Below are positions 1 to 57,114 of a stretch of 57,114 nucleotides of DNA, piece after piece. The translations under genes were made by a program, and so were the position numbers. Location: NCBI GenBank assembly GCA_947385425.1, contig CANDKY010000009.1, forward strand, positions 1-57,114. The letters run 5' to 3'. Positions within the stretch are counted from its first letter, which is position 1. Every line of letters begins with the position of its first letter. The stretch comes from an uncultured Lachnospiraceae bacterium. GTDB lineage: Bacteria > Bacillota > Clostridia > Lachnospirales > Lachnospiraceae. Under the pieces are notes generated by a model, which had not been told where the DNA came from, made no database searches, and saw nothing but the letters and a program-made list of their open reading frames with translations.

Positions 1-248
1 TACCGACATATAAGAACTTCTAAAGAGATAATCTAAATTCACCATAAATTTTTACTCACAAATTATAGTGGTAATCGGAATATAAAAATGATATAATTAT
101 CAGCAGGAGGAACCATATATACTGCAGGCCGCCGGAATTTACAATTACGCAATCCGAAAGGTACCTGGCTGGCGGTCTGCAGTCGGGCATACAGTAAATT
201 TAGCCGGTGTGCAGTATAAATAACCGGCACGGAAGCCGCGGAGGTCTT
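1..248. other. Leader region upstream of the first gene
   Basis: No gene is supported here. The stretch holds a hairpin with an 11-bp stem, TGCAGGCCGCC (123-133) against GGCGGTCTGCA (171-181) with one G-T wobble, and an AGGAGGA motif near 105 that has no start codon at useful spacing. It is probably the untranslated leader of the gene at 249. Confidence 0.4.
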
Positions 249-1832
249 ATGGGGAAAGTTTTTAACGTAAATGCGAATTGTATACCAAAACTGCACTATA
301 TGGTCGATATCACGGACAGGCTGGCGCAGATCCGGAAAATGGTGGACGCAGGGCAATATTTCACTATAAACCGTGCCAGGCAATACGGCAAAACAACAAC
401 ATTGAAGGCGCTGGCGCTTTTCCTGAAAGATGAATATATAGTGGCCAGCCTGGATTTCCAGAAGATGAGCCATGCAAATTTTGAAAGCGAACAGGCCTTT
501 GTAACGGCCTTTGCAGGCGAGCTGACAGACAGGGTGGAAAATATACCTGAAAACATACGTGAAAAATTAGAGGCCTTTGCCGATGGAAAGGAAAAAAATC
601 CCAATCTTCTGACCCTGTTCCGGACAATAAGCAAATGGTGCGGGCAATCCGACAAAGGGATAGTACTGATGATTGATGAAGCAGACAGCGCATCCAACAA
701 TCAGGTTTTTCTGGATTTCCTTTCCCAGCTGAGAAGCGCTTATATTGACCGGGACATTAAGCCGTCCCTGCAGTCAGTAATTCTTACAAGTGTATACGAT
801 ATCCGTAATATCAAGAGGAAAATCCGCCCTCAGGAGGAACACAGAATGAACAGCCCGTGGAATATTGCGGCGGATTTCCCTGTGGATATGAGTTTTACCA
901 TACAGGATATTGCAGGAATGTTAAAAGAGTATGAGACTGACTATCATACAGGTATGAATATCTGTGAAATAGCAACACTTCTTTATCATTATACTTCCGG
1001 CTATCCGTATCTGGTCTCGCGCCTTTGCAAATTTATCGACGAACAGATTGCAGGTATGGCCGCTTTCCCGGACAGGCACAGCGCATGGACAAAAAACGGA
1101 GTCCTGGAAGCCGTTAAAAGGCTCCTGGAAGAACAGGATCCGCTGTTTGAATCTTTGATCGGGAAACTATATGATTATCCTGAGCTTAACGATGTGATTT
1201 CCGCACTTCTGTTCCAGGGGCACAGGATTGCATACAACCCGGACGACAGGGCAGTCCAAAATGCCCGGATGTTTGGTTTTATTAAGGTAAAGGATTCAAG
1301 TATCATGCTTTCCAACAGAATATTCGAAACAAGGCTGTATAACTTCTACCTTTTAAAATTTTCTGAGCAAAACAGCAGCATTTATGACGAAGGGATCCGG
1401 CAAAAAAACCAATTTGTAATTAACGGCCATCTGAATATGCGCAGGATTTTGGAAAAATTCGTAGATACCTTTGACTTTCTGTATGGGGAGCAAAAAGAAA
1501 CCTTCCGTGAAGAGTCCGGAAGAAAATATTTCATGCTGTTTTTAAAGCCTATTATTAATGGAACGGGAAACTGTTACGTTGAACCCGAAACCCGTAACCG
1601 TGAACGGATGGATTTAGTGATCGATTACCTGGGGGAACAATACGTTTGCGAACTGAAGATCTGGCATGGAAACGCATACCGGGAACGCGGTGAAAAACAG
1701 CTTTCGGATTACCTTGATTATTTCCACCTCAAAAAAGGTTACATGCTCAGTTTTAACTTTAACCGGAAAAAGGAAATCGGTGTAAAAGAAATTGTATTAG
1801 GTGATAAGCTTCTGATAGAAGCCACTGTATAA
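249..1832 (+). CDS. AAA-family ATPase with C-terminal PD-(D/E)XK nuclease-like domain
   Basis: The protein is about 527 residues. A P-loop-like stretch RARQYGKTT lies near residue 45 and a Walker B-like LMIDEAD near residue 140. The C-terminus carries RMDLVIDYL followed by YVCELKIW, the D...ExK signature of PD-(D/E)XK nuclease folds. This matches the large AAA-ATPase-like/DUF1703-type families that are abundant and poorly understood in Bacteroidetes and Clostridia. A nucleic-acid or defence role is inference only. I chose the ATG at 249 because GCGGAGG precedes it by a few bases; an upstream ATG at 207 has no ribosome-binding site. A second member of the same broad group lies at 6648-8393. 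Confidence 0.85.
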   Translation: MGKVFNVNANCIPKLHYMVDITDRLAQIRKMVDAGQYFTINRARQYGKTTTLKALALFLKDEYIVASLDFQKMSHANFESEQAFVTAFAGELTDRVENIPENIREKLEAFADGKEKNPNLLTLFRTISKWCGQSDKGIVLMIDEADSASNNQVFLDFLSQLRSAYIDRDIKPSLQSVILTSVYDIRNIKRKIRPQEEHRMNSPWNIAADFPVDMSFTIQDIAGMLKEYETDYHTGMNICEIATLLYHYTSGYPYLVSRLCKFIDEQIAGMAAFPDRHSAWTKNGVLEAVKRLLEEQDPLFESLIGKLYDYPELNDVISALLFQGHRIAYNPDDRAVQNARMFGFIKVKDSSIMLSNRIFETRLYNFYLLKFSEQNSSIYDEGIRQKNQFVINGHLNMRRILEKFVDTFDFLYGEQKETFREESGRKYFMLFLKPIINGTGNCYVEPETRNRERMDLVIDYLGEQYVCELKIWHGNAYRERGEKQLSDYLDYFHLKKGYMLSFNFNRKKEIGVKEIVLGDKLLIEATV

Positions 1833-1915
1833 TTTATACTGCACACATTACTATCAAAAACCAGGCGCTAACCTGATTGCTGCGCGGCACAAAAATGCCG
1901 CAGATTGGAGGAATT

Positions 1916-2518
1916 ATGGACAAAAAAGCAATGTACAACCTTACCTACGGCCTGTTTATCTTAACGGCAAAAGAAGGGGAAAAAGACAACGGCTGTATCG
2001 TAAACACAGTGGCCCAGGTCACCACAGAGCCGAACCGTATCACCGTAGCCGTCAACAAGCAGAACTATACCCACGGCATGATCCAGAGGACGGGGAAATT
2101 TAATGTATCTATTCTCACCACAAATTCCACCTTTGGCACTTATAAGCACTGGGGCTTCCAGAGCGGCCAGGAGACGGATAAACTGGCGCAGATCTCCTTT
2201 AACCGGGCGGAAAACGGCATCGTATACATTGCAAAAGAATGCAATGCGTATCTAAGCGCAAACGTAATATCCGCCACAGACCTTGGAACCCATACACTGT
2301 TCCTGGCGGATGTCACGGATGCCGCCGTCCTGTCTGACGAGGAATCCGTAACCTACAGCTACTATCAGAAAAATATCAAAACAGCTCCCAAAACGGATAC
2401 CCCAAAAAAGGGCTTCGTCTGCACGGTATGCGGATATATTTACGAAGGGGACACCCTTCCGGAAGATTTTATCTGCCCCTGGTGCAAACATCCGGCAAGC
2501 GACTTTAAGAAGCTCTAA
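1916..2518 (+). CDS. Flavin reductase-rubredoxin fusion (high-molecular-weight rubredoxin type)
   Basis: The protein has 200 residues. Residues 1 to about 150 resemble the FMN-binding split-barrel flavin reductase family (LTYGLFILTAKEG start, NTVAQVTTEPNR). Residues from about 150 form a rubredoxin module with two Cys-x2-Cys knuckles, CTVCG and CPWCK, which bind one iron. Fusions of this kind act in clostridia and acetogens as NAD(P)H-dependent electron carriers for oxygen or NO detoxification with flavodiiron proteins. No such partner is visible in the window. The start at 1916 is fixed by GGAGG at 1907-1911; the ATG at 1877 lacks such a site. Confidence 0.9.
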   Translation: MDKKAMYNLTYGLFILTAKEGEKDNGCIVNTVAQVTTEPNRITVAVNKQNYTHGMIQRTGKFNVSILTTNSTFGTYKHWGFQSGQETDKLAQISFNRAENGIVYIAKECNAYLSANVISATDLGTHTLFLADVTDAAVLSDEESVTYSYYQKNIKTAPKTDTPKKGFVCTVCGYIYEGDTLPEDFICPWCKHPASDFKKL

Positions 2519-2576
2519 CGGAAAAGCTGCCCTGTCATTTTCCCCAACAAGCTGACGATTATAGAGGGAATCTGCT

Positions 2577-3215
2577 ATGCAAATAAGTGATAGTAAGAAA
2601 TCATTTCCCACATTCTTCCTGGCAGGCATGGCCGCTGGTATACTATGCCGGCTTACAGACTTTTTGCCGTATGAAGAAAGTCTGTGGAGCCTGCCGTCAA
2701 TGGCAATCCTCTTCGGGTTTTGGATTGCAAGTGTGGGAATCATTACCTGTTTAAGCCCCTCCAACAAAGGTGCTTTTATCAATTCGTTTCTCTACATGTT
2801 TGGTATGACGATATGTTTTTACGGATTGAAATTCATATTAGGTTTTTATATACCGAGGTTTTCAAATGAAGGCCGGTTCCAGACAGACTTATTTATTGTA
2901 TATTCTATTTTGTCAGTGGCCTGCGGCATTGGCAGCTTTGTATTATACTTTTGGAATAGACAGAATGTGTTTAATTCATTTCTGTATACCCTGCCCGCAA
3001 GCGGAATGCTGGCAGAGGCTGCTGCTTGTCTGATTGTACTATGCAATAGCCGCATGCTATTGGCACAAACCATATTTGATGTTGCCTTCGGGCTGTTATT
3101 TGGCATTGGGCTGTACAAAAAAGCCTACAATAAAATTCTTTATATCGGATCGGTGGTTATTGTGGCTGCGTTGGTATTCCTTTTGGTATATAAGCCGTTT
3201 TTGTTAACTGTTTAG
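2577..3215 (+). CDS. Polytopic membrane protein, function unknown
   Basis: The protein has 212 residues and about six hydrophobic segments, for example FLAGMAAGILCRLTDF, AILFGFWIASVGII and a final IVAALVFLLVYKPFLL. AGAGGGA precedes the ATG at 2577. I do not recognise the family and see no catalytic motif. The gene stands alone between the rubredoxin fusion and the convergent XRE regulator. A short family A MITE (3231-3289) follows its stop by 15 bases. Confidence 0.75.
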   Translation: MQISDSKKSFPTFFLAGMAAGILCRLTDFLPYEESLWSLPSMAILFGFWIASVGIITCLSPSNKGAFINSFLYMFGMTICFYGLKFILGFYIPRFSNEGRFQTDLFIVYSILSVACGIGSFVLYFWNRQNVFNSFLYTLPASGMLAEAAACLIVLCNSRMLLAQTIFDVAFGLLFGIGLYKKAYNKILYIGSVVIVAALVFLLVYKPFLLTV

Positions 3216-3230
3216 GACGTCATAACTTAA

Positions 3231-3289
3231 GGAATTGTAGGAAAATAACCTGTGGCAGTTGCGCCGGATTTTTTTCGAGCTACAGTTCC
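3231..3289. repeat. MITE family A, copy A1 (short)
   Basis: A 59-bp element whose ends are GGAATTG and CAGTTCC, flanked on both sides by TAA (3228-3230 and 3290-3292). It shares the AATAACCTGT and GCGCCGGATTTTT blocks with the longer family A copies but lacks their centre. The 3-bp TWA duplication is seen in all intact copies of this family here and resembles targets of IS5-type (PIF/Harbinger-like) transposases. Confidence 0.75.
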
Positions 3290-3327
3290 TAAGCGTACAG
3301 GGCGCGGATCCCTTAAATCCCGGCAAG

Positions 3328-4515
3328 TCAGCGCGGCCTTATGGCAAAGCTGCCCTTGTGGCTGTCTGCCGCAACCCGTACCTGTACCTTCCCGGAGAGC
3401 TTCACCGGATAAACGCCGGTCGGCAATTCTTCCCCGTTAAAAATAACGCTGCCCGAACTGTCCCTGATTTCCACGGACAATGCCCCGGCCTCCGTTGTGA
3501 CCTCAATCACATAATCCCCGACGCCGGAGGCAGGATATATCCTTTTTTCCATGGTGCCGTCCAGCCTTCGGTAACGTGCTGACCACTCCCGCAATCCGTC
3601 ATTGGAAACATAGCCGACCCTGACCGCAGAACCGGAAGGGAATGTCCCTAAGATGCCTATGCCCGCAACGAAAACCGGAAGCAGCAAAAACAGCAGCAGA
3701 ACCGGCCGCCGCTTCGCTTTTGAAGGCCCCTCCCCTTTCCCTCCCCCATATTTCCTGCCAACAATATAGACCGGCACAAACATCCCAAGCAGGAAACAGA
3801 AAAAAAGCGCATTCTGCACGCCGAAAGACCACCATGCCCCCGATGCCAGGGCGCAAATAAAACAGGGCACAGGCGCAGACAGCATGGCAGCCACAGACCA
3901 GACCCTCAAGGTTTTTACAATAGGCATCCAATTACTGTTATTAAAATACAGCCCCGGGAAATTCATGGAAAAAAGCCCGTCCCTGACAGAACTGATTCTG
4001 TTTTCATCGTAATAATCCGGCAGCTTCCGCGGTGCCAGAAACCAGAAGTAAACGCCGAAACCGAAGCCCAGGCCCTCAAGCACAAACAAATACACCGGAA
4101 AAAAAGCATTCCCCAGCCTGCGCAGGATCCACAGCCCTGTAAGAAGTTCCAGCAATGCCAGCAGCGTACAGCCGCCGAAAATTCCGGCATGTTTTTTCAT
4201 CCTCTCCCTCTTCCTCTCCGGACTGTCCTCCGAAAGGGACAAAGCCTTTTTCACCAGAGATTCCACCTGCCCGGCATCCAACTTTGGGGCATCCTCCAGC
4301 CTCCGCCCTTCCAGAAGCTCCGTGACAGAAACGTCTAATATCTCCGCCAAAGGCATCAGAAGTGAAATATCCGGCATACTCAAAGCCCTCTCCCATTTGC
4401 TTACCGCCTTATCCGACACATACAATTTATCCGCGAGTTCCTTCTGCGTATATCCTTTTGCTTTCCGCCGTTCTGCCAGAAACTCCCCGAACTTCTTCTT
4501 ATCAATTTCAAACAT
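3328..4515 (-). CDS. XRE-family regulator with membrane-spanning C-terminal region
   Basis: The protein has 395 residues. Residues 7-65 are a Cro/CI-type helix-turn-helix (KGYTQKELADKLYVSDKAVSKWERALSMPD in outline). After a charged linker there are about five hydrophobic segments, then an extracellular-looking beta-rich tail ending SFAIRPR. Membrane-anchored XRE proteins with this opening are common in Clostridia, and their signals are mostly unknown. The gene converges with the membrane protein at 2577. AGAAGGTGG lies upstream of the ATG. A family A MITE (4538-4693) sits 22 bp upstream of the start, so it may affect the promoter. Confidence 0.85.
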   Translation of the reverse strand: MFEIDKKKFGEFLAERRKAKGYTQKELADKLYVSDKAVSKWERALSMPDISLLMPLAEILDVSVTELLEGRRLEDAPKLDAGQVESLVKKALSLSEDSPERKRERMKKHAGIFGGCTLLALLELLTGLWILRRLGNAFFPVYLFVLEGLGFGFGVYFWFLAPRKLPDYYDENRISSVRDGLFSMNFPGLYFNNSNWMPIVKTLRVWSVAAMLSAPVPCFICALASGAWWSFGVQNALFFCFLLGMFVPVYIVGRKYGGGKGEGPSKAKRRPVLLLFLLLPVFVAGIGILGTFPSGSAVRVGYVSNDGLREWSARYRRLDGTMEKRIYPASGVGDYVIEVTTEAGALSVEIRDSSGSVIFNGEELPTGVYPVKLSGKVQVRVAADSHKGSFAIRPR

Positions 4516-4537
4516 ACTGCCACCTTCTCCCGCCTAA

Positions 4538-4693
4538 GGAACTGTTCCAAAATAACCTGTCATATTCCTTGTCTTTTTCTCCGCCGGCGCCGCTTAAAAA
4601 TCAGTTACATAGCCCACTATGCGCCTGATTTTTAAGCGGCGCCGACGAAGAAAAATCCTGCGGACTATTGACAGGTTATTTCGTGACAGTTCC
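4538..4693. repeat. MITE family A, copy A2
   Basis: A 156-bp near-palindrome with GGAACTGT at one end and ACAGTTCC at the other, flanked by TAA direct repeats (4535-4537, 4694-4696). Inside are AATAACCTGT/ACAGGTTATT and a central inverted repeat around the GCCCACTATGCGCC block. It lies directly upstream of the XRE gene. Confidence 0.85.
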
Positions 4694-4760
4694 TAAAATC
4701 AGTTCTATTTTACTATTTCCCTACAAAAACAGCAACCGACCAGCGGTAGAATTAACGATA

Positions 4761-6644
4761 TTAACAAAACTCCCCCATTTCCTTCACAGAATCAAAAATC
4801 AAGTCAGGCTTAACCTCCGACCGTTCCACATCCTCCAATGTCGCCTCGCCGCTCAGGACCAGCACCGTCTTTAACCCGTTATGCGCGCCTGCCGCAATAT
4901 CCGTATACAGCCTGTCCCCGACCATCACGGTCTTCTCCCTGCCTGCCCCCGTCCTTTCCAACAGATAATCCACAATATCCCCGTTCGGCTTCCCGATGAT
5001 CCTGTCCGGGTATCTGCCTGCCGACGCATGGATAAAGGCATGGATGGCCCCCGCATCGGGGATAAAACCTTTTTCCGTCGGGCAGTTATAATCCGGGTGC
5101 GTCGCAAGATAAGGAAGCCCTGCACGGACGAGCTCACAGACTTTGCGCATCTTCCTATAATCCAGCGTTGTGTCAAATGCCGTTACCACCACATCCGGTT
5201 TCTCTTTCTCCAGGACAATCCCTTCCTGTGCAAATTCCTCCTGCAGCATCGGGGTGCCCAGCAGGAACACCCGCTTCCCCGCATAATGCTTCTTCAGATA
5301 AGAAATTGCCGCCTGCCCTGAAGTGATAATTTTATCCGGCCCCGCTTCCAGGCCCATCCGTCTTAGCTTCTCCACATATACGCCCGGATTTTTGGACGAA
5401 TTATTGGTCAGGAAAACATATTTTTTCCCAATGCCCTCTATATATGCAAGAAACTCCTTCGCCCCTTCTATCCACTGCTCCCCCAGATATACCGTACCAT
5501 CCATATCCAGCGCGAAACATTCAATCCCTTTTAAAAGCCCTTCCCGATCCTCATTCACCGCCAGGTGCTCCCTGATTCCGGATGAAACATCGCTATCTGC
5601 CTGTGCTTTCGGCCCTGATTCCGTTCCCACTGCCTCTGCCGTACAATACTTCTCCGTATACTCCTTACCTGTACTCCCTTTCTGTGACTTTGCCGCCTTC
5701 CCGCCCGGCACGGCCGCAGCCCCTTCTGCTTCCTGCGCTTTCACCGCCCTCCCGGCCGGCACGGCGCCGTCCCGCTTCCAGACAAGGCGGTTTCCCGCAA
5801 ATTCCTGCGCCAGTTCCCCCTTATCGTCCATCCACGCCAGGTAAGAACGCACCGTACTGCCAACCAGCACATACTGGTTCCCGTCCATAACCAGTCCGTA
5901 ATGGTCAAAGACCTCTTCCAGAATATCCTCAATCCCCTTCGGTTCCGCACAGATATCCAGCAGCAAATCCCGGATTTCATACACCTTTTCCCTGTTTAAT
6001 TCCGCCAGCGGCCTGATTTCCGTCACCGTCCCGCCATGGGACGGGATAAACAGCCTGCCGTCCAGATTCCCCAGTTTATCCAGACTCGCCAGATATTCCT
6101 CCACATCGTATAGAAAGGTCACATGGTACTTCTCCATAATCTGCCCTGCCGTCACCCCGTCCGCCGTAAACCAGATGCCATCCTCTGTCCGGAAAGCCGA
6201 CATGGCAAAAGAATGCCCGTCAATCCGCAGCATTTCCATCCCCTCCGGCAAAACCTCTTCCGTCAGTTCCTCCACTGCACTGGGCTTAGCATATAAAAAT
6301 TTATTTTTCAGCCCCTTATACGGACTCCCGCCATATAAAAAAGAAGGTTCCAGCAATGTATTTTCCGCAAACAGCCGGTCCATACCCGCACAATAAATTT
6401 TACACCCGCTCTTTTGCTGCAAAAATGCATTGCCGCCGATATGGTCTGCATGGGAATGGGTATTGAGTATCCGATCCAGCTTCCAGCCGTTCGCTTCCAG
6501 GATCCTCCACACCTTTTTCCCCGCATCCTTATCGTTCCCGCTGTCTATCAGGCATACCCTCTCCCCATCCATCCGGTAAATGCCTATTTTAGACGGACAG
6601 TCTATATAATATGTCCGTTCACCTGCCTGAATTAACTCGTACAT
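4761..6644 (-). CDS. Metallo-beta-lactamase-fold hydrolase fused to HAD-IIA phosphatase
   Basis: A 627-residue two-enzyme fusion. Residues 1 to about 290 are an MBL-fold domain with the zinc motif THSHADH near residue 62, a downstream GHS, and IPSHGG. Residues 290-365 form a low-complexity Ala/Gly/Lys-rich linker. Residues 370-627 are a NagD-like HAD-IIA phosphatase with nucleophile motif FALDMDGTVYLG, LTNNSS, IGKPN and MVGDRLYTDI. Both halves keep their usual catalytic residues, so both may work. The substrate is unknown. The two activities are normally encoded separately, so a gene fusion across a former intergenic region is likely. The next upstream gene on this strand is the ATPase at 6648-8393. 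Confidence 0.9.
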   Translation of the reverse strand: MYELIQAGERTYYIDCPSKIGIYRMDGERVCLIDSGNDKDAGKKVWRILEANGWKLDRILNTHSHADHIGGNAFLQQKSGCKIYCAGMDRLFAENTLLEPSFLYGGSPYKGLKNKFLYAKPSAVEELTEEVLPEGMEMLRIDGHSFAMSAFRTEDGIWFTADGVTAGQIMEKYHVTFLYDVEEYLASLDKLGNLDGRLFIPSHGGTVTEIRPLAELNREKVYEIRDLLLDICAEPKGIEDILEEVFDHYGLVMDGNQYVLVGSTVRSYLAWMDDKGELAQEFAGNRLVWKRDGAVPAGRAVKAQEAEGAAAVPGGKAAKSQKGSTGKEYTEKYCTAEAVGTESGPKAQADSDVSSGIREHLAVNEDREGLLKGIECFALDMDGTVYLGEQWIEGAKEFLAYIEGIGKKYVFLTNNSSKNPGVYVEKLRRMGLEAGPDKIITSGQAAISYLKKHYAGKRVFLLGTPMLQEEFAQEGIVLEKEKPDVVVTAFDTTLDYRKMRKVCELVRAGLPYLATHPDYNCPTEKGFIPDAGAIHAFIHASAGRYPDRIIGKPNGDIVDYLLERTGAGREKTVMVGDRLYTDIAAGAHNGLKTVLVLSGEATLEDVERSEVKPDLIFDSVKEMGEFC

Positions 6645-6647
6645 AAC

Positions 6648-8393
6648 TTAATACCCTCGCTTTTCCACTTTCTCTATCACGCAGCTATGCGGCTTATCCG
6701 GTTTATTCCTGTCATAGTCTATCCCGACAAGCAGGATTTCACCCCTGTAGCTTTCCAACGCCTGCGTATAATTTCTGTTTTTTATCTGCCGTATCGCTGC
6801 CGACACTCCCTTGCCGTATTTCAGTTCTACCACCAGGGCAGGCTTTGCGGCATGGGGCAAAGGCAGAAATACAATATCCGCAAATCCCTTCCCTGCCGGA
6901 AGCTCACGTACCAGCATATAGTCTTTTCTTGCGCTGTAATAGGCAAGCCCAATGGCGGCGCCGAGCGCATTCTCATCATAATATGTCAATATAGACGCAA
7001 TATCCGTATGTGCCCTGTCCAGCCCTCCGGCAACGCTTTCCGTATCGCATGCCAATGTATCCGCAAGCAGTTTTTCCGACGCCCTTACAACACGCATAAC
7101 CTCCGGCCAGCCCTGCACACTCATCGCCGTCTCAAATTCCTCCATAATTTCCCTGTTTGGGATAAACACTTCCTTTGGCCCGAAATCATATGCAAGATAT
7201 CCAAGATGCACCAACAGCGTCAGCACATCATCCTTCATGTCAAAATTACGCATATCATTCCGGAAACTGCGTGTATTCACCCTGACACGCCCGCCGCCGA
7301 GCATCCGGGCAATATCCGCGCGGAGCCCGTCAAAATCCATATTGATATACCTTTTAAGCGCATCGTATACCTCCGTGGACGTCCAGTAATTGGAAAACTT
7401 ACGGCGCAGCATTGCCTCCACCACAGACTTGGGATTATATACATGCCGGAACTCCGTAAATGTATACCCGTCATACCAGCTTCCCGTCTCTGCAAAATCC
7501 ATATGGAAACGTACGCACAGTTTTTTTACCTCCGCATCGGTAAACCCCGTATATTCCTCCAGCACATCCTGGTCTGTCATGGAATATTCGGTGAACATAT
7601 TCAAGGCGGAATGCTCCCCATATTTTTTTACAGGCAAAATCCCCGTCATATATGCCAGCGCAACGTACGGCTGATCTTTTAAAAGATCCCTCAAAAAATC
7701 AAGGTACTGCTTCTGCAGCGCCTCTGACTCCTGCCTTTCACGCATCACACAGTCCCACTCATCAATCAGGAAGATGAACTTTTTCTTTGTTTTCACATAT
7801 ATCCGTTCCAATACAGCCGCAAGAATTGTCTCCTGCGCAGGAAACAACTCCCCATACTCCTCACGGATCTCATCAATAACAACCCGCTCCAGGTATTCCG
7901 CCGCATCCCGGCCACTAGAGCGTGTTTGAAAAATGCTTTCCCTGAGATGTGCGTCACAATTTGTGGGAGATTTGCACCAAATGAAGGGCGCATAGTGGGC
8001 TATGTAACCTGAATTTGGTGCAAATATCGCGCAAAGTGGGGCGTACAGATCGGGGGAATGATTTTTCAAACACGCTCTAGCCCTGATTAAAAACTGCTGC
8101 ATATTGAGGAAAATCACATCATATTTATTCAAATGCTCCTGAAAGGATTCCGTCCCCTCGATACAAAACCCCCGGAACAACTCTGCGGAATCACAGCCGC
8201 GGCTATAATAAGCGGCAAGCATTTTCAGCGCCATTGACTTTCCGAACCGCCTTGGCCTGCTGACACAGATATACTGCTGTTCCGTATTGATATAACGGTT
8301 CGTACAGGCAATCAATCCGGTCTTATCCACATAAATTTCAGAACGTACTGCCTTCCGGAACCCATCATTATCCGGATTTAAATAAATCCCCAT
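6648..8393 (-). CDS. AAA-ATPase-like protein with PD-(D/E)XK domain, carrying an in-frame MITE
   Basis: The protein has 581 residues as read. The N-terminus has DKTGLI and a P-loop SRPRRFGKS, Walker B is FIFLIDEWD, and the C-terminal nuclease-like motif is ADIVFLPL...LVVELKYGKG. This is the AAA-ATPase-like plus DUF1703-type architecture. A family B MITE at 7918-8079 adds exactly 54 in-frame codons without a stop, between NMQQFLIRA and SGRDAAEYLERV; without it the protein is 527 residues, similar to the relative at 249. Whether the product still works is unknown. I chose ATG 8393 because AGGAGG lies 7 bases upstream; the ATG at 8399 is too close to it. Confidence 0.85.
   Translation of the reverse strand: MGIYLNPDNDGFRKAVRSEIYVDKTGLIACTNRYINTEQQYICVSRPRRFGKSMALKMLAAYYSRGCDSAELFRGFCIEGTESFQEHLNKYDVIFLNMQQFLIRARACLKNHSPDLYAPLCAIFAPNSGYIAHYAPFIWCKSPTNCDAHLRESIFQTRSSGRDAAEYLERVVIDEIREEYGELFPAQETILAAVLERIYVKTKKKFIFLIDEWDCVMRERQESEALQKQYLDFLRDLLKDQPYVALAYMTGILPVKKYGEHSALNMFTEYSMTDQDVLEEYTGFTDAEVKKLCVRFHMDFAETGSWYDGYTFTEFRHVYNPKSVVEAMLRRKFSNYWTSTEVYDALKRYINMDFDGLRADIARMLGGGRVRVNTRSFRNDMRNFDMKDDVLTLLVHLGYLAYDFGPKEVFIPNREIMEEFETAMSVQGWPEVMRVVRASEKLLADTLACDTESVAGGLDRAHTDIASILTYYDENALGAAIGLAYYSARKDYMLVRELPAGKGFADIVFLPLPHAAKPALVVELKYGKGVSAAIRQIKNRNYTQALESYRGEILLVGIDYDRNKPDKPHSCVIEKVEKRGY
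7916..8079. repeat. MITE family B, copy B1, inside a coding sequence
   Basis: Termini GAGCGTGTTTGAAAAAT and ATTTTTCAAACACGCTC are perfect inverted repeats flanked by TA (7916-7917, 8078-8079). The unit including one TA is 162 bp, divisible by three. The TA target suggests a Tc1/mariner-like (IS630) or TA-specific IS5-group transposase acting in trans; none is encoded in the window. Confidence 0.9.
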
Positions 8394-8456
8394 ACACATG
8401 CCTCCTGCCCGCACCACTGCAATCACCCAAACGCCCATCCCCCGATCTGCTCCTAA

Positions 8457-8612
8457 GGAACTGTTCAGAAATAACTTGTGATATTGCTTGTCTTTTTCTC
8501 TGATAGCACCGTTCAAAAATCAGTTACATAGCCCACTATGCGCCTGGTTTTTGAACGACACTCTCGAAGAAAAATCCTGCGTACTATTCACAAGTTATTT
8601 CTGAACAGTTCC
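8457..8612. repeat. MITE family A, copy A3
   Basis: A 156-bp near-palindrome ending GGAACTGTTC and GAACAGTTCC, flanked by TAA (8454-8456, 8613-8615). It lies between the ATPase at 6648-8393 and the dipeptidase. Its end forms the dipeptidase stop: on the minus strand GGAAATTAGGAACTG reads G-N-stop. Confidence 0.85.
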
Positions 8613-9628
8613 TAATTTCCTAAGTTTTCCCTATACACCCGCAGCACATTCCCGCAGAAAACCTTTTCCACCGCATCCTCCGAAAGCCCGCACTTCCCAA
8701 GAGCATCCGCCAGCTTCGGCATATAAGAACAGTCCGGCAGTTCCCCATGCCCGCCGATCCCGTCAAAGTCGCTGCCAAGCCCGAGGCATTCCACGCCGCC
8801 GACCCGGATAATATGCGCCGCGTGCGCCGTAATGGCAGCAACCGTCCCCGGATTCATCTCCCCCTCCGGCACATCCTCCAGGAAATCCGGGCAGAAATTA
8901 AGCCCCATCACGCCGCCCCGCTCCGCCAGCCTGCGAATCATATCGTCCGTCATATTCCTTGCCACCGGGCAGACCGCCCTTGCATTGGAATGGCTTGCCA
9001 CAAAAGGCTTCTTTGCCGTTTCCAGCACATCGTAAAAACCGGCATCCGACAAATGGGAAACATCCACTATCATACCAAGCCTCTCCATCTCCGCGATAAT
9101 CTCCCTCCCCTTTTCCGTCAGGCCATGTTCCGTATCCGCTTTGTAAAGGAATCCCTTCCCCGCGGCCGCCTGCCCCTTAAAATCAGCCAGGTTAACCGCC
9201 GGATACCCGATCTCATTAGGGAAATTCCACGTCAGCGTCATCATCCGCACCCCCAGCCGGTGCAATATCCGCAGATACGCCGTCTCCCCCTTACATACCC
9301 CTCCCTCTTCCACCGTCAAAAGAGCCGAAACCTTCCCCTCCCTGCGATTCCTCTCTATATCCTCAAAACAGAAAACCGGCGCCGCCGTATCCCCGTATTT
9401 CTCAAGCTCCCCATAATACAAATCCGCCATCCGCAATGCCTCTTCCAACGGATTTTCCGTCTTCCCCATATGGACAAACAATGCAAAATTCTGCAGCAAA
9501 GCTCCCCCTTTTTTCAGCCTGCGCAGATCCACATGCCCCCTATTGCCATACAAATCCTCCACACTGCCGTTTTTCCGTTCCACATACAAACGTGACACCG
9601 TATCACAATGCATATCCGCATAATTCAT
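8612..9628 (-). CDS. Membrane dipeptidase (peptidase M19, renal dipeptidase family)
   Basis: The protein has 338 residues. It shows the M19 zinc motif DMHCDT at the N-terminus, a conserved acidic EEGG near residue 110, the VSHLSDAGF and SHSNARAV motifs that supply the metal-binding histidines, and GSDFDG near the C-terminus. The family hydrolyses dipeptides, including ones with a D-residue, using a binuclear zinc centre. Clostridial members lack a signal and are probably cytosolic. The start at 9628 has GGAGG about 10 bases upstream; the longer frame to 9694 is not conserved-looking. The stop codon lies at the edge of MITE A3. Confidence 0.92.
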   Translation of the reverse strand: MNYADMHCDTVSRLYVERKNGSVEDLYGNRGHVDLRRLKKGGALLQNFALFVHMGKTENPLEEALRMADLYYGELEKYGDTAAPVFCFEDIERNRREGKVSALLTVEEGGVCKGETAYLRILHRLGVRMMTLTWNFPNEIGYPAVNLADFKGQAAAGKGFLYKADTEHGLTEKGREIIAEMERLGMIVDVSHLSDAGFYDVLETAKKPFVASHSNARAVCPVARNMTDDMIRRLAERGGVMGLNFCPDFLEDVPEGEMNPGTVAAITAHAAHIIRVGGVECLGLGSDFDGIGGHGELPDCSYMPKLADALGKCGLSEDAVEKVFCGNVLRVYRENLGN

Positions 9629-9723
9629 TCCCGCCAAACCTCCCTCCACATATCCTGCAGCTCCATCCCCCCGCTTTCGCGAACCCTCAAACAAAACCCA
9701 ATTTCACACCCACCGCCACGGTA

Positions 9724-9847
9724 TACCTGGAAGAACGCCTCTTTCCCGGCGTTCTTCCGCGTGAAATGGATTTGCCAATGCTACGCATTGCAAATCCTAG
9801 AAGCTCTTAGGCGGCGTCCTTTGACGCCTTAGAGCTTCTTTTCACGC
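9724..9847. repeat. Structured repeat family D, copy D1
   Basis: About 124 bp with three nested hairpins: GGAAGAACGCC/GGCGTTCTTCC, then GGATTTGCCAATG/CATTGCAAATCC, then AGAAGCTCTTAGGCG with its partner CGCCTTAGAGCTTCT. The last two are enclosed by GCGTGAAA and TTCACGC. It abuts the TAA stop of the PfkB-like kinase, so it may be that gene's terminator-like 3' end. Confidence 0.8.
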
Positions 9848-10765
9848 TTATCTGCCATCCCGCCAGATCAGATTGCGCCACTGGCTAATCTGCCCCTCCG
9901 TCATAAATCCATTGGAAGTCCCCATAAACCCTATTTTGTAAGAAGCAAACAAAAGCGCATTCTTCACCGCAAATACCGAATCATGCGTCTTATTGTAAAA
10001 ATGCAGGAAACAGGAAAACAATGCATTGCCCGCGCCTACCGTATTTACAATTTCATTTGTTTTCACCGTATCATAATGGGCAATTATATTCTTATCCTTA
10101 TCATACAAAATCATCCCCGCTGCCCCCTGCCCGAGCAAAATAATTTTCGGACGGTATTTCACGGCCAGCATTTTCACAAACTCAAACGGCTCGCCGACCA
10201 GATAATCATCACTTACATAAAGAATATCCGCCGCCTTTAAGAAATCTTCATTATACTCCACCTTATCCTTCCGGTACTCCCGGATATTCACCGCGACAAT
10301 TTTACGCAGCTCCTTCCCAATACGCACTAAAGGACGGCAGAAATTCGCATTGGAAACCACCAGCATTTCCGCACGCGCCGCACGCTCCCGGAAGAGCCCC
10401 TCATCATAAACCGCTTCCCGTATATCCTTCCTGTCCTCAAATATCTGCTGCTTCCTGCTGCTGTCATACAACACAACCGCCGTAGGCGTATTCTTCAGCC
10501 TCCGCAGCACATAATCCGTCACCAGCCTCACTTCACAATCCGGCGGATTGAGCAGATCCAGACTCTCTTCCTCCCCTATCATCGTCATCAGATCCACGGA
10601 ATCCCCCAGCCATTCCAAAGCCACGGACTCATTGTAAGCATCCCCTCCCATACTTGAAAAAATTGTATACGGCCTGACCGTCACCCGCGCATACTCAATC
10701 GGTATCTTATCCACCTTCACAATCGTTTCCCTCTGCACGATACCGGCTACCAAAAACTTTCCCAT
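9848..10765 (-). CDS. PfkB-family carbohydrate kinase homologue with altered catalytic motif
   Basis: The protein has 305 residues and the ribokinase/PfkB layout: an N-terminal FLVAGIVQRETIVKVDKIPI strand-lid region, a glycine pair in SSMGGDAYN, and a C-terminal anion-hole segment NTVGAGNALFSC. In active PfkB kinases that last motif is GAGD, where Asp is the catalytic base; here the codon is AAT (Asn). The protein may be inactive, may bind sugar or nucleotide as a sensor, or may belong to a subfamily with another base. ATG 10765 follows GGGGAGG. Repeat D1 begins immediately at the stop codon. Confidence 0.85.
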   Translation of the reverse strand: MGKFLVAGIVQRETIVKVDKIPIEYARVTVRPYTIFSSMGGDAYNESVALEWLGDSVDLMTMIGEEESLDLLNPPDCEVRLVTDYVLRRLKNTPTAVVLYDSSRKQQIFEDRKDIREAVYDEGLFRERAARAEMLVVSNANFCRPLVRIGKELRKIVAVNIREYRKDKVEYNEDFLKAADILYVSDDYLVGEPFEFVKMLAVKYRPKIILLGQGAAGMILYDKDKNIIAHYDTVKTNEIVNTVGAGNALFSCFLHFYNKTHDSVFAVKNALLFASYKIGFMGTSNGFMTEGQISQWRNLIWRDGR

Positions 10766-10998
10766 CCTGCACCTCCCCAAAAAGTCCCTGTCTTCTAACC
10801 AACCAGCTATTTTACAATACAAATATTATATAACATCCCCCTTTCCCTGCACAGCCATTATTTTATTTTTTTACATCTTTTCCCTTTTATCCCCCGCCCG
10901 TTTCGTGTATAATTATCTACAATCAATAAAATGCATCTGAAAACCCTTTTTCAGGCGCCTTAGAAAATCCCTTCGTATAAGCAAAGGAGCCGCCCAAA

Positions 10999-11760
10999 AT
11001 GAAAGAACAACTATACACTATCCCTTTAAATGACGCCATCAACGCCAACGATGAATGCCCCTTCTGCTTTGTAGAGCGGAACGTGGAGCAGGATTTGCTG
11101 GACTTCACCCTTGGGTCCGGCTCTTCCTATATGGAAAGTGATATCCGGGAAGCCACCGACAAAGCCGGGTTCTGCCGTTATCATTTCAAAAAAATGTTCG
11201 ATTACGGCAACACGCTGGGGAATGCATGGATTCTGAAAACACACTATATCCGCATGAACCAGGAATTGAAGGAACAGATAAAAGCCTTCACCCCCGGCAA
11301 ATCCTCCCTGATGAACAAATTCAGGAAAAATGCGGAAAACGCCAATCCCATCGGCCTCTGGGTCAGGTCAAAAGAAGAATCCTGCTACATCTGCAGACGC
11401 TACGAAGACACCTATGCCCGCTATCTGGACACTTTTTTTGTCATGTACAAAAAAGATGCCGATTTCCGCAGCAAAATCAAAAACAGCAAAGGCTTCTGCC
11501 TCCACCATTTCGGCGACCTGTGCGAAGCTGCCGAAAATAAGTTAAATGACAAAGAAAAAGCGGATTTCTATCCTATGCTTTTCGCCCTTATGGAAGAAAA
11601 CATGGAACGGATGGCAGGAGATGTGGCATGGCTCGTGGAAAAATTTGATTACCGGAACAAAGATGCGGACTGGAAAAATTCCCGTGACGCCATCCAGCGC
11701 GGGATGCAGAAGCTGAAAGGCGGCTATCCCGCCGACGGCCCTTATCAGATGAATAAATAA
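10999..11760 (+). CDS. DUF6062-like Cys/His-repeat protein
   Basis: The protein has 253 residues and two copies of a Cys-x2-Cys ... Cys-x2/3-His-His/Phe module: CPFC with CRYHF (residues 16-60) and CYIC with CLHHF (residues 130-175). This pattern suggests metal or Fe-S binding. It is a known but uncharacterised clostridial family. AAAGGAG precedes ATG 10999. The aldose epimerase starts 18 bases after its stop, so the two are probably co-transcribed. Confidence 0.85.
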   Translation: MKEQLYTIPLNDAINANDECPFCFVERNVEQDLLDFTLGSGSSYMESDIREATDKAGFCRYHFKKMFDYGNTLGNAWILKTHYIRMNQELKEQIKAFTPGKSSLMNKFRKNAENANPIGLWVRSKEESCYICRRYEDTYARYLDTFFVMYKKDADFRSKIKNSKGFCLHHFGDLCEAAENKLNDKEKADFYPMLFALMEENMERMAGDVAWLVEKFDYRNKDADWKNSRDAIQRGMQKLKGGYPADGPYQMNK

Positions 11761-11778
11761 TCCAAACAGGAGGTAGAC

Positions 11779-12675
11779 ATGAGGTACATTTTAGAAAATG
11801 AATTTTTGACAGCAGAAATCGATTCCTTTGGGGCGGAAGTCAAATCCGTCAGGCACAAAGCAGACGGACGGGAATATATGTGGCACGGCGATCCAAAATA
11901 CTGGGGACGCACTTCGCCTGTCCTTTTCCCGTTTGTCGGAAGCCTGAAGAACAAAGAATACCGCTTCGGCGGCAAAACATATCCGATGGGGCAGCATGGC
12001 TTCGCCCGTGATATGGAATTTACCTGCGAAACGCAGGCTGGCCAAAACATTCCCGCCGGAAACTGCATATGGTTCACACTCACCTCCACGGATGAGACTT
12101 ATGAAAAATACCCCTTCGCGTTCCGCCTGCATATCGGTTACGAATTGGACGGATACGAATTGAAAGTACTGTGGAAAGTGGAAAACACCGACAACAAAAC
12201 CATGTACTTTTCCATCGGCGCGCACCCCGCGTTCCTGTGCCCGATAAACGGAGAGGACAGCAAGCTCGGATACGGCCTTAAATTCCACGGGCTGGCAACA
12301 GAACTCCACCACCACGGCAACACCGCGGACGGCATGGCCGTCATGGACGATAAAATCCTGCCGCTTGAGGACGGCACCGTAAAATTCACCCCGGGATTCT
12401 TTGACGACTGCACCTATATGATAGAAGGACGGCAGACCAACGAAGTTTCCCTGCTGGATAAAACCGGAGCCCCCTATGTAACCGTCCTGTTCGACACCCC
12501 CTTATTTGCCGTCTGGTCCCCGGAAGGCAAGGACGCCCCGTTCATCTGCATCGAACCCTGGTACGGCAGATGCGACACCGCAGATTTCACAGGCACCCTG
12601 GAGGAACGTGAACACGGAAATGTGCTGGCGGCGGGCGAAAACTTCACAGCGGAATACCGGATGCGTTTTTCCTGA
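11779..12675 (+). CDS. Aldose 1-epimerase family protein (LacX-like)
   Basis: The protein has 298 residues and resembles galactose mutarotase-like beta-sandwich proteins: FLTAEIDSFGAEVKSV at the start, WGRTSPVLFPFVG, GQHGFARD with the likely catalytic His, and ICIEPWYG near the C-terminus. The family interconverts sugar anomers or binds hexose 6-phosphates. AGGAGG precedes ATG 11779. Its 3' end meets a perfect 13-bp hairpin shared with the convergent TetR gene. Confidence 0.9.
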   Translation: MRYILENEFLTAEIDSFGAEVKSVRHKADGREYMWHGDPKYWGRTSPVLFPFVGSLKNKEYRFGGKTYPMGQHGFARDMEFTCETQAGQNIPAGNCIWFTLTSTDETYEKYPFAFRLHIGYELDGYELKVLWKVENTDNKTMYFSIGAHPAFLCPINGEDSKLGYGLKFHGLATELHHHGNTADGMAVMDDKILPLEDGTVKFTPGFFDDCTYMIEGRQTNEVSLLDKTGAPYVTVLFDTPLFAVWSPEGKDAPFICIEPWYGRCDTADFTGTLEEREHGNVLAAGENFTAEYRMRFS

Positions 12676-12698
12676 AATAATATTTGTTCACGATTCTA

Positions 12699-12746
12699 AT
12701 TTCTGTCTGGACGGAGTGAGTACTAATCCTTCATCCAGACAGAAAT
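12699..12746. terminator. Bidirectional hairpin between convergent genes
   Basis: Perfect 13-bp stem ATTTCTGTCTGGA (12699-12711) with TCCAGACAGAAAT (12734-12746), between the stop at 12675 and the TetR stop at 12764. It has only short T or A runs, so it may be a weak or Rho-assisted terminator. Confidence 0.6.
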
Positions 12747-12763
12747 CAAAATTCGGGGGCCGC

Positions 12764-13369
12764 TTAAGAATGATATGAAATCTTCCTCAACATCCTAAGA
12801 TAAGCGTCAATCTCCTCCTGCATACTATTTGGCTGGAAAGTCCCGTCCCGGAAACTCTCCCGCAGAATCCCCCGGACCGTCCATCCAAGCATTATCTTCA
12901 TCCTCTCCACATCCACTTCCGGACGGAAACGGGATAAATCCGCATGGCTCAATATCTCTTCGCGCAGCGCTGGCAATGCCCCTCTTTTCGCCTCCGTGGC
13001 ATACAGCGCCTCCTTCACATCCTCCTCCTCAATACTGTCAATAAACGCCTGCATATAAGGATAATTTTTCAGCACAAGCAGCTTAGCCCCCTCCATACGC
13101 CCCCACAGTTCAAAAAAATCATCCCCGTCCTTCCCGCCGCAGGCAGAAAGCTCCAACAGCATGAACCGCACGCTGTAATCAAACAGGAAGGAATACAGCC
13201 CCAGCTTGTTCTGAAAATAATGGAACAGCAGCCCCTTACTTATCCCGGCCTCCGCCACAATATCATCCGTACTGGCATGCTGATACCCTTTCAGTGCAAA
13301 AATTTTTAATGCCGCATTGATCATCCGATCCTGTTTCTCTTTTTTCAAGTCAAAAAATTTTTCGTTCAT
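12764..13369 (-). CDS. TetR/AcrR-family transcriptional regulator
   Basis: The protein has 201 residues. The N-terminal helix-turn-helix is clear: MINAALKIFALKGYQHASTD, then IVAEAGISKGLLFHYFQNK. The C-terminal ligand-binding domain is not recognisable. It is divergent from the small membrane protein at 13605. AAAGGGA lies upstream of the start. A TGACT-5 nt-AGTCA dyad in the divergent region is a candidate operator. Confidence 0.9.
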   Translation of the reverse strand: MNEKFFDLKKEKQDRMINAALKIFALKGYQHASTDDIVAEAGISKGLLFHYFQNKLGLYSFLFDYSVRFMLLELSACGGKDGDDFFELWGRMEGAKLLVLKNYPYMQAFIDSIEEEDVKEALYATEAKRGALPALREEILSHADLSRFRPEVDVERMKIMLGWTVRGILRESFRDGTFQPNSMQEEIDAYLRMLRKISYHS

Positions 13370-13446
13370 AGTACATTATCCCTTTATCAATCCTGTGCCG
13401 GTACGCCGGACTGAAAACCCTCGTGCAAATCCGGGATACCAGATAT

Positions 13447-13461
13447 TGACTTTCTTAGTCA
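13447..13461. promoter_or_regulatory. Candidate TetR operator
   Basis: The interrupted palindrome TGACTTTCTTAGTCA lies in the 235-bp divergent region between the TetR gene (start 13369) and the gene at 13605. Its size and position fit autoregulation, but nothing in the sequence proves binding. Confidence 0.4.
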
Positions 13462-13604
13462 CTTCCTAATATACCATACTTTTCCCTTCCGGACAACATC
13501 CCCCAAAAACATTATTCATAAAAAATTTACACATAATCTCTTCCCTTTTTGGAAAAATAGTATTAATATATTCCTATAACACCGATTTTGAAAGGAGTAT
13601 TTTT

Positions 13605-14006
13605 ATGGCAAAAAAATTCAGTAGATTTTTAGTATTTACCGCCTTTGCAGGTGCGGCAGCGGCAGGTGTTTATTATTATTTACAGAATAAGAATTCTTCC
13701 TACTCTGATGATATGGATGACGATGATGACTATGACGACTTCAGCGATGATCTCGATGACGATACGGAAGACGCGGATTCTACCCGCAACTACGTTGCAC
13801 TGAACCTCCAGAAAGCAGAAGATGCCGTAGAGGAAACCGCCCAAAAGGCCGCGGAAGAAACGGAAAAAGCAGTTGACGCCGCCAAAGAAGCGGCTGCCGG
13901 CGCTGCAGAAGCGGCAAAGGAAGCCGCAAAAGACATTGCGGAGACAGCGGAAGCGAAAGTCGAAGAATTCTTCAGCGATGACGACAATGCAAACAGTTCC
14001 AACTAA
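13605..14006 (+). CDS. Small membrane-anchored acidic, Ala-rich helical protein
   Basis: The protein has 133 residues. Residues 1-25 hold a membrane segment (FLVFTAFAGAAAAGVYYY), residues 32-65 are almost all Asp/Ser/Glu, and residues 70-120 form a long Ala/Glu/Lys heptad-like helix (KAAEETEKAVDAAKEAAAG). It resembles YtxH-type envelope stress proteins in composition, but I cannot place it in a family. AAAGGAG precedes ATG 13605. An intrinsic terminator follows directly. Confidence 0.75.
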   Translation: MAKKFSRFLVFTAFAGAAAAGVYYYLQNKNSSYSDDMDDDDDYDDFSDDLDDDTEDADSTRNYVALNLQKAEDAVEETAQKAAEETEKAVDAAKEAAAGAAEAAKEAAKDIAETAEAKVEEFFSDDDNANSSN

Positions 14007-14007
14007 A

Positions 14008-14030
14008 AAAGCGCCTCTGGCGCTTTCTTA
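14008..14030 (+). terminator. Intrinsic terminator
   Basis: Stem AAAGCGCC-tct-GGCGCTTT at 14008-14026, followed by a T-rich run, immediately after the stop at 14006. Confidence 0.85.
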
Positions 14031-14140
14031 TTTTATCTTTTTATACCAACTCCTGTCGGCCTGCTCCTGCGGCATTCTTAATATTTTTCACATTAACCAA
14101 CATGCCGCTGCCCTGCAGCAGCACAAACCCAGCCATGAAA

Positions 14141-14264
14141 AACCTGGAAAAACGCCTCTTTCCCGGCGTTTTTCCGCGTGAAATGGATTTGCAATGCTAA
14201 GCATGGCAAATCCTGGAAGCTCTTAGGCGGCGTCCTTTGACGCCTTAGAGCTTCTTTTCACGCT
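14141..14264. repeat. Structured repeat family D, copy D2
   Basis: Same three-hairpin plan as D1 (GGAAAAACGCC/GGCGTTTTTCC; GGATTTGC...GCAAATCC; AGAAGCTCTTAGGCG...CGCCTTAGAGCTTCT; outer GCGTGAAA/TTCACGC). Upstream is a small CTGC-rich hairpin with CACAAACCC that D3 and D4 also have. It is the only copy here without a gene end inside it. Confidence 0.8.
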
Positions 14265-14308
14265 AACAACATGCTGCCGCGATGCGGCAGCACAAACCCG
14301 CCATGAAA

Positions 14309-14432
14309 AACCTGGAAGAACGCCTCTTTCCCGGCGTTCTTCCGCGTGAAATGGATTTGCAATGCTTCGCATAGCAAATCCTAGAAGTTCTAAAGTGGTG
14401 TCTTTCACCACTTTAGAACTTCTTTTCACGCT
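14309..14432. repeat. Structured repeat family D, copy D3 (covarying stem)
   Basis: Same plan as D1 and D2, but the third hairpin is AGAAGTTCTAAAGTGG paired with CCACTTTAGAACTTCT. Both strands of the stem have changed together, so pairing is preserved. It contains the TGA stop of the chemoreceptor gene (ATAGCGTGA on the minus strand). D2 and D3 together fill the region 14031-14425. Confidence 0.8.
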
Positions 14433-15802
14433 ATTCCGCTGCTTTCCGCAATCTGCACCATCCTCTGCAAATCCGAAATCAGTTCCCTGGAATAATTTTC
14501 CGCTTCCCTGCATATATGCTCCGCGTTGGAATAATCCTCATTCCTCAATGCCTCAATGGCCTCCGCGCCGTATTGATGGAACCTTCTGTGCTTTTCACCA
14601 AGCCCTTCCCATATCGGCCCTATGCCCGGTATCTTCGGCGTCATTGCGTAATAAAAATGGCCAAAGCCGCACTTGGAGGAATCCAACTGCAAAGGCGTCA
14701 CCGCCCGCCCCTCTACCATGCGCTTCAGATTATCCAGCCACGTATTATGCGCATTGATTGCATTGTTTACATACCTGACAAACTCATTAGTTTCCATATG
14801 GTAGAACGCATCCTCTGTCATGCTCCCCATCTGCTTTACCACATCATCCAATGCCTGCTCTATCCCCACCACCGGCTCCGTCGCTTTCTTCAGTTCCTGG
14901 CCGACCTGACGCATAAAATCCGTACTGTTCCTTAACTGATTCTCCATTTCAGCCATGGAACTGCTGATTTCCTCGCTGACTGCCGCAATGGATCCCATCG
15001 ACTCATTGACCTTGGACACATGATGCTGGCTCTCATCATTTAATTTCCATACATTGTTAATACGCTCCGACATATTCCCCAATGCCTGGATCGTACTCTC
15101 CGTACTGTCCACGCTCTTCTGCGATGCCATCTTTATATTTTCCAGAAACTCTCCCATACTTCCGGTCATTTCCTTCGTTTTCTCCGCCAGCGCCCGGATC
15201 TCCCCTGCCACCACGGCAAAACCTCTTCCTGCCATCCCTGCCCTGGCCGCTTCTATGGCAGCATTGAGCGCCAGAAGGTTTGTCTGCAGAGATATCGCAT
15301 CAATTCCGGCAATCACTTCATTCATCTGGCTGATGATATTCATCAGATCATCCATATCCACCTGCAATTCCCTGGACGTTGCCATCGTCTGCTCCGAAAG
15401 CTCCTTGATTACAGTCAGTTCCGTCTGCCCTGCTTCTATTCTCTGATATACCTCGCCGGTATCGGAAGAAACCTGGAGAATCGTGTTCGTCAGCTCCTCA
15501 TGCTGGCTGTTCGACCTTCCTGACGACATGGCATACTCTTCCGATGTGCCGAAAATAGTCTCCACCGCCTTTTCCACACTGCGGGATATATCCATGATCT
15601 TTTCAATCTGATACTGCATCGTCAGATCAAGCGAACTGATCTGCATCACCGCTTTGATATTTTTATCCAGCAGCCCGGCAAACTGTTCCCGTCCCTTTCG
15701 CAGCCTCTGGTAAATACGGCCCAGCTCCGGTTCCCTGGAATAATCAGCCTCTTTTAACTCAGATACGGCCCCCATAAGCGCCTTTCTTCTCTTTCCTGCC
15801 AT
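14426..15802 (-). CDS. Soluble methyl-accepting chemotaxis protein with C-terminal CZB domain
   Basis: The protein has 458 residues and no transmembrane segment. The signalling tip [15 protein letters not shown] lies near residues 172-186. The C-terminal 110 residues match the CZB (chemoreceptor zinc-binding) pattern: [25 protein letters not shown], and HRRFHQYG carry the His and Cys that bind zinc. CZB receptors sense zinc status or hypochlorous acid in other bacteria. The start follows GAGGG. The stop TGA is provided by repeat D3. No other chemotaxis genes are adjacent. Confidence 0.92.
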
Positions 15803-15967
15803 CCTTTAGCCCTCTCTTCTTTCCTTATTCCCAACACGGCTTACACATGCAAACCACTCAGACACGGATTTTATATCTATTTACATGATACGGGATTTTT
15901 CATTTTTTTCAAGTCTTTTTCTATAAAATTTATTCCGCCTGTGCGGCAGAGGTTACAGTTCATGTTC

Positions 15968-15992
15968 CAATGTCATTAACTTAAGCTTTCCA
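15968..15992. repeat. Family C terminus remnant (C4)
   Basis: An isolated family C end starting CAATGTCATTAACTTAAGCT, 20 bp downstream of the MocR stop. The bases before it contain GTTACAGTTCA, as in front of copies C2 and C3. No second terminus is present. Confidence 0.65.
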
Positions 15993-16012
15993 GAGGGCCG
16001 AAAGCGGAATTT

Positions 16013-17524
16013 CTAATATTTCCATGCCTTTTTCAAAAGCCGCATCCCTTCCTGAATCTGTTCCCTGCGCAAAGCGGCATACCCCAAAATAACCATATCC
16101 CCATCCCAGCAGGGAGGTATCTCCCCCACACCGAATTCCGACAGGCCATAAACCTTTACGCCTGCCTCCTGCGCCTGTCTGACCAGCCGATCTTCCCCGC
16201 GCCCCAGCTTATCCCGCAGCAAAAGATGCAGCCCCGCATTCTCTCCCATTATCCCGAACTGATCCTCCATACCTTTCAGCTCATTCAGCAGCAGATCATG
16301 CTTCTCACGGTATATTTTCCTCATCCGGTTCAAATGCCGTTCGAAATAGCCCTCTTTTATAAACTCATTCAGGATCTTCTGGTCAATACCGGACACCGTC
16401 GTGGAATAAAAAGAACATTTTTCCTCATATATCTTCAGAAGCTGCGCGGGCAGCACCATATAGCCGATGCGGATAGCCGGCGCTATGGATTTGGAGAAAG
16501 TACCGATATATATCACTTTCCCCAGCCGGTCCGAAGCCTGCAGGGAAGGCACGGGCTTTCCTTTAAACCGGAATTCACTGTCATAATCGTCTTCGATGAG
16601 ATACCGCCCCTCCTCTTCCCCTGCCCATTTTAGCAGTTCCATCCGCCGTCCGATAGGCATAACGATACCCATCGGATATTGATGGGAAGGCATCACATAA
16701 GCCGCTGCCGCCCCGCTCTCCCGCAGCCCTTCCGCACTCATGCCGCTGCTGTCCATCGCCACCGGTATAATCCGGTAAGCAAATGATTCAAAGATGCGGT
16801 ATGCCTTTTTGTAGGTCGGGTTTTCCATGGCAATTGCCACATGCCTCCCCAGGATCTTTTCCAGCAGCATCAGCAGATAGTCGTTCCCCGCCCCGACAAT
16901 CACCTGCTCCGGGCTGCAGTTCACACCCCTTGAAGTATGCAGATAATGCGCTATCGTTTCCCGCAGCTCATAATCCCCTTTCGGCAGGCCGTAAGTAAAC
17001 ATCTCACTGTTGGCATTCACCAGAATATTCTTCGTTATTTTCGCCCAGGTTGCATAAGGAAAAGCTTCCATATCTATCGTATTCGGTGAAAAATCATAAA
17101 CAGCCGCACTGAAAACCGCGCCATACCCGGCAGACGCGCCGCCATTCCCCCATCTCCCGCCGCTGTCCCGCGCTGCCAGATCAGCGTATGCATCAATATC
17201 CGCCTTGCCGCCTGCACCTGCCGCCGGGCCGGCTGATCCCGGCATCTGGCCGGCTTCCTCCAGGCCAAACAGCCCCTCTACCTGACAGACAAAATATCCC
17301 CTGTATGGCCTGGCCTCCACGTAGCCTTCCGAGAGAAGCTGCTCATAGGCAAGTTCCACCGTGCTCCGGGACACCTGCAGGAATTCCGCCAGGGAACGAG
17401 TAGAGGGAAGCTTTTCGCCGAAGCGGAGCTTCCCTTTCCTTATTTCCAATTTTATGTAATCATAAATCTGCTCATATAAATGCCTGTTCCCGTTCTGACG
17501 CAGGGCAATCGCCAAATCATTCAT
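16013..17524 (-). CDS. MocR-type regulator: GntR helix-turn-helix fused to class I aminotransferase fold
   Basis: The protein has 503 residues. Residues 10-80 form a GntR winged helix (SLAEFLQVSRSTVELAYEQL, then EARPYRGYF). After a Gly/Ala-rich linker (about 90-130), residues 150-500 are a PLP-dependent aminotransferase-like domain with FSKSIAPAIRIGY, whose Lys should bind PLP. MocR proteins sense PLP or amino compounds and regulate genes such as pdxST, GABA or taurine pathways; none of these is next to it. Upstream is a striking array of ATGCAT repeats (17545-17661) that may be its operator. Direct-repeat operators are typical of MocR proteins. Confidence 0.92.
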   Translation of the reverse strand: MNDLAIALRQNGNRHLYEQIYDYIKLEIRKGKLRFGEKLPSTRSLAEFLQVSRSTVELAYEQLLSEGYVEARPYRGYFVCQVEGLFGLEEAGQMPGSAGPAAGAGGKADIDAYADLAARDSGGRWGNGGASAGYGAVFSAAVYDFSPNTIDMEAFPYATWAKITKNILVNANSEMFTYGLPKGDYELRETIAHYLHTSRGVNCSPEQVIVGAGNDYLLMLLEKILGRHVAIAMENPTYKKAYRIFESFAYRIIPVAMDSSGMSAEGLRESGAAAAYVMPSHQYPMGIVMPIGRRMELLKWAGEEEGRYLIEDDYDSEFRFKGKPVPSLQASDRLGKVIYIGTFSKSIAPAIRIGYMVLPAQLLKIYEEKCSFYSTTVSGIDQKILNEFIKEGYFERHLNRMRKIYREKHDLLLNELKGMEDQFGIMGENAGLHLLLRDKLGRGEDRLVRQAQEAGVKVYGLSEFGVGEIPPCWDGDMVILGYAALRREQIQEGMRLLKKAWKY

Positions 17525-17544
17525 TTTTATGTTTTATTCCCTTT

Positions 17545-17661
17545 ATGCATCATTTCCTTATGCATTCATACCTTTATTCATCATTCCTTTATGCATTTGT
17601 TCCTTTATGCATCATTCCAGAATGCATTTCATTCCTTTATGCATTTTGTTCCTTTATGCAT
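17545..17661. repeat. ATGCAT array upstream of the MocR gene
   Basis: Seven ATGCAT cores and one ATTCAT variant start at 17545, 17560, 17576, 17591, 17607, 17622, 17639 and 17656, a 15-17 bp periodicity. Most are preceded by CCTTT, so on the minus strand the unit is ATGCATAAAGG. The array fills the gap between the DUF2225 stop and the MocR start. Each unit also looks like a ribosome-binding site on the transcribed strand. Confidence 0.8.
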
Positions 17662-18530
17662 TATTCCTTTTTCGCGGCATTTTTCATTTTTACCTGTTTT
17701 ACAATCTGCTCTTTCAGATCCCTCGCCTTGTCCTTCATCCTCGGATTGGCGCTTACAGAAGTAATAATGGAGGAAACAAGCTTGGAAGCCACATCATACT
17801 GATCAAATTTCGTAGCCGTGACTGCGATCACATAATCCACCGTAGGCTCATCCATCCCGCACATAGGGAAATTCTCAGACTGCCTTGCCGCAAGGAACCC
17901 ATCCAGCGCATTCTTCAGGAATTCCATTTCCTCTTCTTCCAGCTTCTTTTTCTTTGTCTCGTAGTCCGCCTCTTCTTTGTCCAGCTTCTCGGCCTGGCCG
18001 CGCAGAAGCCATGCCGTCTTGAGGCAAATATACGCTTTCTCACTCGGTTTGGCCATCTTCACGATAGCATTCGCCAATGTAATCTTATAACGCTCCAATG
18101 CCTCGTCATAAGTATAAACTTCCTTATAATCCGTGCGCGACCGGAAATTGGCGGAAATCATTTCCTTAATCCTTTTCGCCTGCGGCGAGGTAATGAACTT
18201 GAAATAACGGCTGAGCGCCGCATAACCGCAGCGTGGGCACATGATAATGTCATATTTGAGCAAATCCACATGTTCATACTTGGGACGCAGATCAGGATCC
18301 GTCCCGATCAGTTTCGCTTTGCCGACTTTTACCGTCCTGGACTTGAATTCATTATCACAAATCGGGCAGGTAAAACTTTTGTCAAATAAAAAGTCCTGCT
18401 CCTGCACTACCGGTGGCGGAGGAGGAGGCGCCGCTGCCCCTCTTTCAACGCTCTTGGGTTTTTCATACAAATCCATTTTTTCCAAATTCCCCAGCCCGAA
18501 TCCGTCCAGTCCGGATAATAATCCACTCAT
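17661..18530 (-). CDS. DUF2225 zinc-ribbon-like protein
   Basis: The protein has 289 residues. A proline run follows residue 30, then two Cys pairs, CPICDNEF and CPRCGYAAL, separated by about 45 residues as in DUF2225. The remainder is helical, TPR-like, and Lys/Glu-rich. The family is widespread in Firmicutes and its function is unknown. I chose ATG 18530, which has GGAGGAGAAAGG upstream, over a GTG at 18548. Confidence 0.88.
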   Translation of the reverse strand: MSGLLSGLDGFGLGNLEKMDLYEKPKSVERGAAAPPPPPPVVQEQDFLFDKSFTCPICDNEFKSRTVKVGKAKLIGTDPDLRPKYEHVDLLKYDIIMCPRCGYAALSRYFKFITSPQAKRIKEMISANFRSRTDYKEVYTYDEALERYKITLANAIVKMAKPSEKAYICLKTAWLLRGQAEKLDKEEADYETKKKKLEEEEMEFLKNALDGFLAARQSENFPMCGMDEPTVDYVIAVTATKFDQYDVASKLVSSIITSVSANPRMKDKARDLKEQIVKQVKMKNAAKKE

Positions 18531-18571
18531 ATTTCCTTTCTCCTCCACAAACTGTTAAAAACACACTTCCA

Positions 18572-20278
18572 TTATACTGTTTTCGGCAATACATAGGAAC
18601 TTTTCAGGGATACAATCCTGTTAAATACAGGCGCTCCCGGCTTCGAATCCTTATAATCCACACAAAAATACCCCTGGCGCACAAACTGGAAACTCTCATA
18701 TGCCTGTGCCTGCGCCAAAGCAGGTTCCACATAACATCCCTTCCGTACGGTCAGCGAATCCGGATTCAGATTCAAAGAACCATCCTCATTATATACACCT
18801 TTTTCCTCATCTATGATATTTTCATATAGCCGGACTTCCGCTTCCACTGCCCCGGCCGCCGGTACCCAATGGATAGTCCCCTTTACTTTCCGCCCTGTAA
18901 ATCCGCTGCCGCATTTCGTCTCCGGGTCATAGGTGCAATGCACTTCCACTACCCTGCCGTCCTCATCCTTCACGCAGCCCGTACAGGTAACAAAATACGC
19001 GTTCATCAGCCTTACTTCATTGCCCGGATACAGCCGGAAATATTTCTTCGGCGGAACTTCCATAAAATCTTCCCTGTCGATATACAGTTCCCTTCCAAAC
19101 GGCACTTCCCGTGTCCCCATAGCCTCGTTTTCCAGGTTATTGGCTACCGTAAGCATCTCCGTTTTCCCTTCCGGATAATTATCGATCACCAGTTTCACCG
19201 GATCCAATACCGCCATCATCCGCGGGCGCTTCATTTTCAGATCTTCCCGGATGCAATACTCCAGCATGGCATAATCCGCAGACGAATTACTTTTGGACAC
19301 ACCGCACAGTTCCACAAACATCCGTATGGATTCCGGCGTAAATCCCCTTCTCCTGAGCGCCGCGATTGACACCAGCCGGGGATCGTCCCAGCCGTCCACG
19401 ATACCGTCCTCCACCAGTTTCTTAATATAACGCTTGCCTGTCACCACATTGGTCAGGTACATCTTGGCAAACTCTATCTGTTTGGGCGGATGGGGATATT
19501 CCAGTTCCCTTACAACCCAGTCATACAAGGGCCTGTGATCCTCAAATTCCAGCGTGCAGATAGAATGCGTAATCCCTTCGATTGCATCCTCGATCGGATG
19601 TGCAAAATCATACATCGGATAAATACACCATTTGTCGCCCGTATTATGGTGCGTCAAATGCGCCACACGGTAAATAACCGGATCCCGCATGTTGATATTC
19701 GGGGACTTCATATCGATTTTGGCGCGCAGCACCTTTTCCCCGTCACGGAACACACCGTTCTTCATATCCTCAAACAGTTTCAGGTTCTCTTCCACGCTCC
19801 TGTCCCGGTCAGGATCCTCCCTGCCCGGCTCCGTTAAAGTCCCCCGGTACTCCCGCATCTGTTCCGCGGTCAGATCCGACACATAAGCCTTACCCTTTTT
19901 TATCAGCTTCACGGCAGCCTCATACATCTGCCCGAAATAGTCGGATGCAAAAAAGAGCCTGTCCTCCCAGTCCGCCCCCAGCCACGCGATATCCTCCTTG
20001 ATGGACTCCACAAACTCTGTCTTTTCCTTCGTAGGATTCGTATCGTCAAAACGCATATTGAACTTGCCGTGATACTGTTTCGCCAGCCCGTAGTTCAGCA
20101 ATATACTCTTTGCATGCCCTATGTGCAGATACCCGTTCGGTTCCGGCGGAAACCTGGTATGAACCGTGTCATATACCCCCTCCGCCAAGTCCTTATCAAT
20201 GATCTGTTCTATAAAATTCCTGGAAACCACTTCCTTTTCCTGTGTTTCTGCATTGTCTGCCTTTTCCAATCCACTCAT
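18572..20278 (-). CDS. glnS: Glutaminyl-tRNA synthetase
   Basis: The protein has 568 residues and the class Ic catalytic core: [16 protein letters not shown] near residue 43 (HIGH motif), RFDDTNP, and the GlnRS-specific block [21 protein letters not shown]. The usual MSKR-like loop is TGKR ([11 protein letters not shown]), still with the Lys. CIREDL...[11 protein letters not shown] is characteristic of GlnS over GltX. It charges tRNA-Gln directly with glutamine. The gene is upstream of DUF2225 with a 41-bp gap. GGGAAAGATT precedes ATG 20278. Confidence 0.95.
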
Positions 20279-20423
20279 AATCTTTCCCTGCCTTCAGACG
20301 CTTGCGCCCGGCATACCTCCTAAGTTTTGACAATCTATTAAAACCAGTTTTTCTTATTGTAACACATTTTAACACAAAAAGAAAATAAATATAAGGAAAT
20401 TCATGAGAAATACTCCGGTTCTT

Positions 20424-20852
20424 CTAAACGCAGCCGTCCATCCCGCCTCTTTCCAGGCTTTTTATCTTTGCCACAACACCGTCTATCAGCTTAGCCAACG
20501 TCAGATCCGGCACTCCCACAATATAATTGTCACAGTGGTTCACCGGGATCAGTATCCTCTTTGCACGGCTCTGCCCGACCGCCGCCGCCATCCCCGGCGT
20601 TATTTCACCCAACAGCGAGTCCGCAATGACTATCCCGATCGGCCCGATAATGATATCCGCCTTCCTGCTGCAGACAGCCACGGCGTTTTCCCCGGTCGCC
20701 CCGTAATCCGCGCCGGCCTTTAACATCGCGGAAGTAGCCGCGCTGTTAGTGCCGACAGCCGTCACCGTCTGCCCTGTGAAATTTTTCTTAAGGGCAGTGA
20801 TAATCTGGCGCCCGATCCCTCCGCCCTGCGCATCTATCACCAAAATATCCAT
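20424..20852 (-). CDS. DUF3842 family protein
   Basis: The protein has 142 residues and starts with a Rossmann-like MDILVIDAQGGGIGRQI nucleotide-binding turn. A second glycine-rich segment is GPIGIVIADSLLGEITP. The family is a conserved clostridial protein of unknown function. AGGAGG lies upstream of ATG 20852. Confidence 0.88.
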   Translation of the reverse strand: MDILVIDAQGGGIGRQIITALKKNFTGQTVTAVGTNSAATSAMLKAGADYGATGENAVAVCSRKADIIIGPIGIVIADSLLGEITPGMAAAVGQSRAKRILIPVNHCDNYIVGVPDLTLAKLIDGVVAKIKSLERGGMDGCV

Positions 20853-21252
20853 CCGCTATTACCTCCTGTGCCCTTAGAAAATCCCCATGCCCCGAATGTG
20901 CGGCATCACCAGTAATGAAAATGGGGGCGGGAGACTTTTTCATAGTAACTGTCCAATGAACACACACCTCTTTGCATATTGTACCATCAATCGGCATGTC
21001 TGTCACCCGCGTTTTTTGCTTCCGGTGAAAAAAGTCCTTACATGCTATGCGGTTTTGTACCAATGTCATTAACTTAAGCTTCCCGTGGCGCTGCAGACCA
21101 TATATCTCATCCGGACGCGCTTTCGCTCAGCGGCAGACGCAATGGTACTAACACTACATTACATGTAGTGTAGCGCCAAAACACGGCGCCTAAGTGCCGG
21201 CGTCTTTCAATGGTCCGGATTGAGATATATGGTCTGCAACACCCCGAAAAGC
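20853..21252. other. Gene-free region holding MITE C1
   Basis: No gene is supported here. 21061-21269 is repeat C1. The 208 bp between 20853 and 21060 contain only a possible promoter for DUF3842 that I could not pin down. Confidence 0.5.
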
Positions 21253-21269
21253 TTAAGTTAATGACATTG
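21061..21269. repeat. MITE family C, copy C1
   Basis: A 209-bp element with ends CAATGTCATTAACTTAAGCTT and its inverse, flanked by a perfect 9-bp duplication GTTTTGTAC (21052-21060, 21270-21278). Internally it has long inverted arms (CTGCAGACCATATATCTCA) and GGCGCC hairpins. This copy also carries an extra small palindrome, CTACATTACATGTAG, near its centre. It supplies the last codons and stop of the glycosyltransferase gene. Confidence 0.92.
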
Positions 21270-22305
21270 GTTTTGTACCCTGCCCGCGATCCGGCGCCCT
21301 GCCCGCAACTGCCATCCTCTCATACTCCCGCGCCTCTTCCTCAAGCCCGTGCCTCCGATAGCATCCCGCCAGCCCTATCAATGCCTTTTCACCGCCGCAG
21401 CGGATATCCAGTATGCTTTCGGTTTCAAATGCCGCATTGTAAAACCATACCGCCGCCTCGTCGTCATCTCCGGCCTCCTCATAAAAATATGCCAATTCCA
21501 GGCAAATTTCCGCACAACTCCCGCATGCAACGGCTTTCATCGCATATTTATAGAATTTCGGGATATCCCCACGCAGCCTTGCCGCCTTCGCCGCCACGCA
21601 AAATGCCTCTTTCCATTCCTCCTCCGTCCTTTCCTCTTCCTGTCCCATCTGTTCAAAATACGGCTCCGCCCGCAGGAAATCCCCGGCATCGCCCGCAATA
21701 AACAGTTCCCTCGCATACAAATCCAGAAGCCGCCCCGACAGCCGCCCACCCTTTTCGCATATCCGTTCAAACGCTGCCAAATCCCTCCCGGCATGCCCTT
21801 CTTCCTGCTCGTGGATGATTTCGACCTCGCTGTCAAACACTAAAGGTTCCGTGCGGATTGTCTCGTGGATGGGATCTACCCATGTAAAAGTACGTATCCT
21901 CTTAAACAATTTGGGCCGGTACTCCCTGTCATAATTATATACCGAAGCGAATTTCCGCTGGTTACAGTAATACATCTGGACAATTTCAATATCCGGCAGC
22001 AGATTCTCTTTCAGCAGACGGAACCGCCTCCTGTTAGTCTCATCTAACACTTCGTCCGCATCCGCAGAATAAATATAGTCTCCGGAAGCTTTGGAAAATG
22101 CAAAATTGCGCGCCGCCGCAAAATCGTCCACCCAATGGAAATCAAAGATTTTGTCCGTATATTGCGCCGCAATCTCCTTCGTCCTGTCTGCCGAACCGGT
22201 ATCCACAATAATAATCTCATCCATCAGGTCATATAAACAGGACAGACACCGCCCCAAAATTTTTTCTTCATTTTTTACAATCATGCACAGCGTTATCGAT
22301 ACCAA
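21253..22305 (-). CDS. Family 2 glycosyltransferase with C-terminal helical repeats
   Basis: The protein has 350 residues. The GT-A domain starts VSITLCMIVKNEEKILGRC, then IIIVDTGSADRT, and the metal-binding DxD-type motif is YSADADEVLD. The C-terminal half is TPR-like. SunS/YfdH-type enzymes of this form glycosylate proteins or peptides; the acceptor is unknown. I chose the TTG at 22305, which follows AAGGAGGGAAAGG; the ATG upstream has no such site. The final residues KPMSLT and the stop come from the end of MITE C1, so the native C-terminus has been replaced. Confidence 0.85.
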   Translation of the reverse strand: MVSITLCMIVKNEEKILGRCLSCLYDLMDEIIIVDTGSADRTKEIAAQYTDKIFDFHWVDDFAAARNFAFSKASGDYIYSADADEVLDETNRRRFRLLKENLLPDIEIVQMYYCNQRKFASVYNYDREYRPKLFKRIRTFTWVDPIHETIRTEPLVFDSEVEIIHEQEEGHAGRDLAAFERICEKGGRLSGRLLDLYARELFIAGDAGDFLRAEPYFEQMGQEEERTEEEWKEAFCVAAKAARLRGDIPKFYKYAMKAVACGSCAEICLELAYFYEEAGDDDEAAVWFYNAAFETESILDIRCGGEKALIGLAGCYRRHGLEEEAREYERMAVAGRAPDRGQGTKPMSLT

Positions 22306-22418
22306 ACCTTTCCCTCCTTGCTTCCCCGTCTTTCCTATTTTAGCATATCCTGCCATTTATTCAAAGTGTAACTTGCCTCTTCTGTTCAGAGCCTGTTTAA
22401 AACGTTACAGTTCACGCG

Positions 22419-22606
22419 CAATGTCATTAACTTAAGCTTCCCGGGGTGCTGCAGACCATATATCTCAATCCGGACCATCGAAAGACGCCGGCACTTAGGC
22501 GCCGTGTTTTGGCGCCTTAGTACCGTTGCGTCTGCCGTGAGCGGAAGCGCGTCCGGATGAGATATGTGGTTTGCGGCACCCCGGGAAGCTTAAGTTAATG
22601 ACATTG
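22419..22606. repeat. MITE family C, copy C2
   Basis: 188 bp in the opposite orientation to C1, flanked by a perfect 9-bp duplication GTTCACGCG (22410-22418, 22607-22615). It has the same termini and GGCGCC hairpins. GTTACA directly precedes the left duplication, as at C3. Confidence 0.92.
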
Positions 22607-22684
22607 GTTCACGCGCCAATGTATGTTGATTAAATTTTAGAAAGATTCTTGTAATCATATGAAAAATCCTGTAACATAATAAAT

Positions 22685-22767
22685 CAGGCGGGGGAATGAC
22701 CTTCTCCCCTACTCGCCGCGCGGGACGCACACTGCGCAAGCAGCAGCTTCGTCTGTGCGCCCATGCC
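22685..22767. repeat. Structured repeat family F, copy F1
   Basis: It has a first hairpin around GGGGGAATGACCTTCTCCCC, the conserved CTACTCGCCGCGC, then a second hairpin GGGACGCACA/TGTGCGCCC with a bulge. The second stem differs in sequence in each of the four copies in the window, but pairing is kept. Confidence 0.65.
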
Positions 22768-22810
22768 ACCATTCACAAAAAGTATACTCAAAAACCACAG
22801 GAGGCCCTCC

Positions 22811-24613
22811 ATGATAAAATCAATTTCGGGAAACTTAAACTCATCCGCCTGGCTCACATCCGTACAGGCCTTTTTTGCCGTCTGGGCTGTCCTCCTCCTT
22901 GGAGGGCTTTCCACAAGAAACATACTGTCGCTTATTCTCTTTGCCGCGCTTTTCTGCTTTTTCCGGTACTCCTCTGCCAGGAAAGCCGAAACCCCGTCCA
23001 TATACGATCTCCGGCTTTCCATAGTAACCCTTATCCTTTCCGGTATTTTTACCCTGTTTACGCTGATGGCAAAACACGGAGACATCACGGCGGCACTGGA
23101 AAACCGGTTTTTCCAGGCTATCGTCCTTCTGGCATGCTGCGTGGGGCTGTTTTCCCTCTTTTATTACTCGCTGCTTCTTCTGTTTGCAAACCTGGCTGAT
23201 TACACCCTTGCAAAAGAATATGCCCCTGTTGCTTTCCTCCCCCTGATCGGCTTTTTCGCCTGCCTTCTCTTCTGGCTGCCCTACTTCCTATACGAATACC
23301 CGGGCATCATGACGCCGGACAGCATCAACCAACTGGAACAGGTGCTTGGTATGGCCCCGTACAGCAACCACCACCCATGGGCGCATACCATGCTCCTCAA
23401 ACTTTTTTACTCCCTGGGCCGGCTCTTTACCGAAGACGTCACTGCCGCCCTGTCCTTCTTTACCCTGTTCCAGATGTGTTTCCTGGCCCTTTGCATCGCC
23501 TGGCTCCTTGCCACCCTGCAGCGTCTTCAGGTAGGAAACCTGCCATGCCTGCTGGTACTTGCCTTTTATGCACTTATTCCATACCATGGAGTCTTTGCCG
23601 TTACCCTCTGGAAAGATATCCTGTTTTCCGGCAGTGTGCTGCTTTTTACCACAGCGCTTCTCCGGCTCCTGTTGATCTTCCCGAAAAACAGGCATAGCAT
23701 GAACCGGGAGAGGAACCGCACCGCTTCCCTCGTTATTTCCGGCGCAGCCTACCTTTTATCCGGCATTATGATATGCCTCTTCCGTTCCAACGGATGGTAT
23801 GCCTTCCTGTTTTCCCTGCCATTCCTGCTCTATACCTTCCGCCATTGCTGGAAGGCCATGCTCCCTCTGCATCTTGCCGTCCTTGCCGCAGCGCTGCTTA
23901 TCCGCGGGCCCGTCATGAATGCCTGCCAGGTTGCCCGGCCGGACTTTGTGGAATCCGTCAGCATCCCTCTCCAGCAGGTAGCTAGGGTTATCTGTGAAGA
24001 CAAAGGACTGACCCCTGACGAGTGGGACAGCGTCCATAAAGTAATTGACACCACCTACATCAAAGAACTCTACTCCCCCGGCTTCGCTGACAACATGAAA
24101 GAACTGGTACGCGCCGGAAACCCGGAATACCTCGCCTCACACAAAGACGAATACTTCCGCCTTTGGCTTACCCTGGGCCTGCGCTATCCCGGCACTTACC
24201 TGCAGGCCTACATTGACCAGACCATAGGCTACTGGTATCCGGATACAGAGTACGACGTCGGAAACATTGACGGCATACCGGCCAACCAGACCGGCGCCGC
24301 CAGCCGCCCCATCATAGGAGGCCCCTTTGTCGTAAAAACAAAAGAAATCCTGCTGAAACTAAGCGATATGCTGCCCCTTTACGGCCTTTTCACCAGCATG
24401 GGAGCCATGTTCTGGCTGTTCCTATGCTGCATCGCCATTACAATTATAAAAGAAAAGCCCGAAAGGTATATCCTATTCCTGCCAGGAGCCGCCATCCTCC
24501 TCACGCTGCTCATTGCCACCCCCGTATCCACGGAATTCCGCTACGCCTATTCCCTGGCCTACACCCTCCCGCTCTACCTGCTCATCCCCTTCTGCGAACT
24601 AGATCGTATTTGA
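22811..24613 (+). CDS. DUF6020-like polytopic membrane protein (probable GT-C-type envelope enzyme)
   Basis: The protein has 600 residues and about 12 membrane segments, with a conserved-looking loop YEYPGIMTPDSINQLEQVLGM followed by NHHPWAHTMLLKLFY, and a large loop before the last segments. The acidic/His loop after the first segments and the topology recall GT-C glycosyltransferases, but I cannot assign a reaction. AGGAGG lies upstream of ATG 22811. The divergent neighbour is a GT2 enzyme, which supports an envelope-glycan role. Confidence 0.8.
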   Translation: MIKSISGNLNSSAWLTSVQAFFAVWAVLLLGGLSTRNILSLILFAALFCFFRYSSARKAETPSIYDLRLSIVTLILSGIFTLFTLMAKHGDITAALENRFFQAIVLLACCVGLFSLFYYSLLLLFANLADYTLAKEYAPVAFLPLIGFFACLLFWLPYFLYEYPGIMTPDSINQLEQVLGMAPYSNHHPWAHTMLLKLFYSLGRLFTEDVTAALSFFTLFQMCFLALCIAWLLATLQRLQVGNLPCLLVLAFYALIPYHGVFAVTLWKDILFSGSVLLFTTALLRLLLIFPKNRHSMNRERNRTASLVISGAAYLLSGIMICLFRSNGWYAFLFSLPFLLYTFRHCWKAMLPLHLAVLAAALLIRGPVMNACQVARPDFVESVSIPLQQVARVICEDKGLTPDEWDSVHKVIDTTYIKELYSPGFADNMKELVRAGNPEYLASHKDEYFRLWLTLGLRYPGTYLQAYIDQTIGYWYPDTEYDVGNIDGIPANQTGAASRPIIGGPFVVKTKEILLKLSDMLPLYGLFTSMGAMFWLFLCCIAITIIKEKPERYILFLPGAAILLTLLIATPVSTEFRYAYSLAYTLPLYLLIPFCELDRI

Positions 24614-24697
24614 AAAAGAAAAGCGAACAAAATTTGAAAAAAGAAAAGCAAACAAAAAAAGCTGCCGCACCGCGGCAGCACAACCCCTCCATAGAAA

Positions 24698-24821
24698 ACC
24701 TGGAAAAACGCCGCTTTCCCGGCGTTTTTCCGCGTGAAATGGATTTGCCAATGCTACGCATGGCAAATCCTAGAAGCTCTTAGGCGGCGTCCTTTGACGC
24801 CTTAGAGCTTCTTTTCACGTT
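24698..24821. repeat. Structured repeat family D, copy D4
   Basis: Same three-hairpin plan as D1, preceded by a GCTGCCGC/GCGGCAGC hairpin at 24661-24679. It contains the TGA stop of the ABC ATPase (TTAACGTGA on the minus strand) and fills most of the gap to the convergent gene that ends at 24613. Confidence 0.82.
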
Positions 24822-25540
24822 AAGACCTTGGAAAGAAACTCCTGCAGCCTCGGGCTTTTCGGATTCCCGAAAAACTCCCCAGGCGTATTTTCCTCCATAA
24901 TAATCCCCTCATCCATAAACAGCACCTTTGTCCCCACTTCCCGTGCAAATCCCATCTCGTGAGTCACCACCACCATTGTCATGCCGCTTTCCGCCAGCCC
25001 CTTCATAACATCCAGGACTTCCCCCACCATTTCCGGATCCAAAGCCGAGGTCGGCTCGTCAAAAAGCATCACCCTGGGGTTCATGGCCAGGGAGCGCACA
25101 ATGGCTACCCGCTGCTTCTGCCCTCCCGATAACTGGCTGGGATAAGCATCCGCTTTTTCTTTTAAACCCACTCTCTCTAAAAGCTTCAGAGCGTTCTCCC
25201 CTGCCTCCTCCTTTCCCATCACCTTCAATTTTACCGGCGCCAACGTAATATTTTCCATTATCGTCAGGTTATTAAATAAATTAAAGTTCTGGAACACCAT
25301 TCCCATATGTTCCCTGATTTTATCAATGTCCACCTTAGGATCCGTGATCTTAACCCCGTCAAACCAGATATCGCCGCTGGTCGGTATCTCCAACAGATTC
25401 AGACAGCGCAGGAAAGTGCTTTTGCCTGAACCGGAAGGGCCCACCACCACGATCTTTTCCCCCTGGTGCACATGATAGCTTACCCCTCGGAGCACATGGT
25501 TATTTTCAAATGTTTTATGTAACTTCTCAACGATTATCAC
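24815..25540 (-). CDS. Polar amino-acid ABC transporter, ATP-binding protein (GlnQ type)
   Basis: The protein has 241 residues with Walker [11 protein letters not shown], the Q-loop in FQNFNLFNN, signature LSGGQKQR, Walker [13 protein letters not shown] and the switch His in VVVTHEMGF. It powers the importer formed with the permease and lipoprotein that follow upstream. It starts with GTG 25540, overlapping the permease end by 14 bp, with GGGAGG upstream. The stop lies inside repeat D4. Confidence 0.95.
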
Positions 25541-26237
25541 TCTTACGCAGCCTCCCTTCCAGCTTTGACAACAGTATTGTCAATATCTTTATAACAACAA
25601 AGTAAATGACGGCCGCGCCGATCAACGGCATAAAAGCATCATAAGTCCTGGAAGCAATCTGGTTCGCCGCACGAGTCAGATCGGTAAGGCTCACATAACC
25701 TACAATTGCCGTTTCCTTTAACAGCACAATAAACTCGTTCCCGATAGGCGGAAGCACATTTTTCACCGCCTGCGGGATGACCACATATATCATTGTCTGT
25801 GCTTTGGACAGCCCCAGCGACCGTCCCGCCTCCATCTGCCCCTTATCTACAGCCAGGATTCCCGCCCGGACAATTTCCGCCACATAAGCGCCGCTGTTAA
25901 TGCCAAAGGACAATACTGCCACCGCCACTCCGTTTTTCGCATTGGCAAATATGATAAACCACATAATCATTAACTGCAGCACAGAAGGAGTCCCCCTGAT
26001 AACATCTATGTAAATATTCGCAATCACTGCCAATATTGTTTTCTTTCCATCCCTTTTCACCGAAAGCTTCATAAAAGCCAATATGGTTCCAATTACCATA
26101 CCAATGATAGCAGCAAACACCGCTACCTCTATGGTCACTCCCAATCCGTCCAAATATAACTTCCACCGGTCTTTCGTAATAAACGCAGCCTCAAACATCT
26201 GCGCCGTCTTTGCAAACCACTCCTGCATCCTTCCCAT
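25527..26237 (-). CDS. Polar amino-acid ABC transporter permease (GlnP/HisM type)
   Basis: The protein has up to 236 residues and about five membrane segments. The HEPxxR-type EAA loop is [22 protein letters not shown]. It is coupled to the overlapping ATPase gene. The ATG at 26228, with AAAGGATGGGAAGG upstream, is an equally good or better start than 26237. Confidence 0.92.
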
Positions 26238-26308
26238 CCTTTCTCTTACAAAAAGGAAAGGGAGCCGTCCCGTATAACAGTTCCGGCATCACCCTGCCTC
26301 TTACAAAA

Positions 26309-26330
26309 GGGAAAAGGATAGCGGATAACC
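26309..26330. terminator. Hairpin between lipoprotein and permease genes
   Basis: Perfect inverted repeat GGATAGCGG/CCGCTATCC. On the minus strand a short T-rich run follows. It could trim expression between the binding protein and the membrane components, as is common in such operons. Confidence 0.5.
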
Positions 26331-26381
26331 GCTATCCCCTGCCTTTTCCGGTGCCTTCGCACATCCTTATTTCATCCCTCG

Positions 26382-27341
26382 TTATTCGTCGCTTCCCTCG
26401 ATATACTCTGCAACTAAAGCATCAAAAGTACCGTCCTCCTTTAGTTCCTTCAATGCTGTGTTGATCTGCCCTGCCAGTGCGGTATCCCCTTTGGGCAGTG
26501 CTATTGCATAATTTTCCGCTTCAAAATCAAACTGTGCGCCATCAATCGCCGTCACTTTCCCTTCAAATCTGGCCTGGAATACCAAAGCAGGATTCTTGTC
26601 TATAATAACGCAGTCAAGCCTTCCGTTGATCAAATCATTTACAGCGTCTACCGCTTTGTTATACTGGGATACCGTTGCACCTTCGATTTCCTCCGCAATA
26701 AAATCTCCGGTTGTCCCAAGCTGCACACCGATTGCTTTGCCTTTCAGATCTTCCGCCGACGCAATGGCTGTATCCGCCGGGGCTACTACAAACTGGACCG
26801 CTTCATAATAAGCATCGGAAAAATCAACCGTCTTCTGGCGTTCCTCTGTAACGGTCATGCCTGCAATGGAAACGTCAATTTTACTTCCGATAGAGGAAAC
26901 GAGGGAAGCAAACTCCATATTATCCACCTGTACTTCCACTCCCAGCTTCTCCCCGATTGCTTTAATCAGGGCAATGTCAAAGCCGTCCGGTTCCCCGTCA
27001 TCGCCTACATATTCAAAAGGGGGGAATTCCGCATTTGTCCCCACATTCAGAACACCGTCCGCCAAGGCTTCCGTCACACCGGCTTCCCCGGCTGCGCCTG
27101 CCTCTTCTTCATTTCCGCTGCCTGCCGCTCCCGCCTCTTCCTCATTTCCGCTGCCTGCATCCTGCCCGTCACCAGCCTCTGCCTCTGCAGGAGCCTCCTC
27201 CGGTGCTGCTTCTGCAGCACTTTCGTTTTCCGCTGCCGCCGTCCCTTCTGTGGGCGCCGCATCCTCCGCTTTGCTGCCGCATCCGGCAAGAGCCGAAATG
27301 CACATTACGGCAGCCGCCATTACTGCTGCTAATTTTTTCAT
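26382..27341 (-). CDS. Polar amino-acid ABC transporter, solute-binding lipoprotein
   Basis: The protein has 319 residues. The signal peptide ends in the lipobox SALAGC (Cys at about residue 21). A 65-residue Glu/Ala/Gly-rich linker contains a tandem GSGNEEEAGA duplication. The periplasmic-binding-like domain begins ADGVLNVGTNAEFPPFEYV and includes GFDIALIKAIGEKLGV, the SBP_bac_3 pattern for amino acids. AGGAGGAAAG precedes ATG 27341. It is the first gene of the three-gene transporter operon. Confidence 0.95.
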   Translation of the reverse strand: MKKLAAVMAAAVMCISALAGCGSKAEDAAPTEGTAAAENESAAEAAPEEAPAEAEAGDGQDAGSGNEEEAGAAGSGNEEEAGAAGEAGVTEALADGVLNVGTNAEFPPFEYVGDDGEPDGFDIALIKAIGEKLGVEVQVDNMEFASLVSSIGSKIDVSIAGMTVTEERQKTVDFSDAYYEAVQFVVAPADTAIASAEDLKGKAIGVQLGTTGDFIAEEIEGATVSQYNKAVDAVNDLINGRLDCVIIDKNPALVFQARFEGKVTAIDGAQFDFEAENYAIALPKGDTALAGQINTALKELKEDGTFDALVAEYIEGSDE

Positions 27342-27389
27342 AATACTTTCCTCCTCGTACTAAAAAATTATAGTTCGTTACTGCTCCTC

Positions 27390-27424
27390 ATGCCTGTGCC
27401 TGTACCGCCTTGCGGCACAGGCAT
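27390..27424. terminator. Hairpin after the His/Cys-repeat protein gene
   Basis: 11-bp stem ATGCCTGTGCC/GGCACAGGCAT with no clear U-run. It lies 80 bp past the stop at 27504 on the minus strand and just upstream of the transporter operon. Confidence 0.55.
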
Positions 27425-27503
27425 CTTAACACTAAGCCAGCATATCATGTTAATTGCATAAAATCAATATTTATGCATAAATTTTTTCATTTTATACTAC
27501 CAT

Positions 27504-30500
27504 TTATGCAAACACTGCCAATTTTAAAGGAATCTCCTTATCAATCCACACCGCTTCCTTCCTCTCTCCTGCCAGGATGATTAATTCCTCACCCTTATGG
27601 TTCGAAACAAACATACTGCCCGGCTGTAATACGAACTGCCCCGTCGCTGACTGTTCTATTATCCTATCCGGTATTTTCACCTCAAACCCGTTCCCCGTCT
27701 TTTTCATTATACAGCTCCCGGCATAATGGGATTTGCCATCCCCATCTAAATGATATATTTTTATACTCCTCAGCATCATATACAGAAGGTACAGAAGCAC
27801 TGCCGCAGCCGCCACGCTTCCCATTGTAAAGGTAATGGCTTTTACTACCGGAACAATCACATCCCCTCTTTTTATGGTTTCCGGCTGTATTCCGGATATG
27901 TGCCCGGTATTCACCTCCGGCTGCCTTACGGTTACTGTTTCCTGTCCATCGGGCATTTTCTGTGTTGGCCGGCTCCCTGTTTCCATGGGTTCTTCCGGGC
28001 TTATTTCCCCATCTATCCCGGCAGCATCAGGCTGTGTATCGGACAGTTCCCCGTCTTCCGGCGCATTCTCCTCCATTCCTCCCTTCCCCGGTTTTCTCCG
28101 CTTCCTGGCAGACTGTACCGGCATCATAAGCTTATCCTTACTTTCTCCCCCTTCCGCCCCGTCATCGGTTATTTCGGGAACATCGCCGTTGCCGTCTTCC
28201 ATATCCGTGCCGTCTCCCGAACCGCCTTCACTGTTATTATTCCCCTTTTCTGTGTTTCCACCATCACTCCCCTCTCCTGTTCCTGCGTCTCCGTCTCCCG
28301 TTCCCGCATCTCCTTCCCCGGCGTCCTTCCCATCATCTTCCCCGGTATCCGCTGTTTCGCCTTTTTCATCGGGGCCGTCATCTTCTGTCCCGTCATTGTT
28401 ATCTTTATTCAGATCGTTTCCTTCGGCCTCTTTATCCGAAGCATCCTCATTCCCCTTATCGGAGCCATCATCGTCATTATCCGTTCCGTCCCCTTCCTCT
28501 TTATCCGTTCCGTCTCCTTCCCCTTTGTCCGTTCCGTTTCCTTCCCCTTTGTCCGTTCCGTCCCCTCCCTCTTTGTCTGTGCCGTCTCCTTCCTCTTTGT
28601 CTGTACCGTCCCCTTCTTCTTTGTCCGTTCCGTCCCCTTCCCCTTTGTCCGTTCCGTCCCCTTCCTCTTTGTCTGTGCCGTCTCCTTCCCCTTTGTCCGC
28701 ACCATCCCCTTCTTCCTTGTCCGTTCCGTCCCCTTCTCCTTTATCCGTTCCGTCCCCTTCGTCCTTATTACCTTCATCCGGGTCACTGCCGTTTCCAATA
28801 TTGCTAATCTCAATGTTTTCTTTTACAATATTGCCGCAGGCATCGCGTACCGCTATTTCCACCGTACCGTTTTCCTTCACTTTACACACATTTTCCTTCA
28901 CCCATGTCTGCCCGCCGTCAAACGAATACGCCTGCACTGCCAGTCCGCTGCCGGGACTCCCGTCCGGCTGTATATCGACCGCTTCCACCCGGATTTCTAT
29001 TTCCTTAACTTCTTTCTCTGTATCATAAATAATATCGCGTATTTGGGGTGCAGTCCTGTCAATATTGTTAACCGCAACAGACAATGCCGGCTCCCTGTCG
29101 TCAATATCCTCATTTTCCACCATCAGGCGCACTGTGTAAACTCCGTTTTCTGTCACGGAAAAACTGCCGGTACAGACGCCCTGCCCGTTCCCGGTATCTC
29201 CGTCCCCGGATATGCTTCCATTCCCGCCTTCCCCTGCCTGGGTACCTTCCCATAAAAAAGGCTTTTCAGCAAGCCGCACGAAGCCATCCCCGTTTTCACA
29301 TACCGCCTGCAGAAGAACCGGCTCACTGCTCCATCCGGAACTGCCCATTGACAAAGAAAACACTGCATAAGGGACGTCTTCCTCCCTGCCGCATCCCAGT
29401 TCATGGCCGTCCACGGATTCCTCTTCCTTCCCGCAGGAAAGGGCGTAAGCATCCACATGATCTTCCCCCTTCTCACAGTTCCGGCTGTAAGACTCTACCG
29501 TTTCTTCCGTTTTTCCGCAATTTTGTACATAAGCTTCCACCGTTTCCTCTGTCTTTCCGCAGTCTGTCTCATAAACATCCACATCCGTTTCATCCTTCCC
29601 GCAGTTTATTCCGTAAGACTCCACTGTCGTTGTATCTTTCCCACAGTTAATTTCATATTCTATAATCGTCCCCTCTTCCAGATTGCATCCCCTTTCCCAT
29701 GCATCCACCGTAGTTTCCGGATCTTTGCCGCAAAAGAGCGTATATTCCTCAACGGCTTCGTCCATCCCGCAGACTGCTTTCGGATACTCATGGGTATACC
29801 CCATATCACGGCAGATCCAGCATATTGTCCGTGTTTCTGTTGCCGTTTTCTTATCACAGTTCTTATGGCTGAAATTTGCTTCAAATGTAACATGCTGTGC
29901 CGTGCCATGCAGCGGACAATCCGCGTCCTGTTTGCTTATAATTTTCATTCCGCCTTCATAGGCTGCCGTACACTCTGCAGTACCGTAACATTCCTCTTTA
30001 TGTGTATGGTATACCGGCATGTAACAACTGCCGCCCGACACACTGTCCCCTATATGGGTATGATATACCGGTACACTGTAACAGCCCCCGCCTGATATTT
30101 CACTCCCGGTATGTGTATGCCGCACGGCTTTGCCGTAACAGCCCCCGCCGTTCACTGCATCCCCTGTGTGCTCATGCTTTATTTCCTTGCTGTAACATCC
30201 TCCCCCTGCATTTTCACTGCCGGTGTGGGTATGGTATACCTTTTTGCCATAACAGCCGCCGCCCTCTTTTTCGTTTCCCGTATGGGTATGGTATACTTTC
30301 TCCCCATAACAGGCGCCTCCTTCCGTTTCGTTTCCTTCGTGGACATGATAATTCTTCTTTCCGTAACAGCCGCCGCCCTCTTCTTCATTGCCTGTATGCT
30401 CGTGATATATCGGTTCCTTATAGCAGGCGCCTCCGCCGCCGGGATCCCCTTCGTGCATATGCAGGATATCCTTTGTATAACAGCCCGTACCATCATCTGC

Positions 30501-30788
30501 ATTTCCGATATGCACATGGTATAATTTCCGTTCTGCCCTTATCCCGTTCCCGCCTGACGCCGTTCCTCCCTGCGCGCTGATTTCCCTGGCTTTTACCAGA
30601 AGGTTACCAACGGTATTTTTCTGCGCTTTATTTATGCTGTATAAATTCCCCTGTGCCTGAACCTGTGCCGGCATGGCAAGAACCGCTGCCAGAAGTACTG
30701 CTCCGGCCCTTTTCCACAACCTTCCGAAATATCCTTTTGCATTCGGCTTACATTCCGAATAATAATTTCTCTTTTCTATATACTCCAT
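27504..30788 (-). CDS. Large secreted, membrane-anchored protein made of His/Cys repeats
   Basis: The protein has 1094 residues. Residues 20-47 are a signal sequence ending PAQVQAQG. Residues 85-280 hold ten 19-20-residue repeats of the form (V/I)YHxHxGxxxxGGGCYxxx. After a Cys/His spacer (CWICRDMGY), about nine 16-residue repeats of the form xxxNCGKxEETVExY follow. Next comes an Ig-like module (DRTAPQIRDIIYD), then about ten GDGTDKEE(G) acidic repeats, a Gly/Asp/Glu-rich stalk, a TM segment (ITFTMGSVAAAAVLLYLLYMM) and a 75-residue cytosolic-looking tail. It resembles uncharacterised surface proteins of gut clostridia. Metal binding by the His-x-His and Cys units is inference. Start 30788 has AGGAGGATTAAA upstream. 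A long leader with a terminator precedes it. Confidence 0.85.
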   Translation of the reverse strand: MEYIEKRNYYSECKPNAKGYFGRLWKRAGAVLLAAVLAMPAQVQAQGNLYSINKAQKNTVGNLLVKAREISAQGGTASGGNGIRAERKLYHVHIGNADDGTGCYTKDILHMHEGDPGGGGACYKEPIYHEHTGNEEEGGGCYGKKNYHVHEGNETEGGACYGEKVYHTHTGNEKEGGGCYGKKVYHTHTGSENAGGGCYSKEIKHEHTGDAVNGGGCYGKAVRHTHTGSEISGGGCYSVPVYHTHIGDSVSGGSCYMPVYHTHKEECYGTAECTAAYEGGMKIISKQDADCPLHGTAQHVTFEANFSHKNCDKKTATETRTICWICRDMGYTHEYPKAVCGMDEAVEEYTLFCGKDPETTVDAWERGCNLEEGTIIEYEINCGKDTTTVESYGINCGKDETDVDVYETDCGKTEETVEAYVQNCGKTEETVESYSRNCEKGEDHVDAYALSCGKEEESVDGHELGCGREEDVPYAVFSLSMGSSGWSSEPVLLQAVCENGDGFVRLAEKPFLWEGTQAGEGGNGSISGDGDTGNGQGVCTGSFSVTENGVYTVRLMVENEDIDDREPALSVAVNNIDRTAPQIRDIIYDTEKEVKEIEIRVEAVDIQPDGSPGSGLAVQAYSFDGGQTWVKENVCKVKENGTVEIAVRDACGNIVKENIEISNIGNGSDPDEGNKDEGDGTDKGEGDGTDKEEGDGADKGEGDGTDKEEGDGTDKGEGDGTDKEEGDGTDKEEGDGTDKEGGDGTDKGEGNGTDKGEGDGTDKEEGDGTDNDDDGSDKGNEDASDKEAEGNDLNKDNNDGTEDDGPDEKGETADTGEDDGKDAGEGDAGTGDGDAGTGEGSDGGNTEKGNNNSEGGSGDGTDMEDGNGDVPEITDDGAEGGESKDKLMMPVQSARKRRKPGKGGMEENAPEDGELSDTQPDAAGIDGEISPEEPMETGSRPTQKMPDGQETVTVRQPEVNTGHISGIQPETIKRGDVIVPVVKAITFTMGSVAAAAVLLYLLYMMLRSIKIYHLDGDGKSHYAGSCIMKKTGNGFEVKIPDRIIEQSATGQFVLQPGSMFVSNHKGEELIILAGERKEAVWIDKEIPLKLAVFA

Positions 30789-30942
30789 TTTAATCCTCCT
30801 ATTCCAGTCCCGCCTCCGCCCTGCGAATGCCCCTATATTGGGAAGGATTTCCGCACGCTTCCGCGCACTGAAATCCTTCCGGGCTTTCTCCGGGCTCCGG
30901 CTGTTTTCCAATACCAACTTATTCCATCCTCAATTTCCGTAC

Positions 30943-30992
30943 AAAAAAACCTGTCCTCTGGATGTCATTCTACATACATTCCAAAAGACAGG
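30943..30992 (-). terminator. Intrinsic terminator in the leader of the His/Cys-repeat gene
   Basis: On the minus strand a hairpin CCTGTCTTTTGGA ... TCCAGAGGACAGG (30950-30992) is followed by seven T (30943-30949). It lies about 155 bp before the start codon and about 260 bp after a good promoter, so it could be an attenuator rather than an end-of-operon terminator. Confidence 0.75.
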
Positions 30993-31254
30993 TTCCACAT
31001 CAGGGCTCTGTACTTAAAATTTCTGTGCAAATTTCTAACAGTATTTTTTCGGGAATACATAGCAAAGAACATAGGCGCAGCAGGCTGCACTGAGGACTTG
31101 TGGCATGTACTTCGGGAAAACCAACTGGAACATCTTCACAAGAAATTTGGATACAAAGCACCTGCCCTATCCGCATCCCTTATCAGGCGGATAAATCAGG
31201 GCTATGAAAACTTTATCACGTTTTATTTTCCATTCACGAATATCTCATATATGT
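30993..31254 (-). promoter_or_regulatory. Unassigned long leader or small RNA
   Basis: About 260 nt between promoter and terminator. It includes a hairpin GCCCTG...ATCCGC/GCGGAT..GGGC near 31160-31205. I do not recognise any known riboswitch class, RNase P, tmRNA or SRP RNA in it. It is either a regulatory leader or an independent transcript. Confidence 0.4.
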
Positions 31255-31283
31255 ATCGTATCGCATCAGATACCCGTTGTCAA
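31255..31283 (-). promoter_or_regulatory. Sigma-A-type promoter
   Basis: On the minus strand, TTGACA (31278-31283) and TACGAT (31255-31260) with a 17-bp spacer. It drives the leader of the His/Cys-repeat protein gene. Confidence 0.7.
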
Positions 31284-31325
31284 TACTTTTTTCATTTTAC
31301 TTTTTCCATTTTTACTTTTTTCAGT

Positions 31326-31453
31326 TAGAGCCTGTTTAAAATCTCATTTCCACCATCTATACACGTTGTAACCGTTTCACCATTTTGCGAGATCTTTGCC
31401 TCTCACAAACTGTGGTGCACATCTGGCGAAAAGCAGATTTTAAACAAGCTCTA
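31326..31453. repeat. MITE family B, copy B2 (divergent ends)
   Basis: Ends GAGCCTGTTTAAAAT and ATTTTAAACAAGCTC flanked by TA (31326-31327, 31452-31453). The interior shares CACGTTGTAACCG and CTCACAAACTGTGG blocks with B3 and B5. Its outer TAG forms the stop codon of the gene ending at 31451. Confidence 0.8.
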
Positions 31454-33523
31454 AAACATCAGCAAACTCTTCATCCCATAATACAAGCCCGGATTCGAAC
31501 TGCGCACATTGACGCTCAAGTCCCCATTCCCGAAAACAACTCCCAGGCCATAAAACGCCTGCAGCACACAGATACACCCCAGAAGCAGCATCAGGCTGTT
31601 TCTCCTTCCTGCTCCGTTGCTCACTTCCCATATGCAAAACAGCATAAATACGGATGCGCACAGCACCCCCCATACCATATCCACCATATAACGCTGCAAA
31701 ATTCCGGCGCCGGTCACATCCGCAACTCCAAGAATGACAGGCACGGCCAGATTTGCCAGAACAAACCCGTATACCCCCTTATGCCTGAACAGCCTCTTTT
31801 CACGCTGCAGCAATACCAGCAGCCAGGCAAGCGCGTTGCATACCAGCATCCCCCCATAGGTATACTCTGCGTTCAGCTTCCCCATATAAGTACCGGATCC
31901 AATCTGTATCCCCTGCAGAAACGGGAATTCACTGCTTACCGCCGGAGGGTTAAAAAAGTAATGCCACACCCCAAGCAAAGCCTGGTGCAGATTAAACCCC
32001 CGTCTCGTCATATCATTGCTCGTAAGGCTGTACGCAGCCCCGAAATCAAACGGGGAACCAAACCGCGCCGCATTATAATACATAATCCCCGCCGCCACCA
32101 GCAAATACGGAAGGCAGATACTGATAGTCTCCAGAGGGTTCTTTCTCCCGAACAATTCCCTCTTCTTCACTACCTCATCCCAGAAAAGCGGCACCGCCAG
32201 GAACGAAAATAACAGCATCTGCGGACGGCAGCCCGCTACCAGGGCCATACAGAATGAACCAAGCAGATAAGCCACCTTTCTGTGCCTGGGATGCAGGGTG
32301 TATTTCCCTTTTATCCAAAGCCAGAGCCCTGCTACCGTAAACATATTCGCCGCCATTATCGGCGTATCATACAGATCCGGCCTTGCTATCACAAACAGGT
32401 AATTCCCGCTGCATACGGTCAGCGCACACGCCATAAGGTAAAGGAAAAAAGGCGTATTCACAAACCAATGTTTTACCACCTCCCGGTAAAACGCAAACAC
32501 CGCCAGTATAAAACCGCAGTAAAAAATAAACACCGCCAGATAATTCGGCAAATGATGCCCGGTCAGCAGATAACATGGCAAATACAGCAGCAGTTCCGGC
32601 ACAATACCGAAATACACATAATATTTCCCTTCCCTGTAAGCATAATCCGCCTGGTAGGGAATGCCGTTTGCCTGCAAATAAATCGTATCATAAGGATTTT
32701 CCGCCTGCAGCAGCCCCTCCGAAGGCTGCGCCGCCAGGCTGAAACTCCCGCCCGCTATCGCCTCCGCCAGTTCCTGATACTGTTTGTGATGCGGCCACGG
32801 CGACGTAATACAGACCGGATTCACATGTGCCAGGAGCCATGCCAGCCCCATCAGAAGCAGAATCGCGGCGGCAGTCGCCAGCCTCTGCCTCTTCGAACCA
32901 ATCCACTTCCCGGCTACCCGGCTGCCCCGCCCGATACTTCTTGCATAATGGCCCAGGCAAAGCACCGCCCACGCCAAGGCAAACCTCTCCAAACGGAACA
33001 CAAAAGGAACCCGCACATTGGCATGGATCCCCTGTACCGTCACCAGACAGCCCGCCGGGACCGTCAGCCCTATGCTGACCTCCGATACTTTCCCCGCCGG
33101 ATGGATACGGGTATAATGGGTTCTGGCAAGCTCCGGAACCCATACCTGTTCCGGCAGATAATAAGGATAATAATTCCCCTCATCCGCCAGCCCTATCGTA
33201 TACGGCACCAAAACTTCCGGTTCGGAAAGCTCCAATCCTATCCAAAGGTTATGTATCTCCCTGCCCGCCCCATCCATATACAGCGTCAAAGCCCCCTCCG
33301 CCGTCTCATAAACCTTCCCCTCCGGCCTATCCGGCATTACCTCCGTGCCGCCCTCCACGCGGATGTCGTCAAAAACTATCGGATCCCGGAATACCATACT
33401 CCTCCATGCCGAAAAATTAAACAGGAACACTTCCGCCGCTAATGCCGCCAGTAAAAGCAGTATCCGGATTTCCCAGGGCTTTCTGTCCCTGCCGCTTATT
33501 CTCCTTCGCGCTTTCCATAACAT
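31451..33523 (-). CDS. Large polytopic membrane protein, probable envelope glycan assembly
   Basis: The protein has 690 residues. One N-terminal TM segment is followed by an extracellular beta-rich domain (about 35-170), then about ten TM segments. There is no recognisable DxD or catalytic signature, although the multi-TM plus large loop plan fits GT-C enzymes. It overlaps the acyltransferase gene by 28 bp, so they form an operon. The start at 33523 follows GGAGGATATAAGG. The stop codon is the TAG at the tip of MITE B2. Confidence 0.75.
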   Translation of the reverse strand: MLWKARRRISGRDRKPWEIRILLLLAALAAEVFLFNFSAWRSMVFRDPIVFDDIRVEGGTEVMPDRPEGKVYETAEGALTLYMDGAGREIHNLWIGLELSEPEVLVPYTIGLADEGNYYPYYLPEQVWVPELARTHYTRIHPAGKVSEVSIGLTVPAGCLVTVQGIHANVRVPFVFRLERFALAWAVLCLGHYARSIGRGSRVAGKWIGSKRQRLATAAAILLLMGLAWLLAHVNPVCITSPWPHHKQYQELAEAIAGGSFSLAAQPSEGLLQAENPYDTIYLQANGIPYQADYAYREGKYYVYFGIVPELLLYLPCYLLTGHHLPNYLAVFIFYCGFILAVFAFYREVVKHWFVNTPFFLYLMACALTVCSGNYLFVIARPDLYDTPIMAANMFTVAGLWLWIKGKYTLHPRHRKVAYLLGSFCMALVAGCRPQMLLFSFLAVPLFWDEVVKKRELFGRKNPLETISICLPYLLVAAGIMYYNAARFGSPFDFGAAYSLTSNDMTRRGFNLHQALLGVWHYFFNPPAVSSEFPFLQGIQIGSGTYMGKLNAEYTYGGMLVCNALAWLLVLLQREKRLFRHKGVYGFVLANLAVPVILGVADVTGAGILQRYMVDMVWGVLCASVFMLFCIWEVSNGAGRRNSLMLLLGCICVLQAFYGLGVVFGNGDLSVNVRSSNPGLYYGMKSLLMF

Positions 33524-34623
33524 ATCCTTATATCCTCCATTTTCCCGGCAAATTTTTCCGCACAACTCTGCAAAACAAACGCCGCACCAATCCCGGCCGC
33601 CACATATACCCACCGGAATGCCTCCACTCCTCCCGGCACATACACATACCCGACTTCCGCCAGGAATACCGCTTTATCAAAGTCCCGGCACCAGGGCGTC
33701 ATCATACCGATCCCATACATAACGCCTTTCACCGCCAGGAAACCCAGAATATGATGCATCATCACCGCATAAGTATTCCTGCCCACCCATTCCGCAACAG
33801 GAAGCCGCCCAAGCAGAGGCGCCGTTATCTTTGCAGCCCTCAGCCAGAAAGCTATGCCTGTCACCGTCGTCAGGTAAGGAATCACCGGGCCGTTGGCAAA
33901 CCCGGTACACCAAACGGTGCTGTACGCCAGCCCTCCGTTCGTAAACACAATCGCCAACTGTACCGCAAAAAGAACGGCATAATAAATACCATTCGGCACA
34001 GTATCATATTTCTCCAGCTTTTTCCTGTAAAAATGCCCCATCTCATAACATGGCAGCATAAACAGGATCCTTCCCGGGAACTTATAATATCCCCAAACAT
34101 GCCCTCCGGCTGCAAGCCAGACTGTCCCTATCCCGGCCGCAAGGTATCCGGCCAAAAGCAGCCATTCCTTTTCCAGGTGCAGCAGCCCGGAAACCTTACG
34201 TATGCAGACATTCAGCATTTCCACGCAGAACAGGGCCGGTACGAACCAAGCCGGGAAATTCCACCCAAACTGATGCCCTCCCAAAAAAGGTTCCGCCAAC
34301 AGCGTCCGGAGACTAATCCCCTGCCCAACCAAAAACCCCGCCTTATGAAGCACCATAGCCAGCAGCCCGTAAAGAAGGTTCCATATATAATAAGGAAGCA
34401 AAAGCCTGCGCGCTTTCCGCTTCACGTAATCCCCAATCCCCTGCTCCGCCCTCTCCTCGTAAAAATACCCTGAAATAAAGAGGAAAAGCGGCACATGGAA
34501 GGAGTAGTAGGGGAATAACCCTCCCATATCCAATATATGAAAATCCGCATGCCCTGCCACCACCAGCAAAATACCGATTGCAGACAATATACGGAATGTT
34601 CCGTTCACTTCCCTTTCACGCAT
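33496..34623 (-). CDS. Acyltransferase family 3 (OafA/WecH type) membrane enzyme
   Basis: The protein has 375 residues and ten hydrophobic segments. It starts GTFRILSAIGILLVVAGHADF with the conserved His and continues FHVPLFLFISGYFY, typical of acyltransferase family 3, which O-acylate surface sugars or peptidoglycan. There is no SGNH domain at the C-terminus. ATG 34623 is preferred; an ATG 12 bases upstream directly abuts AGGAGG. It is the first gene of a two-gene operon with the 690-residue membrane protein. Confidence 0.88.
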   Translation of the reverse strand: MREREVNGTFRILSAIGILLVVAGHADFHILDMGGLFPYYSFHVPLFLFISGYFYEERAEQGIGDYVKRKARRLLLPYYIWNLLYGLLAMVLHKAGFLVGQGISLRTLLAEPFLGGHQFGWNFPAWFVPALFCVEMLNVCIRKVSGLLHLEKEWLLLAGYLAAGIGTVWLAAGGHVWGYYKFPGRILFMLPCYEMGHFYRKKLEKYDTVPNGIYYAVLFAVQLAIVFTNGGLAYSTVWCTGFANGPVIPYLTTVTGIAFWLRAAKITAPLLGRLPVAEWVGRNTYAVMMHHILGFLAVKGVMYGIGMMTPWCRDFDKAVFLAEVGYVYVPGGVEAFRWVYVAAGIGAAFVLQSCAEKFAGKMEDIRICYGKREGE

Positions 34624-34647
34624 CCCTGCCCCCATCCTCCTGATCGT

Positions 34648-34714
34648 ATATCTCAATCCGGACCATCGAAAGACGCCGGCACTTAGGCGCCGTGTTTTGG
34701 CGCTACACTACATG
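34648..34714. repeat. Family C internal fragment (C5)
   Basis: It matches the interior of family C from TATATCTCAATCCGGACC to GGCGCTACACTACATG and ends at the centre of the small extra palindrome seen in C1. It has neither terminus. Confidence 0.75.
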
Positions 34715-34849
34715 ACATCCGACAGAAAACATTTTTCAAACCCACTCCAGGAACCAAGTATTATCTTATTATACAAAAAAATCGGGAAATATGCTATAAT
34801 GAAATGAATTATGACAAAATTTGCGTATCGGCCGGTTACAGTTCACTCC

Positions 34850-35038
34850 CAATGTCATTAACTTAAGCTTCCCGAGGCGCTGCAGACCACATATCTCATC
34901 CGGACGCGCTTTCGCTCAGCGGCAGACGCAACGGTACTAAGGCGCCAAAACACGGCGCCTAAGTGCCGGCGTCTTTCAATGGTCCGGATTGAGATATATG
35001 GTCTGCAGCGCCCCGAAAAGCTTAAGTTAATGACATTG
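34850..35038. repeat. MITE family C, copy C3
   Basis: 189 bp flanked by a perfect 9-bp duplication GTTCACTCC (34841-34849, 35039-35047). It has the same orientation as C1. GTTACA precedes the left duplication, as at C2. Confidence 0.92.
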
Positions 35039-35141
35039 GTTCACTCCCACGCCCTATGCGCGGCCCTGGCACCTCATCTGATTTTTTTTGCATCGTTTTG
35101 AATGATGTCCGGATACCGATACCTGAAAGGATATTACCTAT

Positions 35142-36725
35142 ATGCTGCCCAAACTGCCTTTTTCCAGAGTTTTATCTGCCCTTAAATCCAGAAAAACCGA
35201 AACCTCCATCCTTCTCATGCTTGTACTGTTCTGCGCCTTTACCACGCTTATGCAGGGAAGCCCCGCGCTTGCAGGCCTGCCCGGCAGCCGGATCAAAGGC
35301 GGATGCCTCTTCCTTCTTTTCCTTACTTTCGCCGCCGCCATTTTCCTCCATGCCAGGCATAAACTCACCGAAGACCGTATGGTTTTCCTCCTTCTTTTCG
35401 GCGGTATGCTGCTGCGCTGCTGTTACGTACTGCTGTCCGGCCTGTATGACAGGCAGCATGACGAAGGCGTATATACCGGAATTGCCACCGCACAGATAAA
35501 CCCGGGCCATATCGGCTATATTGAATATATTTATAAATTCCGCAAACTGCCCGATATGAACCCTTACGAACTCTTCTCCTATTACCACCCGCCCCTCCAT
35601 TACATACTGTCCGGGCTATGGCTGATTTTCCTGACTTCCCTCGGAATGGCGGAAGATACGGCATTTGAAAACCTGCAGGTCCTGCCCCTGTTCTACTCCG
35701 GCCTGTTTATGCTGCTTACCTGGCGCATCCTGAAACGCGCCCATGCCGGCGGGAAAGGGCTCTGCACCGGCTTACTCCTTGTTGCCGCCCACCCTGCCCT
35801 CATCATTATGTCCGGCAGCATAAACAACGACATGCTCTCCACCCTCCTGCTGGCCGCCGCCATCCTCGCCGCACTCCGGTGGATTCAGTCAAACACACTC
35901 GGCAGCCTGCTCCTTATCGCCGCCTCCATAGGATTTGGCATGTTATGCAAAATAAACACTGCCGTTATCGCCCTCCCCACAGGGCTTATTTTCCTGTTGG
36001 ATTTTATCCGTGTACTGCGCACCGGAAAAAAACAAAATATCCTCCGCTCCCTGCGCAGCTACGTCCTGTTTGGCTGTACTGCCGGATCCGTCGGCCTGAG
36101 CTGGATTGCCCGCAACCTGATCCGTTTCCGCGTAAAGCCCGGGATCTCTTCCGCCACGGAAAGCTCCGTTATGTATACAGGGAATTACAGCATATGGGAA
36201 AGGATAGGGATCCCTGCCCTGTCCGACTGGCATTTCGCTTTCCCCTTCCATCCCCTGAGCGGGGACGCCATCCACAACACCTGGGTTATCATGTTCCAGA
36301 CCTCCCTGTTTACGGAAGAATACCCCGCAAACCTTACCGGCCTTTCCCTGTTTTTATGCCAAACTGCCTATATTGCCGCCATACTCTCCGCCACGGCCTC
36401 CGCCGTACTTTTCCTCGCCGCCCAATACACAAAATGGCGCGGCGGGACAAAAAAAACAAGAGAGGAAGCGCTCTTCCTCTCCACAGGCTACCTCGCCTTT
36501 TTACTCAGCTTCGCCTTATTTGCCCTGAAATACCCCTACACCTGCAGCAGTGATTTCCGCTACATAACCATCTGCCTGGTCTACATTGCCATAGGGCTTG
36601 CAGACAGCAGGCAGCTATACCCCGGAAAAGATCTCAAAGGCATCTGCTCCCGCATCACCCATGCCGGCATCTGCCTCACTTTAGCTGCCATGACAGCCAT
36701 ATACCTGACCTGGGAACAATGGTAA
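35142..36725 (+). CDS. GT-C-type membrane glycosyltransferase (PMT/ArnT-like)
   Basis: The protein has 527 residues and about 11 membrane segments. The first periplasmic loop carries LYDRQHDEGVYTG, the acidic loop typical of dolichol- or polyprenol-phosphate sugar transferases, followed by YHPPLHYILSG, a pattern seen in ArnT/PMT relatives. It probably uses a lipid-linked sugar outside the membrane; donor and acceptor are unknown. GAAAGGATAT lies upstream of ATG 35142. A family C remnant starts three bases past its stop. Confidence 0.8.
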   Translation: MLPKLPFSRVLSALKSRKTETSILLMLVLFCAFTTLMQGSPALAGLPGSRIKGGCLFLLFLTFAAAIFLHARHKLTEDRMVFLLLFGGMLLRCCYVLLSGLYDRQHDEGVYTGIATAQINPGHIGYIEYIYKFRKLPDMNPYELFSYYHPPLHYILSGLWLIFLTSLGMAEDTAFENLQVLPLFYSGLFMLLTWRILKRAHAGGKGLCTGLLLVAAHPALIIMSGSINNDMLSTLLLAAAILAALRWIQSNTLGSLLLIAASIGFGMLCKINTAVIALPTGLIFLLDFIRVLRTGKKQNILRSLRSYVLFGCTAGSVGLSWIARNLIRFRVKPGISSATESSVMYTGNYSIWERIGIPALSDWHFAFPFHPLSGDAIHNTWVIMFQTSLFTEEYPANLTGLSLFLCQTAYIAAILSATASAVLFLAAQYTKWRGGTKKTREEALFLSTGYLAFLLSFALFALKYPYTCSSDFRYITICLVYIAIGLADSRQLYPGKDLKGICSRITHAGICLTLAAMTAIYLTWEQW

Positions 36726-36727
36726 GC

Positions 36728-36757
36728 CAATGTCATTAACTTAAACTTCCCGTGGTG
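36728..36757. repeat. Family C terminus remnant (C6)
   Basis: An isolated CAATGTCATTAACTTAAACT end, three bases after the stop of the glycosyltransferase. No second terminus is present. Confidence 0.65.
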
Positions 36758-36787
36758 CCACGCCACAGCAACACCAACCCGGCCAAT

Positions 36788-36880
36788 CGAGTAGGGAAGA
36801 GCCATCTTCCCCTACTCGCGCGCCGGGCACCCGTCAGCTCTTGCTGACATTTTTCCTTTGGGTGCCCGCGTGCATAAAAA
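36788..36880. repeat. Structured repeat family F, copy F2
   Basis: Hairpin one is GAGTAGGGAAGAG...CTTCCCCTACTC. Hairpin two is GGGCACCC/GGGTGCCC enclosing GTCAGC/GCTGAC, followed by GTGCATAAAA. It lies next to repeat D5. Confidence 0.7.
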
Positions 36881-36889
36881 ATCCGGAAA

Positions 36890-36970
36890 AATGCCTTCTC
36901 TCCAAGGCCTTCTTCCACGTGAAAAGAAGCTCTTAAACGGTAAAGAACACCGTTGCGGCTTCTTTTCACG
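36890..36970. repeat. Structured repeat family D, copy D5 (short)
   Basis: It lacks the middle hairpin of the other D copies. It keeps CGTGAAAAGAAGCTCTT and GGCTTCTTTTCACG around a degenerate hairpin with an AACGGT/ACCGTT core. It contains the TGA stop of the deacetylase C-terminal part. Confidence 0.7.
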
Positions 36971-37376
36971 TTAACAGGCGGGAAACCGGAACAATTTCAT
37001 ATCCCAGCTTCTCCAGCTCCGTAAGAAGGGAATCCAGCGCATCCGCCGTATACCTGGCGCCGCTGTGGCACCGGATAATACTTCCATTCCCCAGTTCCTC
37101 ACTTTCCAGTACATTTTTCAATATGGCATCCACCCCATAATCCTTCCAGTCATAGCTGTCCACATCCCACAGCACAGACATATACCCGCATTCCATCGCA
37201 TTGTCAATCACACCTGTATCAAAATCCCCAAACGGCGGGCGGAACAGGGACATTTCATACCCTGTCAGCTCCTGCACGCGTGTATGGGTTTTCCGTATGT
37301 CTTCCAGGCATTCCTCCGTACTTAACTGGGAAAGATTCTTACGGCTTTCGCTCTGGTTTCCTATATCATGCCCTGC
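36966..37376 (-). pseudogene. Polysaccharide deacetylase, C-terminal part (split by the island)
   Basis: 137 codons encoding the second part of a CE4-type domain, from HDIGNQSESRKN through LFRPPFGDFD to VPVSRLLT. The N-terminal part lies 9.87 kb away at 47250-47642 on the same strand, and the parts join in frame at CCTGC. Joined length is 267 residues, normal for small membrane-anchored CE4 proteins. The two metal-binding histidines expected in the NHSxxH-type motif are replaced (NQSESR). An apparent longer frame to 37472 reads into MITE P1 and is not the native start. Confidence 0.85.
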
Positions 37377-37398
37377 TTGTGTCAGGGTAATGACACAA
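37372..37398. other. attL-like junction of the recombinase island
   Basis: The core CCTGC (37372-37376) is followed by the dyad TTGTGTCA-6 nt-TGACACAA (37377-37398). The same core with a related dyad stands at the other junction. The host gene reading frame ends exactly at the core. Confidence 0.8.
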
Positions 37399-37404
37399 AA
37401 AATT

Positions 37405-37661
37405 CCACCTGTGCGGTTGGCGCCCTGTGCCCTCCCGGCTGCCCCTGGCTGCACAGGAAAAGAAAAATCCATTCAAAAAAATGATGAGATTTCTTACGGC
37501 TTTTCCGGATAGATTTGCTGCCGTTTCTGGCGGAGCAACCGCCTGGCAGCAAATCTATCTGGAAAAACCGTTAGAAATATCTCATTTTTGCAGTTGGATT
37601 TTTCTTTTCCTGTGCAGCCAGGGGCAGCCGGGAGGGCACAGGGCGCCAACCGCACAGGTGG
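37405..37661. repeat. MITE family P, copy P1
   Basis: A 257-bp near-perfect palindrome starting CCACCTGTGCGGTTGGCGCC, flanked by a perfect 8-bp duplication AAAAAATT (37397-37404, 37662-37669). It inserted between the island end and the stop of recombinase 1. Confidence 0.93.
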
Positions 37662-37670
37662 AAAAAATTA

Positions 37671-39251
37671 CTATATTTTCAGTCTCTCCCGGAACTCCCA
37701 CTTAATTTCAACCACCTTCTCTGCACATACATCAACGCTGTCCATCAGGCACCGTAACAACTCCTGCCTATCTTCCGGGAATTCTATCCATTCCATTGTA
37801 AAAGTACCGCCCGCCCCAATTTCCTCCATCCTCTGTTCCAGCCTGCTTTCCTCCGCCTCCAATCCTGCCAGCTCTTCTTCCAGCTTTTCCGCAAGCTCCG
37901 CTTCCCGTTCCTTCCCTGCAAGATACTCTGCCTTATCCATTTTCCCCTGCCTGAACTGATGGTAAAGCTGCTTCATCTCTTCCCGCTTTTTTTCAGCCTG
38001 CCTCTTCTTCCTTTTCATCTCCGGCAAAAGTCCCTTACGCCTCTTTTCGCACAAATCCTCTATCCTCCGGAAAATCTCTTCCTTTTCTCCCGTCCCGTCC
38101 AATGACCGGAGCCGGCTCTCCGCTGCTTTCCATACAATCCCCTCCAGCTCCGCTTCCGGAATGCTTCCCACATTCCTGTGTTCCGTGATTTTCTGATACC
38201 TGCACCGGAACCTTTTCTTCTCCCTTACCATAAGCCGCCCGCATTCCCCGCACCGCACAAGCCCCTTGAGCGGAAACTGCCGTGCCCGGTCGTGTTTTAC
38301 CTGCTTCATCCTCTCCTGTACTTCCCGGAAGGTATCCCTGTCTATGATTGCAGGATGGGCATTCTCCACACGGATACGTTCTTCCTCCGGCACATAGATA
38401 CGTTTTCCGCTCCCCAGAGGGCCATTCCTGTAAGCGCCGGAAGATAGCACACCTGCATAAGTCTCATTCCTCAAAATCTGCCTGAGCGTAGTAGGGAGCC
38501 AGACGCATTCCCTTCCTGCAAAGGGCTTTTCCTTAAAAGCGGCATCCTTTCCACTGCGCAGAACCCCTTTATTGATCTTGTGCTGCTTCGGGGACGGTAT
38601 CCCTTCCCCGTTCAGTTCCCTTGCCAGCTCCGTAAGCCCCTTCCCTGAAAGATATTCCCTGTATATCCTCTGCACGATCCCCTTTGTCTCCCCGTCCGGT
38701 GTGAGAAATCCCTCCTCATCCCTCCGGTAGCCATAAAGCGGGACAGAACCCACATACAGCCCCTTTTTCCTCCGCACAGCAAGGGATGACTTTATCTTGT
38801 CCGAAATATCCTGGCTGTAGAGGGAATAGGCAAGGTTGCGGAAAGGCACATCGATATCCGGTGTCTTTCCCCTGTATTCCTCACTGTCATAGCCGTCATT
38901 TACCGCTATAAAACGCACCTGCATAAACGGGAAAATATGCTCAATATAATCGCCAAGTTCAATATAATCTCTTCCGAACCGGGAAAAATCCTTGACAACG
39001 ACACACTGTATCTCCCCCTTCTTTACCCCATCCATCATCTTTGCAAAACCGGGCCTTTCAAAACCGGTTCCTGAATAACCGTCGTCTACATATTGGACCA
39101 TATGGCTGTCCGCAAACTCCTGCTTCTTTTTTAAAAACCCCATCAGAAGCTTTCTCTGATTGCTGATGCTGTTGCTCTCATCCCTGGCCAGCCCATTTCC
39201 AATGGCTTTTTCATCTTCCTTTGAAAGTCTCATATATAAAGCAACTGTCAT
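37671..39251 (-). CDS. Large serine recombinase 1
   Basis: The protein has 526 residues. The resolvase-type catalytic domain begins MTVALYMRLSKED, where Ser of RLS is the nucleophile, and includes VVKDFSRFGRDYIE with the conserved arginines. A recombinase domain follows (YSQDISDKIKSSL, GYRRDEEG), then a reduced zinc-ribbon (CGECGRLM) and a coiled coil (KKRQAEKKREEMKQLYHQF). The C-terminal strand DSVDVCAEKVVEIKW parallels the tails of recombinases 2 and 3. ATG 39251 has GCAGGAGAA upstream. The longer frame to 39383 only reads through MITE B3, which lies 12 bp upstream of the start. Confidence 0.92.
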   Translation of the reverse strand: MTVALYMRLSKEDEKAIGNGLARDESNSISNQRKLLMGFLKKKQEFADSHMVQYVDDGYSGTGFERPGFAKMMDGVKKGEIQCVVVKDFSRFGRDYIELGDYIEHIFPFMQVRFIAVNDGYDSEEYRGKTPDIDVPFRNLAYSLYSQDISDKIKSSLAVRRKKGLYVGSVPLYGYRRDEEGFLTPDGETKGIVQRIYREYLSGKGLTELARELNGEGIPSPKQHKINKGVLRSGKDAAFKEKPFAGRECVWLPTTLRQILRNETYAGVLSSGAYRNGPLGSGKRIYVPEEERIRVENAHPAIIDRDTFREVQERMKQVKHDRARQFPLKGLVRCGECGRLMVREKKRFRCRYQKITEHRNVGSIPEAELEGIVWKAAESRLRSLDGTGEKEEIFRRIEDLCEKRRKGLLPEMKRKKRQAEKKREEMKQLYHQFRQGKMDKAEYLAGKEREAELAEKLEEELAGLEAEESRLEQRMEEIGAGGTFTMEWIEFPEDRQELLRCLMDSVDVCAEKVVEIKWEFRERLKI

Positions 39252-39262
39252 TTCTCCTGCCC

Positions 39263-39496
39263 TAGAGCGTGTTTGAAAAATCATTCCCATCATCTGCACG
39301 CGTTGTAACCGCTTCACCACTTTGCGCGATATTAAGACCAAATTAGTCTTGACTAAATTAGTCTTGACCACTTGGTCTGCCAAATTCAGGTTACATAGCC
39401 CGCTATGCGCCCTTCATTTGGCAAAGCATATATGCTTTTAATCTCCCACAAATTGTGACGCACATATGCTGGAAAGCATTTTTCAAACACGCTCTA
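39263..39496. repeat. MITE family B, copy B3
   Basis: 234 bp with perfect GAGCGTGTTTGAAAAAT termini and TA on both sides (39263-39264, 39495-39496). It contains a small internal tandem repeat with TTAGTCTTGAC units. It separates recombinase 1 from its upstream region and could carry its promoter. Confidence 0.9.
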
Positions 39497-39939
39497 ACCC
39501 CTCCTCTCCGCTGTTCGATACCACTGCCTGGAAATTTCCGCAATCCCGCCTATTCCGTTCTTCCGTCTCCAGCCGCCTTTCAATATATCCGCAGTCTTCT
39601 TTGCCTTATCAACCGAATGCTGCCTTACTCCCCTCTCATACCGGCCATGTGTCCATTATGGTTATATAATAAGTCCGAATTGGTTATATGCCGACAGAAA
39701 ACTGACCAATAATGTTACTGTTGATTACATGCTTGGCAACAGTGAAACTGTTATGTCTTCTTTTACAAAATATGAAATGGATCTTGTCATGGCTGCGAGG
39801 GAAGCAGACGACCGTGCACGGGAAGATGCCCTGGCCACACTGCGTTCCCACCGGATACGAAAGAAAAAGATACACCACGCCTCCCTCATTCGGGGCAAAC
39901 CTCTCACAAACTGTGGCGCACATCTGGCGAAAAGCAGAT
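39497..39939. other. Gene-free stretch between recombinases
   Basis: No gene is well supported. A plus-strand frame at 39729-39986 (starting MLGNSETVMSSFTKYEMDL) has a plausible helical N-terminus, but it runs into a family B remnant (about 39880-39955) and has no ribosome-binding site, so I do not call it. The region may be a decayed gene. Confidence 0.4.
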
Positions 39940-39955
39940 TTAAACAGGCCCGGAA
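39880..39955. repeat. Family B remnant (B4)
   Basis: It matches the interior and one degraded end of family B (CTCACAAACTGTGGCGCACA, then AAGCAGATTTAAACAGGC). It replaces the last codons of recombinase 2. Confidence 0.65.
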
Positions 39956-41730
39956 CAACCGTTCGCACTGTCTCCCGCATCTTTAAAGTCCAATACCACC
40001 TCCACCCTTTTCCCGTCATACAAATATATCCTGTCTACAAATACGGAAGCCATCTGCGCTGTCAGCTTTTCCCCCTCCTGCGGCGCAGCTGCATCTTTAT
40101 AAGACAAGGCTTCCTTTATACGCCCTGCCTGTTCCTTTTCCAGCCGTTCAAGAAATGCTGCCTTTTCTTCCAACTGCGCTTTCCTCCCTTCATGATAACG
40201 CATCCCATCCTCTATCTTCTGTTTTTCCTTCCGGTACCACGCCCTATTACCGTCCGGAATCCTGGCGTTTGAGATACCCCCGGCACTGTTATCTCTCGTG
40301 CCGCGCGCCTTATTGCGGTATTCCTTATACAGGAGCAGCTTTTTATTTTTCCCCTGCAGGACTTCCCTCTCCTCCATCCGCCTTTCCTTCTCCATATCCC
40401 TGCGCAGCTTCCGGAAAAATTCGCTGTGGAAGCGTGAAACCATACCTTCCAGACATCCCGCCCGGTGGATGGATGCCATAACAGCCTGGCAGACGATTGC
40501 TTCCAAATCCTTTTCAGAGATAGACTTTGAAGTACATTCCCACGCTCCCTTTTCCCGGTAAGTCCTGCAGCGGTATCGGTAAATACGAACTTTCCCGGCC
40601 TTCCTCCGGTAGTTCGTCCCCATCCTTGAAGCAGGCACAAGGCAGTCCCCGCAGAATACCTTCCCTCTTAACAGGTTTGCCGGGCGGATGACAGCCTCCC
40701 CCCGGGCATTCATTGCCTTATGCCGCTCCTTCCTTACCTTTAAGATTTCCTGTACCAGGCTGAAATCATGTTCCGTCACAATAGCTTCATGGGTATTCTC
40801 CGTTATCTTCCATTCCGATTCCTCCAGCATATGGACGCCGGACCCGTCAACCTTGGATTCCTTCCATTTATGGAGGGCCATATGCCCGGCATATGCCATA
40901 TTCTGCAGGATAGCGTTTACCGTAAACTCATTCCAATAGCGGCGCTCCCTCGCCTGCCGGTAAAACTCCCCTGTATCCCGATAGGCTTTCGGCGGGTTGA
41001 TCTTCTTTTCCGTCAGCCTCTTCACAATAGCCGCTGCCGAATCCCCCTGCACAGTCCAGGCAAAAATATCCCTTATGATCCCTGCCGGCTTTTCATCCGG
41101 CACAAACCTTGTCTTCCTTTCATCAGCAAATGCATATCCGTAGGGCGCATATCCTCCGTCATACTCCCCGCTCTCCTGCTTTGCCGCATAACTGGACGCC
41201 ACTTTTACGGAAGTATCCTTGGCAATATACTCATTTACAAGGTTCTTTAAGATAACTGCCAGCTTTTTATCCGCACTTTCTTTGTCAAAACTGTCATACC
41301 CGTCATTTATGGAAATAAACCGCACCCCGAGGAACGGGAACACTTTTTCCAGATAATTCCCCACTTCGATATGATCCCTGCCAAATCGTGAAAAATCCTT
41401 TACAAGGATGCAGTTGATATTCCCTTTCCTCACCTCCGCAAGCAGGCTGTCGAATGCCCGGCGGTCAAACCGGGTGCCGCTGATCCCGTCGTCTTTATAT
41501 TCCTTCACAAGAAAAAACTCATCCCTGCCCTTTATATAATCGCGCATAAGCATCTGCTGACTGGTGATGGAATCGCTCTCCGTAACAGAACTGTCAACGG
41601 AAAGCCTCGCATAGGTTGCGGTTCTGAACAGCCGGTTTCCGGCGGGGGATTCTGCTATCCCCCCCGCCGGAAGCCCCTCACGGGCAGTACTCCTGATCGC
41701 CTGCCTTGCCCTGTCCCTAACCCTTGCCAT
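39940..41730 (-). CDS. Large serine recombinase 2
   Basis: The protein has 596 residues. The catalytic domain starts after a 36-residue extension with TATYARLSVDSS and includes ILVKDFSRFGRDHIEVGNY. A recombinase domain follows (YIAKDTSVKVASSY), then zinc-ribbon cysteines (CGDC, CRTY, CTSK) and a coiled coil. The tail VFVDRIYLYDGKRVEVVLDF is family-typical, but the last residues fall in MITE remnant B4, so the native end may be lost. Its start overlaps the end of recombinase 3 by 14 bp, giving translational coupling. Confidence 0.92.
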   Translation of the reverse strand: MARVRDRARQAIRSTAREGLPAGGIAESPAGNRLFRTATYARLSVDSSVTESDSITSQQMLMRDYIKGRDEFFLVKEYKDDGISGTRFDRRAFDSLLAEVRKGNINCILVKDFSRFGRDHIEVGNYLEKVFPFLGVRFISINDGYDSFDKESADKKLAVILKNLVNEYIAKDTSVKVASSYAAKQESGEYDGGYAPYGYAFADERKTRFVPDEKPAGIIRDIFAWTVQGDSAAAIVKRLTEKKINPPKAYRDTGEFYRQARERRYWNEFTVNAILQNMAYAGHMALHKWKESKVDGSGVHMLEESEWKITENTHEAIVTEHDFSLVQEILKVRKERHKAMNARGEAVIRPANLLRGKVFCGDCLVPASRMGTNYRRKAGKVRIYRYRCRTYREKGAWECTSKSISEKDLEAIVCQAVMASIHRAGCLEGMVSRFHSEFFRKLRRDMEKERRMEEREVLQGKNKKLLLYKEYRNKARGTRDNSAGGISNARIPDGNRAWYRKEKQKIEDGMRYHEGRKAQLEEKAAFLERLEKEQAGRIKEALSYKDAAAPQEGEKLTAQMASVFVDRIYLYDGKRVEVVLDFKDAGDSANGCSGPV

Positions 41731-43357
41731 TGCACGGCCCCCTTTCCGCCATCCAATCCCGGCAGAGGAACGAAAGCTCCACGCGTTTCCCCTCGTATAC
41801 CCATATTTTGTCGATCAGGGAGCATATAAAACTGCGCCATACACCGTCTCCTGCATCGGGAAACCAACTCCCTGCATCCTTAAAACCGGCAAGCCGCTGC
41901 CTGGCCTCCCTGACTGCATCGCCCGCCTTCCCCAGCCTTTCCCTCCTCTTCCGGATCTGCCCTTCCAGTTCTTCGCAGCGCCCGGAATAAAAAGCCCTCA
42001 TCTCTTCATACTCTTCTTCCGAAAGCAGCCCCTCCTCCCTGTCTGTGCATAGCCCTGACAGCATACCGGTAGTTTCCGCAAGCTCCTGTTCCAGCTCCGG
42101 CAGCCGGGCATCCGTCAGGGAAAACGGCCGCATCCCCTCCATTGCATCCTCTGCCGCCTTTCTGATTTCCTCCGCATCCGCTGCCATCCGTATCTGTCCC
42201 TTCACAGCCTCTGTGACAAGCGAGGCAAGCTCCTGCTCTTTGATACTGTGCCTTGTACAGCCTTTCTCTACATTGTAAGTCCTGCAGATGTAAAAAATGG
42301 ACTGCTTTCCTTTATAGGCAGTCTTTCGGCGTATCATCTGCCTGCCGCAGTCCGGGCAGTAAAGGATACCGCTGAAAAGATATACCCCTTCCTGCCCCGG
42401 ATTCACCCTTGTATCCTTTTTCAATAACCCCTGCATGGTATCAAACTGCTTTTCCCCGATCAGGGCTAAATCCTCCTGCCTGTATCTGCTCTGCTCCGAT
42501 TCCGGTTTTGCCGCCATCTTTTTAATTTTATGGTTGACGCGCTCCTTCTTCCCCTGCACCACCAGCCCCTTGCACAGCGGATTCGACAGTATCCTTCCTA
42601 CCGCCGCAGGGCTCCACCTGGAATACAGGCCCTTCTGAAAACCGCTCTGATAACGGATGCCGAGACTGCGCTTGTAATCCGCCGGGGCAGGGACTCCAAG
42701 GGCGTTGAGCCGCTCCGCTATCCTGCTGTTGCTCATGCCGTCCAGCTTCCACCGAAAGATAAGCTTCACATTCTCCCCGGCCACGGGGTCGGCTACCAGC
42801 TTATTACGGTTGCTGCTATCCTTCCTGAACCCATAGGATACATATGCCCCCGTGTATTCCCCATTCTCCCGTTTGCTCTCAAGATGGCTCTTTATCTTCA
42901 CTGAAAGATCCGCGCTGTAAGCATCATTGACAAAATTCTTTACCGGTATGACTATATTCTTCTCCGTCCGGTCTGCGGTCAGGGAATCGTAATGGTCAGT
43001 GACCGCAATAAACCGCACCCCCGCCGCCGGGAAGATCCTCTGCAGATACCTCCCGGCTTCTATATACTCCCTGCCAAAACGGGAAAGATCCTTCACAATA
43101 ATGAGATTGACCTTTCCCGCTTCCATATCCTTTATCATCTCCTGAAAAGACGGGCGCCGGAAGTCAGAACCGGTATACCCGTCGTCCACATATTCCTTAT
43201 AGACATGGATATCCTCCCTGTTTTTCAGGAAATCATGTATCAGCCGCTTCTGGTTGGTAATGCTGTTGCTCTCTCCCTTGCGGCTGTCGTCGCATACATC
43301 CCCGTCCTCTTTGGAAAGGCGCAGGTATACTGCCGCCGTATAAAGCTTCTCTTTCAT
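41717..43357 (-). CDS. Large serine recombinase 3
   Basis: The protein has 546 residues. The catalytic domain begins YTAAVYLRLSKEDGD with the Ser nucleophile and has IIVKDLSRFGREYIEAGRY. The recombinase domain has YSADLSVKIKSHLESKRENG. It carries a complete zinc-ribbon (CPDCGRQM with CRTYNVEKGC), a coiled coil and the tail LIDKIWVYEGKRVELSF. I chose ATG 43357, with AAGGGGA 7 bases upstream, over an in-frame TTG at 43363. It is the first of the two overlapping recombinase genes. Confidence 0.93.
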   Translation of the reverse strand: MKEKLYTAAVYLRLSKEDGDVCDDSRKGESNSITNQKRLIHDFLKNREDIHVYKEYVDDGYTGSDFRRPSFQEMIKDMEAGKVNLIIVKDLSRFGREYIEAGRYLQRIFPAAGVRFIAVTDHYDSLTADRTEKNIVIPVKNFVNDAYSADLSVKIKSHLESKRENGEYTGAYVSYGFRKDSSNRNKLVADPVAGENVKLIFRWKLDGMSNSRIAERLNALGVPAPADYKRSLGIRYQSGFQKGLYSRWSPAAVGRILSNPLCKGLVVQGKKERVNHKIKKMAAKPESEQSRYRQEDLALIGEKQFDTMQGLLKKDTRVNPGQEGVYLFSGILYCPDCGRQMIRRKTAYKGKQSIFYICRTYNVEKGCTRHSIKEQELASLVTEAVKGQIRMAADAEEIRKAAEDAMEGMRPFSLTDARLPELEQELAETTGMLSGLCTDREEGLLSEEEYEEMRAFYSGRCEELEGQIRKRRERLGKAGDAVREARQRLAGFKDAGSWFPDAGDGVWRSFICSLIDKIWVYEGKRVELSFLCRDWMAERGPCNGKG

Positions 43358-43450
43358 TGCCAAATCCCCTTCTTTCCGCCTGTGCGGCAGGTTTTGTACG
43401 TGTTCCCCAGAGGACTGCCGTACAGACAGCGCTTTTTACCAACAGTTTCT

Positions 43451-43544
43451 TAGATCGCATTTGAAAAATCCTTCCCACCCTCTGCACACGGTGTAACCGC
43501 TTCACCGCTTCGCGCAATATAATGAGATTTAAACCAGACTCTTA
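43451..43544. repeat. MITE family B, copy B5 (degenerate)
   Basis: About 94 bp with ends related to family B (GATCGCATTTGAAAAATC and GAGATTTAAACCAGACTC) and TA at both borders. Its outer TAA is the stop codon of the DUF6870-like gene. Confidence 0.65.
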
Positions 43545-43892
43545 CAGCCCGGCCGCCGCCATGTGTTCTATATACTCCTTCAAACGGTCTGTCAGCGTTG
43601 CATCCGTATCCGCAAAGCTCAATTTGACAACATATTCCCCCTGCCTGTACAGGTATGGGTTCCTGATCTGTCTGAGAAATTCCTTCTTCTTTTCAATACC
43701 GCTTAAACTATTGTCTATTTCAATCTTCAGAATATCAGCCAGGGCGTCCCTGTCAACCTCCCGTATGTCCGACTCCTTCATTTTTTCCAGGGCACCCGGC
43801 TCAATACATTCCGGCACACTCTCTGCCGCTTCCTCCGCATACCCTTCTTCCGCTGATAATATTCGGTTATCTTTCTCTTTTTCTTTTCCCAA
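43542..43892 (-). CDS. Small DUF6870-like protein of recombinase modules
   Basis: The protein has up to 116 residues. The conserved part is the C-terminal 80 residues: MKESDIREVDRDALADI, FLRQIRNPYLYRQGEYVVKLSF and ADTDATLTDRLKEYIEHM. I associate this pattern with DUF6870, which recurs beside recombinases in Clostridia; its function is unknown. The TTG start at 43892 has a weak site, and ATG 43781 is an alternative. The reading frame remains open upstream to MITE P2, so the 5' end may have been altered by that insertion. Confidence 0.7.
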   Translation of the reverse strand: MGKEKEKDNRILSAEEGYAEEAAESVPECIEPGALEKMKESDIREVDRDALADILKIEIDNSLSGIEKKKEFLRQIRNPYLYRQGEYVVKLSFADTDATLTDRLKEYIEHMAAAGL

Positions 43893-43967
43893 GGCTTCCG
43901 ATCCACCCAGATTGTTTGTACCAGTATATTCCCTCCCTGTTTGTCCGTATTCCCCCGTAAACTATTT

Positions 43968-44219
43968 CCACCTGTGCGGTTGGCGCCCTGTCCCCTCCCG
44001 GCGGCTCTGGCTGCACAGGAGAAAAAATCCATTCAAAAAATGATGACATTTCTTACGGCTTTTTCGGACAGATTTGCTGCCGTTTTTGGCGGAGTCACCG
44101 CCTGGCAGCAAATCTGTCCGGAAAAACCGTTAGAAATATCTCATTTTTGCAGTTGGATTTTTCTTCTCCTGCGCAGCCAGAACCGCCGGGAGGGGACAGG
44201 ACGCCAACCGCACAGGTGG
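43968..44219. repeat. MITE family P, copy P2
   Basis: A 252-bp palindrome closely related to P1, flanked by a different perfect 8-bp duplication AACTATTT (43960-43967, 44220-44227). The right duplication contains the stop codon of the membrane protein gene. Confidence 0.93.
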
Positions 44220-44221
44220 AA

Positions 44222-44914
44222 CTATTTTGCGGCAATGACATTACCGGTACTCCTGCATTCCTGTCTCATAGCAAAGTATCCAATCAGTACCGTCCACACA
44301 TAAGCGCAGGTCTTAGGGATCATCAGCATCCCGATGAATGGAATGACATCCGCCCACAGCACCACCGGGATATAGAAGCCAAAGCTAAGCACAATAGTCA
44401 GCCACATCCAGCGGAATGCCTGATCCCCACGCCCCCGTGCACTGCGATAGAACAGCACCACCACCAGAAGGCCCAGCAAAGCAAAGGGGATATTGCGGTA
44501 AATGCCCCAGGAGAGGGGCGCTTCGGCGCTGAGCCACTGGTTCTGAGGCATCATGCACAGAGCAATGCGCACACCGGCAAGGCCATACACAGCGGCGGTC
44601 AGGCTTCCCTTGCCCCTGATCTGATACCGCTGCCTCCAGACATAGTACAGCAGCACATAAAAAATTGTCATCGTCACCGAAGTGATCCATTTTCCAAGCC
44701 CCAGAGGGACCGTATAGTTTTCCAGCCCCGTTGTACACAGCGCCAGGGCACGGGGAACCAGGTGGAAAGAATCGCCTGCCCCCAGCACTACCGCCATCCA
44801 GCCAAACAGCCGGAATTGACATTCCCCCCTGCTGCCCCGGATCATCAGGATACCGACAGTAATGACTGAAATCAGATAAACAGTGTCAAATAAGGTTTCT
44901 ACAAATGCCTGCAT
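44222..44914 (-). CDS. Seven-TM membrane protein, function unknown
   Basis: The protein has 230 residues and seven hydrophobic segments evenly spread, starting TVYLISVITVGILMIRG and ending VWTVLIGYFAMRQE. I recognise no family. AAAGGAGG is at ideal spacing from ATG 44914. A TetR-type operator (45093-45105) lies upstream and matches one in front of the TetR gene, so it is probably that regulator's target. A truncated family C element sits between operator and gene. Confidence 0.8.
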   Translation of the reverse strand: MQAFVETLFDTVYLISVITVGILMIRGSRGECQFRLFGWMAVVLGAGDSFHLVPRALALCTTGLENYTVPLGLGKWITSVTMTIFYVLLYYVWRQRYQIRGKGSLTAAVYGLAGVRIALCMMPQNQWLSAEAPLSWGIYRNIPFALLGLLVVVLFYRSARGRGDQAFRWMWLTIVLSFGFYIPVVLWADVIPFIGMLMIPKTCAYVWTVLIGYFAMRQECRSTGNVIAAK

Positions 44915-44995
44915 AATTTATCCTCCTTTATTCTCAATTTTATTTTGAACTTCGGCAGCGGCAAATACCGCCCTCCCAAAGTTACCCCTTAGTTC

Positions 44996-45080
44996 CAATG
45001 TCATTTACTTAAGCTTTTCGTGGCGCTGCAGACCATATATCTCAATCCGGACCATCGAAAGACGCCGGCACTTAGGCGCC
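44996..45080. repeat. Family C fragment (C7)
   Basis: One terminus (CAATGTCATTTACTTAAGCT) with the adjacent arm through TAGGCGCC; the other half is missing. It lies between the TetR operator and the membrane protein gene. Confidence 0.8.
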
Positions 45081-45092
45081 CTGCCCTTTTAA

Positions 45093-45105
45093 TGAACAAT
45101 GTTCA
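45093..45105. promoter_or_regulatory. TetR operator copy 1
   Basis: TGAACAATGTTCA, identical to the site at 45715-45727. Half-sites TGAAC/GTTCA form the dyad. It is upstream of the seven-TM gene. Confidence 0.7.
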
Positions 45106-45141
45106 ATTTCCCGGAAAAAAATACCACAATGAAGTGGTTTT

Positions 45142-45699
45142 TTAATAAAGAATCCTGTTGACAAGCTCCAGCACCGTTCCGGGATCATAATCCTGCCGCA
45201 GCAAAGCGGACAGCATCAGGGAAAATAAGACATTGGCAAATTTCTCCGCCGTAAACTGCTCTGTAAAGGCATCAGGCCGAATCCTACTATCCTGCTCCAG
45301 GACAGAACACAGCTCTTTCAAAATATGCTGCCAGGTCTGCTGCATACGCTGTTTCCCGTCCGGCTTATCCTCCCGCATGAACCCCAGGGAATGGAGGGTA
45401 AAAAATCCGGGATACTGCCTGCCGCCATACTCCATCCGTCCATACATCCAGATAATGCATGCCTGCGTATCCTGAAATACACCCCCATCCTCCGGGCGGT
45501 GAAATATCTCACGCCAGACACTCTCTACCGTGGCCCCCACCAGCGCCGCTTTGGAATCAAAATAATTGTAGATAGAACCCACGGATACCCCGCAGGCCGC
45601 CGCAACCGAACGGATATTGACAGCAGGCCATCCCTGTTGCTGAATAAGCTTCCGGCTGGTTTTCAAAATCTCATCCTCTGATGTTACAATAGTATTCAT
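45142..45699 (-). CDS. TetR-family regulator of the island
   Basis: The protein has 185 residues. The helix-turn-helix is in NIRSVAAACGVSVGSIYNYF. The C-terminal domain is about 130 residues with no recognised ligand site. I chose ATG 45699 because the operator TGAACAATGTTCA lies 15 bp upstream, inside the longer possible frame. The sharing of the operator with the seven-TM gene suggests repression of both. Confidence 0.9.
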   Translation of the reverse strand: MNTIVTSEDEILKTSRKLIQQQGWPAVNIRSVAAACGVSVGSIYNYFDSKAALVGATVESVWREIFHRPEDGGVFQDTQACIIWMYGRMEYGGRQYPGFFTLHSLGFMREDKPDGKQRMQQTWQHILKELCSVLEQDSRIRPDAFTEQFTAEKFANVLFSLMLSALLRQDYDPGTVLELVNRILY

Positions 45700-45714
45700 C
45701 CCATCACCCCAATA

Positions 45715-45727
45715 TGAACAATGTTCA
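45715..45727. promoter_or_regulatory. TetR operator copy 2
   Basis: TGAACAATGTTCA just upstream of the TetR start, identical to the copy at 45093-45105; fits autoregulation. Confidence 0.7.
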
Positions 45728-45755
45728 TTATAGCCTAAATCCATTGTATTGTCAA

Positions 45756-45773
45756 GTTACAGTTTACTGTAAC
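45756..45773. promoter_or_regulatory. GTTACAG/CTGTAAC dyad
   Basis: Inverted repeat GTTACAG-4 nt-CTGTAAC in the divergent region between the TetR gene and the riboswitch promoter. It could be an operator; the binder is unknown. Confidence 0.4.
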
Positions 45774-45790
45774 CTTGTCAATAGATGGCT

Positions 45791-45832
45791 TACTATTCCA
45801 GCATTTTAGCTTACTATTCCAGCATTTTAGCT
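45791..45832. repeat. Perfect 21-bp tandem duplication at the metal promoter
   Basis: Two identical adjacent 21-bp units beginning TACTATTCCAGCATTTTAGC end two bases before the -35 box of the riboswitch promoter. They may be activator sites or a recent slippage product. Confidence 0.85.
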
Positions 45833-45833
45833 A

Positions 45834-45862
45834 TTGACAGGTTTGAATATTCATGTTATCCT
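45834..45862 (+). promoter_or_regulatory. Promoter of the metal-efflux unit
   Basis: TTGACA (45834-45839), a 17-bp spacer and TATCCT (45857-45862). It drives the riboswitch leader and the CDF gene. Confidence 0.8.
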
Positions 45863-45889
45863 GTATCTACTCTTTGCACTGCATATAAA

Positions 45890-45980
45890 TCTACAGTACA
45901 AACTGAACAGGCCGTGACGGACGTCATGGAGTCGGGTCACATAAGTGGCAGTGGAATCTTCATCCACGGGACAGTAGCTG
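45890..45980 (+). promoter_or_regulatory. Probable NiCo (czcD) riboswitch
   Basis: The leader contains GAACAGG, then GACGGACGTCATGGAGTCGG, and later ACGGGACAG, in the order and spacing I recall for NiCo RNAs, which bind Ni2+ or Co2+. The ACGGGACAG end is also one arm of the terminator that follows, so metal binding would block termination and turn the gene on. The downstream gene is a CDF exporter, the expected target. Confidence 0.8.
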
Positions 45981-46006
45981 CTAATACTGTCCGTGGGTGT
46001 TTTTTA
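45964..46006 (+). terminator. Riboswitch-controlled terminator
   Basis: Stem CCACGGGACAGTA paired with TACTGTCCGTGG (one bulged G), loop about 8 nt, then GTGTTTTTT. The left arm overlaps the riboswitch core. Confidence 0.88.
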
Positions 46007-46068
46007 TGCTCTTCATAAGGGCACTCTTCTAAAATCCCCACATATATTGGTGTCATAGAGCTATCTTA

Positions 46069-46240
46069 GGAACTGTATGTAAATAACCTGTGACAGTTGC
46101 GCCGGATTTTTCTCTGAGTGTGCAAAATTACTACGTAATTACCCAAAATCGGGCGCATAGCGGGCTATGTAACTGATTTTGGGTTGGTGCAATCGGAGAA
46201 AAAGATCAGCAAATAGCATAGGTTATTTACATACAGTTCC
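46069..46240. repeat. MITE family A, copy A4
   Basis: 172 bp with ends GGAACTGTATGT and ACATACAGTTCC and a TTA duplication (46066-46068, 46241-46243). It sits between the riboswitch terminator and the CDF ribosome-binding site (GGGAGG six bases past it). Confidence 0.88.
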
Positions 46241-46263
46241 TTACATTTGGGAGGTAACTTGAT

Positions 46264-47193
46264 ATGGATAAAAAAAGGAGCAGGAAAAAGGGGAATGACG
46301 GTTTTACGGGTGATTTCCGGAGAGTGGCTGACAGGGTGGGCACTGTGAGTATTATAGGTAATATGATACTTTCAGGATTTAAGCTCATAGCAGGTATCGC
46401 GGCCCATTCCAATGCGATGATCAGTGACGCGGTCCATTCTGCATCGGACGTATTCAGTACAGTAGTAGTAATGATTGGGGTCAGGCTTGCTTCAAAAAAA
46501 GCGGACAAAGAACATCCCTACGGACATGAACGTATGGAATGTGTGGCGGCTATTATACTGGCAATGGTTCTTTTTATGACAGGGCTTGGTATTGGGATGG
46601 AAGCATTGAGAAATATCCTGTCCGGCAGTTATAATGAACTGCAGGTGCCGGGGCTTTTAGCGCTGGCTGCGGCGGTAATATCCATTATTGCCAAAGAGGC
46701 GATGTTCTGGTATACAAAAATTTATGCGGTCAAAATTGATTCCAGCGCATTGCTGGCAGATGCATGGCACCACCGTTCCGACGCCTTTTCTTCCGTAGGG
46801 GCTTTGATAGGAATTGTAGGGGCAAGACATGGCTTCCCGGTTATGGACTCTGTTGCCAGCCTGGTGATCTTTGTATTTATCGTAAAGGCTGCGTATGACA
46901 TTTTCAAGGATGCCGTTGACAAAATGGTGGATCATTCCTGTGATGAAGAAACGGAAAAGCGTATTTACGAATTTGTTATGAAGAACAGGGAAGTGATGGG
47001 CATAGACTCCCTGCATACGCGTATTTTCGGCAATCGGATGTATGTGGACATAGAAGTCGCCGTGGATGGCTCTTATACTCTGAGAAGGGCCCATGAAATC
47101 GCAGAAGAGGTACATGAGGACATTGAAAGGAATTTCCGGAAAATTAAACATATCATGGTGCATGTGAATCCGGCGCAGGCAGACAAGGGATAG
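46264..47193 (+). CDS. Cation diffusion facilitator (CDF) metal exporter
   Basis: The protein has 309 residues. A Lys/Arg-rich N-terminus is followed by six TM segments; the metal-site motifs are SDAVHSASDVFS in TM2 and ADAWHHRSDAFS in TM5. HPYGHERME after TM2 is typical. The C-terminal cytosolic domain ends HIMVHVNPA. It exports divalent metals in exchange for protons. The probable NiCo riboswitch upstream suggests nickel or cobalt as physiological cargo. GGGAGG precedes ATG 46264. Confidence 0.94.
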   Translation: MDKKRSRKKGNDGFTGDFRRVADRVGTVSIIGNMILSGFKLIAGIAAHSNAMISDAVHSASDVFSTVVVMIGVRLASKKADKEHPYGHERMECVAAIILAMVLFMTGLGIGMEALRNILSGSYNELQVPGLLALAAAVISIIAKEAMFWYTKIYAVKIDSSALLADAWHHRSDAFSSVGALIGIVGARHGFPVMDSVASLVIFVFIVKAAYDIFKDAVDKMVDHSCDEETEKRIYEFVMKNREVMGIDSLHTRIFGNRMYVDIEVAVDGSYTLRRAHEIAEEVHEDIERNFRKIKHIMVHVNPAQADKG

Positions 47194-47219
47194 CGGAAGA
47201 GCAGCAAAAAGAATTTCCC

Positions 47220-47249
47220 TTGTGTCATTATTACGACTCAATCACCTGC
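47220..47249. other. attR-like junction of the recombinase island
   Basis: A dyad TTGTGTCA-6 nt-CGACTCAA (47220-47241) followed by TCA and the core CCTGC (47245-47249). It mirrors the attL-like site. Confidence 0.8.
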
Positions 47250-47642
47250 CGCCAATATTGCCTTCACATCCTCCGGATAATTTTCCACCCATCCCCCGGT
47301 CAGGAAAAAGGTGGCATGGATACCGTGCCGTTCCAGAATCCCCAATATCCGCTCCACATCCCCATTCCCTCCGGCCGCATCAAAAGTCAGCGCCACCTGC
47401 TTCCTGTCCGTTTCCACGCGGTATATCGGATTCGCCTGCCCTCCCATGCTTGTCACAGTAACCGCCCCCGGCAATACCACCATCACACCTTTGACAATCG
47501 CCAGGATCGCCAGGGCAAATACCATCACCCATATTCCTTTTGCAAGCCTCATCGTCCTGTAATCCTCCTGCGCCAGCCCTTCTTCCGGCTTCCGCCCTGC
47601 ACCTGCTTCTTTACCTGCATCCTGTTTTTTTAACTCTCCCAT
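47250..47642 (-). pseudogene. Polysaccharide deacetylase, N-terminal part (split by the island)
   Basis: 131 codons encoding a cytosolic start, one TM helix (GIWVMVFALAILAIVKGVMV), and the first CE4 motifs VALTFDAAGGNGD and ATFFLTGGWVENYPEDVKAI, breaking off at AILAAG. In the standing genome the frame runs one codon (Asp) into the island and stops at TGA. GTGGCGG precedes ATG 47642. In canonical CE4 enzymes the first motif is TFDDGP; the second Asp, a metal ligand, is Ala here, as in the related TFDAAWG subfamily I recall from Clostridia. Confidence 0.85.
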
Positions 47643-47755
47643 AAAAAACCGCCACATACTTGATTGTTATTCAAGTATATGACGGACTGCTTTTCCTATA
47701 TTCTGGTACTCCGTGCTTGAAGTTCCCATGCATATTTTCGAGGATGTTCTTACTT

Positions 47756-47816
47756 GCTTTCCACCTCCCACATATTGTGGCGCATGTCTGGCGGAAAGCA
47801 TTTTTCAAACACGCTA
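47756..47816. repeat. Family B half element (B6)
   Basis: One family B end (AAGCATTTTTCAAACACGCTA) with adjacent CTCCCACATATTGTGGCGCA. Its TAG is the stop codon of pepT. A second end is not clear. Confidence 0.75.
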
Positions 47817-49049
47817 ACGTTTTCTCTCCTTCTGCGCTATTTTCACCAGCAGCCTTACCACCATCTCCATATCCTCCACACAGGCGTACTCAAACCTGCC
47901 ATGGAAGTTCTGGCCTCCCGTACATAAATTCGGGCAGGGAAGCCCCATGAAAGACAGCCTTGCACCGTCCGTCCCGCCCCTGATGGGCACTACCTCCGGC
48001 ACAATCCCCAACTCCCTCATTGCATCTTCCGCATCCTCCACCAGATGCATATGCTGCTCTATGACTTCTTTCATATTATAATAGGAATCCTTCAAATCAA
48101 CAGCAAAAGTCCCCTCCCCATATTTCACGTTGAGGAATGCTGCAATTCTCAGGAAATTTTCCTTCTTCCCTTCGAATTTAGCCCTGTCATGGTCACGGAT
48201 GATATACTCCATCTCTGCCTGATCCACATTCCCCTTCATGGCATCCAAATGATAAAACCCCTCATAACCGCATGTATACATGGGATTCTCTGCTGCCGGG
48301 AGCATCGCCTGGAATTCCTGCGCCAGCAGGATCGCATTAACCATCTTATTCTTCGCTTCGCCCGGATGGACACTGCGCCCATGTACCGTTACCTTAGCGC
48401 CCGCCGCATTAAAATTTTCATATTCCAGCCCTCCCAGCCTGTCTCCGTCCACGGTGTAAGCGTAATCCGCACCGAACAATTCCACATCAAAATGATCTGC
48501 CCCTGCCCCTATCTCCTCATCCGGAGTAAAACCGATACGGATTTTCCCATGGGAAACCTCCGGATGCGTCAGCAAATATTCTGCCGTCTCCATAATCTCC
48601 GCCACACCCGCTTTGTCATCCGCCCCTAACAGCGTTGTCCCATCCGTCACAATCAGGCTTTTCCCCTTATAAGAAGTAATCTCCGGAAAGTCGCTTACTT
48701 TCAATACAATCCCTTTCTCCGGGTTCAAAACAATATCCCCGCCGTCATACTGCCCCACTATCCTGGCTTTCACATCTTTCCCCGTCACTGCCGGGGAAGT
48801 ATCCATGTGGGCTATAAAACCCAATACCGGATCCGCCTCCCGCCCCGCCGATGCCGGGATCGAGGCATACAGGTAACAGTGCTCCTTATCATAGGCCAGC
48901 TCTTTGGCCCCCATGCCTTCCAACTGCCTGTAAAGCAGCCCGGCCAGTTCATGCTGCCCTGCCGTGGACGGCACTGTGCCGCTTTCCTCCGAAGACTGTG
49001 TATCTATCTTCACATATTCCAAAAATTTCTCAACCACTTTCATTTCCAT
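47814..49049 (-). CDS. pepT: Peptidase T (aminotripeptidase)
   Basis: The protein has 411 residues with the M20 zinc motifs [29 protein letters not shown] and [16 protein letters not shown], and the C-terminal [19 protein letters not shown] typical of PepT. It removes the N-terminal residue from tripeptides in the cytosol with two zinc ions. AAGGAAGGGAAGAT precedes ATG 49049. The gene is complete, but its stop is provided by the family B end at 47814. Confidence 0.95.
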
Positions 49050-49082
49050 ATCTTCCCTTCCTTTCCGGCAGCGGAAATCCAG

Positions 49083-49139
49083 CCTGCCTGTGCGTTTGGC
49101 CCCCTATGCCCTGCTGCCCCGGCTGCACGGGTCAAAACC
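49083..49139. repeat. Degraded family P arm (P3)
   Basis: It matches one arm of P1/P2 (CTGTGCG.TTGGC, CCCTG, CGGCTGCAC) with many changes and no second arm. It lies between the pepT start and the chemoreceptor stop. Confidence 0.5.
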
Positions 49140-49143
49140 AACC

Positions 49144-50604
49144 CTATCCTTCCTGCATCTTCAGCGTATCCGCCAGCCTCTTAATATTCCCCAATATCCG
49201 CACACACTCTTCCATCCTGCCCACTGCATCGGAAGCCGTCTTCACGCTCTCCTCCGAAGATGCCGCCACCTCTTCGCTGGCCGCCGACAACTGGGCTATG
49301 CTGTTGGAAATCACCCCTGTTGCATGTAAGATATCCTCAATCGTTTTATCCGTACGCCGGATACTTTCCGTCAGCTCCTTTACCTCATGGTCAATGCTTT
49401 CGAACTTTTCCTGTGCCACTTCTATCATTTGCGTCTGCCGGTTAATATATTCCACCGAATTATCCAAACTGTCGGAAGCGCTCCTGGCATCGCCGATCAG
49501 TTCCGAAATAATACCTGTGATCCGGCCGGTTGCTTCCTTTGTCTGTTCGGAAAGCTGGCGTATTTCCTCAGCCACCACGGCAAAACCTCTCCCTGCCTCC
49601 CCGGCCCTGGCAGCCTCTATGGATGCATTCAGCGCCAACAGGTTCGTCTGCGAAGAAATATTCATAATATCACCTACAATATTCTCCACCTCGTCCACCC
49701 TGGAGGTGAGCCTTGCCGTAGCCTCTACCGTTTTCAGGCTTGCCGCTTCGACACCTTCCGCCTGCTCTTTTAAATCACGCACCAGGGCCGCCCCTTCCGC
49801 CACATTCCGGGCTGCGCTCTTTGCTGTCTCTTCCACCTTCGCGGTATCTTTTTCCGCCTCATCGGAACTCTCCTGGATAGAAGCGCACATCTGCGCCTGC
49901 TCCTGGATTGCATGCGCCGTACCGTCCGTACTTTCCGCAATATTATGCATGGAAAAATTGTTCGCGTCTATGGCTTCCCTCAGTTTCTTCAACATCTCGC
50001 TGGCATTTTCAAAATCCGTGCTTATCTCGTCCGCCACGGCCATCATCTTCGCCGCAGCCTCCGCCTGCTCGGCCGCCGCTTTCCGGATGCTGCGCACACT
50101 CTCCTCATTGTACTGCTGGACCGTCATCATAACCACAAAGGCCGCCACACACATCAAAATACACATCACCCACCGGATCATGGAAAAGCCGATGTCCAGC
50201 GTCCCCGCGGAAGAATCCCTCGCCGTCCGGATGATGTTCGCCAGTATAATCACCGAAGAACCGGCCACCGCAAACCTTTTATTCAGGTACAAAATAGATG
50301 CCATCAGGATCGGGAACGCATACACATATGTCAATTCCTCCGCACCCAGACTCATTAAAACCAGATATGCCAATGCCCCGGATCCTGTCAGTATACTCCC
50401 GCACGGCCTGGTCCCCCTGCAGAAAACAAATCCCACAAAGCAGACTCCCAGCAGGGCAGCAAAAACTGCCAACTGGATATAAGTCCCCCTTTCCGCCGTG
50501 TGGAGCACAATAGCATAAAGCATGGAAAGAACCATATAAAACAACGTCACACCCACCAGCGCCAATACCCTTTTATCACTTCTTAAATACTGCTCTTTTG
50601 TCAT
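49144..50604 (-). CDS. Membrane methyl-accepting chemotaxis protein
   Basis: The protein has 486 residues and six N-terminal TM segments without a large sensor loop (residues 15-165). The signalling domain contains [32 protein letters not shown] and ends in a helical pair. The polytopic sensor suggests detection of membrane-related or intracellular cues. AGGAGG precedes ATG 50604. It has no HAMP domain that I can see. Confidence 0.92.
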
Positions 50605-50685
50605 TACTCCCGCCTCCTGACATACAATCTATGTATAAATATAACATATCCTGTCATAAAATAAAAGCGGTAAATACAGTATTGC

Positions 50686-50860
50686 CACGGTAAACGCATG
50701 GTTGTGATTTTTCACAAAATTTGCAGTACTTGCAAAATTACAAAACACTCTCAATGCGATTTTGAGATCATAAAATTGGAAAAAAGAAGTTTTGAGACGT
50801 GAAAAAGCCAAATTCTAAATTATATATTTGTGCATTTTGTATAGACATGCGTTTACCGTG
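50686..50860. repeat. MITE family E
   Basis: A 175-bp A/T-rich element with a perfect 15-bp terminal inverted repeat CACGGTAAACGCATG, flanked by a perfect 10-bp direct repeat ACAGTATTGC (50676-50685, 50861-50870). It is the only copy in the window. Confidence 0.88.
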
Positions 50861-50972
50861 ACAGTATTGCACACAAACCGCATAACTGATAAAATTACAA
50901 ATATCCGTATCCCTCCGGAAACAGGAACCAAATCTCCGCTTTGCCTGATCCATGCCGTTACAAGGTAAATTT

Positions 50973-51053
50973 TAGGAATTGTAAATAAATAACTGCTGAA
51001 TAGTGCGCTGGATTTTTCTTCGGGAGTGTTGCTTAAAAATCAGGCGCATAGAG
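50973..51053. repeat. Family A partial copy (A5)
   Basis: It starts TTAGGAATTGTAAATAAATAA and continues through GCGCTGGATTTTTCTTCG to CAGGCGCATAGAGGG; the other end is missing. Confidence 0.7.
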
Positions 51054-51094
51054 GGATAGGGCAAAATATTGAAAAATAGGTAAAGGAGAAACAA

Positions 51095-51865
51095 ATGGAA
51101 AAAAATATAGAAAAAGGAATTGAAAAAGAAACAGGAAAAAGAACAGAAACAGAAAGAGAAATGAAAACAGGAACAAAAAAAGAAATGACACAAAAAACCG
51201 TCACCCATGAAATCTTATGCCGCATGAAACAAGAACAGCAGGAAAAAATCGACAAATACCGCATATTAAACGAGACAGCCATAAAAGGCCAAATCCTTTT
51301 CACCGGTTCTTCCCTGATGGAACAATTCCCCATCCTGGAGCTGATGATGGATGCCGGAATGCATAAAATCATCTATAACCGCGGAATCGGCGGCTTCACA
51401 ACGGATGATATGCTGCAAAATATGGATGTACAGGTTTTCGGCACGGAACCGTCCAAAATTTTCATCAATATCGGCACCAATGATATTGGCAATACTGCCA
51501 TCCCCTTCGAGGAAGCCCTTCGCCATACCATGGAAAACTATACCGAAATACTCACACAGATCAAAGAACGGCTCCCGGAAGCGGAAGTGTTCCCGATGGC
51601 ATATTACCCCGTCAATGATACGGACAAAGTACCGGATAACGGCTGGGGCAAAACCATGTTTCTAAACCGCAACAACAAAAATATCCCTGTTGCAAACGCT
51701 GCCGTAAAGAAACTTGCCGATACCTTCGGCTATCATTACATTGATGCCAATGACGGCTTAACCGATGGACGCGGCCTCCTGAAAAAGGAATTTACGGTAG
51801 AAGGCGTGCATATGTATGCCAATGCGTATAAGATTGTACTTGGGAATATGATGGGATATCTCTAG
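51095..51865 (+). CDS. SGNH/GDSL-family hydrolase
   Basis: The protein has 256 residues. A 45-residue Glu/Lys/Thr-rich N-terminal tail looks added and repetitive (KNIEKGIEKETGKRTETERE). The catalytic blocks are FTGSSLMEQ (Ser), INIGTNDIG, and VEGVHMYANAY with the His; the position before GVH is Glu rather than the usual Asp. There is no signal peptide, so it is probably cytosolic. The substrate could be an acylated sugar or lipid. AAAGGAG precedes ATG 51095. The TAG stop comes from MITE B7. Confidence 0.9.
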   Translation: MEKNIEKGIEKETGKRTETEREMKTGTKKEMTQKTVTHEILCRMKQEQQEKIDKYRILNETAIKGQILFTGSSLMEQFPILELMMDAGMHKIIYNRGIGGFTTDDMLQNMDVQVFGTEPSKIFINIGTNDIGNTAIPFEEALRHTMENYTEILTQIKERLPEAEVFPMAYYPVNDTDKVPDNGWGKTMFLNRNNKNIPVANAAVKKLADTFGYHYIDANDGLTDGRGLLKKEFTVEGVHMYANAYKIVLGNMMGYL

Positions 51866-51968
51866 ACCGTGTATGAAAAATGTTTTCCCTGAGATGTGCG
51901 GCACACAAAGTAGTGAAGCGGTTACACCGCGTGCAGATCGGGGGAATGATTTTCCAAATATGCTCTGG
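51863..51968. repeat. MITE family B, copy B7 (degenerate)
   Basis: Ends GACCGTGTATGAAAAAT and ATGATTTTCCAAATATGCTC; the left TA is 51863-51864. Its first bases form the SGNH stop codon. A partial family A copy abuts its right end. Confidence 0.75.
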
Positions 51969-52055
51969 GGAACTGTACAAAAATAACCTGTAAGAGTTGC
52001 GCCGGATTTTTCTTGGAAAGTGCAAAATTACTACGCAATTACCCAAAATCGGGCG
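51969..52055. repeat. Family A partial copy (A6)
   Basis: GGAACTGTACAAAAATAACC through GCGCCGGATTTTTCTTGG to ACCCAAAATCGGGCGCC; the second end is missing. Confidence 0.7.
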
Positions 52056-52124
52056 CCGCCAAAGGCTCCATTGCCTCTCCGGATCCTTTCTAATCAGCAC
52101 GGCATGATTCTCCCCGAAAAAAAC

Positions 52125-52210
52125 AGGCAGGGAAACGGCCTCCTCCCCTGCTCGCCGCGTACCCCATGCACCGCCCAGGCGGCATATTTCCCCAGCATGG
52201 GGATGTGCAT
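52125..52210. repeat. Structured repeat family F, copy F3
   Basis: GCAGGGAAACGG...CTCCCCTGCTCGCCGCG, then the second hairpin CCCCATGC/GCATGGGG. It ends with ATGTGCAT directly at the GNAT stop codon. Confidence 0.65.
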
Positions 52211-52711
52211 TTAAAACCGCCTTTCGGCCACTATAACGTTACCGGCCGTATCGCTTTTGGCCTCCATAACCGGAATAAATCCATTTTTCCTCCAAAAGCG
52301 TTCCGCCTGCGGATTCCCCTTTACCCAGGCCAGCCTTACGGAACGGCAGCCGGACTCCTCCAGATATTTACACAAATCCCCGATAATGGAAGAGCCAATC
52401 CCCTGGCTCTGCACAGACAGATCCACCATAAAAAATCCAATATACCCAGCCGTCTTTTCCGGATAACCATCTATGAAATCCAGAACAGCAATCATTTTCC
52501 CTTTATGGAAAAATCCGACATAATGCTTATCCGTAATATCCCTTCCCGGCGGCAGCGCTTCCATATCTTCCAGGATACTCTGCCTGGTAACAAACGGCGG
52601 ACAGTATTGATAATATAGCAAATTCCCGCTGCAAAGCCTGTATATCCCATCTGTATCTTTATCTGTAAGTTTACGGACTTCATACCTCCCCGGCAATAAT
52701 TCAATGTTCAT
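52211..52711 (-). CDS. GNAT-family N-acetyltransferase
   Basis: The protein has 166 residues. The acetyl-CoA loop is VQSQGIGSSII near residue 108, preceded by the beta-4 strand YIGFFMVDLS, and followed by the conserved NPQAERFWRKNGF. The substrate is unknown. GGGGAG precedes ATG 52711. Repeat F3 begins immediately past the stop. Confidence 0.92.
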   Translation of the reverse strand: MNIELLPGRYEVRKLTDKDTDGIYRLCSGNLLYYQYCPPFVTRQSILEDMEALPPGRDITDKHYVGFFHKGKMIAVLDFIDGYPEKTAGYIGFFMVDLSVQSQGIGSSIIGDLCKYLEESGCRSVRLAWVKGNPQAERFWRKNGFIPVMEAKSDTAGNVIVAERRF

Positions 52712-52734
52712 AACTCGGCTCCCCGGCTTTCCGT

Positions 52735-52842
52735 TTTACATAGCCCACTATTCGCCCTTCATTTGGCAAAGCATAATTGCTTTTAATCTCCCACAAATTG
52801 TGACACACATCTCAGGGAAAGCATTTTTCAAACACACTCTGG
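52735..52842. repeat. Family B partial copy (B8)
   Basis: It has the internal block ACATAGCCCACTATTCGCCC and one end GCATTTTTCAAACACACTC; the other end is missing. Confidence 0.7.
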
Positions 52843-52896
52843 GAACTGTCCATAAATAACTTATGCAAGTTGCGCAGGATTTTTATGGACAGTTCC
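52842..52896. repeat. MITE family A, copy A7 (short)
   Basis: 55 bp between GGGAACTGTCCATAAATAAC and TTTTATGGACAGTTCC; TTA follows on the right (52897-52899). On the minus strand that TAA is the stop codon of the decayed gene that follows. Confidence 0.75.
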
Positions 52897-53553
52897 TTAC
52901 TTCTTTGTTACATATTTCTGCAGTCGACTTCGCGGCTTCTCCGGAATTGTATATAACAGTTTATTTTCTTCCAATAATGGTTTAAGATATTTACGTGTCA
53001 TATACGTCAGATTATTAAATCCCATAAATTTGGCAATTTCTTTTTTCGTCCGGGCAACGATGCAGTATTCCAGTATTCTGCCCTCAACATTGCCCTGCTT
53101 CACCTGGGCGCTGACTTGGTCACTGACTTGGTCACTGACTGATGCCCTAATTTCATTGTCGCAGTATCGCTCAATGGGATAATCGTCTTAAAAATATCCC
53201 CCTCTACAAACTGCGGTATTCCCCCTGAATACAGCTTTGTAAATGTGCAGTATCTTTTTACCTTTCAGTTTATATTCCACCGGTGTCAAAAATAAAGGCG
53301 GATACATTTTGTTGGCATTATTAATCGCCGTTACAAAATCCTTTTTGATTTTCTCTATGCAATGCGGCTCAATGCCAAGTATCTCCCCGTTATCCTTAAC
53401 CCCCAAAAACACATGCCCGCCGTCACGGTTAGAGAATGCGCAGACAGTCTCATAGACATCTTTTGTAATATCCGTCGTGGATTTTTTGAATTCCGTTGTA
53501 TGGCACTCTCCTCTGCCAATAATCCCGAGCAGTTCCTTACCCTCCAAACGCAC
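52897..53553 (-). pseudogene. AlbA_2/Schlafen-like DNA-binding-domain protein, decayed
   Basis: The N-terminal frame (53553-53188, GTG start with GGGAGGAGTGC) has the AlbA_2 pattern ECHTTEFKKS, CAFSNRDGGHVFLGVKDNG. A second frame continues with GGIPQFVEGDIFKTIIPL, and a third with SVSDQVSDQVSAQVKQGNVEGRILEYC and a winged-helix-like C-terminus ending KYVTKK. Full-length relatives of this COG2865-type family have about 450-550 residues; here the middle is deleted and the remaining parts are out of frame. It is a remnant. Its last stop lies in MITE A7. Confidence 0.8.
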
Positions 53554-53619
53554 GCACTCCTCCCCGCTCTCCGCTTATTCCGCTTCGTACTCCCACTATA
53601 CCGCTTTCCGCACATCACT

Positions 53620-54111
53620 TCACGTTACCTTCTGATGCCATTCCAGTTCCGCGGTCGGAATCACCACATAATTATCCGCGCCCTCGCCGACGCGCAATAT
53701 CACATTTCTAATTCCCGCCTGGATAATCATCCTTGCGCAGATCGGGCAGGGCTTCGCCTTATGCACGGAATAATCCCCGGGATTCACGCCCGCCAGATAC
53801 AAATCGCCGCCCATGGTCTGCTCCCTGGAACAGTTTAAAAGCGCGTTGGCCTCCGCATGGATTGCCCGGCACATCCCGTAGCCTTCTCCCTGGTGCAGCC
53901 CTCTTTCCATCCGCGGGCACACTCCCAAATCGCAGCAGTTCTCAAGCCCCCGCGGCGACCCGTTATACCCTGTGGAAATCACCGCATCGTCTTTTACCAC
54001 CACAGCCCCGTACTTCCGCTTCAGGCATGTGCTCCGATAGGCAAAATTCTCCGCACAGTTTAAATATGCATCCACCTTGGAAATCCTTTTATTCGCCTCC
54101 GGTACTACCAT
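53620..54111 (-). CDS. dCMP deaminase family protein (ComEB type)
   Basis: The protein has 163 residues. The zinc site is HAEANALL with PCPICARMI near the C-terminus, and substrate motifs GYNGSPRGLENC and GVCPRMERGLHQGEGYGMC also contain cysteines. It converts dCMP to dUMP for thymidylate synthesis. ATG 54111 is preferred over an upstream TTG. It is downstream of the AICAR transformylase gene with a 160-bp gap that contains a CCGCAGC/GCTGCGG hairpin. Confidence 0.93.
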   Translation of the reverse strand: MVVPEANKRISKVDAYLNCAENFAYRSTCLKRKYGAVVVKDDAVISTGYNGSPRGLENCCDLGVCPRMERGLHQGEGYGMCRAIHAEANALLNCSREQTMGGDLYLAGVNPGDYSVHKAKPCPICARMIIQAGIRNVILRVGEGADNYVVIPTAELEWHQKVT

Positions 54112-54270
54112 AAACACCACCACCCCCTGTATCCGCAATGAAACTTCCCGCAGCAGAGCTGCGGAGAATTAAACCCTGAGAGATTTAAATCCGGCCTGCA
54201 CCGTATTCCTGCCCATGTTACACAGCGCACACCCGATTTCCGGCAGCGAAGCCCGATTTTCCAAACCGCA

Positions 54271-55449
54271 TCAGTGATGGAACAACCGGATCCCGGTAAA
54301 CGCCATCGCCATCCCGTACTTATCGCAGCACGCAATCACTTCCTCATCCCTCACCGATCCGCCCGGCTGGGCAATATACTTCACGCCGCTCTTATGCGCC
54401 CTCTCAATATTGTCTGAAAACGGGAAAAAAGCATCCGAACCAAGCGTCACTCCCTGATTTCCATCCAGCCATGCCCGCTTTTCCTCCCTTGTGAAAACAG
54501 GCGGCTTCACCTTAAAACGCTTCTGCCATTCCCCTTCCCGCAAGACATCCTCATACTCATCGCCGATATAAACATCAATGGTATTGTCCCTGTCGGCACG
54601 CCCTAAGGAATCCACAAACTCTAACCCCAGCACCTGAGGCGACTGGCGCAGATACCAATTATCCGCCTTCTGCCCGGCCAGCCTCGTACAATGCACCCTG
54701 GACTGCTGCCCTGCGCCAATCCCAATCGCCTGCCCGCCTTTCACATAACAAACCGAATTGGACTGGGTATATTTCAATGTGATAAGAGCTATCTTCATAT
54801 CCGCCAGCGCCTCGTCCGGTATTTCTTTATTTTCCGTCACCACATTGGATAATAATTCCCCGTTAATATCCAATTCATTCCTGCCCTGCTCAAAAGTAAT
54901 CCCATATACCTGCTTCCGTTCCACAGGCGCGGGGACATAAGCCGGGGCCATCTGAATGATATTGTAATTCCCCTTTTTCTTTCCTTTTAACAATTCCAAT
55001 GCTTCTTCCGTATACCCGGGCGCGATTACCCCGTCGGATACCTCCCGTTTAATCAGCCTCGCCGTATCCGCATCGCACTCCTCAGATAAAGCGATAAAAT
55101 CACCGAACGAAGACATCCTGTCCGCGCCTCTTGCCCTCGCATAGGCACAGGCAAGGGGCGACAAATCCCCCAAATCCTCCACCCAGTAAATTTTCGCCAG
55201 TACATCATCCAGCGGAAGCCCTACCGCCGCTCCGGCCGGGGACACATGTTTAAACGAAGCCGCTGCCGGAAGCCCCGTCGCTTCCTTCAGTTCCTTCACC
55301 AACTGCCAGCCGTTAAACGCATCCAGGAAATTGATATATCCAGGTTTTCCGTTCAGCACGCAAACCGGAAGCCCGCTCCCGTCCTCCATGAAAATGCGGG
55401 AAGGCTTTTGGTTCGGGTTACATCCATATTTTAACTGTATTTCGTACAT
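54271..55449 (-). CDS. AICAR transformylase, stand-alone (no IMP cyclohydrolase domain)
   Basis: The protein has 392 residues and covers only the transformylase part of PurH: LKYGCNPNQKPSRIF, ASFKHVSPAGAAVG, RLAGQKADNWYLRQSP and GSDAFFPFSDNIERAHKSG. It transfers a formyl group from 10-formyl-THF to AICAR. The cyclohydrolase step is provided by the gene directly upstream. Start 55449 follows AAAGGAAAAAAG. It probably belongs to the ZTP-riboswitch operon. Confidence 0.93.
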   Translation of the reverse strand: MYEIQLKYGCNPNQKPSRIFMEDGSGLPVCVLNGKPGYINFLDAFNGWQLVKELKEATGLPAAASFKHVSPAGAAVGLPLDDVLAKIYWVEDLGDLSPLACAYARARGADRMSSFGDFIALSEECDADTARLIKREVSDGVIAPGYTEEALELLKGKKKGNYNIIQMAPAYVPAPVERKQVYGITFEQGRNELDINGELLSNVVTENKEIPDEALADMKIALITLKYTQSNSVCYVKGGQAIGIGAGQQSRVHCTRLAGQKADNWYLRQSPQVLGLEFVDSLGRADRDNTIDVYIGDEYEDVLREGEWQKRFKVKPPVFTREEKRAWLDGNQGVTLGSDAFFPFSDNIERAHKSGVKYIAQPGGSVRDEEVIACCDKYGMAMAFTGIRLFHH

Positions 55450-55560
55450 TTTCTTTTTTCCTTTCATGACGCTGCCTATCATTGCACTATACCATCCGCC
55501 GTGCCTGCAGCTTCCTAAGCTTGTTAGTTTGTTAATTTCTGCCAGTACTCCATCCAGGGA

Positions 55561-56274
55561 TTAACAATTTTTATTTACAACCCTGGTTTCATACTTCCCG
55601 GTAGTGATATCTATATACCGCACAAAAAGCGACACCTTATTCTCCCCATTCAGGCTCTCCCATACTTTTCCTGTAAATTCATCAATATCCCCCTGCAGCT
55701 TCACTGGCTTGGGCTCCCCTTCAAAGCTTGGAAGAGGACTCCCGTCGTGCATGTAGGTATGTATAAAATGCCCTTCCCCCGCCAGAGGATCTTTATAGGA
55801 AAAGCAAAACCGGTTGCAGGCCGCCGGATTCCCGTTATTGCTCTTCAGGATAGACATTTCATAGCCGAAATTCCCATCCGCCACGGACAGGACACCCGAA
55901 ATGCGCGGCGTATAGTTTGGTGCATCCGGCTCAAATTCGCGGCATCGCAAACACTGTTCAAAAGTCTGCCCCGCCTTCATCCCCTCATAAACGGTATCCG
56001 TCTGATCCCCATTCGTCACAATCGTCCAATCCCCCAGCACCCTGACCGGCGCATAAATAATAAGGCTTGGATCCTCCAGCTTCGACGGATCGAACGCTTC
56101 CGTCCGGATCCCCTCTCCCTCTGTTACAAATATACGGTTACGGCTGTTACCGCTTCTCCCCATAATAAAATACGCCACAACCGCTTTCGTCCCGTCCGCA
56201 GATTTTCCAATGACAATGCCCCTTCCCGGATAACCATTCCTTTCCAATTCCTGTTCCAACGATAATTGCTCCAT
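55561..56274 (-). CDS. IMP cyclohydrolase, PurO type
   Basis: The protein has 237 residues and matches the single-domain IMP cyclohydrolase fold first known from archaea (GRGIVIGKSADGTKAVVAYFIMGRS, NRIFVTEGEGIRTEA, YTPRISGV). It closes FAICAR to IMP, the last step of purine synthesis. GGAGGAGGC precedes ATG 56274. Together with the next gene it replaces the bifunctional PurH of most bacteria. A ZTP riboswitch lies upstream, with repeat F4 between. Confidence 0.9.
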   Translation of the reverse strand: MEQLSLEQELERNGYPGRGIVIGKSADGTKAVVAYFIMGRSGNSRNRIFVTEGEGIRTEAFDPSKLEDPSLIIYAPVRVLGDWTIVTNGDQTDTVYEGMKAGQTFEQCLRCREFEPDAPNYTPRISGVLSVADGNFGYEMSILKSNNGNPAACNRFCFSYKDPLAGEGHFIHTYMHDGSPLPSFEGEPKPVKLQGDIDEFTGKVWESLNGENKVSLFVRYIDITTGKYETRVVNKNC

Positions 56275-56431
56275 GCCTCCTCCATTCTGCCGCCTCTTCC
56301 CGCAGCCTGAACCACAGAAACCGTAATAAAGTGACATTACAATTCCCTGTCAACTGTTTCACATATTGCCATGGTATTCCATACTCACATACCGTACCCG
56401 CACCGCATTCCCACGACATAAAGCTGTCCGG

Positions 56432-56520
56432 CCGGATAGGGAAATAACCTTCCCCCTACTCGCCGCGCGGGGTGCGTGCAGCAAAGCTGCTAATTTCCTT
56501 ACGCACCCCTGTGCATAAAA
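56432..56520. repeat. Structured repeat family F, copy F4
   Basis: ATAGGGAAATAACC...TTCCCCCTACTCGCCGCG, then hairpin GGGGTGCGT/ACGCACCCC enclosing GCAGC/GCTGC, followed by GTGCATAAAA. It lies between the ZTP riboswitch terminator and the purO-like gene. Confidence 0.7.
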
Positions 56521-56636
56521 AAACGCCCGGGCACACGGATACCATGCTGCCCAGGCGGCCGGCTTTCTTTCTGACTCATACACTCCCTGTAGGTTCTCCT
56601 ACACAGGCACCCCTGCTTCCGCCAGTCGTGTATTCT
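56517..56636 (-). promoter_or_regulatory. ZTP (pfl) riboswitch with terminator
   Basis: On the minus strand: ACGACTGGCGG, a hairpin GTGTAGGAGAACCTACA, then GGGAGTGTATGAGTCAGAAA, and the conserved CCGCCTGGGCA that binds ZMP/ZTP. The GCCTGGGCA segment can pair with TGCCCGGGC just before seven T (56517-56523), forming an intrinsic terminator. ZMP/ZTP accumulates when 10-formyl-THF is short, so ligand binding would switch on the AICAR-to-IMP genes downstream. Confidence 0.88.
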
Positions 56637-56688
56637 CTTTTATCTTACCGAAAGTAATGCAGGAATGCAAGAAATTTTTGAATTAGTT

Positions 56689-57108
56689 TTACTTCCTGCT
56701 GCGAATCTGAATAAAACGGAACAGATCACCGTACAAACCGTCTTTATCCTCTAAATCAATCATCAGCCATCTCTGCCCGTTCCCTTCCTGCGTCTGGTTA
56801 TATATACCTTGCATTTCTGTTGTACATTCCGGCAGTATTTCCTCAACGGCGGCCCTCTCCTTCTTTCCCACAACGATCATTACTGTAAAATAACATTCCC
56901 GCGGATATATGGTACATAATGTTTTTCCGGCCTTTTTAAACTTTACGTTCCAGCCCTTTTCCCAACTGCATCCGCTGTACTCTATTTTTTCATTGCATTT
57001 ATACGCATTCCTGATTTCCGTACAAAATTGCATGAAAACCGGATTATTAACATATCCGCTTATTTCCTCAATCGTCGGGCAAATATTTTTATCTTGTAAA
57101 TCAATCAT
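56689..57108 (-). CDS. DUF3788-like protein
   Basis: The protein has 139 residues, starting MIDLQDKNICPTIEEISGYV, with a central CSWEKGWNVKFKKAGKTLCT and GKKERAAVEEILP. This resembles DUF3788, a small clostridial family of unknown function. The start lies six bases from the window edge, so the ribosome-binding site is outside. It is upstream of the ZTP riboswitch on the same strand. Confidence 0.75.
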   Translation of the reverse strand: MIDLQDKNICPTIEEISGYVNNPVFMQFCTEIRNAYKCNEKIEYSGCSWEKGWNVKFKKAGKTLCTIYPRECYFTVMIVVGKKERAAVEEILPECTTEMQGIYNQTQEGNGQRWLMIDLEDKDGLYGDLFRFIQIRSRK

Positions 57109-57114
57109 ACAGAG

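Follow-up and report, generated by a model that had tools for sequence, protein, structure and literature searches.

A minus-strand CE4 deacetylase gene in the window (the whole stretch of 57,114 nucleotides that was analysed) is interrupted by 9,873 bp (37377..47249), and this insert is quite probably a member of a triplet-serine-recombinase cassette family that is directed at sporulation-type CE4 deacetylases and uses the DNA of their motif 2 as its attachment site. When 37377..47249 was deleted in silico, a single open frame (...AILAAG-HDIGN...) ran across the flanks.

The split deacetylase gene and its empty site

The N half of the gene (gene 1, PdaB-like; 47250..47657, minus strand) and the C half (36966..37376, minus strand) both match PF01522, at 1.4e-13 and 3.1e-12, respectively, and the flanks rejoin in frame, which bears out the preliminary description of one CE4 gene in two parts around 9,873 bp. 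The uninterrupted gene that it proposed to seek in relatives was also found: in all 11 unsplit genus orthologs the two halves are joined and the site at the insertion codon is empty, and PepT or glycosyltransferase-like neighbours, as in the window, lie beside several of them. The claimed length of 267 codons for the joined gene agrees if the count starts at the second ATG. It is also true that both halves are whole numbers of codons, but this is a consequence of the in-frame join and hence provides no extra evidence.

The frame of the rejoined gene stays open up to an early stop near the C end. Approximately 15 C-terminal residues are missing from the window gene, and all of them are present in each of the 18 orthologs with which the C half was compared. 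In addition, the rejoined gene has NQSESR at the position of CE4 motif 2, and both expected histidines are absent. These histidines are also missing in the nearest unsplit ortholog; the first is absent in 7 of the 11 unsplit orthologs and is retained in 5 of 8 split copies of gene 1. The loss in unsplit orthologs implies that the defect need not stem from the insertion, and decay after insertion was dropped as the explanation for the loss of the first histidine. In one relative (G470), the N half of gene 1 bears a second insertion.

Element ends and crossover core

The element's left end (attL side; 37372..37398, minus strand; TTGTGTCATTACCCTGACACAAGCAGG) is of the same type as that at 14 CE4 junctions in nine genomes, among them the record of Lachnospiraceae bacterium 10-1, in which an element of 44.8 kb occupies this gene. 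Similarly, the right end (attR side; 47223..47249, minus strand; GGTGATTGAGTCGTAATAATGACA), which contains the core GG, is of the same type as that at 11 CE4 splits, a tally from which one inverted right-end copy, located where a contig of G004 ends, is excluded. CCTGC is indeed present at both junctions of the window gene, as had been noted, but its proposed role as the recombination core was ruled out by comparison of the CE4 targets: at the others, the identity between the two junctions is limited to AGG or GG, which points to the 2-bp GG (CC on the plus strand) as the crossover core. By the same comparison, it is by chance that the window gene and the end of the element agree beyond GG. 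The direct repeats at the element junctions, GG in general and CCTGC in the window gene, are very short and belong to the 2-8 bp class. At the circle junction of the window element, the two ends bring together the inverted arms TTGTGTCATTA...TAATGACACAA, which were equalled or bettered by 1 of 2,000 mononucleotide shuffles.

The ends were also surveyed as patterns; of one list of 28 match rows, a part was examined. With up to 2 mismatches allowed, the right-end pattern occurs in 5 of 397 family genomes, compared with 1 of 397 for the control. Of its six places, one is in the window and another on contig 31 of the genome to which the window belongs; CE4 context is absent at the other places (G183, G072, G295 and contig 86 of G010). 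The left-end pattern has 11 places, of which five run into CE4, one into enolase and two into an SpmA-like gene, the remaining three being those of G218, G430 and G418; the N part of the enolase was not found within the DNA stretches examined. One left end in G466 (L097/L130) continues with AGHHMG, after which the CE4 frame is lost.

The same ends in several deacetylase genes

The genome of the window contains, by our reading, six CE4 genes, and three of them are split at the same codon and have the same ends. The split falls at EGG/AAG|H-x-x-GN, that is, in catalytic motif 2. The three inserts differ in cargo. That of the window has three serine recombinases with a CDF transporter; of the other two, which contain no recombinase genes, one has an MNT-HepT pair and the other a PTS operon. 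In total, three elements without recombinase genes were seen (contigs 31 and 1 of G000 and contig 4 of G466). Across the elements, the cargo comprises CDF, MNT-HepT, PTS, M23 with bactofilin, ABC/FtsX, and Uma2 with a hydrolase and an FGGY kinase. By NCBIfam scores, the unsplit orthologs of the targets are PdaB-like (193-225; cut-off 237.4), PdaA-like (284-289; cut-off 298) and, for the third, undecided, with none over the cut-off.

Recombinase module

The large serine recombinases A (41717..43363), B (39940..41730) and C (37671..39251), all on the minus strand, are neighbouring genes in a single orientation relative to the target gene; all three frames are open, each encodes PF00239, PF07508 and PF13408, and the triplet is conserved in relatives, with B and C keeping their order. 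Orthologs of recombinase A with 82-85% identity occur in 6 of the 12 genomes compared, each of which has a split CE4 gene, and the remaining six have top matches of 31-46%. Two of these low-identity genomes, G469 (= G010, 46%) and G473 (38%), nevertheless hold CE4 C halves behind the same left end, so the link between the triplet and the split genes is incomplete. Beside the recombinases lies a DUF6870 gene (43542..43892, minus strand; PF21757, 1.4e-27), which adjoins recombinase A in five relatives (G466, G468, G470, G471 and G472) and whose product is a candidate accessory or directionality factor.

With the CE4 halves as the only host-gene yardstick, each pairwise comparison gave a lower dS for the recombinases (approximately 0.5-1.1) than for the halves. 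On this basis, the insertions look repeated and horizontal, not like an ancient fixed split, and an ancestral, vertically inherited split was rejected as the general case. For this reason, dN/dS was not taken as proof that the halves stay functional after insertion.

A convincing sporulation-type promoter was looked for before the recombinases, and none was found. The best sigma-E-like sequence, GAATACG-N15-AATATACT (13/15; 5/6 genomes), was rejected as the recombinase promoter: it apparently lies inside the DUF6870 coding sequence, upstream of the domain, and its conservation may have that cause.

Cargo and repeats of the window element

The cargo of the window element consists of a CDF cation-efflux transporter (46264..47193, plus strand; PF01545, 1.5e-46; TIGR01297 above the cut-off) adjoined by a TetR-type regulator (45142..45744, minus strand; PF00440, 1.9e-14) and a protein judged from its sequence to be a membrane protein (44222..44914, minus strand), which has no match in Pfam, NCBIfam or PADLOC at 0.001. 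The earlier reading as a serine-recombinase element stands, given the three open recombinase genes, both ends and a precise insertion whose excision would restore the CE4 frame; its label of metal efflux comes from the single CDF gene.

Among the eight element ORFs tested, there was no Pfam match to relaxase or conjugation genes, nor to phage structural or replication genes. A viral carrier was also considered and rejected: the left-end pattern occurs in 0 viral contigs, and when recombinase A was searched for in viral DNA, only two of the 19 candidate stretches yielded a relative (39% and 55%).

Repeats, recorded without strand, also lie within the element. A long palindromic, MITE-like repeat with arms of 82 nt that are 94% complementary is located just inside the left end (37403..37663) and is multicopy in the genome (84 match rows, both strands counted); a second copy (43955..44232) separates the recombinase module from the cargo. 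A different repeat lies between the genes for B and C (39263..39497); it has many genome copies and accounts for the bulk of 68 match rows.

Predicted promoter at the circle junction

When the two ends are joined as a circle, TTGACA-N17-TATAAT, which agrees with the sigma-A consensus at 12/12 positions, is assembled from its two parts in 7 of the 11 end pairs; a further two pairs reach 11/12. In four of the 11 pairs the ends are on different contigs and their pairing is assumed, and the seven perfect promoters, being related in sequence, are not independent cases. In dinucleotide shuffles of two such junctions, 12/12 was obtained in 9 of 60,000 and 1 of 60,000. The junction of the window element reaches 9/12, the second weakest of the 11, and its integrated right junction is equal at 9/12; in the PTS element, the circle junction has 7 matches and the left junction 8. 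Judged by its consensus, the circle promoter would be strong, of sigma-A type and directed toward the recombinases or the cargo.

Comparison with known systems

A close likeness is to gin, which is not a phage, has three serine recombinase genes and interrupts the sporulation gene gerE of Bacillus cereus ATCC10987, the frame being restored on precise rejoining (PMC5595907). Gin is reported to be 28.6 kb long, to occupy one gene, to have a 9-bp overlap and to be excised during sporulation by GirC and GirX (PMC5595907), whereas the present family has a core of 2 bp, more than one paralogous target in a genome and cargo elements without recombinases. The triplet serine integrases of streptococcal ICEs are likewise described as disrupting their target by insertion, with 2-8 bp repeats, but their carriers are conjugative elements that sit in mutT, hsdM or traG (PMC4701971). 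In contrast, no conjugation gene is present among the element ORFs tested, and the target is CE4 motif 2.

According to the title of their 2000 report, Lyras and Rood are said to have found that the circular intermediate of Tn4451/Tn4453 forms a promoter for the recombinase TnpX. Tn4451/Tn4453 resembles the present family as a clostridial serine-recombinase element, and its circle promoter has a predicted counterpart here; however, Tn4451 is a mobilisable resistance element with a single large resolvase, and the window element has three recombinases and a defined gene target. A 2-bp target has been reported for TnpX (PMC3158075). Sporulation genes are also interrupted by skin (sigK), SP-beta (spsM) and yin (yabG), and sporulation excision has been reported for skin and SP-beta, but these are described as prophages or prophage-like, whereas the window element has no phage gene by Pfam. 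Finally, varied cargo, common ends and seemingly one recombination system at fixed sites recall integron cassettes. Integrons rely on attC hairpins and an integrase of the tyrosine type; in contrast, the recombinases here are of the large serine type and the sites lie within deacetylase genes.

Proposed mechanism and alternative explanations

Based on the results presented above, we propose that the DNA encoding catalytic motif 2 serves as the attachment site, which the triplet A, B and C together with the DUF6870 protein would recognise and cut at the GG core. The element ends would be joined into a circle, and circles would be inserted into CE4 genes with a fitting motif; reinsertion may be favoured by the sigma-A-type promoter formed toward the recombinases or cargo. 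Insertion would break the CE4 gene, and precise excision would restore it. Elements that have the same ends and no recombinase genes, as in the three cases above, are probably moved in trans, which would explain why several CE4 genes per genome hold different cargo; they could instead be deletion derivatives stuck in place.

It is hardly conceivable that two unrelated half genes flank an island by coincidence or through an assembly error. The window genome is a draft of 198 contigs, but the identical junction recurs across nine genomes, including that of Lachnospiraceae bacterium 10-1, a single ortholog aligns with both halves over its full length except for the C-terminal loss, and genome comparison already contradicts such an origin. 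For the window copy itself, it is possible, albeit somewhat unlikely, that the insertion is old and can no longer excise, and that the deacetylase-like gene it interrupts is dispensable, the open join being a mere trace of precise insertion. The sequence NQSESR, the shortened C end, the 9/12 circle promoter and the several repeats are consistent with this, and the gene may be non-catalytic anyway, the first histidine being gone in most unsplit relatives; however, the three recombinase genes are open with all their domains, the arms are kept at both ends, and the joined frame is open to the early stop.

We consider it unlikely that, in sporulation, the elements are excised from the chromosome of the mother cell, as skin, gin and SP-beta are, and that the host depends on the restored deacetylases. 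A sigma-E-like promoter, GAATATA-N15-CATATACT, lies upstream of the host CE4 gene (47674..47703, minus strand) and is the sole match in the window to what we take to be the sigma-E consensus; it occurred in 0 of 100 shuffles, with the pattern picked after being seen. By eye, a similar motif is present upstream in 16 of 17 gene-1 orthologs, split copies included; searches against shuffles gave 0.063 or less in 12 of 17 but 0.15-0.44 in the other 5. All 9 carrier genomes in which SpoIVA was sought encode it, the unsplit orthologs of the targets have PdaB-like, PdaA-like and undecided scores, none over a cut-off, and retention of the first histidine in 5 of 8 split copies also fits. In C. difficile, three polysaccharide deacetylases are reported under sigma-E and pdaA under sigma-G (PMC3789822), and gin, with its three serine recombinases, leaves gerE during sporulation (PMC5595907). 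On the other hand, the recombinases have no convincing sporulation-type promoter ahead of them, the insertions appear repeated and not fixed, the window C half is shortened, and the G470 N half has its second insertion. For the window gene, the suggestion that its function may depend on excision is opposed by the NQSESR sequence, the short C end and the second-weakest circle promoter. Quite unlikely, in our view, is the combined scheme in which one triplet serves dispersed cassettes in several sporulation deacetylase genes, sporulation frees all of them together and thereby restores the deacetylases of the mother cell, and growing cells reinsert the circles via the circle-only promoter.

Implications for the Lachnospiraceae

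A serine-recombinase element is usually regarded as having one home gene. Here, one end type marks three deacetylase genes in one genome, apparently by recognising shared catalytic-motif codons, and 2 of the 3 occupied sites hold cargo without a recombinase. This suggests a cassette-trading system in Lachnospiraceae that carries efflux, sugar uptake, toxin-antitoxin and transporter genes; a limited literature search found no description of such a system. The predicted circle-assembled promoter, with an exact consensus in most relatives, offers a switch that can be tested directly. Were excision linked to sporulation, mobile DNA would control three genes of spore-wall type simultaneously, and if one triplet does serve dispersed cassettes, this would be an integron-like system tied to spore development, with catalytic-motif codons as its landing sites.

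Insertion in the deacetylase gene and its cargo

The split CE4 deacetylase gene of the window (gene 1, PdaB-like) consists of two parts on the reverse strand, 47657..47250 and 37376..36966, both of which match PF01522, and its frame stays open through AILAAG-HDIGN once 9,873 bp are removed, as the preliminary description had proposed. The uninterrupted gene that it proposed to look for in related genomes was also found. The C half of gene 1 was matched at 60% identity or more in 14 of the 16 genus members searched (the window's genome counted); gene 1 is whole in 11 of these and split in three, namely, the window's genome (G000), G004 and G010. Because whole orthologs exist, several of them with the PepT or glycosyltransferase-like neighbour that the window's gene has, both the insertion and the empty site in gene 1 are real.

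Inward from the right end, which borders the N half, the order on the gene's strand is a CDF transporter (encoded on the strand opposite to the CE4 gene), a TetR regulator, a protein that appears membrane-bound and has no family assigned, DUF6870, and the large serine recombinases A (41717..43363), B (39940..41730) and C (37671..39251), all on the reverse strand and each with catalytic, recombinase and zinc-ribbon domains. None of the eight element ORFs tested gave a Pfam match to conjugation or phage genes. The element also contains two long palindromic repeats and one other repeat, all common in the window's genome. The near-perfect, MITE-like palindrome of ~270 bp (37403-37663 and 43955-44232) returned 84 match rows in its own genome, both strands counted; the second repeat (AGAGCGTGTTTGAAAAAT..., 39263-39497) returned several dozen, with partial copies at 43451-43520, 51906-51970 and 52736-52840.

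Shared ends in other deacetylase genes

The left end reads TTGTGTCATTACC[CT]TGACACAAGCAGG in 13 of 14 CE4 cases and also precedes C halves in further CE4 genes. In the window's genome, two more CE4 genes are split at the identical codon. One, PdaA-like and located on contig 31, carries an 833-bp insert with a nucleotidyltransferase-HepT pair; the other, on contig 1, carries a 5.5-kb PTS insert with a diverged left end, encoding a BglG-type antiterminator (CAT_RBD/PRD), EIIA, enzyme I and EIIBC. No recombinase was present among the ORFs listed in these two inserts. The sequence CCCTGACA is common to two of the three left ends of this genome and absent from the other 12 CE4 left ends, as would be expected if one system moved both elements.

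A family-wide search for the left-end pattern (up to two mismatches) hit 8 of 397 genomes (control, 0), and 5 of the 11 places found continue into CE4. Scanning the named genome collection returned 16 stretches. In 11, the end continues into CE4 at the same codon; the others enter an enolase (one), an SpmA-like gene (two), a CE4-like start followed by departure (one) and an unassigned sequence (one). In total, 14 CE4 junctions with the left end occur in nine genomes, in gene 1 in eight genomes, gene 3 in five and gene 2 in one; the sequences seen in G010 and G473 were C halves only. In G468, the cargo inside a deacetylase gene includes an M23 peptidase beside a bactofilin (L125, 7990-9329). 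In G466, one left end (L097/L130) runs into AGHHMG and then out of the CE4 frame; a small fragment resembling gene 1 lies upstream of it, and the site is possibly a rearranged or secondary one.

Related left ends occur at other genes. Similar arms belong to sister elements aimed at enolase (L093, 4715-5398, TIGR01060, and L076, where the end continues into the enolase C part) and at a gene that we take to be SpmA-like (PF07670 below cut-off, no NCBIfam match). In G477 (L134, 3899-9120), two stacked pieces come after an unbroken copy of the SpmA-like gene, and both terminate in a left end plus a displaced 3' fragment; no recombinase-like ORF was among those listed, and one piece encodes proteins matching the candidate anti-phage PADLOC entries HEC-02A and HEC-02B. 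This locus looks like a cassette array, and its element apparently leaves the host gene intact, whereas the CE4 elements break theirs. The known elements closest in kind to the CE4 elements are gin (PMC5595907) and the streptococcal triplets (PMC4701971).

Core and target site

The two junctions of gene 3 in G466 are ...GAGGAA-GG-TGATTGAG (N) and ...CAAGCA-GG-ACATC (C); since AGG is the sole identity between them, the crossover was placed at GG. Among unsplit CE4 genes (59 loci, 29 rows kept, at least one gene present twice), GG (0,1), CA (3,4), GG (12,13) and AA (15,16) are invariant, of which only CA and AA are findings, as the scan required glycine at two of these codons and thereby fixed both GG. 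These positions fall in the motif 2 codons, G-H-x-x-G-N. It appears that the recombinase reads the DNA of the catalytic motif; such recognition would account for the use of paralogs as targets.

Recombinases and probable movement between hosts

Orthologs of recombinase A (82-85% identical) are present in 6 of 12 genomes (G466, G467, which duplicates G004, G468, G470, G471 and G472), all of which also carry a split CE4 gene. The best matches in the remaining six are 31-46%, and two of these, G469 (a duplicate of G010) and G473, still have CE4 C halves behind the left end. The gene 1 inserts of G466, G468, G471 and G472 hold A, B, C and DUF6870 together, with one stop counted in the compared slice of the G466 recombinase B; in G470, the triplet is spread across two contigs. 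In G004, gene 3 holds a 3.7-kb element of A and B alone, the A frame lying ~45 bases beyond the core, and gene 1 holds a C whose match starts at residue 54. At each of the eight loci that showed recombinases as well as the CE4 gene, the two share a strand.

Between G000 and G466, gene 1 has 58-61% DNA identity and saturated dS, against 83% and a dS of 0.75 for recombinase A; among close genomes, the pairs G466-G471 and G468-G472 likewise show the lower dS in the recombinases. Relative to the CE4 gene, the sole host gene measured, this lower dS indicates that the elements probably moved between hosts, landing repeatedly in the same codon.

Predicted circle promoter

When the element is joined end to end at the core, TTGACA from the left end and TATAAT from the right end lie 17 bases apart, forming a putative promoter oriented toward the recombinases. 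Against the sigma-A consensus, this junction scores 12/12 in 7 of 11 end pairs (four of the 11 combine ends from separate contigs), 11/12 in two (G000 contig 31 and G004 contig 111), 9/12 in the window and 7/12 in the PTS element. Integrated junctions already score 7-10, so the circle brings no gain in the latter two. For the two perfect junctions tested, 12/12 was reached in 9 and 1 of 60,000 dinucleotide shuffles. For Tn4451, Lyras and Rood reportedly described a promoter formed in the circle that serves TnpX.

Possible link to sporulation

For a possible developmental role of the elements, tied to sporulation, there is evidence on both sides. SpoIVA is present in all nine carrier genomes, and the unsplit target orthologs resemble PdaB, PdaA and one undecided CE4, all under equivalog cut-offs. 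Upstream of gene 1, visual inspection picked out a sigma-E-like motif for 16 of 17 orthologs (15/15 positions in the window), the shuffle fraction being at most 0.063 in 12 orthologs and 0.15-0.44 in five. A developmental link also agrees with C. difficile, where three polysaccharide deacetylases belong to the sigma-E regulon and pdaA to that of sigma-G (PMC3789822).

However, the window protein lacks both expected motif 2 histidines and its last ~15 residues, the N half in G470 has a second recombinase insertion, and the search ahead of the recombinases yielded no convincing sporulation promoter. The first histidine is also missing in 7 of 11 unsplit gene 1 orthologs (L010-L021), whose frames are still open, and the nearest, in G013, has isoleucine in place of the second; this CE4 lineage is possibly a pseudoenzyme. 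The segment behind the second interruption in G470 (L171, 6363-9064) encodes a different serine recombinase, 24% identical to A. The proposal of excision restoring the gene is reasonable but unproven, and for the window copy it is somewhat weakened.

The broader finding is that several deacetylase genes of one cell are occupied at one catalytic codon by elements with differing cargo and a predicted promoter split between their ends; no description of it appeared among the open-access papers that our searches listed.
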